A stretch of DNA of 40,882 nucleotides from an uncultured Oscillospiraceae bacterium. GTDB taxonomy: Bacteria > Bacillota > Clostridia > Oscillospirales > Acutalibacteraceae. Positions 1-40,882 of this stretch are shown here, in pieces (the first letter of the stretch is position 1; each line of letters starts with the position of its first letter). Below the pieces are notes generated by a model, which saw only the letters and a list, made by a program, of their open reading frames with translations, had not been told where the DNA came from and made no database searches. A program made the translations under genes and the position numbers. The DNA lies in assembly GCA_948471095.1 (NCBI GenBank), contig CAOKRG010000023.1, positions 1 through 40,882 on the forward strand, given 5' to 3'.

Positions 1-229
1 TGCAGGAAAGTACACTTTTTTGTAAGTCTTTGGGCCCGTACGGGGAATGCCTCTCCCGAAGCAGGAGGTTTTTTCTATTATATAAATGGAAACGGGGCCT
101 CTTTTTGCCCGCTCAGGCGCATTCCTTTCCTCCATATATGGTAGAGGATTTGGCCAAATACACAAGAATCCCCCCTTAATGTCAAAAAAGCCTTGGCGCT
201 CCCGAGAGGGTTTTCCGCCGTAAAAATGC

Positions 230-258
230 TTGCATTTTTCGCCAGGGTATGCTATGAT
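230..258 (+). promoter_or_regulatory. Promoter of rpsT
   Basis: TTGCAT at 230-235 and TATGAT at 253-258 are separated by exactly 17 bases. A TG one base upstream of the -10 box gives an extended -10. Transcription should start near 265, about 30 bases before the rpsT start. The sequence from 1 to 229 holds no gene that I recognise; it is comparatively AT-rich with only weak inverted repeats. Confidence 0.8.
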
Positions 259-295
259 ATCAGGTAGTATCACGATGGGTGAGGAGGTGTTACGC

Positions 296-556
296 TTGCC
301 AAACATCAAGTCCGCCAAAAAGCGCGTAAAGGTCATCGCTGTGAAGACCCTGAAGAACAAAGCGGCCAATTCCCAGCTTAAGACCCAGATCAAGAAAGCC
401 AACGCCGCCATTGACAGCAACGCCGGGGACCGTGAGGCCGCTGTGCGCGCCGCTGTGAAGAAGATAGACCAGGCCGCCGCGAAGGGCATCCTGCATAAGA
501 ACAACGCCGCCCGGAAAAAGGCCGCTCTGGCCAGAAAGCTGAACGCCGGAGCTTAG
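296..556 (+). CDS. rpsT: 30S ribosomal protein S20
   Basis: This encodes S20 (86 residues), a primary 16S rRNA-binding protein of the small subunit. The product is short, very rich in Lys, Ala and Arg, and begins with the typical MPNIKSAKKR. The start is a TTG at 296 preceded by GAGGAGG with good spacing; an upstream ATG in the same frame at 230 lies inside the promoter, so it is not used. The C-terminal part (HKNNAARKKAALARKL) is typical of the family. The gene is monocistronic with its own promoter. A UUG start is also used by E. coli rpsT, where it takes part in autoregulation; whether that applies here is inference. Confidence 0.95.
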   Translation: MPNIKSAKKRVKVIAVKTLKNKAANSQLKTQIKKANAAIDSNAGDREAAVRAAVKKIDQAAAKGILHKNNAARKKAALARKLNAGA

Positions 557-606
557 TCTCCCGTTCCTGCGCGGTATCGCGGTATCTTTTGCCGCTGGGG
601 CTTGGG

Positions 607-640
607 GCTCGCACCTTTGCGGGCGCCGGGCCTTTTGTCT
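607..640 (+). terminator. Possible rpsT terminator
   Basis: A 7-bp stem (GCTCGCA at 607-613, TGCGGGC at 618-624, one G-T pair) with a 4-base loop lies 50 bases after rpsT and is followed by a pyrimidine-rich stretch with TTTT. The U-tract is not immediate, so the call is tentative. Confidence 0.35.
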
Positions 641-680
641 TTCTTGAGCCTGTTCTAGCAAAAAATTCATAAAATCAAGG

Positions 681-709
681 TTGACTTTTCCCTCTTTTTT
701 GAGTATCAT
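681..709 (+). promoter_or_regulatory. Promoter of the 49-residue membrane protein
   Basis: TTGACT at 681-686 and TATCAT at 704-709 are spaced by 17 bases. The predicted transcription start is near 716, giving a leader of about 75 bases to the ATG at 792. Confidence 0.75.
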
Positions 710-791
710 GTTCTTATAAAAGCGTTTCGGGCGCCCCGGCCTTTCTCTGCCGCGGGCCCGGGCCGAACCACATTATTCGGAGGTGCACGAT

Positions 792-941
792 ATGAAAAAA
801 GGAACCAAGCTTACCCTGCTGGTAGGCGTGATTACCGCCATTGCGGCGGTGGCCGCTTCCGTCACCGCGCTGCTGCTCTACCTGGACCACAAAAAGGACG
901 AGGAAGAGCTGGAGCACTATCTGGACTGCTCCATTCAATAA
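792..941 (+). CDS. Small single-pass membrane protein, 49 residues
   Basis: A short gene beginning MKKGTKLTLL with GGAGG at 779-783, eight bases before the ATG. Residues about 7-30 form one strongly hydrophobic helix rich in Ala, Val and Leu. They are followed by a charged tail (DHKKDEEELEHYL) ending in CSIQ. I see no lipobox and no clear signal-peptidase site, so an N-in or C-in membrane anchor with a soluble acidic tail is likely. I do not recognise the family. A dedicated promoter and a good ribosome site argue that it is real rather than a chance frame. Two small hairpins (974-995 with loop TTT, 1006-1021) follow it before the next gene. Confidence 0.7.
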   Translation: MKKGTKLTLLVGVITAIAAVAASVTALLLYLDHKKDEEELEHYLDCSIQ

Positions 942-1045
942 GAAGATTCTGCCGTTTTGCCTCACGGCGCTGGTGGGGCAGCTTTGCTGTCCCCATAAAG
1001 GGAGCGGTGGATTCTTCCACCATGTCTTTAGGAGGAAAAATCTTC

Positions 1046-1345
1046 ATGCTCAACCAGAATGGTTTCGATCTGTGGGCTGACGGCTACGAGGACGCCGTGG
1101 GCCTTTCTGATGTTTCAGACACATACCCCTTTGCGGGATATAAAAAAGTCCTCAACGCCATTTATCAGGCCGTGCTGGAGCGGGGCGCTCCGGATGTGCT
1201 GGACGTGGGCTTCGGCACAGGGGTCTTGACTTCCCGGCTCTATGAGAAGGGCTGCCGGATCTGGGGCCAGGACTTCTCCGGTTCCCACTGCGCGGGAGTC
1301 CTGAGCCTGGAAGGGCCACGGGTTCGCGTTGCGGGCGGGGCCTAA
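1046..1345 (+). pseudogene. Truncated class I SAM-dependent methyltransferase
   Basis: The 99-residue product starts MLNQNGFDLWADGYEDAVGL after GGAGG at 1031-1035. It contains SAM-binding motif I (VLDVGFGTGVLTSRLYEKGC) and the acidic end of strand beta-2 (IWGQDF). Members of this clostridial family are usually about 240-250 residues. Here the similarity stops right after GQDFS, and the remaining 22 residues look unrelated. The C-terminal two thirds of the Rossmann fold and all substrate-binding parts are missing, so it should be inactive. I could not find the missing part in another frame before the next gene starts at 1371, so a deletion is more likely than a frameshift. Confidence 0.7.
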
Positions 1346-1370
1346 GATCGATCGGAGGTATTCTTTAAAT

Positions 1371-2285
1371 ATGAAATATGTTAACATCGGCGGCGAGCTG
1401 AAAGCTTCCGCCATTGCCTTGGGCTGCATGCGCATTTCCTCGCTGGACCAGCCCGCCTTGTCCCGCCATATCCACACCGCCCTGGACGCTGGGCTGAACT
1501 TCTTCGACCACGCCGATATTTACGGCGGGGGCCAGTGCGAGTCCGCTTTCGGCCAGCTGCTGGCGGCGGAGCCCGGCCTGCGGGAGCGCATGGTCTTGCA
1601 GAGCAAGTGCGGCATCCGGCCCAACCAATACGACTTTTCCAAAGAGCACATTGTAAAAAGCGTGGAGGGCATCCTTGGCCGCCTGGGCACGGACCGGCTG
1701 GACCTACTCCTCCTCCACCGCCCGGACGCTTTGATGGAGCCCGAGGAGGTCGCCGAAGCTTTTGACGAGCTGGAAGCCAGCGGCAAGGTGCTGCGCTTCG
1801 GGGTCAGCAACTTTACCGCCCGGCAGATGGAGCTGCTCCAGTCCGCCTTGAAGCAAAAGCTGGCGGTGAACCAGATGCAGTTCGGCCTGATGTGCACCGG
1901 CCTGGTGGACCACGGCGTCTGCGCCAACACGGAATTCCCCCATGCCGCCGACCGGGACGGCGAGGTCCTGGATTACTGCCGCCTGAAGGGCGTGACCATT
2001 CAGGCCTGGTCGCCCTTCCAGTACGGCTTTTTCGAGGGCGTTTTCCTGGACAACCCCAAATTTCCGGAGCTCAACGCCAAGCTGCAGGAGATGGCGGGCC
2101 GGTATGGGGCCAGTACGCAGGCCATTGCCGCCGCCTGGATTCTCCGCCACCCGGCAAAGATGCAGGTAATCGCCGGCACCACCAATACCCAGCGTCTTGC
2201 GGACCTGTGCACCGCCTGCCAGGTAGACCTGTCCCGGGAGGACTGGTACGCCCTCTATTTGGCGGCTGGCAATAGGTTGCCCTAA
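1371..2285 (+). CDS. Aldo/keto reductase, YdhF-like
   Basis: A 304-residue NADPH-dependent oxidoreductase with a TIM-barrel fold. The catalytic tetrad is visible: Asp46 and Tyr51 in FFDHADIYG, Lys79 in LQSKC and His116 in LLLHRPD. The later WSPFQYGFF segment matches the cofactor-side loop of the YdhF-type branch. The ATG at 1371 has GGAGG at 1354-1358; an in-frame ATG at 1329 lies inside the methyltransferase remnant and lacks a ribosome site. The substrate cannot be told from sequence. The gene may be co-transcribed with the truncated methyltransferase upstream (25-base gap). A hairpin repeat begins directly after its stop codon. Confidence 0.9.
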   Translation: MKYVNIGGELKASAIALGCMRISSLDQPALSRHIHTALDAGLNFFDHADIYGGGQCESAFGQLLAAEPGLRERMVLQSKCGIRPNQYDFSKEHIVKSVEGILGRLGTDRLDLLLLHRPDALMEPEEVAEAFDELEASGKVLRFGVSNFTARQMELLQSALKQKLAVNQMQFGLMCTGLVDHGVCANTEFPHAADRDGEVLDYCRLKGVTIQAWSPFQYGFFEGVFLDNPKFPELNAKLQEMAGRYGASTQAIAAAWILRHPAKMQVIAGTTNTQRLADLCTACQVDLSREDWYALYLAAGNRLP

Positions 2286-2286
2286 A

Positions 2287-2443
2287 GCCTCCGTTGGGCC
2301 AAGGCCCGAAAGTAAGAACCTGTATTCACAACTGAAGAAACAGGTAAAAGTAGGGAAAATACGCGGTCCAGGGGCGTCGACGTTCGCTCCGCGAAGTCGT
2401 GGCCCCTTCGGGACGACTTGGCGAAGCCAATGTCATGAGTCCC
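2287..2443 (+). repeat. Composite hairpin repeat element
   Basis: This fills most of the gap after the aldo/keto reductase. It begins with CCTCCG one base after the stop codon, followed by a GGGCC-aa-GGCCC hairpin, the linker AAGAACC, and ACCTGT...ACAGGT. Then come two related modules: CGACGTTCGC-tcc-GCGAAGTCG at 2378-2399, and GGGACGACTTGGC-gaa-GCCAATGTC...GTCCC at 2410-2443. The second is a reverse-oriented copy of modules at 9248, 22841 and 27190. The stretch around 2361-2403 is also related to the reverse complement of 27495-27537. Both hairpins keep one bulged purine. Confidence 0.75.
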
Positions 2444-2490
2444 GACCTTCTTTTCCTATCGTTTGGCGCAGAAGTAATAGTTTAGAATGA

Positions 2491-2516
2491 AAAGCGCGGC
2501 ATATGCCGCGTTTTTT
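2491..2516 (+). terminator. Terminator-like hairpin before the peptide-binding lipoprotein gene
   Basis: A perfect palindrome CGCGGCATATGCCGCG at 2495-2510 is preceded by AAAG and followed by TTTTTT. It has the form of an intrinsic terminator but lies only 20 bases before the next start codon. It may end transcripts from the repeat region or the aldo/keto reductase. If transcription starts upstream of it, it would act as a leader hairpin. No well-spaced promoter was found between it and the gene. Confidence 0.5.
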
Positions 2517-2536
2517 GTGAAAAAAGGAGCGCTTAT

Positions 2537-4132
2537 ATGAAGAAAATCTCCCTCTTTGTTCTCTGCGTCCTCTGCGCTTTGAGCGTTCTGCCCGCCTGCG
2601 GCAGCTCCTACCAGGAGGACATGGATTTTACCTGCCTGCTGCCCCAAAACATCGACACCCTGGACCCCCAGATTGCCGCCCGGTCCTCCTCCTATTTGGT
2701 CATCAGCTCCCTGTTCCAGGGCCTGTGCCGCATCGACGCCAAGGGAGACGTGCGGCCCGGCGCGGCCCGGAAGTGGAGCTCCAATGAGAATTACACGCAG
2801 TTTACCTTTCACCTCTATAAGGACTCCCTGTGGAGCAACGGGGACCCGGTCACCGCAAACGACTTTCTTTTCGCCATCCAGCGGGCCCTGCGCCCAGAGA
2901 CCGCCACGCCGTCGGTGGACGACCTCTTTATTATTCAAGGAGCCCGCGCGGTGTATAACGGGGAGGCGGATCCGTCCCAGCTGGGCGTGTGGGCCGTGGA
3001 CGAGCACACCCTGGTGGTACAGCTGGAAAAAAGCTACCCCGACTTCCCCGCCCTGACCGCCGGCGCCCACTATATGCCCTGCAACCAGGCTTATTTTGAG
3101 TCCTGCGCCGGCCACTACGGCCTTTCTTCCGAGTACCTGATCACCAACGGCCCCTTCACCTTCCCCAGCATCTACGCCTGGAACACGGATTATGGCTCCC
3201 GAAAGGTGGAGCTGGAGCCTTCCAGCACGTACCGGGGGTACGAAGATACGGCCCCGGCTAAACTGACCTTTTTGGTGGACTATGACGACGCGTACCTGAG
3301 CGACCCGGTTTCCGCCCTGGTAAACGGCCAAAACGACATCGCCTCCCTGACCGAGACCGCCGCCAAAGAGGCCGGCCGGCAGGGCTGCGGCATACAGGTG
3401 CTGGACGACGCCGTGACCGGCCTGCTGCTGAACCCGGAGTCGGAAAAGCTGAAGGAGCCCCAAATCCGGGAAGTCTTCATCAAAACCCTGGACCGCCAGG
3501 AGCTGCTGGACCGCCGCATGGATAAAAACAGCGCGGAGGCTATGGGCATTATGGCCGACTGCGTCCGCTGGGGCGGCGAATATTACTACGCGGACGGAGC
3601 CGCCATGTTCGCCCAGCAGAACGACGAGGTGATGACCGAGGTGCTTCCCGGGCTGCTAAAAGCCCTTAAGGAGAAAACCCTGCCCAGCATCACCGTAATC
3701 TGCCCGGACGATGAGGAGTCCATCAACATCGCCAACGGGCTGCTGGTCTGCTGGAACAGCAAGCTGGGCAACGCCTACAACATTCAGCCCCTGCCGGACG
3801 CGGAATTCCAGGAGCGCATCGCAGCCGGGGACTACCAGGCCGCCATCTACACCCTGCGGGCCGGAGGGACCATCCCCTACCAAACCCTTAAGGCCTTTGA
3901 GAGCAGCTCTACCCCGGCTTTGCTGAAAAGCCCGGAATATGACGCCATGCTCCACTCCCTGAGCTTTGACCTGAGCTCCTACCGGGAGCTGGAATCCTAT
4001 CTGCAAAACCAGTACCTCTTCTATCCCCTGTTCAGCGACAAAAGCTATTATGTCAGCAGCCCCAACAGCAAGGACATTGTGGCCTCGCCGGACCTGACCA
4101 TTGACTTTTCCCGCGCCAAGAAAATAGCGTAA
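2537..4132 (+). CDS. Peptide/oligopeptide ABC transporter substrate-binding lipoprotein
   Basis: A 531-residue extracellular solute-binding protein of family 5 (OppA/DppA type). The N terminus is a lipoprotein signal: MKK, a hydrophobic stretch and the lipobox LPAC with Cys21, so the mature protein should be lipid-anchored on the outer face of the membrane. Family features visible are the early DTLDPQIA segment, the FHLYKDSLWSNGDPVTANDF block and the LITNGPF segment. GGAG at 2526-2529 supports the ATG. No permease or ATPase gene is nearby, so it is an orphan binding protein that must share a transporter encoded elsewhere or act as a sensor. Exact ligand unknown. Confidence 0.88.
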   Translation: MKKISLFVLCVLCALSVLPACGSSYQEDMDFTCLLPQNIDTLDPQIAARSSSYLVISSLFQGLCRIDAKGDVRPGAARKWSSNENYTQFTFHLYKDSLWSNGDPVTANDFLFAIQRALRPETATPSVDDLFIIQGARAVYNGEADPSQLGVWAVDEHTLVVQLEKSYPDFPALTAGAHYMPCNQAYFESCAGHYGLSSEYLITNGPFTFPSIYAWNTDYGSRKVELEPSSTYRGYEDTAPAKLTFLVDYDDAYLSDPVSALVNGQNDIASLTETAAKEAGRQGCGIQVLDDAVTGLLLNPESEKLKEPQIREVFIKTLDRQELLDRRMDKNSAEAMGIMADCVRWGGEYYYADGAAMFAQQNDEVMTEVLPGLLKALKEKTLPSITVICPDDEESINIANGLLVCWNSKLGNAYNIQPLPDAEFQERIAAGDYQAAIYTLRAGGTIPYQTLKAFESSSTPALLKSPEYDAMLHSLSFDLSSYRELESYLQNQYLFYPLFSDKSYYVSSPNSKDIVASPDLTIDFSRAKKIA

Positions 4133-4136
4133 GAAT

Positions 4137-4178
4137 GGGAAACCCGCATGCCAAACCTCCTCGGCATGCGGGTTTCCC
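4137..4178 (+). terminator. Bidirectional terminator hairpin
   Basis: A perfect 16-bp stem (4137-4152 with 4163-4178) and a 10-base loop lie four bases after the lipoprotein stop codon, between convergent genes. The right arm ends GGGTTTCCC without a long U-tract, so termination would rely on stem strength. Confidence 0.65.
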
Positions 4179-4229
4179 CATCACGTCAAAAGCCCGTGGG
4201 CCTTTCCAAAATGTTTCGGTAATTGGCCT

Positions 4230-4772
4230 TTATCCATTCCGGCCGAACTTTTCGAATTTCAGCGAGCGGGGGATGAACTTCTTCACCGCGTCCAAGAGCT
4301 CCTCGTCCGGGTCGAACACCACCAGGGTCTTCCCTGTCTTACCGCTGCGGACAATCATGTACCAGGCGTCCCGGCCGTCCCGGAACTGGGTGGCATAGAT
4401 TCGGGAGTCAAAGGAGCGTGTCTTGAGCCGGGCCGCGCTCTCCGCGTATTTGCCAATGTCTTCGCAGGTGTCGCATTCAAAGGAGGTCATGCGCTTCCGG
4501 GAGGAGCGGTTCAAAATTTTATCTACCGTGACGAAGCCATTGGTCAGGCTGTATTCATATTCCAAAACTTGCATGGAGATGAGTTTGTAGCCGCCAAAAA
4601 TGGCGCCAGCCCAAATAAGCAGGGTCAGCATCGGAAAGGCGATGATGAGAAAGCCCACCACAAAGCCAATGACGCACACCACCAGAATGGCCGCAAGAAC
4701 ACCGGCGATTATGAGCATGTCCATGGGCTCCATCTTCTTTTTGACCATGCGTTCCACGAATACGTCGTTCAT
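4230..4772 (-). CDS. Small two-helix membrane protein, DUF6106-like
   Basis: A 180-residue protein beginning MNDVFVERMVKKK. Two adjacent hydrophobic helices occupy about residues 18-42 and 44-62 (AFPMLTLLIWAGAIFGGYKL). A soluble domain follows with EYSLTNGFVTVDKILNRSSR and four Asp/Glu/Cys-containing strands (FECDTCEDIGKYAE). The layout matches a clostridial family I recall as DUF6106, which has no known function. An AAGGA site precedes the ATG, and a clear promoter lies upstream, so it is transcribed alone. The downstream neighbour converges on it. Confidence 0.75.
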   Translation of the reverse strand: MNDVFVERMVKKKMEPMDMLIIAGVLAAILVVCVIGFVVGFLIIAFPMLTLLIWAGAIFGGYKLISMQVLEYEYSLTNGFVTVDKILNRSSRKRMTSFECDTCEDIGKYAESAARLKTRSFDSRIYATQFRDGRDAWYMIVRSGKTGKTLVVFDPDEELLDAVKKFIPRSLKFEKFGRNG

Positions 4773-4814
4773 TTTTTTGTTTCCTTTCTCTGGCAGATTT
4801 GAGGGATTTTATAT

Positions 4815-4843
4815 ATTTTAGCACAGATATACGGGAAATTCAA
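4815..4843 (-). promoter_or_regulatory. Promoter of the DUF6106-like gene
   Basis: On the minus strand TTGAAT (4838-4843) and TAAAAT (4815-4820) are separated by 17 bases. The surrounding sequence is AT-rich, in contrast to the GC-rich flanks. Confidence 0.75.
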
Positions 4844-5005
4844 TAGGCAGACGGAAGGGGGACGGCAGACGCCGCCCCTCCTCTGGCCTGTTTGGGCAAG
4901 CGCAGGCCGCGCCTCTTGCAAAATACGGCACGGTTTGCAGGGGCGCGGGAAGCGCAGGACGCCGTCCTCCGCGCGGCCAATCCGGCAGGCCAAAGCTTCC
5001 AGGGT

Positions 5006-5581
5006 TCAGCCCCCCACCGCGTTCCAGTTGTCCTTGATGTAAATGACCCCGGAGATTACCGTGACCGCCGCCACCGCCCAGCACAAAACCTGGGTGACCA
5101 GCTGCACCGCCCCAATATTCGTGGGGTCCGCGAGAGCCGCCGCAAAATAGAAGAAAAGGATGGTGAGCATTTGCAGCACGGTCTTCACCTTGCCCCACAT
5201 GTTGGCGGCGATGACCTTCTGCCCGGCCGCCGCCAGCATCCGGACGCCCGCCACGGCGAACTCCCGGAACAGCACCACGGCCAGCACCACCGGGCTGCAC
5301 ACGCCATCCACCACCATGTAGATCAAGGCCGCGGTGGTCAGCATCTTGTCCGCCAGGGGGTCGGCAAATTTGCCAAAATCGGTAACCAGGTTGTTCTTTC
5401 GGGCCAGATAGCCGTCCAGAAAATCCGTCAGGCTGGCAATAGCGAAGACCGCCCCCGCCGTGAAGGACCACAGCGGGCTGAAGTCCTCCCGCCCATAGTG
5501 GGAGACGGCGGCAAACGCCATAAACACCGGCACCAGCGCTACCCGGAGCAGAGTCAGTTTATTGGGCAGGTTCATTTTCAT
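5006..5581 (-). CDS. pgsA: CDP-diacylglycerol-glycerol-3-phosphate 3-phosphatidyltransferase
   Basis: This 191-residue integral membrane enzyme condenses CDP-diacylglycerol with glycerol 3-phosphate to phosphatidylglycerol phosphate, the committed step to phosphatidylglycerol and cardiolipin. The CDP-alcohol phosphatidyltransferase motif is complete: Asp56-Gly57, Ala60-Arg61, Gly70, Asp74 and Asp78, within DGYLARKN and GKFADPLAD. Several hydrophobic helices follow. It starts 13 bases after the rimO stop codon with GGAGG at good spacing, so it is the last gene of the YihY-Nudix-Nudix-rimO-pgsA transcript. rimO-pgsA adjacency is common in Firmicutes. Confidence 0.95.
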   Translation of the reverse strand: MKMNLPNKLTLLRVALVPVFMAFAAVSHYGREDFSPLWSFTAGAVFAIASLTDFLDGYLARKNNLVTDFGKFADPLADKMLTTAALIYMVVDGVCSPVVLAVVLFREFAVAGVRMLAAAGQKVIAANMWGKVKTVLQMLTILFFYFAAALADPTNIGAVQLVTQVLCWAVAAVTVISGVIYIKDNWNAVGG

Positions 5582-5594
5582 CCGAGAGCCCCTC

Positions 5595-6926
5595 CTATTC
5601 CACCAAACTGCCGGTCAGGTCGCCGTTCATCCAATCCTCAATCTCCACGTTGACGAAATGCCCCAGGGCCGGACGCCTGCCGTTTGCGGTAAAGAAAACC
5701 TTGCCGTCCACGTCCGGGGCGTTCAGATAGGACCGGCCGAACCAGCACTCGGCGTACCGGTCGAAGCCCTCCACCAGCACGGGGAGGGTCCGGCCCACAT
5801 AGTCCTGGCATTTCCGGTCCATAATGTCGATCTGGGCGTCCATGATGATCTCCGCCCGGCGCTCCTTTTCCTCCTGGTCCACCTGGTCCGGGAGCTCCGC
5901 CGCCGGAGTGCCCTCCTCCTGGGAATAGGGAAAGCATCCCAGCCAGTCGAACCGCGCCTCCTTCACAAACTCCGCCAGCTGAGTGAAGTCCTCCCCGGTC
6001 TCGCCGGGGAAGCCGGTGATCAGCGTGGTGCGCAGAACGACCCCCGGCACCCGCTCCCGGATCTTTTCAATCAGCGCTGTCAGGGAGGCCCGGTCTCCCC
6101 GGCGGTTCATGGCCTTGAGCACTGGGCCTGAGCAGTGCTGCAGGGGCAGGTCGATGTAGGGCAGCACCTTTTCCTCCTGGGCCATCACGTCTAAGAGCTC
6201 GTCCGTAATGGCGTCCGGGTAGCAGTACAGAACCCGCAGCCACGCGACGCCCTCGATTTGACACAGCCTCCGGAGGAGCTCTGCCAGAGAATATTTCCCA
6301 TAAAGGTCGATTCCATATCTTGTGGTGTCCTGGGCGATAAGCACCAGCTCCCTGGCCCCGTCCGCCGCCAGGGCCCGGGCCTCTTCCTCAATGTTCTCCA
6401 TGGTACGGCTCCGGTAGCCGCCCCGGATATCGGGAATGGCGCAGTAGGAGCAGCGGTTGTCGCAGCCCTCGGCAATTTTTAAGTAGGCGGACCAACTGGG
6501 GGTGGTCAACTCCCGCTCTCCGCACAGAGGCAGCTTGTCCTTTTGGGGAAAGGCCTCCACGGCCCCTTCCTCCAGCAGCCGGTTTATGTAGGCGGCGGGG
6601 TCCCCGTTGGCCCCAATGCCCAGCACGCCGTCCAGCTCGGGGATTTCTTTGCGCATCTCCTCCTGGTAGCGCTCCGCCAGGCATCCCGTGGCCACCAGTT
6701 TTTTGATCCGGCCCTCCTTCTTCAGCAGGCCCAGCTCCAAAATCTCATCGATGGACTCCTTTTTAGCGCTGTCGATAAAGCCGCAGGTGTTGACGATGGC
6801 CACGTCCGCCATGGCCACGTCGTCCACCAGCTCAAAGCCCGCCGCCTTGAGCTTGGCCATAAAGACCTCGCCGTCCACCTGGTTTTTTGCGCAGCCCAGG
6901 CTGATCATTCCTACTTTTACAGGCAT
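5595..6926 (-). CDS. rimO: Ribosomal protein S12 methylthiotransferase RimO
   Basis: A radical-SAM enzyme of 443 residues that adds a methylthio group to the conserved Asp of ribosomal protein S12. It has the three domains of the family. The N-terminal UPF0004 domain holds Cys12, Cys48 and Cys82 for one Fe-S cluster (SLGCAKNQVD, TCGFIDSAKKESIDE, GCLAERY). The radical-SAM domain has Cys155, Cys159 and Cys162 in EGCDNRCSYC. A C-terminal TRAM domain ends in VEIEDWMNGDLTGSL. AAGGAGG lies before the ATG. IDSAKKESI distinguishes RimO from MiaB. Only 27 bases separate it from the upstream Nudix gene. Confidence 0.96.
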   Translation of the reverse strand: MPVKVGMISLGCAKNQVDGEVFMAKLKAAGFELVDDVAMADVAIVNTCGFIDSAKKESIDEILELGLLKKEGRIKKLVATGCLAERYQEEMRKEIPELDGVLGIGANGDPAAYINRLLEEGAVEAFPQKDKLPLCGERELTTPSWSAYLKIAEGCDNRCSYCAIPDIRGGYRSRTMENIEEEARALAADGARELVLIAQDTTRYGIDLYGKYSLAELLRRLCQIEGVAWLRVLYCYPDAITDELLDVMAQEEKVLPYIDLPLQHCSGPVLKAMNRRGDRASLTALIEKIRERVPGVVLRTTLITGFPGETGEDFTQLAEFVKEARFDWLGCFPYSQEEGTPAAELPDQVDQEEKERRAEIIMDAQIDIMDRKCQDYVGRTLPVLVEGFDRYAECWFGRSYLNAPDVDGKVFFTANGRRPALGHFVNVEIEDWMNGDLTGSLVE

Positions 6927-6953
6927 CTTTTTTCCTCCTTATTGAGAGTGGGG

Positions 6954-7484
6954 TTATAAAACAGGTTCTTGCGCGGCCAGTTTTCGCACCGCTTCGAAAA
7001 ATTCATCGCTGTAGGCCCCGGCCAAAATCTCTCCGGCCCGGGCCTTTCGCTCCCATTCATCGATGGGGAACCATCGGGCCCCGTCCACTTCGCCGGGCTG
7101 GAGCGCAAGGCCGGCAGGGTCCGCGTCCCGGCGCAGGCCGTAAACATCCATGAGAAAGGGTTCTCCCCCCATGCCCTCCGACCGGCGGCGGGTGAGGAAC
7201 GCCAGCTCTTCCGGGGCGGCGGCAAGGCCGGTCTCCTCCTGGAGCTCCCGCGCCGCGCCCTCCAGGCTGGCCTCCCCGGCCAGCACGCCTCCGCCGGGGT
7301 TCTCCCACACGCCGGGCATCTGCTTCTTTTCCATGCTGCGCAGGGTGCACAGCACCTCCCGCCGGGAGCTGACCACCACAATGGTCACCGCCAGGTGGTA
7401 TTCCCCCGGCCCCTGGGGCTGGCCCCGCTCTATGGTGCGGCCGGTCCGGTTCCCCTCTGCGTCGTACATATCCCACTGTTCCAT
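6954..7484 (-). CDS. Nudix hydrolase, second of a tandem pair
   Basis: A 176-residue Nudix protein. The Nudix box runs from residue 65 to 87 (G-x5-E-x7-REL-x-EE-x-GL; RELQEETGL), with the metal-binding Glu residues present. The N terminus MEQWDMYDAEGNRTGRT is the lead-in shared with isopentenyl-diphosphate isomerase-like and YfcD-like Nudix proteins, so the substrate is unclear. A longer in-frame reading to 7847 exists but runs through the neighbouring gene; AAGGAG before the ATG at 7484 decides the start. It begins two bases after the stop of its paralogue and shares the same box position and C-terminal layout. Confidence 0.88.
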   Translation of the reverse strand: MEQWDMYDAEGNRTGRTIERGQPQGPGEYHLAVTIVVVSSRREVLCTLRSMEKKQMPGVWENPGGGVLAGEASLEGAARELQEETGLAAAPEELAFLTRRRSEGMGGEPFLMDVYGLRRDADPAGLALQPGEVDGARWFPIDEWERKARAGEILAGAYSDEFFEAVRKLAAQEPVL

Positions 7485-7486
7485 GA

Positions 7487-8029
7487 TTACCACTCCTTTT
7501 CCATAGGTTTGCCGGCGGCGTCCGCCAGCTTCCGCATGGCCGTGAAAAAACCGTCCGTACCGGCCCCCGCCCAGATCTCTCCGGCCCGGACCTTTTTCTC
7601 CCACTGGTCCAGGGGGAACCACCGGGCGTCTACGGTCTCTCCCGGCCGAAGCCTTACCTCCCTCGCGGGAATGTCCCGGCACAGGGCGTACAGATCCAGA
7701 AGCTCGCCTCCATCCGAAAAATTGCCCCGAACCCGCAAAAGAAATTGCATCTCCTGGGGGCTGGCCGCGATTCCTGTCTCCTCCCGCAGCTCCCGCAAGG
7801 CCCCCTCCAGGCTTGTCTCCCCGGCCAGCGCGCTCCCGCCGGGACATTCCCAGGTATTGGGAAGCACCTCTTTTTCCGGACTGCGCAGGGTGCAGAGGAT
7901 CTGCCCTCTTCGGTTATAAATCACAACTACGGCGGCCAGGCAGAATTCCCCGGCCTCCAGCGGCGTATGCCTCTGATGGGTACGCCCTGTCAAGCGTCCC
8001 TGCGCGTCATAGATATCTAAGATCTCCAT
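7487..8029 (-). CDS. Nudix hydrolase, first of a tandem pair
   Basis: A 180-residue Nudix protein with an intact box at residues 65-87 (G-x5-E-x7-RELREETGI). It is clearly paralogous to the next gene: the same MExxDxYDAxG start, CTLRSxEK, and the WFPxDxWExKxRAGEI segment near the C terminus. Its first 13 bases overlap the end of the YihY-like gene, suggesting translational coupling. The hydrolysed nucleoside-diphosphate compound cannot be predicted. The two copies have diverged well beyond a recent duplication, which suggests separate substrates. Confidence 0.88.
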   Translation of the reverse strand: MEILDIYDAQGRLTGRTHQRHTPLEAGEFCLAAVVVIYNRRGQILCTLRSPEKEVLPNTWECPGGSALAGETSLEGALRELREETGIAASPQEMQFLLRVRGNFSDGGELLDLYALCRDIPAREVRLRPGETVDARWFPLDQWEKKVRAGEIWAGAGTDGFFTAMRKLADAAGKPMEKEW

Positions 8030-8916
8030 GGGCTTCCCTTCCTCTTCCCCTTCTTGGCCGAGGCCGCGGATTTCGGCTTCTTCCAGTCCCGCAGAAGGGC
8101 CCGCAGGTCCTCCTTCACGCCGCTGGTTTCCAGCCAGACGCTGACCTCGCCGCCCAAAAACAAAATATACATACAGAAGAACAGCCAGAACATCATAATC
8201 ACCAAGGTGGCCAGGCTGCCATAGAGGGAAAAATTGGAGAAGTTTTCCACAAACAGGGAGAAGAAGAACGAGAACAGCACCCAGCCCCCCGCCCCAAACG
8301 CCGCTCCGGCCAGATTGTGCCGGAACTTCATACGGCGCTTGGGAACGAAATTGTAGAGCAGCGTGAAAAAACCGAAGAGCAGAATAAAGCTGATCCAGGA
8401 CTTAAATTTCATCAGCAGGGCGGCAAATAAGGGCCAGCGGTCTAAAAGGAATTTGTAGATGGTGGAACCGAAGACCATCAGCAGGGCCGCGGCCAGAATC
8501 ACCACGGCCAGCATGAGCACATAGACCACCGCCATAGCCCGCAGGGCCACCAGATTCCGGCCCTTTTTCCCGCCGTAGATTTGGTCCAGCCCCTTGATGA
8601 CCGCCACCATGCCCATGGAGGAGGACCACACCGCCGCGATCACCGCCACGGGCAGCACGCCGCTGGAATCGATGGGGTTGGGGATGACCTCGGAGAGGGC
8701 GGAGGAAAACACGGCGGGAAGCTGATCCAGAGCCGCCTCCACCATGGAAAGGCCGGAGGAGAAATGGATGCGCTGCATCAGGGTAAGCAAAAAGGCCAGG
8801 AAAGGAAGAAAGGAGGTGATAAGGAAGAAGGCCCCATGGGCGGCGGAAGAGTCCAGCCGGTCCGCCCGGGTGCGGTCAATGAACCAGGCAACGTGTTTTT
8901 TTAAGAAGGGGAGCAT
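8017..8916 (-). CDS. YihY/BrkB-family inner membrane protein
   Basis: A 299-residue polytopic membrane protein of the YihY (formerly annotated ribonuclease BN) family; its molecular role is unknown. The N terminus has DRTRADRLDSSAAHGAFFLI with the family's hydrophobic first helix. The central MGMVAVIKGLDQIYG matches the family's G(L)xxxY block, and there are about six hydrophobic segments. The C terminus is a basic cytoplasmic tail. AAGGAGG precedes the ATG. It is the first gene of the five-gene minus-strand operon and has its own promoter. Confidence 0.88.
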   Translation of the reverse strand: MLPFLKKHVAWFIDRTRADRLDSSAAHGAFFLITSFLPFLAFLLTLMQRIHFSSGLSMVEAALDQLPAVFSSALSEVIPNPIDSSGVLPVAVIAAVWSSSMGMVAVIKGLDQIYGGKKGRNLVALRAMAVVYVLMLAVVILAAALLMVFGSTIYKFLLDRWPLFAALLMKFKSWISFILLFGFFTLLYNFVPKRRMKFRHNLAGAAFGAGGWVLFSFFFSLFVENFSNFSLYGSLATLVIMMFWLFFCMYILFLGGEVSVWLETSGVKEDLRALLRDWKKPKSAASAKKGKRKGSPWRS

Positions 8917-8978
8917 GGAGGCCTCCTTGTCCGGGATTTAGGAGAAAAGCCAGGCCTTTCATGGGCCGGGCGGTCCCA

Positions 8979-8999
8979 AATGTACGCTTTGCGTAAATT
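8979..8999. repeat. Hairpin module beside the yihY-like promoter
   Basis: AATGTACGC-ttt-GCGTAAATT is a near-palindrome closely related to AATGTACGC-gag-GCGTACATT at 23893-23913 and 23995-24015. Here it overlaps the -10 region of the minus-strand promoter. Confidence 0.55.
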
Positions 9000-9026
9000 A
9001 TAACACAGATTGTCCGGATTTGCCAC
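8997..9026 (-). promoter_or_regulatory. Promoter of the yihY-nudix-nudix-rimO-pgsA operon
   Basis: A perfect TATAAT (minus strand, 8997-9002) is preceded by TGT (extended -10), with GTGGCA as a weak -35 box 18 bases upstream. The gap from 8917 to 9352 otherwise holds this promoter, the asnA promoter and hairpin repeats, and no gene. Confidence 0.65.
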
Positions 9027-9162
9027 ACGAAAAATGACGGAAAATCGGGGAAGATTCCGGTCTGGTGGAAAAGATCGAAGGACAGGGGCGGTTTCCACGC
9101 TTTCTAGCCCCCGGCTTCACTGGCCGTCAGTAGTCTTGTGAGCTCAAAATGCAGCTTCGCCC

Positions 9163-9191
9163 TGGACAAATTGCATTTTTTGTGCTATAAT
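9163..9191 (+). promoter_or_regulatory. Promoter of asnA
   Basis: TGGACA (9163-9168) and TATAAT (9186-9191) are separated by 17 bases. The predicted start near 9198 gives a leader of about 155 bases that contains the hairpin repeat described next. Confidence 0.75.
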
Positions 9192-9288
9192 GTTCGCAAA
9201 GCAATGAAGAGTTTTCGCCCTTCGCGCGAAGCGCTCGTTTTGCTTATGACGTTGGCTTCGCCAAGTCGCAAAAATATGGTGAAAATCC
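9189..9288 (+). repeat. Hairpin repeat in the asnA leader
   Basis: This is related to the two direct copies at 23893-24079. It shares a first arm like AATGTTCGC, then GAGTTTTCGCCCTTCGCGCG and AAGCGCTCG. The outer stem TTTTCGCC/GGTGAAAA replaces TTTTTGCC/GGCCAAAA of the copy at 23915 with compensating changes. The inner hairpin TTTTGC...GCAAAAA carries in its loop an extra GACGTTGGC-ttc-GCCAAGTC module (9248-9267). It lies wholly in the predicted 5' untranslated region. Confidence 0.65.
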
Positions 9289-9352
9289 AAAGCGAATTAA
9301 TGGCGCCATGTAACCGGCCCATATTTTATGTATAGAAAGGCTGTGAAGCTCT

Positions 9353-10354
9353 ATGACCACCATCCCTCAAAACTATTCCCCCTCTTTGGGGCTCTACGAT
9401 ACCCAGAAAGCCATTGGCCTGATTAAGAACATCTTCCAGGTGAAGCTTTGCGCCGCCCTGCATCTAAAGCGCGTCACCGCCCCGCTTTTCGTAGACCCGG
9501 CCACGGGCCTAAACGATGACTTGAACGGTGTGGAGCGCCCGGTGGGCTTTGACATTCCCGCCGTGGGCGGAACCGGCCAGGTGGTCCACTCCCTGGCCAA
9601 GTGGAAGCGCCTGGCCCTGCATGACTACGACTTCTTTGTGGGCAACGGCCTGGTCACGGACATGAACGCCATCCGCCGGGACGAGGAGCTGGATAACCTT
9701 CACTCCATCTACGTGGACCAATGGGACTGGGAAAAGGTCATTGCCCGGGAATCCCGAAACGTGGCTTTTTTGCAGGACACGGTGCGGAAGATCGTCACGG
9801 CCATCTGCGGCACTTTGGACGAACTGCAGTGGCAGTTTTCAGACCTGCCCACCCAGCTTTGCCGGGATGTGGCCTTTGTCACCGCACAGGAGCTGGAAGA
9901 CCGCTGGCCGGAGCGTTCTCCCAAGGAGCGGGAGAATCTCTTCGTGAAGGAGCACCCCACGGCGTTCATCCAGCAGATCGGCGGCAGGCTGAAAAGCGGA
10001 AAGCCCCACGACGGCCGGGCCCCGGACTATGACGACTGGGACCTGAACGGCGACCTGCTCTTCTGGCACGAGCCTTTGGGGCTGGCGCTGGAAATCAGCA
10101 GCATGGGCGTCCGGGTGGATGGGGAGTCTTTAGACCGCCAACTGCGGGAGGCCGGCTGCGACAGCCGCCGGGAGCTGCCCTTCCACAAAATGCTGCTGGC
10201 CGGGGAGCTGCCCTTGACCATCGGCGGGGGCATTGGCCAGAGCCGCCTGTGTATGCTGCTTTTGGGCAAGGCCCACATCGGCGAGGTGCAGGCCTCCCTG
10301 TGGGACCAGGAGACCCGGAACCGGTGTAAAGAGGCGGGCGTGGTGCTGCTGTAG
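9353..10354 (+). CDS. asnA: Aspartate-ammonia ligase (ammonia-dependent asparagine synthetase)
   Basis: This 333-residue cytosolic enzyme makes asparagine from aspartate, ammonia and ATP through a beta-aspartyl-AMP intermediate. It has the class II aminoacyl-tRNA synthetase-like fold. Family signatures are DDLNGVERPVGFDI, HSLAKWKRLAL, the YVDQWDWEKVI segment and, near the C terminus, LTIGGGIGQSRLCMLLL (motif 3 like). The length matches the family (about 330). AGAAAGG precedes the ATG at slightly long spacing. It is monocistronic, between its own promoter and strong hairpins. Asparagine synthetase B is encoded about 0.9 kb downstream on the other strand. Confidence 0.95.
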   Translation: MTTIPQNYSPSLGLYDTQKAIGLIKNIFQVKLCAALHLKRVTAPLFVDPATGLNDDLNGVERPVGFDIPAVGGTGQVVHSLAKWKRLALHDYDFFVGNGLVTDMNAIRRDEELDNLHSIYVDQWDWEKVIARESRNVAFLQDTVRKIVTAICGTLDELQWQFSDLPTQLCRDVAFVTAQELEDRWPERSPKERENLFVKEHPTAFIQQIGGRLKSGKPHDGRAPDYDDWDLNGDLLFWHEPLGLALEISSMGVRVDGESLDRQLREAGCDSRRELPFHKMLLAGELPLTIGGGIGQSRLCMLLLGKAHIGEVQASLWDQETRNRCKEAGVVLL

Positions 10355-10363
10355 ACCCCGGCC

Positions 10364-10450
10364 CCACCGCCCGCTTTCAGCGGGCGGTGGAAGAAGGAGG
10401 GCCAGGCATTTGCCTGGCCCTCCTTCTTCCACGCTTCGCCTTTGGCGAAG
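10364..10450. terminator. Multiple terminator hairpins between asnA and the convergent gene
   Basis: Three hairpins follow each other: an 11-bp stem at 10364-10374/10380-10390, a 21-bp stem at 10387-10407/10412-10432, and CTTCGCC-ttt-GGCGAAG at 10434-10450. The first two share bases 10387-10390, so they cannot both form fully. There is no long U-tract. Symmetry allows action on both strands. Confidence 0.65.
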
Positions 10451-10475
10451 GGTTGGGCCTCTTGCGGCAGTGGAA

Positions 10476-11222
10476 CTATTCTCCCTGCCTTGCGAGAAAA
10501 TCCGCCGCGTCGACCACCTGGACCTGCCCCGCGTCGGAGAACGTCTGCCGCAGATAATGCAGATGCCCCGCCCCTATGAGCAGCAGCACCCTTTCCTCGG
10601 GCGCTTGGAAAAGCTCCATCACGTTTTTCCAGATCCGCAAATTACGGTAGTACCAATACTGGGCCACCCATTGCGCCCCGGCCGGGTCCTGGGCGTTCCC
10701 CAGCAGAGCATAGTTCAGATAGGCCCTGTGGTCTTCCAGGGCGCGCGCGGGCTGGTTCAAAAGGATAAAATGCTCCAGAAGCGTGGAGGACTCTAAATGC
10801 GACTGTTCTTCGGCATGGGAGGCCTCCGCCCTGCCGTCCAGTTCCTGAATGCGCGCACAGGGATGGTCCGCCATCCACTGGAAGATGCTGCCCACATGGG
10901 GCACCGCCTCGTTCCAGTCCACACAGTACAGCTGTTCACGCCCCAGACGTTTGGCCAGACGAAAGGCGATCTGCTGGACCTCCCCCGCCGCCAGCTCCGC
11001 CCCGCCCTGGACGTACCCTTGGTATTGCCGCAAAAGTTCGCCGCTGTGCTCTGGCTTTCTCTCCACCGCGATCTTAGTAGGCTGGAACGCCTCCAAGGCA
11101 TCTACCATCTGCAAAGCCTCCCGCTGCCGCTGGGGGGAAAGGATGTCCGCCCCCTGATGGAACCGGTCTCCGTTATCCGGGCTGTGAAAATGGAAGGTCC
11201 CAAGAATCATGATTTCCTGCAT
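10476..11222 (-). CDS. DUF5694-like protein (TraB/ChaN-like fold)
   Basis: A 248-residue soluble protein. The N terminus MILGTFHFHSPDNGD and the C-terminal LLLIGAGHLHYL are the paired GTFHF and GAGH motifs of the DUF5694 and TIKI/TraB-like families, in which these His residues bind metal. The central region is helical and charged with RxxKIAVERKPEH, where a conserved Glu follows the second strand. No signal peptide is visible, so it is cytosolic. GAAGGG precedes the ATG. It lies 48 bases downstream of asnB in the same orientation and is probably its operon partner. The activity is not known. Confidence 0.72.
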   Translation of the reverse strand: MQEIMILGTFHFHSPDNGDRFHQGADILSPQRQREALQMVDALEAFQPTKIAVERKPEHSGELLRQYQGYVQGGAELAAGEVQQIAFRLAKRLGREQLYCVDWNEAVPHVGSIFQWMADHPCARIQELDGRAEASHAEEQSHLESSTLLEHFILLNQPARALEDHRAYLNYALLGNAQDPAGAQWVAQYWYYRNLRIWKNVMELFQAPEERVLLLIGAGHLHYLRQTFSDAGQVQVVDAADFLARQGE

Positions 11223-11270
11223 AAAACCATTTCCCTTCTACAATTTTATTGCTCCACAAAAGAGGCATTC

Positions 11271-13106
11271 TCAGCGGACGCTGTTCTCTTCCTCAAAGAA
11301 CACCCCATACCACACCAAAAAGGCGTACACGGTCCACACCCGCCGGCTGTTGTCCGCCTTGCCCGCCCGGTGGTCGTCCAGGAGCTTCATGAGCTTCTCG
11401 GTGTGGAAGAACTTCTCCGCGGTTTCGCCTGTGAAGGCCGCTTTCACCGTTTCGTAGTACTCGTCCTGCCGGAGCCACACCCGGGTGGGCACCGGGAAGC
11501 CAAGCTTCTTCTTGTCCGCCCACTTCTCCGGCATACGCCGCAGGGCGGCCCGGCGCATGGCCAGCTTGGTGGTCTCCCCGTCCACCCGGTAGCGCTGGGG
11601 AATGCGCCCCGCCAGGGCCATGACCTCTTTATCCAAAAAGGGCACCCGCAGCTCCAGGGAGTTTGCCATGCTCATCTTGTCCGCTTTCAGCAGAATGTCC
11701 CCCACCATCCACATGTTCAGGTCCACAAACTGCATTTTGGTCACCGGGTCCTGGTCCTTCACCATGTCATAATAGGGCTTTACCAGGTCTTCGGGAGCCG
11801 GAGCCCCCACCGGGTTTTTCAAAATGGCCCGCCGCCCCTTTTCCGTGAACATATAGGCGTTGCCGATAAAGCGCTCTTCCAGCCGCTTGCCCCGGCGGAC
11901 CAGGAAGTTCAGCCCCCGGTGGGCGGGCAGGGCCCCGGCAATCTTGCCGATCAGCCGCCGGATGGGGAAGGGAATTTTATCATACCAGGGGCAGGCCAGC
12001 GGCTCCTTGTAGATGTTGTATCCGCCGAAAATCTCGTCCGCGCCCTCGCCGGAGAGCACCACCTTTAGGTGCTGGCTGGCGGTGTTGCATACAAAGTAGA
12101 GGGCCACGGCGGAGGGGTCGGCCAAAGGCTCGTCCATGTGGTACTGAATCTTCGAAAAGGTCCCCCAGAACTCCTCCGGGGTGATCACCTTGCTGATGTT
12201 TTTCACCGGGATCCGCTCGGAAAGCCCCTTGGCGTAGCTGATCTCGTTGTACTTCTCCCCGTTGTCAAAGCCCACGGTAAAGGTTTTGTCCACATGGGCG
12301 GAGCAGGCCACATAGCTGGAATCCACCCCGGAGCTCAGGAACGAGCCCACCTCCACGTCGCTGATCTTGTGGGCCTCCACGCTGTTGTCGAAGACCTTCT
12401 CGATCTCGTCCACCCAGTAATCCAGGCTCTTGTCCTCCTCCGCACAAAACTCCGGCAGCCAGTAGCGGGTCAGCTCCATCTTGCCCTCCCGGTAGGTGAA
12501 GGAGTGGGCGGGGGGCAGCTTGTAGACGTTCTGGAAAAAGGTCTCCGGCCCGGGCGAATACTGGAAGCTCAGGTAGCTTTCCAGGGCCCTAAGGTTCAGC
12601 TCCTTGCGGAAAGCCGGGTGGGGCAGAAAGCCCTTGATCTCCGAGCCGAACAGGAAGGTTTCGCCCATTTGGGCATAGTACAGGGGCTTAATGCCGAAGA
12701 AGTCCCGGGCCCCGAAGAGCTCCCCCTTCTCCTGGTCCCAGATCACAAAGGCGAACATGCCCCGCAGCCGGTTCAGCAGGGCCGGGCCGTATTCCTCATA
12801 GCCGTGCAGCACCACCTCGCTGTCGGCGGCGGTTTTGAAAACATGGCCCGCCTGGAGCAGGTCCTCTCGAATGTCCTGATAGTTGTAAATTTCACCGTTA
12901 AACACCAGCACCTTGCTGCCGTCCTCGTTGCGCATGGGCTGGCGGCCGCCCTCCAGGTCGATGATGGACAGCCGCCGGAAGCCCAGGGAGACCTGGTTGT
13001 CCATATAATAGTCCGCGTCGTCCGGGCCACGGTGGGAGATGGCATCCGCCATGGAGTGCAGGACCCCCTCGTTGGGGTCCCCGGTAAAGCCTACAAATCC
13101 ACACAT
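11271..13106 (-). CDS. asnB: Asparagine synthetase B (glutamine-hydrolysing)
   Basis: A 611-residue enzyme that transfers glutamine-derived ammonia to aspartate. It starts MCGFVGFTG, so Cys2 becomes the N-terminal nucleophile of the class II glutamine amidotransferase domain. SHRGPDD, RRLSIID and VFNGEIYNY follow, all typical. The synthetase domain has the PP-loop at residues 258-264 as SSGVDSS rather than the usual SGGxDSS, and GEGADEIFGGY. The in-frame upstream reading to 13328 is rejected because AGGAGG lies directly before the ATG at 13106 and Cys must be residue 2. DUF5694-like gene follows in the same orientation. Confidence 0.95.
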   Translation of the reverse strand: MCGFVGFTGDPNEGVLHSMADAISHRGPDDADYYMDNQVSLGFRRLSIIDLEGGRQPMRNEDGSKVLVFNGEIYNYQDIREDLLQAGHVFKTAADSEVVLHGYEEYGPALLNRLRGMFAFVIWDQEKGELFGARDFFGIKPLYYAQMGETFLFGSEIKGFLPHPAFRKELNLRALESYLSFQYSPGPETFFQNVYKLPPAHSFTYREGKMELTRYWLPEFCAEEDKSLDYWVDEIEKVFDNSVEAHKISDVEVGSFLSSGVDSSYVACSAHVDKTFTVGFDNGEKYNEISYAKGLSERIPVKNISKVITPEEFWGTFSKIQYHMDEPLADPSAVALYFVCNTASQHLKVVLSGEGADEIFGGYNIYKEPLACPWYDKIPFPIRRLIGKIAGALPAHRGLNFLVRRGKRLEERFIGNAYMFTEKGRRAILKNPVGAPAPEDLVKPYYDMVKDQDPVTKMQFVDLNMWMVGDILLKADKMSMANSLELRVPFLDKEVMALAGRIPQRYRVDGETTKLAMRRAALRRMPEKWADKKKLGFPVPTRVWLRQDEYYETVKAAFTGETAEKFFHTEKLMKLLDDHRAGKADNSRRVWTVYAFLVWYGVFFEEENSVR

Positions 13107-13165
13107 AGTTTTTATCCTCCTAAAGCCTCTGGGGCTTTTGCTTTTTGATACAGGGTTCGGGATAT

Positions 13166-13174
13166 AGTATACCA
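13166..13174 (-). promoter_or_regulatory. Extended -10 promoter of asnB
   Basis: On the minus strand TGG-TATACT forms an extended -10 about 60 bases before the ATG. No good -35 box is seen at 17 bases. A short hairpin AAAGCC...GGCTTT lies in the leader and runs up to the AGGAGG ribosome site, which could affect access to it. Confidence 0.45.
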
Positions 13175-13328
13175 CGGATTGACACAAAATGGTAGGCTTT
13201 TTTTCAAAGGACCGCGGGCAGGCGGCGCAAAGATCGATTGAAAGGCCGCGCGGCTCCGCCGGAATAAGGACGAATGAGGAATCGCGGGCACAGCGATAGA
13301 ATTCTTGCTTGTCCCTATCTGTTCCCAC

Positions 13329-13364
13329 GAAAAAAGGCGGCCCGCATAGTACGGGCCGCTTTTT
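13329..13364 (-). terminator. Terminator of the ATP synthase operon
   Basis: An 8-bp GC stem (13337-13344/13352-13359, GCGGCCCG/CGGGCCGC) is followed on the minus strand by CCTTTTTT, starting about 24 bases after the atpC stop. It could also work for the plus strand (TTTTT at 13360-13364). Confidence 0.85.
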
Positions 13365-13382
13365 CCATATCGTAATGATCCA

Positions 13383-13801
13383 TTATTGCTCCATGTGGGA
13401 GTAGGACGATTTCACCCGCAGCCGGTTCAGCGCTCGGGCCAGGGTGGCCTGGGCTACCCTGTGCTCCTGGCGGCTCCGCTGCTGCAGCAGGGCCTCCTTG
13501 GCCTCGTCGGCCTCCCGGCGGGCTCGGGCGGCGTCGATGTCCTCCGGCCTCTCCGCCGAATCCACCAGCACCAGGACCTCGTTCTGCTCCACCTTCACCA
13601 TGCCCGGGGAAACCGCCGCCAGGCGGCTTTCCTCCCCCGGCAGCCGGTAGCGCATGGTCCCCGGCTGGATGGCCGCGATCATGCTGCTGTGGTGGGCCAG
13701 AATGCAGTGCTCCCCATCGGAGGTGGGGATGGTCAGGCTCTCGCAGGGGCCCTCGTAAAAGGTGTGGTCCGCCGCCAAGATGTGCACCTGAAAGGTCTCC
13801 A

Positions 13802-13802
<1 letters not shown>
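13383..13802 (-). CDS. atpC: ATP synthase F1 epsilon subunit
   Basis: A 139-residue epsilon subunit of the central stalk, which couples rotation to catalysis and inhibits ATP hydrolysis. The N-terminal beta-sandwich is recognisable (FQVHILAADHTFYEG, TIPTSDGEHCILAHH, VLVDSAERPEDID). The C-terminal helix-turn-helix runs through AARARREADEAKEALL. The ATG overlaps the atpD stop (TGATG), so translation is coupled. Last gene of the operon. Confidence 0.95.
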
Positions 13803-16110
<2,308 letters not shown>

Positions 16111-16111
16111 C

Positions 16112-17872
16112 TCAGCCACCACGCTTTCTCTGCTTTAAGAAGTCCTCCCGGTACTTCTGGGAGAGGGCCACAATCTCCTCCCGGTCCTCTTGCGAGAGCT
16201 GGCCGGTCTGGTCCACCCGGCGGCACAGGTCCGGGGCCTGGTCCTCCACATAGGCGGTAAGCCCCGCCCGGAAGCGGTCCATCTCCCCAAGGGGGACGTC
16301 CTGCATGGCATGGGCCATGGCTGCGGCCAGAATGACCACCTGCTGATGGTGGGCGAAGGGCGCGTACTGGGGCTGGCGCAGCAGGCGCATCAGCCCCTGG
16401 CCATAGCTGAGCTGCCGCTTGGTGGCGTCGTCCAGGTCGCTGGAAAACTGGGTGAAAACCTCCATCTCCCGGTACTGGGCCAGCTCCAGGCGGATGGCCC
16501 CGGCGGCGGCCTTCATGGCCTTGGTCTGGGCATCGCCGCCCACGCGGGAAACGGACAGGCCCACGTTCACCGCGGGCCGCTGGCCGGAGAAGAACAGGTC
16601 GCTCTCCAGGAAGATCTGGCCGTCCGTGATGGAGATGATGTTGGTGGGGATGTAGGCGGACACGTCCCCCGCCTGGGTCTCCACAATGGGCAGGGCCGTC
16701 ATGCTGCCGCCGCCCCGCTCCTCGGAAAGGTGCGCCGCCCGCTCCAGCAGCCGGGAGTGCAGGTAGAACACATCGCCGGGGTAGGCCTCACGGCCCGGGG
16801 AGCGCTCCAAGAGCAGGCTCAGGGCCCGGTAGGCGATGGCGTGCTTGGAGAGGTCGTCGTACACAATGAGCACGTCCCGGCCCTGATACATAAAGTATTC
16901 GGCCAGGGCGCAGCCCGCATAAGGGGCGATGTACTGCAAAGCCGCCGAGGCCCCCGCCGGGGCGCTGACCACGCAGGTGTAGTCCATGGCCCCCCGGCGG
17001 CGCAGGTTCTCCACCATCTGGGCCACAGAGCTGGACTTCTGCCCAATGGCCACGTAGACGCACACCACTTTCTTTCCCTTCTGGTTCAAAATAGTGTCCA
17101 GGGCAATGGCGGTCTTGCCGGTCTGCCGGTCGCCGATGATCAGCTCCCGCTGGCCCCGGCCAATGGGGAACATGGAGTCGATGGTCAAAAGTCCGGTCTC
17201 CATGGGGGTGTTCACGGGCTGGCGGTCCAAAATGCCCGGAGCGGGAGCCTCGATGGGCCTGTGGGTCTCCGCCTCGATGTGGCCCTTGCCGTCCACGGGG
17301 ATGCCCAGGGCGTCCACCACCCGGCCCAAAAAGCCCTCGCCCACCCGCATGGCGGCAGTCTTCATGGTGCGGCGCACCGGGCTGCCCGCCGTGATCTCCT
17401 CGCTGTCGCCGAAGAGGATGCAGCTCAGGTCGTCCCGGCGCAGGTCCTGGACCATGCCCTTCACGCCGGAGGAGAACACCAGAATCTCCCCATACTGGGC
17501 GTGGGTCAGCCCGCCTACCGTGGCGATCTCGTTGTCCACGGTGAGCACCTGGCCGAACTCCTCCGGAGACACGGCGGGGTTCCAGTCGTCCACGGCCTGG
17601 CGCATCAGGGGGATGATGTCCTCCTGCCCGGGCCGCAGCTGGCGCAGGTAGTCCTGGAACTGGCGCATCCGGCCGTGGAGGGTCCAGTCGTACACATCGG
17701 ACCCCACCTGCATCTGGAAGCCCTCCTTAATGGAAGGGTCTTTCTCCCAGGCCAGGGGGACCTCCCGCTGGTAGGTTTGGGTCAAAAACTGGGAGAAGCG
17801 CTCGTACTGCTCCGCGCTGGGCTCTTTGGCGCTGTGCAGCACCGCGTTCAGGCGCCCCCTATCGGACCTCAT
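16112..17872 (-). CDS. atpA: ATP synthase F1 alpha subunit with fused C-terminal delta domain
   Basis: A 586-residue protein, about 80 longer than a normal alpha. Residues about 8-80 match the C-terminal domain of subunit delta, with LSAEQ-like SAEQYERFSQFL, the DPS...GF strand (DPSIKEGFQMQVG) and VYDWTLHGRMRQF in place of the usual V-I-D-G-S-x-x-G-x-L. From about residue 82 it is a complete alpha: Walker A GDRQTGKT at 247-254, GRGQRELI before it, and the normal C terminus. No atpH exists; this sits exactly where atpH and atpA would be. The ATG has GGAGGCGGAG and overlaps atpF by 14 bases. An internal ATG at 17605 with AGGAGG 14 bases ahead could give unfused alpha. Confidence 0.92.
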   Translation of the reverse strand: MRSDRGRLNAVLHSAKEPSAEQYERFSQFLTQTYQREVPLAWEKDPSIKEGFQMQVGSDVYDWTLHGRMRQFQDYLRQLRPGQEDIIPLMRQAVDDWNPAVSPEEFGQVLTVDNEIATVGGLTHAQYGEILVFSSGVKGMVQDLRRDDLSCILFGDSEEITAGSPVRRTMKTAAMRVGEGFLGRVVDALGIPVDGKGHIEAETHRPIEAPAPGILDRQPVNTPMETGLLTIDSMFPIGRGQRELIIGDRQTGKTAIALDTILNQKGKKVVCVYVAIGQKSSSVAQMVENLRRRGAMDYTCVVSAPAGASAALQYIAPYAGCALAEYFMYQGRDVLIVYDDLSKHAIAYRALSLLLERSPGREAYPGDVFYLHSRLLERAAHLSEERGGGSMTALPIVETQAGDVSAYIPTNIISITDGQIFLESDLFFSGQRPAVNVGLSVSRVGGDAQTKAMKAAAGAIRLELAQYREMEVFTQFSSDLDDATKRQLSYGQGLMRLLRQPQYAPFAHHQQVVILAAAMAHAMQDVPLGEMDRFRAGLTAYVEDQAPDLCRRVDQTGQLSQEDREEIVALSQKYREDFLKQRKRGG

Positions 17873-18356
17873 GCGCTCCGCCTCCCTCCGCCAGGTTCAA
17901 AAACTGGTCGAAGGGGTCCTCGTCCGGCCGGAAGGCGATTTTCTCCGCCGCCTCTGTGGCCAGCTTCTTCAGCTCCCGCTGCGACTCCTTCATGGCCTGC
18001 TCCTTGGCATGCTCGGCCTGGGCCCGGGCCTGGGCCACGATCTGCTTGGCCTGCTTCTGGGCCTGGGCCAGCTGCTCCTCGGCGGACTGCTGCACCGCCA
18101 GCTGGGCCTTCTGCCGGGCCGCGTGGATCTCTTCCCCGGCCTGGTCCAGCTTCTGCTGGTAGCTCTCTTGGATGCGCTCCGCCTCCTGGAGCTTTCCCGC
18201 GGCCTGCTCTTCCATTTCGCGGTAATGGGCCTCCCGCTTTTCCATAAACTGCTTGACCGGCTTGAACAGGAGGAAATAGAGTCCGCCGGTGAGAATGGCC
18301 AGGTTCAGCCAATGCAGCAGAATCTGCTGCCAGTCAATATTCAAAGGGATCTGCAC
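17859..18356 (-). CDS. atpF: ATP synthase F0 subunit b
   Basis: A 165-residue peripheral stalk subunit. An N-terminal membrane helix (about residues 9-30, LHWLNLAILTGGLYFLLF) is followed by the conserved FKPVKQFMEKRE and a long charged, Ala/Gln-rich coiled coil of the stator. Length is typical, and there is no delta fusion here, unlike mycobacterial b-delta. The start is a GTG with AAGGAG upstream. The C terminus should contact the delta domain, which here is part of the alpha protein encoded by the overlapping next gene. Confidence 0.92.
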   Translation of the reverse strand: MQIPLNIDWQQILLHWLNLAILTGGLYFLLFKPVKQFMEKREAHYREMEEQAAGKLQEAERIQESYQQKLDQAGEEIHAARQKAQLAVQQSAEEQLAQAQKQAKQIVAQARAQAEHAKEQAMKESQRELKKLATEAAEKIAFRPDEDPFDQFLNLAEGGGAHEVR

Positions 18357-18412
18357 TTGATGTTTTCTCTCCTTTCGCTCTGCAAAACAGGACTCTCAGG
18401 GAAAACCCCCGT

Positions 18413-18772
18413 TTAAAGCACGAAGATGATCAGAATGACGACCAAAAGGGCGTAGATGATGGCGGTCTCGATAAAGACCAGGCCCAGCATCAGGGAGGTG
18501 CGGATCTTTCCCTCCGCCTCGGGCTGGCGGGAGATGCCCTCCGCCGACTTAGCGGTAGCCAAGCCCATGCCTACCGCGCCGCCCGCGGCGGCAAGTCCTA
18601 CGGCAATGCCGGCTGCAACGGCCTTGAGGCCCAGGCTGTTATCCGCCTGAGCGGCCTCGGGGGCAGGCGCGCCCTCCGAGGCGGCCAGGGCGGGCGCCGC
18701 CAGGGCGAAGGCCACGAAGAGAGCCAGGGTCAGGGCAAAAATCAACTTCATGCGGCGGGATTTTTTATTCAT
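18413..18772 (-). CDS. atpE: ATP synthase F0 subunit c with N-terminal signal-like extension
   Basis: The rotor ring proteolipid, 119 residues instead of about 75-85. The two hairpin helices lie at about 50-75 (AAGIAVGLAAAGGAVGMGL) and 93-118, joined by the polar loop ISRQPEAEGKI. The ion-binding carboxylate is Glu102 in FIETAIIYALL. Before the hairpin is an extra segment with a basic start, a hydrophobic run and PALAAS, which looks like a cleavable signal peptide, then an Ala/Pro/Glu-rich spacer. Thr103 next to Glu102 and Tyr107 resemble sodium-binding rings, but the helix-1 Gln position is Met69. Ion specificity therefore stays open. Confidence 0.93.
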   Translation of the reverse strand: MNKKSRRMKLIFALTLALFVAFALAAPALAASEGAPAPEAAQADNSLGLKAVAAGIAVGLAAAGGAVGMGLATAKSAEGISRQPEAEGKIRTSLMLGLVFIETAIIYALLVVILIIFVL

Positions 18773-18835
18773 GGTAAATGTCCTCCTATTATGTTGTATG
18801 TTTGAAAATTAGACTTTTGTCTGTGTAACAAGGCC

Positions 18836-19657
18836 TCAGCCCTTTTCCGGTTTGGCCTTTTCCTTGTGCTCCTGCTCGGAGACCTCCCCGTAATAGAGGG
18901 CGGTGAGCATGGTGAGCACGTAGGTCTGAATGATGGCGTGGAGCAGCGTGAACAGAACGCCCACCACCACCGGCAGAATGAAGCTCAGGTTGACAAAGTA
19001 ATAGACCAGCTCCGTGACCAGCAGGCCGCTGAGCAGCGCGCCAAACAGGCGGAAGCTCATGGAGATGGGCAGGGAGAATTCCTTCAGCGCCTTGCCAATG
19101 CCCTTTACGCCGTTTCCGGCAATGCCGCCGGAGAGGATGACCAGATAGGACAGCACCCCCAGGCCGATGGCCGCGTTCACGTCGGAGAGGGGCGCGGGCA
19201 GAGTAATGGGGTGGCCCCCGATGGTGACGGCCTGCAGGCCCAGCAGCTCAAAGAGCGTACCCACAAAGATGTAGGCCCCGGCCATAAAGATGTAGGCCCC
19301 CAAAAAACCGTTGCGGTGGGGGCTGTTGGTTTTGGCCATGTTGTCGAACAGGCCCACCACGGTTTCCAGCGCCAGCTGGAACTTTCCCGGCGCCAGGCGG
19401 AACTTGGGAATGACAAAGATTCGGAGCAGCAAAGCGGCCAGCAAAAGGACCGCCGTGACAAGGAACGCGGAGACCAAGCCGGGGTTGACCGCCTTTCCTC
19501 CGAGGAACTGAATTTGGTTGACATTGTGCAGCACCGCGTCCCGCATGGCCTCTTGGACGGTTTCCGTCCGGCCGTGATACCCGGCAAAAATGGAACCGGC
19601 CAGCAGAAGGGCCACGACCGCCAGCCACAACGCCAAACCCTTTTTGTGTTGCTTCAT
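18836..19657 (-). CDS. atpB: ATP synthase F0 subunit a
   Basis: A 273-residue membrane subunit that forms the ion half-channels. The essential Arg is Arg203 in SMSFRLFGALLSG, and the last helix contains LLHAIIQTYVLTMLTALY. Preceding helices include FRLAPGKFQLALETVVG and AGAYIFVGTLFELLGL. The ATG at 19657 with AAGGAAG is preferred; an in-frame extension to 19933 would cross the promoter. It is the first gene of the operon, and no atpI is present upstream. Confidence 0.95.
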   Translation of the reverse strand: MKQHKKGLALWLAVVALLLAGSIFAGYHGRTETVQEAMRDAVLHNVNQIQFLGGKAVNPGLVSAFLVTAVLLLAALLLRIFVIPKFRLAPGKFQLALETVVGLFDNMAKTNSPHRNGFLGAYIFMAGAYIFVGTLFELLGLQAVTIGGHPITLPAPLSDVNAAIGLGVLSYLVILSGGIAGNGVKGIGKALKEFSLPISMSFRLFGALLSGLLVTELVYYFVNLSFILPVVVGVLFTLLHAIIQTYVLTMLTALYYGEVSEQEHKEKAKPEKG

Positions 19658-19802
19658 CGCGCACTTCCTTTCTTGATCGTTCAGAAAGGGCTGATCAAAC
19701 CGGCGCGGTCCAAAGGATTCCGGAGGAACCCCCCGGAACGCGGGGATTTCATCAGGGCTTTCCTCATATTTGCTCCAAAACTTCGGAGCTACTCCAGCAT
19801 GA

Positions 19803-19831
19803 ATTATAGCGCGGAAGAAGCCGTCTGTCAA
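19803..19831 (-). promoter_or_regulatory. Promoter of the ATP synthase operon
   Basis: On the minus strand TTGACA (19826-19831) and TATAAT (19803-19808) are both perfect consensus boxes at 17-base spacing. The leader is about 140 bases and includes a small hairpin GCTCC...GGAGC. The rest of the gap to 20150 contains no gene; it holds a weak AAAAAGC...GCTTTTT hairpin at about 19838-19867 and a CCCACAAAA...TTTTGTGGG hairpin at about 20118-20141. Confidence 0.88.
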
Positions 19832-20150
19832 GGCTGTGAAAAAGCTGCGGAAAGGCTGCTTTTTTTGGCGTTTTTTGCGAATCCCCTTTCCAGTCGTCGC
19901 CAACACGCACGAAAGGATTTCCTCATCACGCACAGCCCCTATGCAAACCGCCGGGACCCTGGCGGAGCCAGGAGCATGGACTTAGCAAAACGAAATATTA
20001 TGGGAATGTGAAGAGGGAGAAAAAGAGCAAAAAAAAACGGAGCATCCGTACGCCCGCCCTTGGTTCAACGCGGCGATGGGGCTCCTTTCCTTTCCGCCCT
20101 TCGTGCGGAAACATTCCCCACAAAAGCTTTCTTTTTGTGGGAAACGGCCA

Positions 20151-20179
20151 TTGAATCTCCAGCCCGTTTTTGATACAAT
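20151..20179 (+). promoter_or_regulatory. Promoter of the phosphohexomutase-mnmA operon
   Basis: TTGAAT (20151-20156) and TACAAT (20174-20179) are separated by 17 bases. The transcription start would be near 20186, so the leader is only about 20 bases. Confidence 0.78.
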
Positions 20180-20207
20180 AAGGGCAGATGGAAAGGAGTT
20201 GGCGTAT

Positions 20208-21710
20208 ATGAATTTTCACAAGCTGAAAAGCGGCACCGACGTCCGCGGCACCGCCATAGAGACAAAAGAAGAAGGCCCCGTCCAGCTGACGGACCCAGTG
20301 GTGGAGGCCATTGCCCTGGGCTTTCTCTGCTGGTGCGAAAAGCGGCTGGGCAGGCCCGCCAGCCGGCTGTCCATTGCCCTGGGCCGGGACTCCCGGCTCT
20401 CCGGCCCCCGCATTTTGGCGGCGCTGAGCCGGGCCTTTACCGCCCGTGGGGCCCAATGCCTGGACTGCGGCCTGGCCTCCACCCCCTCCATGTTCATGGC
20501 CGTGCTGGACCTGCCCTGCGACTGCGCGGTCCAGGTGACGGCCAGCCACCACCCCTACCACCGCAACGGCCTGAAGTTCTTTACGAGGGACGGCGGCCTG
20601 GATGGGCCGGACGTGGCGGAAATTCTGGACCTGGCCCAGCGGGGGGCCTGTCCCCCGGAGGCGGCTGGCGGCTCCTGCGCGCCCTGCACCCACATGGAAC
20701 AGTACGCCGCCCATCTGCGGGAGATCATCAAGTCCGGCATTGGCGCAGCGGACTATGAGCGCCCTTTGGCCGGGTTCAAAATCGCGGTGGACGCGGGCAA
20801 CGGCGCGGGCGGCTTCTATGCCGGGCAGGTGCTGGCCCCCTTGGGCGCGGATGTGTCCGGCAGTCAGTTCCTGGATCCGGACGGCCGCTTCCCCAACCAC
20901 ATCCCCAACCCGGAAAACGCCGGGGCCATGGAGTCCGCCTCCCGCATGGTGGTGGACTCCGGGGCGGACTTGGGAATCATCTTCGACACGGACGTGGACC
21001 GGGCCGGGGTGGTGGACCGGCAGGGCCGGGAGATCAACCGGAACCGGCTGGTGGCTATTGCCTCCGCCATTGCCCTGGAGGACGCGCCCGGCGGCACGGT
21101 GGTCACGGACTCCATCACCTCCGACGGCCTCCACGACTACATCGAGACCACTTTGGGCGGAGTGCACCGGCGGTTCCAGCGGGGGTATAAAAACGTCATC
21201 AACGAGGCCCTTCGCCTGAACGCCCTGGGCGTGGACTGCCCCCTGGCCATGGAGACCAGCGGCCACGCGGCCCTGCGGGAGAATTATTTTCTGGACGACG
21301 GGGCCTATCTGGTCACAAAAATCATCATAAAAATGGCCGCCCTGAAGCGGGACGGCAAAGATTTGGAAGACCTGCTGGCCCCCCTGCGGGAGCCCGCGGA
21401 GGCCCTTGAGGTCCGGGTTCCCATTTTGGAGGAGGACTTCCGCGCCCGGGGAAACCGGGCCGTCGAAGAGCTGGAGGCCTACGCCAGAGCCCAGGGCTGG
21501 GCCATTGCCCCGGACAATTTCGAGGGCGTCCGGGTCTCCTTCCCGGCGGGGGAGGGGGACGGCTGGTTCTTAGTGCGGCTTTCCGTCCACGACCCCATTC
21601 TGCCCATCAACGTGGAAAGCAACGCCTCCGGCGGCGCGGAGGCCATCCGGGAGAAGCTGCGGGGCTTTTTCGCCTCCCACAGCCAGGGTCTGGACTGCGG
21701 GGCCCTATGA
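20208..21710 (+). CDS. Phosphomannomutase/phosphoglucomutase-family enzyme
   Basis: A 500-residue alpha-D-phosphohexomutase, interconverting hexose 1- and 6-phosphates through a phosphoserine. The catalytic Ser113 is in TASHHPYHRNGLKF, the metal loop is DTDVDR (Asp260, Asp262, Asp264), and the sugar-binding loop is METSGH (Glu346, Ser348). The usual phosphate-binding SNTEP near the end is replaced by INVESNASGG, so sugar specificity is uncertain. AAAGGAG at 20192-20198 fixes the ATG at 20208. Its stop overlaps the mnmA start by ATGA, giving translational coupling between a sugar enzyme and a tRNA enzyme. Confidence 0.9.
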   Translation: MNFHKLKSGTDVRGTAIETKEEGPVQLTDPVVEAIALGFLCWCEKRLGRPASRLSIALGRDSRLSGPRILAALSRAFTARGAQCLDCGLASTPSMFMAVLDLPCDCAVQVTASHHPYHRNGLKFFTRDGGLDGPDVAEILDLAQRGACPPEAAGGSCAPCTHMEQYAAHLREIIKSGIGAADYERPLAGFKIAVDAGNGAGGFYAGQVLAPLGADVSGSQFLDPDGRFPNHIPNPENAGAMESASRMVVDSGADLGIIFDTDVDRAGVVDRQGREINRNRLVAIASAIALEDAPGGTVVTDSITSDGLHDYIETTLGGVHRRFQRGYKNVINEALRLNALGVDCPLAMETSGHAALRENYFLDDGAYLVTKIIIKMAALKRDGKDLEDLLAPLREPAEALEVRVPILEEDFRARGNRAVEELEAYARAQGWAIAPDNFEGVRVSFPAGEGDGWFLVRLSVHDPILPINVESNASGGAEAIREKLRGFFASHSQGLDCGAL

Positions 21711-22795
21711 GCGGCCGGGAGCGGATTCTGGTGGCCATGAGCGGCGGGGTGGATTCCAGCGCCGCCGCCCTTTTAGCCCGGGACGCGGGCTATGAAGCCT
21801 GGGGCGTCACCCTAAAGATGTTTTCCAATGAGGACGCTTTGGAAAACGCCGGCGAAAAGGCCTGCTGCTCCCTGGAAAGCGTGGAGGCGGCCCGGGCCGT
21901 GGCCCAAAGGCTGGGCATGCCCTTTTATGTCTTCAACTTTGGGGAGGACTTCCGGCGGGAGGTGATGGAACGCTTCGCGGCGGCTTATCTTTCCGGGCGT
22001 ACGCCCAACCCCTGCATTGACTGCAACCGGTATGTAAAGCTGGGGAAGCTCTTCCGCCGGGCGGAGGAGCTGGGCGTGGAGCGCCTGGCTACCGGCCATT
22101 ACGCCCGAGTGGAACAGGACCCGTCCGGCCGCTGGCTGCTGAAAAAGGGCCTGGACCAGGACAAGGACCAGAGCTACTTCTTATACACCCTGACCCAGCC
22201 CCAGCTGGCCCGCCTGTGGCTTCCCCTGGGGGGCCTGCGCAAGGCGCGGGTCCGGGAGCTGGCGGAAGCGGCGGGCTTTGCCAACGCCCGGCGCCGGGAG
22301 AGCCAGGACATCTGTTTTGTGCCGGACGGGGATTACGCGGGCTTCATCCAACGCTTTGCCGGAGTGGAGCCCCTGCCCGGAGATTTTGTGGGGACCGGCG
22401 GGCAGGTCTACGGGCGGCACAGGGGGATTTTCCACTACACCGTGGGCCAGCGCAAGGGGCTGGGCCTGTCGTTCCCCCAGCCTATGTATGTAAAAGCCAT
22501 TGACGCCCAGCAAAATCAGGTGGTTCTGGGAGAGGCGCGGGAGCTTTACGCCCGTACCCTGTGGGCGGAGGACCTAAACCTGACCGCCGTGGAACAGATT
22601 TCATCGCCTCTGCGGGTGCGGGCCAAGCTCCGCTCCCGGCATGTGGAGCAGCCCGCCACGGTGGTCCAAACCGGGCCGGACCGGCTGTGGGTGGAGTTTG
22701 ACCAGCCCCAGCGGGCCATTACCATGGGCCAGGCGGTGGTGCTGTACGATGGAGACACGGTAGTGGGCGGCGGCGTGATTCAAGGAGCGGAGTAG
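21707..22795 (+). CDS. mnmA: tRNA-specific 2-thiouridylase MnmA
   Basis: This 362-residue enzyme thiolates U34 of tRNA Lys, Glu and Gln using ATP and a persulfide from a cysteine desulfurase relay. The PP-loop SGGVDSS is at residues 12-18. The nucleophile region NPCIDCNRYVKLG contains Cys103 and Cys106, of which Cys106 aligns with the catalytic Cys, and the second catalytic Cys203 is in SQDICFVPDGDY. YTVGQRKGLG marks the central domain. An ATGA overlap joins it to the phosphohexomutase. A hairpin repeat starts directly after the stop codon. Confidence 0.96.
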   Translation: MSGRERILVAMSGGVDSSAAALLARDAGYEAWGVTLKMFSNEDALENAGEKACCSLESVEAARAVAQRLGMPFYVFNFGEDFRREVMERFAAAYLSGRTPNPCIDCNRYVKLGKLFRRAEELGVERLATGHYARVEQDPSGRWLLKKGLDQDKDQSYFLYTLTQPQLARLWLPLGGLRKARVRELAEAAGFANARRRESQDICFVPDGDYAGFIQRFAGVEPLPGDFVGTGGQVYGRHRGIFHYTVGQRKGLGLSFPQPMYVKAIDAQQNQVVLGEARELYARTLWAEDLNLTAVEQISSPLRVRAKLRSRHVEQPATVVQTGPDRLWVEFDQPQRAITMGQAVVLYDGDTVVGGGVIQGAE

Positions 22796-23040
22796 CCTCC
22801 GGCGGCCAAGTTCATCTACAGATGAACTTGCGGGGCTCATGACGTTGGCTTCGCCAAGTCGTCCCTAAGAACCTACGAGTTATCCTTTGGATAACTCGTC
22901 AACCTCTCGAAAAGGGCGCTGGTCGCCGGCTACTTGGCAAAGCCAAGTAGAGCGACCGTTCAGCGCACGAGTTGACTGCGTCAACTCGACCGAGCCGGCA
23001 GGGAGACGGACGAAACCTTTAATGTTGCGCTTAGGAACCC
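22796..23040 (+). repeat. Five-hairpin composite repeat after mnmA
   Basis: The element starts with CCTCCGGCGGC immediately after the mnmA stop codon. Perfect or near-perfect hairpins follow in a chain: CAAGTTCATC-taca-GATGAACTTG (22807-22830), GACGTTGGC-ttc-GCCAAGTC (22841-22860), ACGAGTTATCC-ttt-GGATAACTCGT (22875-22899), CTACTTGGC-aaa-GCCAAGTAG (22930-22950) and CGAGTTGAC-tgc-GTCAACTCG (22968-22988). The linker AAGAACC and a tail ending AACCTTTAATGTTGCGC follow. Bases 22911-23014 recur inverted at 24098-24202. No gene is present. Confidence 0.85.
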
Positions 23041-23051
23041 CCGCTCTCCCG

Positions 23052-23390
23052 CTACATCAGCAAAAACAGCAGGGCAAACATGAGCTCGTGGCTCCCCTCC
23101 TCCCCGCTGAGCAAAAGCAGCAGGGCCAGCAGCACGGTCCGTTCCTGGTCTTTGAAGAGTTCATCCAGCAGACTCCCGGCAGGCACGGAAAGGTCCCCGG
23201 CCGGGGCGGGGGGCGGGCTGGGCTGGGCTGGGGGCGGCTCCGGCGGCGGGGGCTCCGGCTGAGGCGGGGCCGGCGGATTTCCGCCGGTTTGGGCGGGAGT
23301 CCGCTGACGGGGCTGGCGGGCCCGGGACTGCATCTCCCGCGCCCTGCGGGCCGCTTCCTCCTGCATGCGCCGCATATCCATATCTGGCAT
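23052..23390 (-). CDS. Hypothetical proline-rich small protein, 112 residues
   Basis: The N-terminal third is a charged, Arg/Gln-rich helix (MRRMQEEAARRAREMQSR). The middle (about residues 30-65) is a Pro/Glu/Ala-rich low-complexity spacer. The C-terminal third is hydrophobic with a run of Leu (VLLALLLLLSGEEGSHELMF) and ends in FALLFLLM, suggesting a membrane-associated or self-assembling tail. AAGGAGG precedes the ATG. It lies 18 bases downstream of the next gene in the same orientation. I do not recognise it; the two-gene arrangement and good ribosome site support a real gene. Confidence 0.65.
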   Translation of the reverse strand: MPDMDMRRMQEEAARRAREMQSRARQPRQRTPAQTGGNPPAPPQPEPPPPEPPPAQPSPPPAPAGDLSVPAGSLLDELFKDQERTVLLALLLLLSGEEGSHELMFALLFLLM

Positions 23391-23408
23391 TGACTCCGCC
23401 TCCTTTTC

Positions 23409-23858
23409 CTACAAAAGCCCCTGCAGGCCGCCCATACCCTGCAGCAGGGGCAAAAACCGCATGAGCTGTAAAATTTTGACCGCCTCGTCGATCTTCTTTT
23501 GGCGGGCCGGGCTGAGCAGCGGCCGCAGCGCCCGGAGCAGCCGGGTGGCGTCGTCCTCCTGGTTTATCTGCCCCAGAAGTGGGGCCAGCTTGGCGGCCAT
23601 GGCCAAGGCGTTGGGGTTCAGCGCCCCCGCCCCGTTCGCGGGCTGGGCGGGAGCAGCCCCCTGGACGCTTCCCCCCAGCGCCCCCAGAGCCCCGGCCAGG
23701 GCGGAAAGATCCGGGCCCGGAGCGCTGGGAGGCGCTTCGGCGGGCCGGGCCTCCCCCTGGCCCTGCCCCAGGCCCAGATTGTTCAGCACTCCTTGCAGCT
23801 GGCGCATGCTGTTGGGGTCGGAGAGAAATTGATTTAGCTGCTGGCTTAGATCTTCCAT
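23409..23858 (-). CDS. Hypothetical small protein, 149 residues
   Basis: It starts MEDLSQQLNQFLSDPNSMRQ, followed by GVLNNLGLGQGQG, a Pro/Ala/Gly-rich spacer (about residues 35-80), and a helical C-terminal part with ARQKKIDEAVKILQLMRFLP and an amphipathic end. The SDPxxMxQL motif resembles the repeated SDPQAAQKLLSSPQAQ motif of the third small protein at 24303, so the set may share a fold. GAGGGGGG lies before the ATG. Similar three-domain small proteins occur in Oscillospiraceae as I recall, without a defined role. It may be co-transcribed with the 112-residue gene downstream. Confidence 0.68.
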   Translation of the reverse strand: MEDLSQQLNQFLSDPNSMRQLQGVLNNLGLGQGQGEARPAEAPPSAPGPDLSALAGALGALGGSVQGAAPAQPANGAGALNPNALAMAAKLAPLLGQINQEDDATRLLRALRPLLSPARQKKIDEAVKILQLMRFLPLLQGMGGLQGLL

Positions 23859-23892
23859 GGAAGCCCCCCTCTCAGAAGAAACGCTATGTTAG

Positions 23893-24079
23893 AATGTACG
23901 CGAGGCGTACATTCGGAGTTTTTGCCCTTCGCGCGAAGCGCTCGTTTTTGCTCCGCAAAAATGCGGCCAAAACTCCATGTGGATTTTCAATTGTAATGTA
24001 CGCGAGGCGTACATTCGGAGTTTTTGCCCTTCGCGCGAAGCGCTCCTTTTAGCTTTGCAAAAATGCGGCCAAAGCTTCC
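23893..24079 (+). repeat. Two tandem direct copies of a hairpin repeat, period 102 bases
   Basis: Each copy begins AATGTACGC-gag-GCGTACATT (23893-23913, 23995-24015). It continues GGAGTTTTTGCCCTTCGCGC, AAGCGCTC, a TTTTTGC-tcc-GCAAAAA hairpin (TTTTAGC-ttt-GCAAAAA in copy 2) and GCGGCCAAAACTCC. In copy 1 GGAGTTTT pairs with AAAACTCC as an outer stem; in copy 2 this stem is weakened. A third relative lies in the asnA leader. The gap 23859-24302 has no gene. Confidence 0.82.
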
Positions 24080-24097
24080 TGCCGCAGCAGTAAAAGC

Positions 24098-24202
24098 TTC
24101 GTCCGTCTCGCCTGCCGGCTCGGTCGAGTTGACGCAGTCAACTCGTGCGCTGAACGGTCGCTCTACTTGGCTTTGCCAAGTAGCCGGCGACCAGCGCCCT
24201 TT
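24098..24202 (-). repeat. Inverted copy of the mnmA-distal hairpin chain
   Basis: About 104 bases are the near-perfect reverse complement of 22911-23014, differing by about one inserted base. It includes CGAGTTGAC-gca-GTCAACTCG (24125-24145) and CTACTTGGC-ttt-GCCAAGTAG (24163-24183). The pair brackets the two small genes at 23052-23858 and the tandem repeats. Confidence 0.85.
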
Positions 24203-24302
24203 GGACACTCCCCGCGTTTTCCTTCGCGCCGCCGGAAAAAAGCCGCGGAAATTCTGCCGCATTATAAAAAGGCCCGGCTTTCGCCGCCTTTCAATGCCGT
24301 CC

Positions 24303-24557
24303 TTATCCCTTGCCCTGTAGCATTTTCAGCAAAGCCTGGGCCTGGGGGCTGGAAAGCAGCTTTTGCGCCGCCTGGGGGTCGGAGAGCACCTTTTGCATGG
24401 CCTCCCCCTCGGGCCCGCCCGTCTGCCCCAGCAGCTGGGACAGGCTGCCGTTTTGGGCGGCGTCCTTCAAAGCCTCGGGGGTGGAGCCCAGCCGCTGGGC
24501 GGTGAGCTTCAGCAGAGCCTCCAGGCGGCCGTTGTCCAATTGATCCGGTTCGCGCAT
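24303..24557 (-). CDS. Hypothetical small protein, 84 residues
   Basis: The start is the ATG at 24557, with GGGAGG upstream; a longer in-frame reading to 24638 lacks a ribosome site. The product begins MREPDQLDNGRLEALLKL and is entirely helical by composition. Its C terminus has an internal near-repeat (LSDPQAAQKLLSSPQAQALL) and ends MLQGKG. The SDP/SSP turn and the QxLLKxL helix match small clostridial proteins of unknown function that I recall near sporulation and membrane genes. No cysteine, no signal peptide and no membrane helix are visible. Confidence 0.65.
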   Translation of the reverse strand: MREPDQLDNGRLEALLKLTAQRLGSTPEALKDAAQNGSLSQLLGQTGGPEGEAMQKVLSDPQAAQKLLSSPQAQALLKMLQGKG

Positions 24558-24670
24558 GGCAGAAACCTCCCTTCTGTTTTGAGGATATTCCATTCTATGC
24601 GGGGCCGGGGCGGATGATACGGGAGCGGAAAAATCCATAAAAGAAAAAAGACGCGCGCTATAGTAAATTA

Positions 24671-24701
24671 ACGGAAGAACCGGCAGAGTCGGTTCTTCCG
24701 T
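24671..24701. other. Strong hairpin between divergent genes
   Basis: A 12-bp stem ACGGAAGAACCG/CGGTTCTTCCGT with a 7-base loop lies between the 84-residue protein gene and the phosphoesterase gene. It has no U-tract, so its role (operator, leader structure or end of a transcript) is not clear. Confidence 0.5.
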
Positions 24702-24770
24702 TCGACGGCCCTGCCGCCCAGTTCAAAGGATTCTTTTGGAGTTAATCAACTATGTATGGAGGAGTTTATG

Positions 24771-25244
24771 ATGAGAATCTTAGTCACGTCCGACACCCAT
24801 GGAGACGCCGCCTCCCTGCGGCAGGCCATTCTGGCCCAGCCCCAGGCCGACGTGGTCATCCACCTGGGAGACGGCGAAAACGATGTGGAACAGGCAAAGC
24901 GGTCCTTCCCGGATAAAATGTTCCTGCAGGTGCGGGGAAACTGCGACTGGGCCTCCCAGCTGCCCACCGTGGGGGAATACGAAGCGGAGGGCGTACGGAT
25001 TTTCTACACCCACGGGCATCTTTACGGGGTGAAGTCCGGGGACTATCAGCTCATCTCCGCCGCCCGGGAGCGCAAGGCCCAGGTGGCGCTGTTTGGGCAC
25101 ACCCATCTGGCCCGGGAGGACTATGAGGACGGCCTCTACCTGATGAACCCCGGCCGCTTAAGCGGCTGGGAGGCCAGCTATGGCATTCTGGATATCACGC
25201 CCCAGGGGATCGTGACCAACGTGGTAAGGCTGGGCGGGCTTTAA
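24771..25244 (+). CDS. YfcE/MJ0936-type metallophosphoesterase
   Basis: A compact calcineurin-like phosphodiesterase of 157 residues. All metal-site motifs are present: Asp8 and His10 in SDTHGD, Asp34 in LGDGEND, Asn57 in RGNCDW, His81/His83 in YTHGH and His110/His112 in GHTH. Family members hydrolyse phosphodiesters in vitro; the natural substrate is unknown. GGAGGAG at 24758-24764 serves either the ATG at 24771 or that at 24768. The gene stands alone and converges with the YdcF-type gene. Confidence 0.88.
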   Translation: MRILVTSDTHGDAASLRQAILAQPQADVVIHLGDGENDVEQAKRSFPDKMFLQVRGNCDWASQLPTVGEYEAEGVRIFYTHGHLYGVKSGDYQLISAARERKAQVALFGHTHLAREDYEDGLYLMNPGRLSGWEASYGILDITPQGIVTNVVRLGGL

Positions 25245-25306
25245 GGGTTTTGGCAATGGAGGCCCCAGGCTTCGTGGATAAAACTGATCCTTTGGACGCA
25301 ATGCCA

Positions 25307-25344
25307 AAAGCTTCGCCGCCCTTTTCATAGGCTGGCGAAGCTTT
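25307..25344. terminator. Bidirectional terminator between convergent genes
   Basis: Perfect 11-bp arms AAAGCTTCGCC (25307-25317) and GGCGAAGCTTT (25334-25344) enclose a 16-base loop. The T-rich ends of the arms and TTTT on the minus strand would serve both convergent genes. Confidence 0.6.
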
Positions 25345-25393
25345 CATTGTTGCGCCGCGGAAGCCCTTTGACCGGGACGTTTCCCCCGCTCCC

Positions 25394-26407
25394 TCAAAGC
25401 AAAGCCGCCAGCAGGACCAAGACCGACAAGGCTCCTAAAACCGCCGCGTGCCGCCGCCAAGCCAGCTTCAGATACCCGGCGAATTCCCGCAGCTCCGCGT
25501 TGAGGGTGAAGTACCACTTGGTCTTGGCTCCAAAGCCCACGCAGGGCAGGCCCAGCTTTTTTGCCAGAATCAGCGCACGAAACACATGGTAGGCGGTGGT
25601 AACCACCGCCACCCGGGGCCGCTCCTCCCCCATCATCGCCCGGGAGAACCGCAGGTTTTCCTCCGTGGTTGCGGAACGCCGCTCAAAGAGCATCCGCTGC
25701 GGGGACACGCCCCGCTGGGCGGCGTACGCCCCCATGGCGTCACTTTCCGGCAGGTCCTCGCCCGGACCCTGGCCGCCGGAGAGGATCAGCCGGGCTTCGG
25801 GGTTGCGGGCCAGCAGGGCCGCGCCCCGGTCCACCCGGGAGGCCAGCAGAGGGGTCAGCCTGTCCCCGTCCAGGCCCGCGCCCAGCACGACGATATAGTC
25901 CAGCCTCCGGTTTTGGCGGAGATGGACCAGGTTTAGCAGGGCCGAGAGCACATACATGGCCATGAGGGCCAGAAAATAGACCGCGGAAAAGCTCAGAAGA
26001 AAATACAGCGCCCTGCCCAAAGGCCCCCAGGCCCAGCTCCCCAGCGCGGGCCAGACGAACAGAAAACCGAACCACAGAACCGCGAAGCCCAGGGACAGCA
26101 GGTTCGCCGGGCGCAGGCCCTCGTGGCAGACTACCTTCACGCCCTCGATCACGAACATTCCCAGCAACAGAAGGGGGAAGGCCAGCACCAGCAGAGCGGC
26201 CAGCATGGCCAGCGCCAGCAGCAGGCCATAGGCCCAGCCGGGCAGCAGCGCCGCATATTCCGCCGCCGCGCAGAGCACAAAACCGCCTAATCCCAACATC
26301 ATCAGAAAAAAGCTGACGCCGCTCCAAAGGCTCCGGGGCTCCCGCCGCATTACACAGCAGAAGAAGCAAAAGAAAGCCAGAAAGACTCCAAAACTGATCT
26401 GTGTCAA
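25394..26407 (-). CDS. YdcF/ElyC-type membrane protein (DUF218)
   Basis: A 337-residue protein. About six hydrophobic helices fill the first 190 residues. A cytosolic or outer DUF218 domain follows with DYIVVLGAGLDGDRLTP, the RLILSGGQGPGEDLPESDAM block and VVTTAYHVFRAL, which form the conserved GxG, SGGQ, E-S and T-x-H motifs of the family. A final hydrophobic helix closes the protein. E. coli relatives (ElyC, SanA) influence envelope integrity. The likely start is a TTG at 26407, eight bases after GGAGG; an in-frame TTG at 26422 overlaps that site. Confidence 0.85.
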   Translation of the reverse strand: MTQISFGVFLAFFCFFCCVMRREPRSLWSGVSFFLMMLGLGGFVLCAAAEYAALLPGWAYGLLLALAMLAALLVLAFPLLLLGMFVIEGVKVVCHEGLRPANLLSLGFAVLWFGFLFVWPALGSWAWGPLGRALYFLLSFSAVYFLALMAMYVLSALLNLVHLRQNRRLDYIVVLGAGLDGDRLTPLLASRVDRGAALLARNPEARLILSGGQGPGEDLPESDAMGAYAAQRGVSPQRMLFERRSATTEENLRFSRAMMGEERPRVAVVTTAYHVFRALILAKKLGLPCVGFGAKTKWYFTLNAELREFAGYLKLAWRRHAAVLGALSVLVLLAALL

Positions 26408-26425
26408 AATAACCGCCTCCAACAG

Positions 26426-26465
26426 GCGGAGGCCTTCCCAAAAGGGAAAGCCTCCGCATTTTTTT
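26426..26465 (+). terminator. Intrinsic terminator-like hairpin upstream of the YdcF-type gene
   Basis: GCGGAGGC-c-TTCCC-aaaa-GGGAA-a-GCCTCCGC (26426-26457) is followed by ATTTTTTT. In form it is a plus-strand terminator, although both neighbours are on the minus strand. Read on the minus strand it lies between two genes, and its GCCTCCGCC arm is complementary to the GGAGGCGG ribosome site of the YdcF-type gene. Confidence 0.65.
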
Positions 26466-26467
26466 CT

Positions 26468-27115
26468 TTATAGGTCCTGATTTGCATGTCCTTCCAATTC
26501 CGCCCCCCGGAGCTGGGGAATCCGGCCGTACACCTCCATCACGGGCTGGCGCATCCACAGGCTGGGGGTAATCCGCAGGGAATAGCCAAAGCCCGGGTCG
26601 CAGAGCCAGTCCTGGGGCGGGGCCTGGGGCAGGCCGTATCCGGCCAAAACCGCGCCCATCACCCCGGCATGGGCCACCAGCACGGTTTCGGTCAGGCTCC
26701 TGGCCATTAGGTTTTCCACCAGCCCTTCAAAGCCCTTGCACACCCGCCGGTAAAAGACCTGGCTGCTCTCGCCGCCGGGCGGGTCCGCCTGGCCCGCCAG
26801 CCAAAGGGCGAATCGGGGGTCCTCTTTTAAGTCTTCGGCCGTCTTGCCTTCCCAGTCGCCGAAATCGCACTCGGCCAGCTCCAGGACCACCTCGGGCTGG
26901 GCGTGGGGGTAGAGGAGCCGCAGGGTGTCCACGCAGGCAACGGCGGGGCTGGCGCAGAAAAAGCCGGCCTGAGGGTACGCGAATTCCGTCTTCATCTGGA
27001 TGAGCCGGGCCAGCGCACCCTCCGCCAGAGGGGACTGGCCGCGGCCCACGTAGCGGCCCTCCAGGGAACCCTGGGAGGGCATGGCCCGCAGCAGGTGGAT
27101 GATGTAAGATTTCAT
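26468..27115 (-). CDS. Histidine phosphatase-fold protein lacking the catalytic His
   Basis: A 215-residue member of the phosphoglycerate mutase-like superfamily. The overall pattern is kept: the first strand (YIIHLLR), LEGRYVGRGQSPL, a CASPAVACVDTLR block, ECDFGDWEGKT and VAHAGVMGAVL with the second His. The nucleophile motif RHG is replaced by RAM, so the phospho-accepting His is an Ala. The protein may be a pseudoenzyme or a regulatory relative of cobalamin-type and YhfR-type phosphatases. AAGGAGG lies eight bases before the ATG at 27115, so a GTG at 27121 is rejected. Confidence 0.8.
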   Translation of the reverse strand: MKSYIIHLLRAMPSQGSLEGRYVGRGQSPLAEGALARLIQMKTEFAYPQAGFFCASPAVACVDTLRLLYPHAQPEVVLELAECDFGDWEGKTAEDLKEDPRFALWLAGQADPPGGESSQVFYRRVCKGFEGLVENLMARSLTETVLVAHAGVMGAVLAGYGLPQAPPQDWLCDPGFGYSLRITPSLWMRQPVMEVYGRIPQLRGAELEGHANQDL

Positions 27116-27189
27116 AGGCACGGCCTCCTTCCGGGGTTAGGTGCAAGTCCTTATGATTCAGCCAACGTGCTATGTTGGGAGCTTGGGCC

Positions 27190-27537
27190 GGGACTTATGA
27201 CGTTGGCTTCGCCAAGTCGTCCCGAAGGGGATGAGCGTCTGCCGGGTACTTGGCTTGCCAAGTACAGCAGGCCACGTTGCGAACCGGCCGAGGGGAAGAT
27301 TGCCAGTGGCAATCGTTCTGACCACGAGTTGGCTTTGTCAACTCGACCGACGCGGCAGCGGAGACACGGCAAGCGAGACCTCTACGGCCCTTTGGAAGTA
27401 TTGCATGGCCTCCGGGCGCCAATGCCGCGCCCTACGGCAAGGTCGCGAGACTCTGTCGGCGACTTCACCTTGCGAAGTCGTGCTCTGCCAGGGGCCAACT
27501 TCGCGAAGCGAATGTTGTAAGCTCCTGGACCGCGTAC
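27190..27537 (+). repeat. Long composite hairpin repeat array
   Basis: This fills the 468-base gap between genes. In order: GGGACTTATGACGTTGGC-ttc-GCCAAGTCGTCCC (27190-27223), TACTTGGC-tt-GCCAAGTA (27247-27264), GATTGCCA-g-TGGCAATC (27298-27314), CGAGTTGGC-ttt-GTCAACTCG (27325-27345, one G-T pair), a CCTCCGGGCGCC block near 27409, CGACTTC...GAAGTCG (27460-27480) and CAACTTCGC-gaa-GCGAATGTTG (27496-27517). Linkers such as ACTCGACCGA are shared with 22911-23014. It is a diverged, longer relative of that element. No gene is seen. Confidence 0.78.
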
Positions 27538-27583
27538 ATTGTCCCCCAGCAGCTGAGTGGCGGCTCTCCGGCTTGGCGCTGCC

Positions 27584-28999
27584 TTAATCTTCCTGGACCG
27601 CCGCTGCGGCCTCGGTGATGGCCTTTTTCTTCCACTTGCCCCGCAGGTAAGCGATAACCGTGAGCACGGCTCCCACCACCCAGGAAATCAGCAGGGAAAG
27701 GAACAGCGGGTCCGGATTGCCGGAGCCCATGACCCCGCCCTCGGGACGGGTGAGGAACTCCAGCCCATAGGCCACGGGCACCCGGATGACCACGGTGGTA
27801 ATGATGGAGATCCACATGGAGGTCATGGTGTCCCCCGCGCCGCGCATGACGCCGGAGAGCACCTGGGTCACCGCCATGGCTATGTAGCCCAGGGCCAGGG
27901 TGCGCAGCATCCGCTGGCCCAAGTCAATGACCTCGGGCGTGCTGGTGAACATGAGCATCAGATACTTGCCGAAAATCAGAATGAGCCCTACCAACACTAC
28001 CGACACGGAAAGGCCCATAATCAGCCCGGATTTCGCGCCCTTCTCCGTGCGGTCCAGCCGGCCCGCGCCCATATTCTGGCCCGTGTAGGTGGTCATGGCC
28101 GTACCAAAGGTGAAGTTGGGCATCATGGCAAAGCCGTCCACCCGCATAACCACCGTGTTGGCGGCGATCACATGGGTGCCAAAGGAGTTGGTCAGGGACT
28201 GGACGATGATCATGGCAAAGGAGAAGATGGCCTGGGTCAGGCCGCTGGGCAGGCCCAGCTTCACCAGCCGCTTGACATAAGAAGAGCGGGGCCACAGGCT
28301 GCGCCAGGTGACCGTGAAGTGCTCGTGCATGCGCAGCAGGCGCACCACGCACAGGGCTCCGGAGAGCAGCTGGGAGGCAATGGTGGCCCAGGCGGCCCCG
28401 GCCACGCCCATGCCCAGCCCGGCCACAAACCACACGTCCAGGCCGATGTTCAAAAAGCAGGCCACCAGCAGGAACACCAGGGGCATGATGGAGTCTCCCA
28501 GGCCCCGAAGCACGCCGGAGATGATGTTATAATACGCGCTGCCAAGAATGCCCAAGAAAATTATGATGAGATAGTCGCAGGCCATGTCGTAAATATCTTG
28601 GGGCGTGTCCAGCAGGGTCATCACCGGGTGGGTGATCAGCGGGCCCACGATCATGATGAACAGGGAGGACGCAAAAGTGGCCGTGATGGTGGTGCCGATG
28701 GTCTGGGAGAGGCTGTCCCTCTCCTTGGCCCCGAAATATTGGGAGGCCATAACGCTGGCGCCCACGGAGACGCCCATGAAGAGTACTAAGAGCAGGTTGA
28801 TCACCGGCCCGCTGGCCCCGATGGCCGCCAGGGCCCCGTCGCCCACATAGTTGCCCACCACAATGGAGTCCACGGTGCTGTACAGCTGCTGGGCCATGTT
28901 GCCGATGAGCAGGGGCACGGAGAACCGGATCAGGTTTCGGGCGGGGCTGCCTACGGTCATATCCTGCGCTTCAAACAGCGAGGAAAACTTGCCTGCCAT
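27584..28999 (-). CDS. MATE-family efflux transporter
   Basis: A 471-residue multidrug and toxin extrusion protein with twelve hydrophobic helices in two MatE repeats. The first half has PLLIGNMAQQLYSTVDSIVV and GNYVGDGALAAIGAS, the second half repeats the pattern in RVDGFAMMPNFTFGTAM and TTYTGQNMGAGR. It would export cationic compounds against a sodium or proton gradient; the substrate is not predictable. GGAAGG precedes the ATG. The gene is monocistronic and has its own promoter. There is no neighbouring regulator. Confidence 0.92.
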   Translation of the reverse strand: MAGKFSSLFEAQDMTVGSPARNLIRFSVPLLIGNMAQQLYSTVDSIVVGNYVGDGALAAIGASGPVINLLLVLFMGVSVGASVMASQYFGAKERDSLSQTIGTTITATFASSLFIMIVGPLITHPVMTLLDTPQDIYDMACDYLIIIFLGILGSAYYNIISGVLRGLGDSIMPLVFLLVACFLNIGLDVWFVAGLGMGVAGAAWATIASQLLSGALCVVRLLRMHEHFTVTWRSLWPRSSYVKRLVKLGLPSGLTQAIFSFAMIIVQSLTNSFGTHVIAANTVVMRVDGFAMMPNFTFGTAMTTYTGQNMGAGRLDRTEKGAKSGLIMGLSVSVVLVGLILIFGKYLMLMFTSTPEVIDLGQRMLRTLALGYIAMAVTQVLSGVMRGAGDTMTSMWISIITTVVIRVPVAYGLEFLTRPEGGVMGSGNPDPLFLSLLISWVVGAVLTVIAYLRGKWKKKAITEAAAAVQED

Positions 29000-29079
29000 A
29001 TGAAATTACCTTCCTTCCCATTTCATTGCCGCACCTGGAAGAAGGTTCGTTTCCGAACTTTCTAAAGTGCGCTGTTTTA

Positions 29080-29088
29080 ATTATACCA
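29080..29088 (-). promoter_or_regulatory. Extended -10 promoter of the MATE gene
   Basis: TGG-TATAAT on the minus strand (29080-29088) is a perfect -10 with the TGn extension. No -35 box is recognisable. The surrounding 180 bases (29000-29181) are AT-rich and include TTTTTTCATGAAAAAA around 29126-29141. Confidence 0.6.
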
Positions 29089-29181
29089 CAAAATTCCGAA
29101 ATATGGGTTCCCGAGATATCCGCTTTTTTTCATGAAAAAATTGTCATATTTGCACACAACAAGTTCGTTCATCGTAAGAAC

Positions 29182-29739
29182 TTACAGCGATTCTAGCAGG
29201 CTTAAGGAAAATTCCATCTGGCAGTCGCAGGGCTCACGCTCCACATGGGGCGGGTCGTACTCCTCCGCCTCCACACAGCCCATGGCCCGGTAGAAGGCCT
29301 GGGACTCCTCCGCCGACATGGCGGAGATGTAGAGCTTTTCCGCGCCCAGCTTTCGGGCAAAGCCCGCCGCCAGGGCAAAAAGCTTCCGGCCCAGCCCATG
29401 CCGCCGGAAGTCCCGCGACACATGGAGCTCGGACAGCACGGCGTACTGGCTCCGGCTGCCGATGAGCGGGGCCTCCACGCTGGCAAACCCCTTGAGCGCC
29501 CCCTGGGAAAAGGCCCCCCACACCGCCCCGCCGCCTGCCAGGACCCGGGACAGCTGGCCGCAGACCCGCCGGTGGTCCCCGCCGTCCCAGTCATCGATAA
29601 AGGCAATGGGCAAAAGCTGCCATTGGCCGTCCACCTTGCGCCAGCAGCGGGTGACCTCTTGAAACCGGAGGAAGTCCGCAAACAGCGCGGGCGACAGCTC
29701 TTGGGGTTCAACAGGCCGGATGATCATAGTTTCCGTCAT
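29182..29739 (-). CDS. GNAT-family N-acetyltransferase
   Basis: A 185-residue acyl-CoA-dependent acetyltransferase. The acetyl-CoA pyrophosphate loop is RRHGLG in ELHVSRDFRRHGLGRKLF, with motif B in KLYISAMSAEESQAFYRAMG. The N-terminal half contains an IDDWDGGD segment and a GAFSQGALKGFASVE strand pair. Substrate unknown. AAGGAG is well placed before the ATG. It may be co-transcribed from trxB upstream only by read-through, because a terminator-like hairpin separates them. Confidence 0.87.
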   Translation of the reverse strand: MTETMIIRPVEPQELSPALFADFLRFQEVTRCWRKVDGQWQLLPIAFIDDWDGGDHRRVCGQLSRVLAGGGAVWGAFSQGALKGFASVEAPLIGSRSQYAVLSELHVSRDFRRHGLGRKLFALAAGFARKLGAEKLYISAMSAEESQAFYRAMGCVEAEEYDPPHVEREPCDCQMEFSLSLLESL

Positions 29740-29775
29740 AGTATGTACTCCTTATAACACACAGAATAGAAATAA

Positions 29776-29802
29776 GGGGAGCGCCCCGGCGGGACGTTCC
29801 CC
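29776..29802 (-). terminator. Terminator after trxB
   Basis: An 8-bp GC stem (29776-29783/29795-29802, one G-T pair) is followed on the minus strand by TTATTTCTATT and on the plus strand by TTTTTT shortly after. It lies 14 bases after the trxB stop. Confidence 0.5.
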
Positions 29803-29815
29803 CCATGTTTTTTCT

Positions 29816-30733
29816 TTAAAGGGCGGACAGATATTCCTCCGCCATCTGGGCGGCCACCGCGCCGTCCGCCGCCGCGGTGACGATCTGGCGCAGGGGCTTG
29901 CGGCGCAGGTCCCCCGCCGCGAAAACTCCGGGTAGGTTGGTCCGGCAGTCCTCCCCGGCCAGCACGTACCCAGCCTCGTCCAACTCCACCTGTCCCGCGA
30001 ACAGGCTGGTCTCCGGCACCTGACCCACGGCGATGAAGACTCCCGCGCAGTCCAGGGTCCGGCCCTCCCCGCCGTCCAGCCGGACGGTCTTGAGCCCGGT
30101 GAGCCGCTCTTCATAGAGCAGCTCCTCCGCCCGGCTGTTCCACAGGAACTCCACGTTCCCCGCCTGCTCCAACAGCGCCCGCTGGCTGTCCGGAGCCCGC
30201 AGCTTGTCCCGGCGGTGGATCAGGTACACCCGTCCGCAAAGCCTGGAGAGGTACAGGGCGTCGGCCACGGCGGTGTTGCCCCCGCCAATGACCGCCACGT
30301 CCTTGCCCCGGTAGAACATGCCGTCGCAGGTGGCGCAGTAGGAGACCCCCCGGCCCCGCAGCTCCCGCTCGTGGGCCAGCCCCAGCTCCCGGGGCTGGGC
30401 CCCGGTGGCCAGAATCACGGTTTTGGCCGCATAGTCCCCTTTTTTGGTATGGACCGTCTTCCCGCTTCCAGCCAGCTCCAGGCCGGTGACGGCCTCCAGC
30501 TTGGTCTTCGCGCCAAAGCGCTCCGCGCAGGCCTTCATGTCCATGGCCAGCTGAAAGCCCTTTACGCCCTGGGGAAAGCCCGGGTAGTTGTCAATCACGT
30601 CCGTGGTGCCCATTTGCCCGCCTGGGGCCAGCTTTTCCAGCAGCAGCACAGAGCGCCCCGCCCGGGCCCCGTATAGGGCGGCGGTATAGCCCGCCGGGCC
30701 TCCGCCTAGGATAATAATGTCAAAAGGGTCCAC
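29816..30733 (-). CDS. trxB: Thioredoxin reductase
   Basis: A 305-residue FAD and NADPH enzyme that reduces thioredoxin. FAD binding GGGPAG is at residues 10-15, the redox pair is CATC (Cys133, Cys136), the NADPH motif GGGNTA is at 150-155 with HRRD, and the FAD-binding end GVFAAGD is intact. It starts at a GTG that shares one base with the trxA stop (TAGTG), and GGAGGAG lies inside the end of trxA, so the two genes are translationally coupled. Confidence 0.96.
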   Translation of the reverse strand: MDPFDIIILGGGPAGYTAALYGARAGRSVLLLEKLAPGGQMGTTDVIDNYPGFPQGVKGFQLAMDMKACAERFGAKTKLEAVTGLELAGSGKTVHTKKGDYAAKTVILATGAQPRELGLAHERELRGRGVSYCATCDGMFYRGKDVAVIGGGNTAVADALYLSRLCGRVYLIHRRDKLRAPDSQRALLEQAGNVEFLWNSRAEELLYEERLTGLKTVRLDGGEGRTLDCAGVFIAVGQVPETSLFAGQVELDEAGYVLAGEDCRTNLPGVFAAGDLRRKPLRQIVTAAADGAVAAQMAEEYLSAL

Positions 30734-31044
30734 TACTTAATCAGCTCCTCCAAAGCCTCTTTGGGCTGCAGGCCTACCAAGGTCTGGGCGGCCTCGCCGT
30801 TTTGGAACAAAATGGCCGTGGGGATGCTCATGACCCCATACCGGCCCGCCAGCTCCGGCTGCTCGTCCACGTTGACCTTGCCCACCTTTACGGCGCCCTG
30901 GTTCTCCTCGGCGAACTCGTCCACAATGGGCGAGAACATCTGGCAGGGGCCGCACCAGCTGGCCCAAAAATCCACCAGCACCGGCGTGCCGGAGCCCAGA
31001 ACCTCAGCCTCAAAATTTTCATTGGTCAATGTAATCACTGCCAT
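30733..31044 (-). CDS. trxA: Thioredoxin
   Basis: A 103-residue thioredoxin that reduces disulfides of cytosolic proteins. The active site is WCGPC (Cys31, Cys34), followed by the cis-Pro region SIPTAILF. GGAGG is eight bases before the ATG at 31044; an in-frame ATG at 31059 is rejected since it lies before the ribosome site. Upstream, the HAD gene ends 63 bases away in the same orientation, so a HAD-trxA-trxB transcript is plausible. Confidence 0.95.
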   Translation of the reverse strand: MAVITLTNENFEAEVLGSGTPVLVDFWASWCGPCQMFSPIVDEFAEENQGAVKVGKVNVDEQPELAGRYGVMSIPTAILFQNGEAAQTLVGLQPKEALEELIK

Positions 31045-31107
31045 GTCGGTTTCCTCCATTTTTGCTTTTTATTTTGCAGCCCGGCGTTTCGCGGGCGTCC
31101 TTGCCTT

Positions 31108-31827
31108 TTAGTATAGCCCGGCATAGGCCATAAAATCCTCAAAGCTGCCCTGGGGGACGTTCGAAATGTCCACCCCGCCGGGGTTTTCCAGGCAGTCGGT
31201 GATGAGATAACGCTCCATGCCCGCCTTACCTGCGGCCAGCGCGTCCTCCGCCGCGTCGTTGCCCACCATCAGGCACCGTTCCGGCCGCTTGCCCGTCTGG
31301 GCCAGCAGCTCCCGGTAATACTCCGGGTTGGGCTTGCAGTAGGAGCTCCCCTCATAGCTGGTGACCGCCAAAAAGTCCTCCGGCTTTAGGCCCACCCAGC
31401 TCAGCCGGGTGGCCACGCCGACGGCCGGGAACAGCGGGTTGGTGGCCAAAATCACGTCATAGCCCCGGGCCTTCAGGCCGTCCACCGCCTGGCGCGCCAA
31501 GGGATTCTCCCCCGTGGCGGCCTTGGCCCCATGAAATTCCTCCGAGTAAAACCGGTCGAACACCGGCCGCATGTCCAGCACCCGTTCTCCCAGCTCGCCC
31601 GCGAAGACCTGCCAGAAGCGCCGGTCGTTTTTCATGGACCCGTCGTTTTGGATCATGGCCTTGGTGCCCTTCCACACGGCGGCGACCAGCGCCTGGGGCT
31701 CGTAGCCATAGGGCGCGGCCTTTTGGGCCAGCAGCTTGAAGTAGGCGTTGGTGAAGGTTTCGGTGGACATAGGCAGCAGGGTGCCATCCAGGTCGAACAG
31801 AATGGTGTCGATGTTTGGGTTGATCAA
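31108..31827 (-). CDS. HAD-superfamily hydrolase
   Basis: A 239-residue phosphatase with the four HAD motifs: LFDLDGTLL (Asp12 nucleophile, Asp14 acid/base), ILATNP (Thr), the Lys of YCKPNPEYY and VGNDAAED. The cap is a helical C1 type between residues about 20 and 105. A PNPEYY loop and GNDAAEDALAAGKAGM put it near the YjjG/phosphoglycolate-phosphatase-like branch. The start is a TTG at 31827, with GGAG eight bases ahead. The substrate is unknown. Confidence 0.88.
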   Translation of the reverse strand: MINPNIDTILFDLDGTLLPMSTETFTNAYFKLLAQKAAPYGYEPQALVAAVWKGTKAMIQNDGSMKNDRRFWQVFAGELGERVLDMRPVFDRFYSEEFHGAKAATGENPLARQAVDGLKARGYDVILATNPLFPAVGVATRLSWVGLKPEDFLAVTSYEGSSYCKPNPEYYRELLAQTGKRPERCLMVGNDAAEDALAAGKAGMERYLITDCLENPGGVDISNVPQGSFEDFMAYAGLY

Positions 31828-31857
31828 GTTTGCGTCTCCTTGCTTGAAAAAATTTTT

Positions 31858-31903
31858 GTGGCCTCCGGCGGCTTAAGAAACTTTCTGAAGAAAGTTTCTT
31901 AAG
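31858..31903 (+). repeat. CCTCCGGCGGC repeat with long hairpin
   Basis: GTGG-CCTCCGGCGGC (31862-31872) is joined to a perfect 15-bp inverted repeat CTTAAGAAACTTTCT-ga-AGAAAGTTTCTTAAG (31872-31903), followed by AATC and CTTTTACACG. It shares its flanks, but not its arm sequences, with the elements at 22796 and 37038. Confidence 0.75.
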
Positions 31904-32001
31904 AATCTTCAAAGACTTTTACACGTTTAGGTGGGGCGTGAGGCGTTGGCTCAGCGCTCGGTTTGAAGTTTGTCGCTTGCAAATCTTTCACTCAGCCCCC
32001 A

Positions 32002-32136
32002 CGCGGGCGACTTAGTTAGCCAATAACCCCCAAACTAAGTTGCGCGTGTGGATACAACGTCACGTTGCTCGCGGGCGGCTCAGCTGGCCGATACCCCACC
32101 ACCCGCACGCGCGTGTGCCCACCGCTAGGTGTGGGT
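32002..32136. repeat. Two imperfect tandem copies of about 68 bases
   Basis: CGCGGGCGACTTAGTTAGCC at 32002 recurs as CGCGGGCGGCTCAGCTGGCC at 32070, and GCGCGTGTG at 32042 recurs at 32109. Within the first 20 bases the differences are only transitions. The first copy can form an 11-bp stem (32007-32017/32033-32043). The gap 31828-32124 holds this and the repeat before it, but no gene. Confidence 0.5.
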
Positions 32137-32481
32137 GGCGATTAGGTCTACGCCGGTTCCGGCTATGTTTGCCACGATCACGTCCCCGATCTTCACCGGG
32201 GCCTTTGCCACTGCCTTGCGAATTTCCTCCATCACGGGGAAAATCTTATCCTTGGGAATGTCCGTCCGGGTCCGCACGGACACCACCGGGGCCGCGCCCC
32301 CTTCCAGCCGCACCGTGGAGGTGACGGTCCGGGTGGGGGCGGTCACCTCTTTCCTGCCATAGGCCTCTCCCCGCTTGCAGGTGTTGCCGCTGACGCTTAC
32401 CACCCCGCCGCTCTCGTCCGTCTCCACCCGTAGCGGACAGCCCAGGGGGCAGCTGATACAGGTTAGCTCGATGACCGCCAT
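32125..32481 (-). CDS. DUF1667 protein with a four-Cys motif
   Basis: A 118-residue protein. Cys8, Cys11, Cys15 and Cys35 (ELTCISCPLGCPLRV, SGNTCKRG) form the CxxCxxxC...C signature of DUF1667, probably binding an iron-sulfur cluster or zinc. The remainder forms a small alpha/beta domain (PVVSVRTRTDIPKDKIF). Its ATG directly follows the stop of the FAD oxidoreductase (TAAATG), and GGAGG lies at the end of that gene. DUF1667 genes regularly follow this oxidoreductase pair in Clostridia, so it is likely a third component of the complex. Confidence 0.9.
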   Translation of the reverse strand: MAVIELTCISCPLGCPLRVETDESGGVVSVSGNTCKRGEAYGRKEVTAPTRTVTSTVRLEGGAAPVVSVRTRTDIPKDKIFPVMEEIRKAVAKAPVKIGDVIVANIAGTGVDLIATHT

Positions 32482-33753
32482 TTAAACGCCCTCCTTTTCT
32501 TCCCGTGCCTCCACGGTCAATTCTGTCTCCGCGCTGCTGAGCCATTCCTTTTTCAGCACGATCTGCTCCATTTCTCCCGGGGCCATCACCGGCCGCTTCC
32601 GGCGCAGCAGCTCTTTGCCGTCCGCCTTTACCGTGACCACGGCCCGACGCATGTTCCGGCCTACCCGGAAGCGCACCACGGTTTCGGCCTCCATCCGGGC
32701 CGGGTCCACGGTGCAGGGGACGGTATACCGCACCGCTCCCGCCGGGACCAGGGGAATTCCGCGCCCGCTCTCCGGGCGGCCCTCCCGCAGGAACCGGGCC
32801 GCGTTGCGCCCAGCCTGGGCGGCCTCCTCGGATACATAGTCCACCAGGTCGTGGACGTGCAGCACATTGCCGCAGGCGAAGACCCCGGGAATGTTGGTCT
32901 CCAGGCTCTCGTTGACCTTGGGCCCGCCCGTGACCGGAGCCAGCTCCACGCCCACGGCCTTGGAGAGCTCATTCTCCGGCAGCAGGCCTACGGAGAGCAG
33001 CAGGGCGTCGCAGTCATAGTCCCGCTCCGTGCCGGAGATAGGCTTGAAGCCATCGTCCACCTGGGCGATGGTCACGCCCTCCACCCGCTCCCGGCCCCGG
33101 ATGTCCACCACCGTATGGGACAGCAGCAGGGGAATGCCGTAATCGTCCAGGCACTGGACAATGTTCCGCTTGAGCCCGCCGGAATAGGGCTGGATTTCGG
33201 CCACGCACAGCACCTTGGCCCCTTCCAGGGTCATGCGCCGGGCCATAATGAGGCCGATGTCTCCGCTGCCCAGAATGACCACCCGCCTGCCCGGCAGGTA
33301 GCCCTCCCGGTTCACCAGCCGTTGGGCCGTGCCCGCGGAGAAAATGCCCGCGGGCCGGGTGCCGGGGATGTTCAGCGCCCCCCGGGGCCGCTCCCGGCAG
33401 CCCATGGCCAGAATGACGGCCCGGGCCCTGGTCTCCACCAGGCCCTCCGCCCGGCTGACGGAAGTGACGCAGACGCCCCCGTCCTCCCGGCGCAGGTCCA
33501 CCACGGTAGTGCTCAGCCGGTAGGGGATGTTCCGCTTGCGGGCCTCTTCCTCATAGCGGGCGGCGTACTCGGGGCCGGTGAGCTCCTCTTGAAAGGTGTG
33601 CAGGCCAAAGCCGTTGTGGATGCACTGGTTTAAAATGCCCCCCAGCTCTTTTTCCCGCTCCAGAATGAGGATATCCTCCACCCCCGCGTCCCGGGCCGCA
33701 ATGGCCGCCGCCAGACCGGCGGGGCCTCCGCCGATGACTACCAAATCACGCAT
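32482..33753 (-). CDS. FAD/NAD(P)-dependent oxidoreductase of the GlpO-DUF1667 cluster
   Basis: A 423-residue flavoprotein. Two dinucleotide folds are visible: IGGGPAGLAAAIAARDAG at the N terminus and VVILGSGDIGLIMARRMT in the middle. TNIPGVFACGNV and a C-terminal extension are typical of the pyridine nucleotide-disulfide oxidoreductase family. No redox-active CxxC pair is at the usual place. It overlaps the upstream GlpO-like gene by 8 bases. In this set it probably passes electrons between NAD(P)H and the GlpO-like subunit. Confidence 0.9.
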   Translation of the reverse strand: MRDLVVIGGGPAGLAAAIAARDAGVEDILILEREKELGGILNQCIHNGFGLHTFQEELTGPEYAARYEEEARKRNIPYRLSTTVVDLRREDGGVCVTSVSRAEGLVETRARAVILAMGCRERPRGALNIPGTRPAGIFSAGTAQRLVNREGYLPGRRVVILGSGDIGLIMARRMTLEGAKVLCVAEIQPYSGGLKRNIVQCLDDYGIPLLLSHTVVDIRGRERVEGVTIAQVDDGFKPISGTERDYDCDALLLSVGLLPENELSKAVGVELAPVTGGPKVNESLETNIPGVFACGNVLHVHDLVDYVSEEAAQAGRNAARFLREGRPESGRGIPLVPAGAVRYTVPCTVDPARMEAETVVRFRVGRNMRRAVVTVKADGKELLRRKRPVMAPGEMEQIVLKKEWLSSAETELTVEAREEKEGV

Positions 33754-35194
33754 GGTTCCCGTCCCCCCTTGTCTTTTCCAGTACGATCCGGGACTCTTTG
33801 CCGTTTTTGCGCACCCCGGTCAGGTCCAGGGAGAGCTCCCGGGCCAGAATCTCCATGACCCGGGGGGAGCAGAAGCCGCTTTGGCACCGGCCCATGCCAG
33901 CCCGGGTCCGGCGCTTGACCCCGTCCAGGGTCTTGGCCCCCAGCACGCTGTGGACGGCGTCCACGATCTCCCCCTCGGAGACCTCCTCGCAGCGGCAGAC
34001 GATGCTGCCGTATAGGGGGTTCTCTTTGATATAGGCGGCCCGCTCCTGGTGGGACTTCTCCGCCAGCCGCAGGGAGCCCCGGCGGGTGGGGACGAAGTCC
34101 TCCTCCTTCTCCGCAAGGCCCAGCTTGTCCGCGACCAGGCCGGCCATATACTCGCCGATGGCAGGGGCGCTGGAAAGCCCGGGGGACTCAATGCCCGCCG
34201 CCTCGAAGAAGCCGTCCCCGGCCTCCCGCAGAATAAAGTCGTCCCCCGCCTCGTGGGCCCGCAGGCCCATAAAGGAGGTGATCACCTGGCGCATGGGCAC
34301 GTTTTTCACGGCCCATGCGGATTTCTCCGCCACCTCGGCCAGTCCGGCGGCGGTGGTGGCGGTCTCGTCCAGGTCCTCCACATCGGCGGCGGTGGGGCCC
34401 ACCAGCAGGTTGCCGTGGACCGTGGGGCTCACCAGCACCCCCTTGCCCATTTTGCCGGGCAGCTGGAAAATGGTCCGGCCCACATGGCCTCCGGCGGTCT
34501 TGTCCAGCAGGCAGTACTCGCCCTTGCGGGGGGTAATGGCCAGCTTATCCTCAAAGGTCCGGTTGTGCAGCTCCCCGGCATGGACCCCGGCGGCGTTGAC
34601 CACCGCGCGGGCCAGCACGTCCCCGGAGCTGGTCTTCAAAAGCCAGCCCGCCTCGTGGCGCTCCACAAGGGAGACCTCTGTGTCAAAGCGGAACTCCACC
34701 CCATTGAGGGCGGCGTTTTCCGCCAGGCCCAAAGTCAGTTCAAAGGGGCAGACCACCCCGGAAGTCTGGGCCAGCAGGGCCCCGCAGACCCCATCGGTCA
34801 GGTTGGGCTCCTGAGCCCGGGCCTCCTCTCCGGAGAGCAGGGAGAGCCCGGACACCCCGTTGGCAATGCCCCGGTCGTAAAGGGCTTGAAGCTGGGGCAG
34901 CTCCGCCGGATCCAGGCAGACCACCAGGGCGCCAATGCGCTTGAAGGGCACGTCCAGCTCCTGGGCGAGCCGGTCCATCCTTTGGTTGCCCAGGACGTTC
35001 ATTTTCGCCTTGAGCGTGCCGGGCTCCGCATCGAAGCCCGCGTGGATGATGGCGGAGTTGGCCTTGCTGGTGCCCTCGCAGACGTCCAGGGCGCGCTCCG
35101 CCACCAAAAAGCTGCCTTTCCGCCGGGAGAGTTCCCGGGCGATGGCGCAGCCGGTAACGCCCGCGCCAATGATAACGGCGTCATATTGTTTCAT
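33746..35194 (-). CDS. GlpO-like FAD-dependent glycerol-3-phosphate dehydrogenase with BFD domain
   Basis: A 482-residue protein. The DAO-type FAD fold starts VIIGAGVTGCAIARELSRR, with SKANSAIIHAGFDAEPGTLK following and VVNAAGVHAGEL later. The C-terminal domain binds a [2Fe-2S] cluster through Cys400, Cys402, Cys437 and Cys442 (VCRCEEV, GRCQSGFC), as in the bacterioferritin-associated ferredoxin-like domains of anaerobic GlpA. With the next two genes it resembles an anaerobic glycerol-3-phosphate oxidising complex; the substrate is inferred only. First gene of a minus-strand operon. Confidence 0.88.
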   Translation of the reverse strand: MKQYDAVIIGAGVTGCAIARELSRRKGSFLVAERALDVCEGTSKANSAIIHAGFDAEPGTLKAKMNVLGNQRMDRLAQELDVPFKRIGALVVCLDPAELPQLQALYDRGIANGVSGLSLLSGEEARAQEPNLTDGVCGALLAQTSGVVCPFELTLGLAENAALNGVEFRFDTEVSLVERHEAGWLLKTSSGDVLARAVVNAAGVHAGELHNRTFEDKLAITPRKGEYCLLDKTAGGHVGRTIFQLPGKMGKGVLVSPTVHGNLLVGPTAADVEDLDETATTAAGLAEVAEKSAWAVKNVPMRQVITSFMGLRAHEAGDDFILREAGDGFFEAAGIESPGLSSAPAIGEYMAGLVADKLGLAEKEEDFVPTRRGSLRLAEKSHQERAAYIKENPLYGSIVCRCEEVSEGEIVDAVHSVLGAKTLDGVKRRTRAGMGRCQSGFCSPRVMEILARELSLDLTGVRKNGKESRIVLEKTRGDGNHA

Positions 35195-35310
35195 GTGATT
35201 CCTCGGTCCTTCCCAAAAGCGGGAGATATTTTCGGACCATGCCCCGGGCGGAAAGCGCCGGCGGGCAAAGCCCAGCGCCCCGGAGGGCGCTCCTCTTTCG
35301 ATACCTCTTT

Positions 35311-35339
35311 AATATAGCACATTAAAAAAAATTGCGCAA
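35311..35339 (-). promoter_or_regulatory. Promoter of the GlpO-like operon
   Basis: TTGCGC (35334-35339) and TATATT (35311-35316) on the minus strand are spaced by 17 bases in an AT-rich segment. Confidence 0.72.
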
Positions 35340-35353
35340 GAGGCAATGTTCCC

Positions 35354-35382
35354 TTGACAGGGTGGGAAAAAAGGAGGAAAAT
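35354..35382 (+). promoter_or_regulatory. Possible promoter of xylB
   Basis: A perfect TTGACA (35354-35359) has GAAAAT as a weak -10 17 bases on. It lies back to back with the minus-strand promoter, only 15 bases away, so the two could share an operator. Confidence 0.45.
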
Positions 35383-35464
35383 AGAGGCGGGCCCTCCCCC
35401 CTCCGGCGTGGAAAGAGGAAAGCTGGCTCATCATTTATTTTTTGAATGGAAAAGGAGCATTGTT

Positions 35465-36988
35465 ATGCAATATACCATCGGCGTCGATCTGGGTACCAGC
35501 GGTACCAAAACCGTGCTGTTCGACCAGCGGGCCAACCCCGTGGCCTCCGCAACCATCGAATACCCGCTTTACCAGCCTCAGAACGGCTGGGCCGAGCAGG
35601 ACCCGGAACACTGGTGGCAGGCCGCCGCCGGAACCCTGCGCCAGGTGCTGGAAAGCAGCCGCGTGGACCCCAAGGACATTGCCGCCATCGGCCTCTCCGG
35701 GCAGATGCACGGCCTGGTGATGCTGGACCGGGAGGGCCGGGTGTTGCGCCGGTCCATCATCTGGTGCGACCAGCGCAGCGGCAGGCAGTGTGAAGAGATC
35801 ACCGAAAAGGTGGGCCGGGAGCGCCTGATCGAGATCACCGCCAACCCCGCCCTTACAGGCTTTACCGCCGCCAAGCTTCTGTGGGTCCGGGAGAACGAGC
35901 CCGAGCTCTACCGGCAGTGCGCCCACATTCTGCTGCCCAAGGACTACGTGCGCTACATGCTCACCGGAGAGTTTGCCACCGAGGTCTCCGACGCCTCGGG
36001 CATGCAGCTGCTGGACGTGCCCCGCCGCCAGTGGAGCCAGGAGGTGCTGGACCGGCTGGAGATCGATGCGTCTCTGCTGGCCAAGGTCTACGAGTCCCCG
36101 GAGGTCACCGGCCGCGTCACGGAAAAAGCCGCCGCCCTTACCGGCCTGCGCCCGGGCACCCCGGTGGTTGGCGGGGCCGGAGACAACGCCGCCGCCGCGG
36201 TGGGCACCGGCGTTGTGGTGGATGGCAGGGCCTTCACCACCTTGGGCACCTCCGGGGTGGTCTTTGCCCACACGGACCGGCTCTCCATCGACCCGCTGGG
36301 CCGGGTGCACACCTTCTGCTGCGCCGTGCCCGGGGCCTGGCACGTTATGGGCGTCACCCAGGGCGCGGGGCTTTCCCTCAAGTGGTTCCGGGACAATTTC
36401 TGCTACTCGGAGATGGTCTCCGCCGAAGGTCTGGGCATCGACCCCTATGTGCTGCTGGACAAGCAGGCGGAGCGCTCCCCCGCGGGCTGCAACAAGCTGC
36501 TCTACCTGCCTTATCTGATGGGCGAGCGCACCCCCCACCTGGACCCGGACTGCCGGGGCGTGTTCTTCGGGCTCTCCGCCGTGCACACCCGGGCGGACCT
36601 GCTGCGGGCCGTGATGGAGGGCGTGGCCTACTCTCAGCGGGACAGCTTGGAAATCCTGCGGGGCATGGGCGTGGACATCGGGGAAATGCTGGCCTGCGGC
36701 GGCGGCGGTACCTCCCCCCTGTGGCGGCAGATGCTGGCGGACGTATATAACTGCCCGGTGCGCACCGTGAAGTCCAAAGAAGGGCCCGCCTTAGGGGCGG
36801 CGATTCTGGCGGGCGTGGGCGCGGGGCTCTACCCCAGCGTGCAGGAGGCCTGCGGAGAGCTGGTGCAGGTGAACGAGCCCCAGAACCCGAACGGGGAAAA
36901 CGCGGCGGTTTACGAGAAATTCTACCAGGTCTACCGGGGGCTGTACCCGGCTCTGCGGGAGAACTTTAAGGCTTTGGCCGCGCTGTGA
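35465..36988 (+). CDS. xylB: Xylulokinase (FGGY family carbohydrate kinase)
   Basis: A 507-residue kinase that phosphorylates D-xylulose with ATP. The N-terminal phosphate motif is GVDLGTSGTKTVLFD. The substrate-binding Met81-His82 in GLSGQMHGLV, the catalytic Asp240 in GGAGDNAAAAVGTG and the ATP-site GGGGTSPLWRQMLADVY are all typical of XylB rather than GlpK. AAGGAG at 35452-35457 fixes the ATG; an upstream in-frame ATG at 35354 lies in the promoter. No xylA or transporter is adjacent; instead the gene is divergent from the GlpO-like operon, so a related ketose substrate is possible. Confidence 0.9.
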   Translation: MQYTIGVDLGTSGTKTVLFDQRANPVASATIEYPLYQPQNGWAEQDPEHWWQAAAGTLRQVLESSRVDPKDIAAIGLSGQMHGLVMLDREGRVLRRSIIWCDQRSGRQCEEITEKVGRERLIEITANPALTGFTAAKLLWVRENEPELYRQCAHILLPKDYVRYMLTGEFATEVSDASGMQLLDVPRRQWSQEVLDRLEIDASLLAKVYESPEVTGRVTEKAAALTGLRPGTPVVGGAGDNAAAAVGTGVVVDGRAFTTLGTSGVVFAHTDRLSIDPLGRVHTFCCAVPGAWHVMGVTQGAGLSLKWFRDNFCYSEMVSAEGLGIDPYVLLDKQAERSPAGCNKLLYLPYLMGERTPHLDPDCRGVFFGLSAVHTRADLLRAVMEGVAYSQRDSLEILRGMGVDIGEMLACGGGGTSPLWRQMLADVYNCPVRTVKSKEGPALGAAILAGVGAGLYPSVQEACGELVQVNEPQNPNGENAAVYEKFYQVYRGLYPALRENFKALAAL

Positions 36989-37011
36989 GCGGCCAAAGGG
37001 CGCGTTTTTTT
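36972..37011 (+). terminator. Intrinsic terminator of xylB
   Basis: A 10-bp stem CTTTGGCCGC/GCGGCCAAAG (36972-36981/36989-36998) spans the stop codon and is followed within six bases by a seven-T run. Confidence 0.82.
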
Positions 37012-37037
37012 GGAGTTTTACTTTGAGGTTTTACGGA

Positions 37038-37119
37038 GTGGCCTCCGGCGGCTTAGGGGCTTTGCCCCTAAGAACCCCACCACTTTTGAAAAAGTGGACA
37101 AAACTTTTAGTGTCGCGCT
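37038..37119 (+). repeat. CCTCCGGCGGC repeat with two hairpins
   Basis: GTGG-CCTCCGGCGGC (37042-37052) is followed by CTTAGGGGC-ttt-GCCCCTAAG (37052-37072), AACCCC, CCACTTTT-ga-AAAAGTGG (37080-37097) and a tail AAAACTTTTAGTGTCGCGCT. It is the most regular copy of this family in the window. The gap 36989-37259 holds the terminator, this element and the degV promoter. Confidence 0.8.
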
Positions 37120-37185
37120 TTGGGAGCTTTCTCCTCTATTTTAACCGCGCGGCTGCGTACCCCCTCTCTTTTAAAAAAATCCCCC

Positions 37186-37214
37186 TTGCGTTTTCTCCCC
37201 TCTTCGTGTAAAAT
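37186..37214 (+). promoter_or_regulatory. Promoter of the degV operon
   Basis: TTGCGT (37186-37191) and TAAAAT (37209-37214) are 17 bases apart, in a local T-rich stretch. Confidence 0.72.
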
Positions 37215-37259
37215 ATTTCCAACTTCTTACATTTTTCACATTGCGAGGTCCTCATTATT

Positions 37260-38135
37260 ATGCCAAACAAAATCATCCTCAGCGCCGACAGTACCTGCGA
37301 TATGGGCCCCGAGCTCAAGGAGCGCTACCAGGTCAGCTACTATCCCTTCCACATCATCCTGGACGAAAAAGACTACCAGGACAATGTGGATATCACGGTG
37401 ACGGACATTTTTCAGGCCTACTACGACCGCAAGGCCCTGCCCCGCACCGCCGCCATCAATGTGGGCGAGTACGTGGAGTATTTTAAAGCCTGGGCCAACG
37501 CGGGCTATGACGTGATCCACCTGAACCTGGGCGGGGCCATTTCCAGCGCCCACCAAAACTGCGTGCTGGCCGCCCAGGAGCTGGCCGCATACGGCGCGCC
37601 CGGCCGGGTCTACCCCATCGACAGCTTCAGCCTCTCCACGGGCATCGCCTTGCAGGTAATGGACGCCGGGGACATGATCGCCGCCGGCCTGCCCGCCGGA
37701 GAGATCGCCGCCAAGTTGGAGGCCAACCGCTCCCAGGTCCACGCCAGCTTTATTCTGGATACTTTGGACTTTATGCGGGCCGGGGGCCGGTGCTCCACCG
37801 TGGCTGCGGTCAGCGCCAACCTGTTGAGCCTCAAGCCCTGCATCGAAGTGGACAACCAGAGCGGCGGCATGCATGTGGGCAAAAAGTACCGGGGCTCCCT
37901 GCAAAAGGTACTGGGGCAATACGTCCGGGACAAGCTGGCCCAATACCCCAAGATCAAGCGGGACCATCTCTTTATCACCTATTCCTCCATCGCGCCGGAA
38001 ACGGTGGACATGGTCCGGAAGACCGTGGCGGGCATTCTGGATTTCAAAGAGGTTCATGCCACAAAGGCCAGCTGCACCATCGCCAGCCACTGCGGCCCCA
38101 ACACCTTGGGCATTCTATTTGAGACGGAGGCATAA
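37260..38135 (+). CDS. DegV-family fatty acid-binding protein
   Basis: A 291-residue cytosolic protein of the DegV/FakB family. Its members hold a fatty acid for phosphorylation by the FakA kinase. The N terminus IILSADSTCDMGPELKERY has the family DSTCD. PRTAAINVGEYVEYF corresponds to the usual TSQPS-G-E-F loop, with the Ser replaced. The fatty-acid-contacting segment HLNLGGAISSAHQN and the C-terminal SHCGPNTLGILF are well kept. The ribosome site is modest (GAGG). The following membrane protein gene starts four bases after its stop codon. Confidence 0.92.
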   Translation: MPNKIILSADSTCDMGPELKERYQVSYYPFHIILDEKDYQDNVDITVTDIFQAYYDRKALPRTAAINVGEYVEYFKAWANAGYDVIHLNLGGAISSAHQNCVLAAQELAAYGAPGRVYPIDSFSLSTGIALQVMDAGDMIAAGLPAGEIAAKLEANRSQVHASFILDTLDFMRAGGRCSTVAAVSANLLSLKPCIEVDNQSGGMHVGKKYRGSLQKVLGQYVRDKLAQYPKIKRDHLFITYSSIAPETVDMVRKTVAGILDFKEVHATKASCTIASHCGPNTLGILFETEA

Positions 38136-38139
38136 GCCA

Positions 38140-38805
38140 ATGGATACAAAATCCTTTCTCAGCCGCTTTGCCGGCCGCCATCTGGCAAAGCGCACCTTGG
38201 CCATGCTGGTGGCGGTCTGCCTGATGGGGGTGGGCGTCGGCTTCTTCATGTTGGCCGCCATGGGCTCGGACCCCTTTTCCACCTTGAACCTGGGGGTTTC
38301 CTCCAAGCTGGGGTTGAGCTTTGGAACCTGGCAGGCCATCTTCAACGTTATCCTGCTGGCCGTGGTGGTTCTGGCAGACCGCTCCAAGCTGGGTCTGGGC
38401 ACCATTGGCAACATGTTCTTGGTTGGCTTTGCGGCGGACATAACCGGAGGCCTGCTGCGCCAGGTGATCGAGGCGGAGGCTCTGGGCGTCCCCGCCCGAG
38501 TGGGCATGACCCTGCTGGGCGTGTCCCTGCAGCTTATTGGATGCTCCTTTTATGTGACCTGCGACCTGGGCATGGCTCCCTATGACTGCGTCAGCTATAT
38601 CGTGCCTGAGCGCACCCGCATTCCTTTCCGCTGGTGGCGTATTTTCATCGATGTGGTCTGCGTGGCCGTGGGCTTTGCCTGCGGGGCCTCCTTCGGCATC
38701 GGCACCCTGCTTATGGCTTTTGGCACCGGACCCATCCTTCCGCTGCTGAACCAATATGTGGCCGGACCTCTGCTGGGGGCGAAAGAGTACAAGGCGCCGC
38801 TCTAA
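38140..38805 (+). CDS. YczE/YitT-like membrane protein
   Basis: A 221-residue polytopic membrane protein with about five hydrophobic helices. Signatures of the YczE/YyaS group are GVGVGFFMLAAMGSDPFSTL near the start, GTIGNMFLVGFAADI in the middle and FGIGTLLMAFGTGPILPLL at the end. The function of this group is unknown. GGAGG at 38126-38130 lies at the end of degV, so the two are co-expressed. The longer in-frame reading from 37873 lies inside degV and is not real. Confidence 0.85.
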   Translation: MDTKSFLSRFAGRHLAKRTLAMLVAVCLMGVGVGFFMLAAMGSDPFSTLNLGVSSKLGLSFGTWQAIFNVILLAVVVLADRSKLGLGTIGNMFLVGFAADITGGLLRQVIEAEALGVPARVGMTLLGVSLQLIGCSFYVTCDLGMAPYDCVSYIVPERTRIPFRWWRIFIDVVCVAVGFACGASFGIGTLLMAFGTGPILPLLNQYVAGPLLGAKEYKAPL

Positions 38806-38821
38806 AGTAGCGCTTCCCGTA

Positions 38822-38852
38822 AGGACTGGAGAATTCTTAATTCTCCAGTCCT
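38822..38852 (+). terminator. Hairpin after the degV operon
   Basis: A perfect 14-bp inverted repeat AGGACTGGAGAATT-ctt-AATTCTCCAGTCCT lies 16 bases after the stop. There is no U-tract. Its three-base loop resembles the dispersed hairpin modules, so it may be either a terminator or such a module. Confidence 0.5.
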
Positions 38853-39137
38853 GCATCGCCCCCTGAACTACCTTCTCACATGTTGACCTATTGACCGTGG
38901 AACATGGCAAGCGCCCATCAAGCCCTTATATGTTCCCCTTGCCCAAAACATGGAAAATGTACCACCCAGATTCCATAGTGAACCTCCATAAGAAGATTAA
39001 TAAATAGCGCTGGACTGGGTTATCTGAAATTTCACGAGTTGCGTCACCCAAACGTCAAGCCCAAGACAAAAAGTTTTTGAAGTTCTTTAGAAATTTTTCA
39101 TGGTCGCACTTACGCTCCCACCTGGGGGGGGGCTTTT
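38853..39137. other. Gene-free junction to lower-GC region
   Basis: No coding frame with a ribosome site is seen. Base composition drops in GC from here. A T-rich stretch around 39070-39100 and a GGGGGGGG-C-TTTTTT run at 39124-39138 lie just before the end of the resolvase-like gene. Confidence 0.5.
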
Positions 39138-39614
39138 TTATTGCTCAATAATTTTTCGGAGCATAGCGGCAACGCTCAAGTCCACTTCGCCGCTGTTCGC
39201 CGTATGGACGCTGACAGCGAGATCACGGAGCAGATACCAGTATTGCAGGGTCCTGTCCAAATCCCGGCCCAGGCGGGAGAGGTCACAGACCAGCAGAATG
39301 TCAACGTCTCCATCCACCGCCTCATTGTGAAACTCCAACAGGCCGGGGCGGTGATCAAATTTCAGCCCGCTTGCTATATCGCTGGAAGTGCCGACGATTT
39401 CAAAGTCATGCTCTTTACCAAGCCGCATTATGTAGTAGTCCGGCAATGCGTCTTCTTCCCGTTGAAGGCCCTTCGCCGTGCCGAATTCCTGCAAGGCCAA
39501 TTCCCGCGCCTTCTTCAAGGTCAGCTTCACGCCGTCGCGCAACGGGCTTTTGCGGTGTTCCCGCTTGAAAATCGCCGCTTGCACTTCGGCGGTTGTCTTC
39601 TGTTTCCTTGCCAT
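39138..39614 (-). CDS. Resolvase-domain protein without the N-terminal catalytic Ser
   Basis: A 158-residue protein. Residues about 75-145 match the serine recombinase domain: ASGLKFDHRPGLLEFHNEA, then ILLVCDLSRLGRDLDRTLQY and DLAVSVHTANSGEVD. The usual start (Y-x-R-x-S-T) holding the nucleophilic Ser is absent; in its place are about 60 unrelated, Lys/Glu-rich residues and DYYIMRLGKEHDFEIVG. The DNA-binding C-terminal domain is also missing. It may be a decayed recombinase or a regulatory relative. AAAGGAG precedes the ATG. It follows the HTH gene by 27 bases, and GC is lower than in the neighbours. Confidence 0.72.
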   Translation of the reverse strand: MARKQKTTAEVQAAIFKREHRKSPLRDGVKLTLKKARELALQEFGTAKGLQREEDALPDYYIMRLGKEHDFEIVGTSSDIASGLKFDHRPGLLEFHNEAVDGDVDILLVCDLSRLGRDLDRTLQYWYLLRDLAVSVHTANSGEVDLSVAAMLRKIIEQ

Positions 39615-39641
39615 AGTTTGAACAGCTCCTTTCTGCCGCCG

Positions 39642-40244
39642 TTACGTCAGAATGTCAAAAAGTGTTTGTTGCTGTGCTTCGTACTGCTGATTTCTAATTT
39701 CTATTTCAATCAGCGCTTCCACCTGTTCAAGCGACTTTCCATATTTGAAGCCATGCGGAACAATATTTTTTTCTTCGTTCAGCCGCCGCAACTCTTCCCA
39801 CAATTCCGGATACATTATTTTTGTGTGCGCTAACTCCGAATAGCCTTGATTTGGACAAAACCAGCACCCGCCGCGCCTTGAAAAGCTGTATGTAGGTGAA
39901 AGCAACCCATATTCTTTGCAAAGGTCATACGCCATTTGTTCCGTAAATCCGAAGCGTTGAAGAAGAGATATTCTGTTTGTTCCTTTCATCCGCTCTATGT
40001 CCGGCCCCTTTGCCCGCAAATGCTCTTGATACTTCCGTTCTGCAACGTCCGCGCAATATCGCAACACGGGTTCCAGTTCGCTTGTAAGCTGTTCGCACAT
40101 TCCCCGCGCAATTTCATTGTATACGGTTTTCAGGCAAACGCCCAAAGCTTCCGCAATTTTCGGTTTCGGCGTTTTTATCTTTAGCATACGTTCAAGGGAA
40201 AGCCGATCTTCCCACTTCAAATGCTGATTCCCTTTGTAATTCAT
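39642..40244 (-). CDS. IS30-like HTH fused to a PAPS-reductase-type C-terminal domain
   Basis: A 200-residue chimera. Residues 1-80 are an IS30/HTH_38-type DNA-binding region (HLKWEDRLSLERMLK, KPKIAEALGVCLKTVYNEI) followed by RYCADVAERKYQEHLRAKG, as in clostridial mobile-element regulators. From about residue 84 the sequence switches to the C-terminal part of phage and mobile-element PAPS reductase-like proteins: ISLLQRFGFTEQMAYDLCKE, YGLLSP, RGGCWFCPNQ and YPELWEELRRLNEE, where the CxxC probably binds metal. The catalytic PP-loop half is missing. GGAGGG lies before the ATG. Function unknown. Confidence 0.72.
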   Translation of the reverse strand: MNYKGNQHLKWEDRLSLERMLKIKTPKPKIAEALGVCLKTVYNEIARGMCEQLTSELEPVLRYCADVAERKYQEHLRAKGPDIERMKGTNRISLLQRFGFTEQMAYDLCKEYGLLSPTYSFSRRGGCWFCPNQGYSELAHTKIMYPELWEELRRLNEEKNIVPHGFKYGKSLEQVEALIEIEIRNQQYEAQQQTLFDILT

Positions 40245-40260
40245 AGGCCCTCCATGCAGG

Positions 40261-40295
40261 AAAACCCGCCCAAGCTATAAGCAAGGGCGGGTTTT
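40261..40295 (-). terminator. Terminator between the 58-residue gene and the HTH chimera
   Basis: AAAACCCGCCC (40261-40271) and GGGCGGGTTTT (40285-40295) form an 11-bp stem with a 13-base loop and T-rich ends on both strands. It may reduce read-through from the small upstream gene. Confidence 0.65.
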
Positions 40296-40313
40296 CGTTT
40301 TCGCTATTCTCTG

Positions 40314-40490
40314 TTATTCCCCGTTCGTCTGCTGTGCCGCCGCGTCAAGCGTTGTTTCTATCCATTCATTCAACGACTTTCCCGCCGCCTTTGCCGCGGC
40401 AATGTATAGTTCCTTTTTCCCTTTTTTGACTGCTGGATAGAGCCGCTCAATTTCCCGCCGTTTGCCGAGCGTCAAACAAATTCCCGCCAT
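40314..40490 (-). CDS. Small RHH-like protein, 58 residues
   Basis: A short minus-strand gene with AGGAGG seven bases before its ATG. The product starts MAGICLTLGKRREIERLYPA, is basic in the first half, and has a C-terminal helix pair ELYIAAAKAAGKSLNEWIET that resembles the Arc/MetJ-type ribbon-helix-helix proteins found in mobile elements (strand, then helix with GKSLNEWI). It is likely a DNA-binding regulator of this small cassette. Family assignment is from pattern only. Confidence 0.65.
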   Translation of the reverse strand: MAGICLTLGKRREIERLYPAVKKGKKELYIAAAKAAGKSLNEWIETTLDAAAQQTNGE

Positions 40491-40602
40491 TTTCCCGCCT
40501 CCTCTCTCCGTTTTTCGATAAAAAAATAGCGCGTCCGAGCTAAATAGCTCTTTCGCACTTAATGATATACCGCGCCCTTTGCAAAAAAACTGAAAAAAGG
40601 GC

Positions 40603-40631
40603 TTGACAAATGCCGTCCTCTGTCGTATAAT
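40603..40631 (+). promoter_or_regulatory. Promoter of the tRNA-Asp/tRNA-Thr transcript
   Basis: TTGACA (40603-40608) and TATAAT (40626-40631) are perfect and 17 bases apart. Transcription starts near 40638, about 28 bases before the tRNA. Confidence 0.9.
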
Positions 40632-40665
40632 TAGGTAGTCGCCTGGAGAGAAGGGCGATGGAAAA

Positions 40666-40742
40666 GGCCCGGTAGTTCAGTTGGTTAGAACGCTAGCCTG
40701 TCACGCTAGAGGTCGACGGTTCGAGCCCGTTCCGGGTCGCCA
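40666..40742 (+). tRNA. tRNA-Asp (GTC)
   Basis: The cloverleaf is complete. The acceptor stem GGCCCGG pairs with CCGGGTC, the D stem is GTTC/GAAC, the anticodon stem CTAGC/GCTAG holds loop CTGTCAC with anticodon GTC at 40700-40702, and the T loop is TTCGAGC. The discriminator is G, and CCA is encoded (40740-40742). Confidence 0.97.
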
Positions 40743-40745
40743 AGA

Positions 40746-40824
40746 GTTCGCAGGATGAAGTAAAAGCGAACCAGAGTTTGCACAGCAAACTCGTTGAGTT
40801 CACACAGCGAAGCGGAGTGAACTC
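40746..40824 (+). repeat. Three short hairpins between two tRNA genes
   Basis: GTTCGC...GCGAAC (40746-40771), GAGTTTGC-aca-GCAAACTC (40774-40792) and GAGTTCAC...GTGAACTC (40796-40824) fill the 86-base spacer between the tRNAs. They resemble the hairpin modules in other intergenic regions and would be part of the precursor transcript. Confidence 0.75.
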
Positions 40825-40828
40825 ATGT

Positions 40829-40882
40829 GCTGCTATGGCTCAGGTGGTAGAGCACATCCTTGGTAAGGATGAGGTCTCCAGT
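40829..40882 (+). tRNA. tRNA-Thr (GGT), cut by the window end
   Basis: The 5' part reads acceptor GCTGCTA, D stem GCTC/GAGC, anticodon stem CATCC/GGATG with loop TTGGTAA, anticodon GGT at 40862-40864. The T arm is cut off by the window edge. Confidence 0.85.

Follow-up and report, generated by a model that had tools for sequence, protein, structure and literature searches.

The window, by which we mean the whole stretch of DNA analysed (40,882 nucleotides, contig CAOKRG010000023.1 of assembly GCA_948471095.1, from an uncultured Oscillospiraceae bacterium related to common gut Clostridia), carries an F0F1 operon in which the genes for a, c and b and those for gamma, beta and epsilon flank a single gene joining part of subunit delta to subunit alpha (Table 1). 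A sequence-only reading of this locus had proposed that the C-terminal half of delta stands before a complete alpha, that the N-terminal helical domain of delta is missing, that the gene lies between atpF and atpG and that there is no separate atpH. It had called for a profile search of the N-terminal residues against the OSCP/delta family, a genome-wide search for another atpH and a survey of related genomes for the same fusion.

The order of Pfam domains in the gene product is PF00213 (residues 2-75), PF02874, PF00006 and PF00306. When the whole protein was searched, its match to PF00213 (OSCP) spanned profile positions 97-171 of 172 (E=1.7e-8; 35.2 bits, with the cut-off at 22.3), and residues 1-85 searched alone matched positions 97-172 of 172 (E=4.1e-10; 40.5 bits, cut-off 22.3), which assigns them to the C-terminal, b-binding domain of delta/OSCP. 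NCBIfam delta models also matched this N-terminal piece (best E=3.9e-10). None reached its cut-off, which is set for the whole protein and would not be expected to be reached by one half of it. Profile positions 1-96, and with them the N-terminal helical domain that sits on the threefold axis, were unmatched in the fusion. The alpha part is complete (TIGR00962, atpA, 5-500 of 503, E=4e-214) and, standing inside an F0F1 operon, belongs to the F-type ATP synthases as F1 alpha. These results confirm for the window what had been read from the letters: the C-domain of delta is fused to alpha, and its N-domain is missing.

The adjoining genes are those for b and gamma, as had also been proposed, and atpF overlaps the start of the fusion gene by 14 bases. 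The operon holds one a gene and one b gene, the latter encoding a separate protein of 165 residues. The c subunit has about 40 extra N-terminal residues resembling a signal peptide (judged by eye) and a tail, and the a subunit has an extra hydrophobic stretch at its N terminus.

Table 1. Positions of the fusion gene, its parts and the neighbouring ATP synthase genes in the window.
Feature	Position	Strand	Remarks
delta-C/alpha fusion gene	16112..17872	-	586 codons/aa, ATG start
delta C-terminal domain (b-binding half), residues 2-76, carries Trp64	17645..17869	-	PF00213 97-172/172, E=4.1e-10
short linker, residues 79-85	17618..17638	-	low pLDDT and conserved spacing
alpha subunit proper, N-terminal helix (residues 86-96) to end	16115..17617	-	
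b subunit (atpF)	17859..18356	-	PF00430 E=9.3e-15; C terminus ...DQFLNLAEGGGAHEVR
c subunit	18413..18772	-	PF00137 matches 53-115 of 119
a subunit	18836..19657	-	PF00119 E=1.2e-18; start at ATG of MKQHKKG inferred
gamma subunit	15211..16122	-	PF00231 E=1.5e-84
beta subunit	13802..15214	-	PF00006 E=2.7e-72
epsilon subunit	13383..13802	-	PF02823 E=3.6e-21, PF00401 E=2.2e-9

An AlphaFold2 model of the single chain gave the delta domain the elements E10-14, H20-34, E40-44, E52-56, E59-62 and H65-78, with block means of 84-93 across residues 11-70. At the linker pLDDT fell below 50 (residues 82-84; block mean 58 at 81-90), and other weak stretches were 401-410 and 415-443. The engineered fusion 9jc1, described below, was not among the 50 rows listed in a structure comparison that barely tested the delta part.

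Search for a second delta

The genome of the window (2.5 Mb, 83 contigs) is 86.6% complete, and within it the only OSCP match at E≤0.001 is the fusion. No second delta was thus found, in agreement with the proposed absence of a separate atpH; the search returned neither a full-length atpH elsewhere nor a failure of the N-terminal residues to match delta.

OSCP was detected in 24 of the 29 genomes of the genus (own included), with one match each and several genomes listed at 99% complete. In six of these delta is separate and full-length, 16 have the delta-C/alpha fusion (G162 is cut by a contig end, and G150 was judged without locus dissection) and two have the triple fusion described below (G170, G171). 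The remaining five genomes also lack alpha at E≤1e-100. In the six canonical FoF1 operons of the genus (G153, G154, G163, G164, G166, G176), delta is separate and full-length and alpha has its normal length; gene order is like that of the window in the four that were dissected (G154, G163, G164, G176).

Reading frame and translation start

Among the loci fetched from other genomes (see Distribution), we counted 105 distinct delta-C/alpha protein strings, and exactly 35 residues separate two invariant residues flanking the join in 48 of 60 aligned proteins. The number of strings and the constant spacing rule out a chance open frame. Estimates of dN/dS were about 0.43 for the delta domain, 0.70 for the linker, 0.51 for the alpha N-terminal helix and 0.23 for the rest of alpha; they come from 579 pairs with dS of about 0.8-1.1 and are a rough sign of selection only. 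When the join was searched reading through stops, the canonical neighbours among those listed carried at least one stop.

The window comes from an assembly of 83 contigs and 87% completeness, and one MAG locus of this kind (L110) does look misassembled, which would be the grounds for suspecting an assembly or annotation artefact. We give this suspicion virtually no credence, because the fusion is present in single-contig genomes (G152, G567, G811), also occurs in records without a MAG label and was read in 105 distinct strings, i.e. in independent assemblies.

We also considered that the gene might yield two products, internal initiation near the alpha start or proteolysis providing an excess of free alpha, so that one delta-alpha and two alphas would assemble in normal stoichiometry. 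The alpha N-terminal helix contains Met in 52 of the 105 fusions, and in the window AGGAGG stands 14 bases before it. A lenient scan of the join region (ATG/GTG/TTG, Shine-Dalgarno of at least five bases) found a candidate start in 51/105 (50/93 in another set), in 15/105 at or before the helix. However, 36 of these 51 candidates come after the helix, which a product starting there would lack; the helix Met is lacking in 53 of 105 fusions (I, L, V, F, or pattern not found), and only 7 of the 52 Met codons have a Shine-Dalgarno of at least four bases at a spacing of 4-12. A Shine-Dalgarno of at least four bases accompanies a candidate start before the delta domain in 95/105 fusions and, by the same measure, a start of separate alphas in 37/46, both counts being generous in that they take the best of all candidate start codons. 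Start-codon scans revealed no conserved internal start across the 105 fusions. An internal start may occur in single species; as a general explanation, two products appear to us rather improbable.

Architectures between b and gamma

Dissection of the loci revealed five architectures between b and gamma. Type A has a separate full delta and alpha. Type B has a free delta C-domain (six loci; five of the frames have 73-106 residues and the sixth has 157). Type C is the delta-C/alpha fusion of the window. In type D (13 loci) the whole delta, N-domain included, is fused to alpha. Type E is one chain of about 735-780 residues, consisting of an N-terminal hydrophobic helix with a b-like strand, the delta C-domain and alpha, and stands beside a separate b gene. 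The counts were 117 C, 40 A, 13 D, 6 B, 4 E (including L110) and 1 with none; some genomes are counted twice, as L081-L160 overlap unnamed loci.

For the triple fusion of type E, Pfam searches of four loci (one cut by a contig end) found the OSCP and alpha domains in all four and ATP-synt_B above the cut-off in two and below it in two. A type E profile was stop-free in 8 of 225 genomes of the order, from three further families; with G070, G148, G170 and G171 this makes 12 genomes in four families. A separate b was present in all 11 dissected loci (L044, L045, L066, L067, L220-L226), and the best hydrophobic window started at residue 3 in 10 of them, L225 being read from a later Met. The C-terminal end of b binds delta; judged by eye, an F-L motif found at the C terminus of type C b subunits is missing from the separate b in L044 and L066. 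Each alpha of type E would so carry its own membrane helix and a b-like stalk strand. We found no report of a triple fusion in the literature searched, whose coverage mostly leaves out subscription papers and bioRxiv.

Some loci showed further peculiarities. In the ATPase operon of L110, from a Lawsonibacter MAG, b and c are unrecognisable and the alpha frame extends upstream to 797 residues; this is probably a misassembly, and L110 was dropped from the triple fusions. At L064:6527-8881 (+), a whole-delta/alpha fusion of 785 residues has a second partial delta match (N-domain) in front, and two adjacent c subunit genes lie in one ATPase operon at L064:5443-6013 (+) and in L193. A single open frame of 797-802 residues encodes both gamma and beta at L070:915-3305 (-), L182:7563-9953 (+) and L183:8091-10496 (+), in three genomes of one clade (G088, G668, G790), with beta keeping an ATG preceded by a purine-rich run; the whole gamma-beta join was stop-free only in G668 among 226 class genomes. 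A covalent link between rotor and stator of this kind should block rotation.

Distribution

In the family, OSCP was found in 46 and alpha in 45 of 150 genomes, and a survey of the order found OSCP in 205 of 394 (these survey rows are excluded from the architecture counts). A profile of the join matched 54 of 391 class genomes at E≤1e-12. The whole join was free of stops in 29 of the 391 (own included), which belong to 14 families; 21 of these frames have at most 650 residues and eight at least 670. We dissected 22 of the 29, including four of the eight long frames, and these four hold more of delta or the whole of it. G629 (L184) was listed with one TAA, but this is the stop codon that directly precedes its open frame and at which the match starts. 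G629 is thus a further fusion, with which the class count would reach 30/391. From a phylum sample of 398 genomes, G996 and G1186 were confirmed outside the class, and G1105, with a frame of 246 residues, is not in the confirmed set.

When the join profile was run against named genomes, at least 166 relatives matched. The best 80 were analysed, and all 80 have delta-C and alpha in one frame; this is no frequency, because a search profile built on the join favours fusions. The titles of carriers include Flintibacter muris, Acutalibacter, Neglectibacter, Colidextribacter, Lawsonibacter, Oscillibacter, Faecalibacterium, Anaeromassilibacillus, Lachnospiraceae and Mogibacterium records. Carriers not labelled MAG include Flintibacter muris DSM 110149, Acutalibacter sp. 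1XD8-33 and 1XD8-36, Neglectibacter sp. X58, and Faecalibacterium sp. An121 and An122. The survey of relatives that the sequence-only reading had called for therefore recovered the same fusion in 105 distinct strings and in 29/391 class genomes, and newly shows that it is frequent in gut Clostridia.

Phylogeny and linked changes

We built an unrooted tree of the alpha core from 63 sequences (LG+C20, ultrafast bootstrap; sets thinned at 93% identity), leaving out L074, which has no delta. Type C needs five changes on this tree, at least four of them forced by well-supported branches, and formed a single group in 0 of 200 bootstrap trees. Type D needs seven changes, and type E is one clade (100/100). 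A quick tree of 135 sequences gave the same counts for C, D and E but placed the E clade differently. Among the type C loci, L069 has the long a and c of the main group, yet its alpha falls among the whole-delta fusions (98/99), and we regard a separate origin of L069 as doubtful. L191 joins a long branch (94/89), and the branches of L196 and L197 are long. Because L069 is doubtful and two other C lines are long-branched, we claim only that the delta-C/alpha fusion probably arose at least three times.

The group of the window (18 rows, 96/93) is nested in a series of D branches, so the simplest order on this unrooted tree would be that in the window lineage the whole delta was fused first and its N-domain was lost later.

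Two further subunits differ in length with the architecture, counted in frames not cut by a locus end. An N-terminal extension of c was found in 102/110 type C loci and in none of type A (0/39), B (0/6), D (0/13) or E (0/3); that of a was found in 103/108 type C loci and in none of A (0/16), B (0/4), D (0/13) or E (0/3). The C loci without extension are L186, L187, L191, L196, L197 and L211, and L175 and L184 are intermediate for c. Within the delta domain, position 64 is Trp in 73 of 74 thinned main-group fusions and in 0 of 32 separate deltas; elsewhere it is Trp in 4/7 other type C and 5/12 type D sequences. Lengthened a and c and a near-invariant Trp of the delta domain thus mark the clade of the window, an added finding of this study.

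Discussion

Ueno et al. 2025 (PMC12229609) state that the ATP synthases known to date all contain just one a subunit, and argue that the delta N-domain, placed on the threefold axis, limits FoF1 to one stalk. Deletion of this domain and fusion of the rest of delta to alpha led to up to three stalks and a subunits in their engineered enzyme: a was up 2.2-fold and b 1.8-fold, about two stalks on average, and H+/ATP was 5.8 in the fused enzyme versus 3.0. The engineered enzyme and its wild type are both without the epsilon C-domain; the fusion is the change between them. Three-stalk particles were very rare in cryo-EM, for which the authors blame stalk loss during preparation, and ATP-driven pumping by the fused enzyme was slower and lower than in the wild type.

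By analogy with that enzyme, we think it fairly probable that the window encodes a natural multi-stalk F-ATPase with a high ion-per-ATP ratio. Delta is reduced to its b-binding domain and joined to alpha; being fused to each alpha, it would give each of the three a docking site for a b dimer. Loss of the N-domain would lift the one-stalk limit on the threefold axis, so that the enzyme could accommodate two or more peripheral stalks, every one with an a subunit of its own; the number of ions moved per ATP would be two to three times as high. In fermenting gut Clostridia, such an enzyme might allow ATP synthesis driven by a small ion gradient, or pumping against such a gradient. Since the genome of the window also encodes RnfC and a V-type ATPase A subunit, a small-gradient synthase beside another ATPase is a plausible role. 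The fusion, the missing N-domain, the single delta match, the constant spacing and the end-to-end match to 9jc1 speak for several stalks; the rarity of three-stalk particles and the lower pumping of the engineered enzyme (PMC12229609) speak against them. Three delta domains and a changed stator, as the sequence-only reading expected, hold for the engineered equivalent; for the natural enzyme, how many stalks and a subunits it has, at what ion ratio it works and what it does for the cell are our inferences.

The same parts could instead form a single-stalk enzyme in which one of three delta domains binds the b dimer, because just one a fits or b is limiting, and the fusion merely tethers delta and saves a gene. 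The operon has one a and one b gene, and type D keeps its N-domain while fused, so fusion alone is no proof of several stalks; in the 13 whole-delta loci, three N-domains presumably cannot all fit on the axis. Against a single stalk, the engineered version, in which the fusion is the change, has about two stalks on average (a 2.2-fold, b 1.8-fold), the enzyme of the window has lost the domain proposed to set the limit (PMC12229609), and its triple-fusion relatives would have a membrane helix and b-like strand on each alpha. We consider a single stalk unlikely, while granting it real weight, and keep to the multi-stalk enzyme as our explanation.

Taking all architectures jointly, we tentatively suggest, at somewhat less than even confidence, that multi-stalk F-ATPases are a widespread natural class in gut Clostridia, reached repeatedly by three routes and working at about 7-10 ions per ATP. 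In the lineage of the window the whole delta would have been fused to alpha and lost its N-domain later; another lineage would have lost the N-domain with delta free; and in the third a membrane-anchored b-like strand, delta-C and alpha would form one chain with three stalk strands built in. Two or three a subunits and about ten c (an assumed ring size) would give the 7-10 ions per ATP by the formula of PMC12229609, above the measured values quoted there for natural F-ATPases. Low-gear multi-stalk motors may thus already exist in nature.

Under the rule stated in PMC12229609, a single a subunit makes c-ring size the fixed price of ATP. Should the fused enzymes hold several stalks, gut bacteria would provide natural exceptions to this rule, and with them a way in which small gradients could serve some of these bacteria for ATP synthesis. 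Because carriers include records not labelled MAG, the stalk number could be counted directly. The triple fusion offers a second, stricter test, since one stalk is difficult to reconcile with a membrane helix on each alpha.

Mycobacteria likewise have delta covalently fused to a neighbour, as a b-delta protein with one copy per enzyme. Chain d of 7jg5 matches the delta domain of the window (E=0.0036), and a b-delta fusion is also reported for Gordonia (PMC5709465). In mycobacteria, however, delta is fused to b and alpha is separate, whereas the enzyme of the window has a separate b of 165 residues and its delta domain on alpha, and hence is not of this type. N-ATPases are without delta (PMC5706428) and differ in gene order (PMC5709465). 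The C-terminal piece of their b family TIGR03321 (178-242 of 246) matches the delta domain of the window (E=4e-5), so that the delta-like piece is on b there and on alpha here. An N-ATPase was ruled out, as alpha of the window scores 621.8 bits versus a cut-off of 750.5 for TIGR03324 and b matches TIGR03321 over the first 131 of 246 positions only, without an OSCP match.

The enzyme of the window has the anatomy of a delta-deltaN-alpha FoF1, with delta-C before alpha, no N-domain and no separate delta found. In the engineered Bacillus PS3 enzyme (PMC12229609; PDB 9jc1), a short linker connects delta residues 105-178 with the N terminus of alpha. Residues 8-564 of the window protein align to 4-564 of 9jc1 chain I (9jc1_I) in one stretch; the natural chain has 586 residues versus 580, and its join is three residues shorter. 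The two differ in that the epsilon C-domain was removed too in the engineered enzyme, and a and c of the window have longer N-terminal parts than their counterparts in types A, B and D. The Discussion of PMC12229609 further describes a natural delta-alpha fusion in Acidaminococcus fermentans with the N-domain missing, predicts a multi-stalk enzyme and names UniProt G4Q3K6 and A0A1I2C5T3. By that description its architecture would be that of the window; the species belongs to the Negativicutes, another class.

The sequence-only reading had given the mycobacterial fusion with b as the known delta fusion. A delta-alpha fusion, engineered and natural, was reported in 2025 by PMC12229609, the only such report in the literature searched (subscription papers and bioRxiv were mostly outside its coverage). 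The basic arrangement is therefore already on record; our analysis adds to it the commonness in gut Clostridia, the probable repeated origin, the linked changes in a, c and Trp64 and the triple fusion with its predicted membrane anchor.
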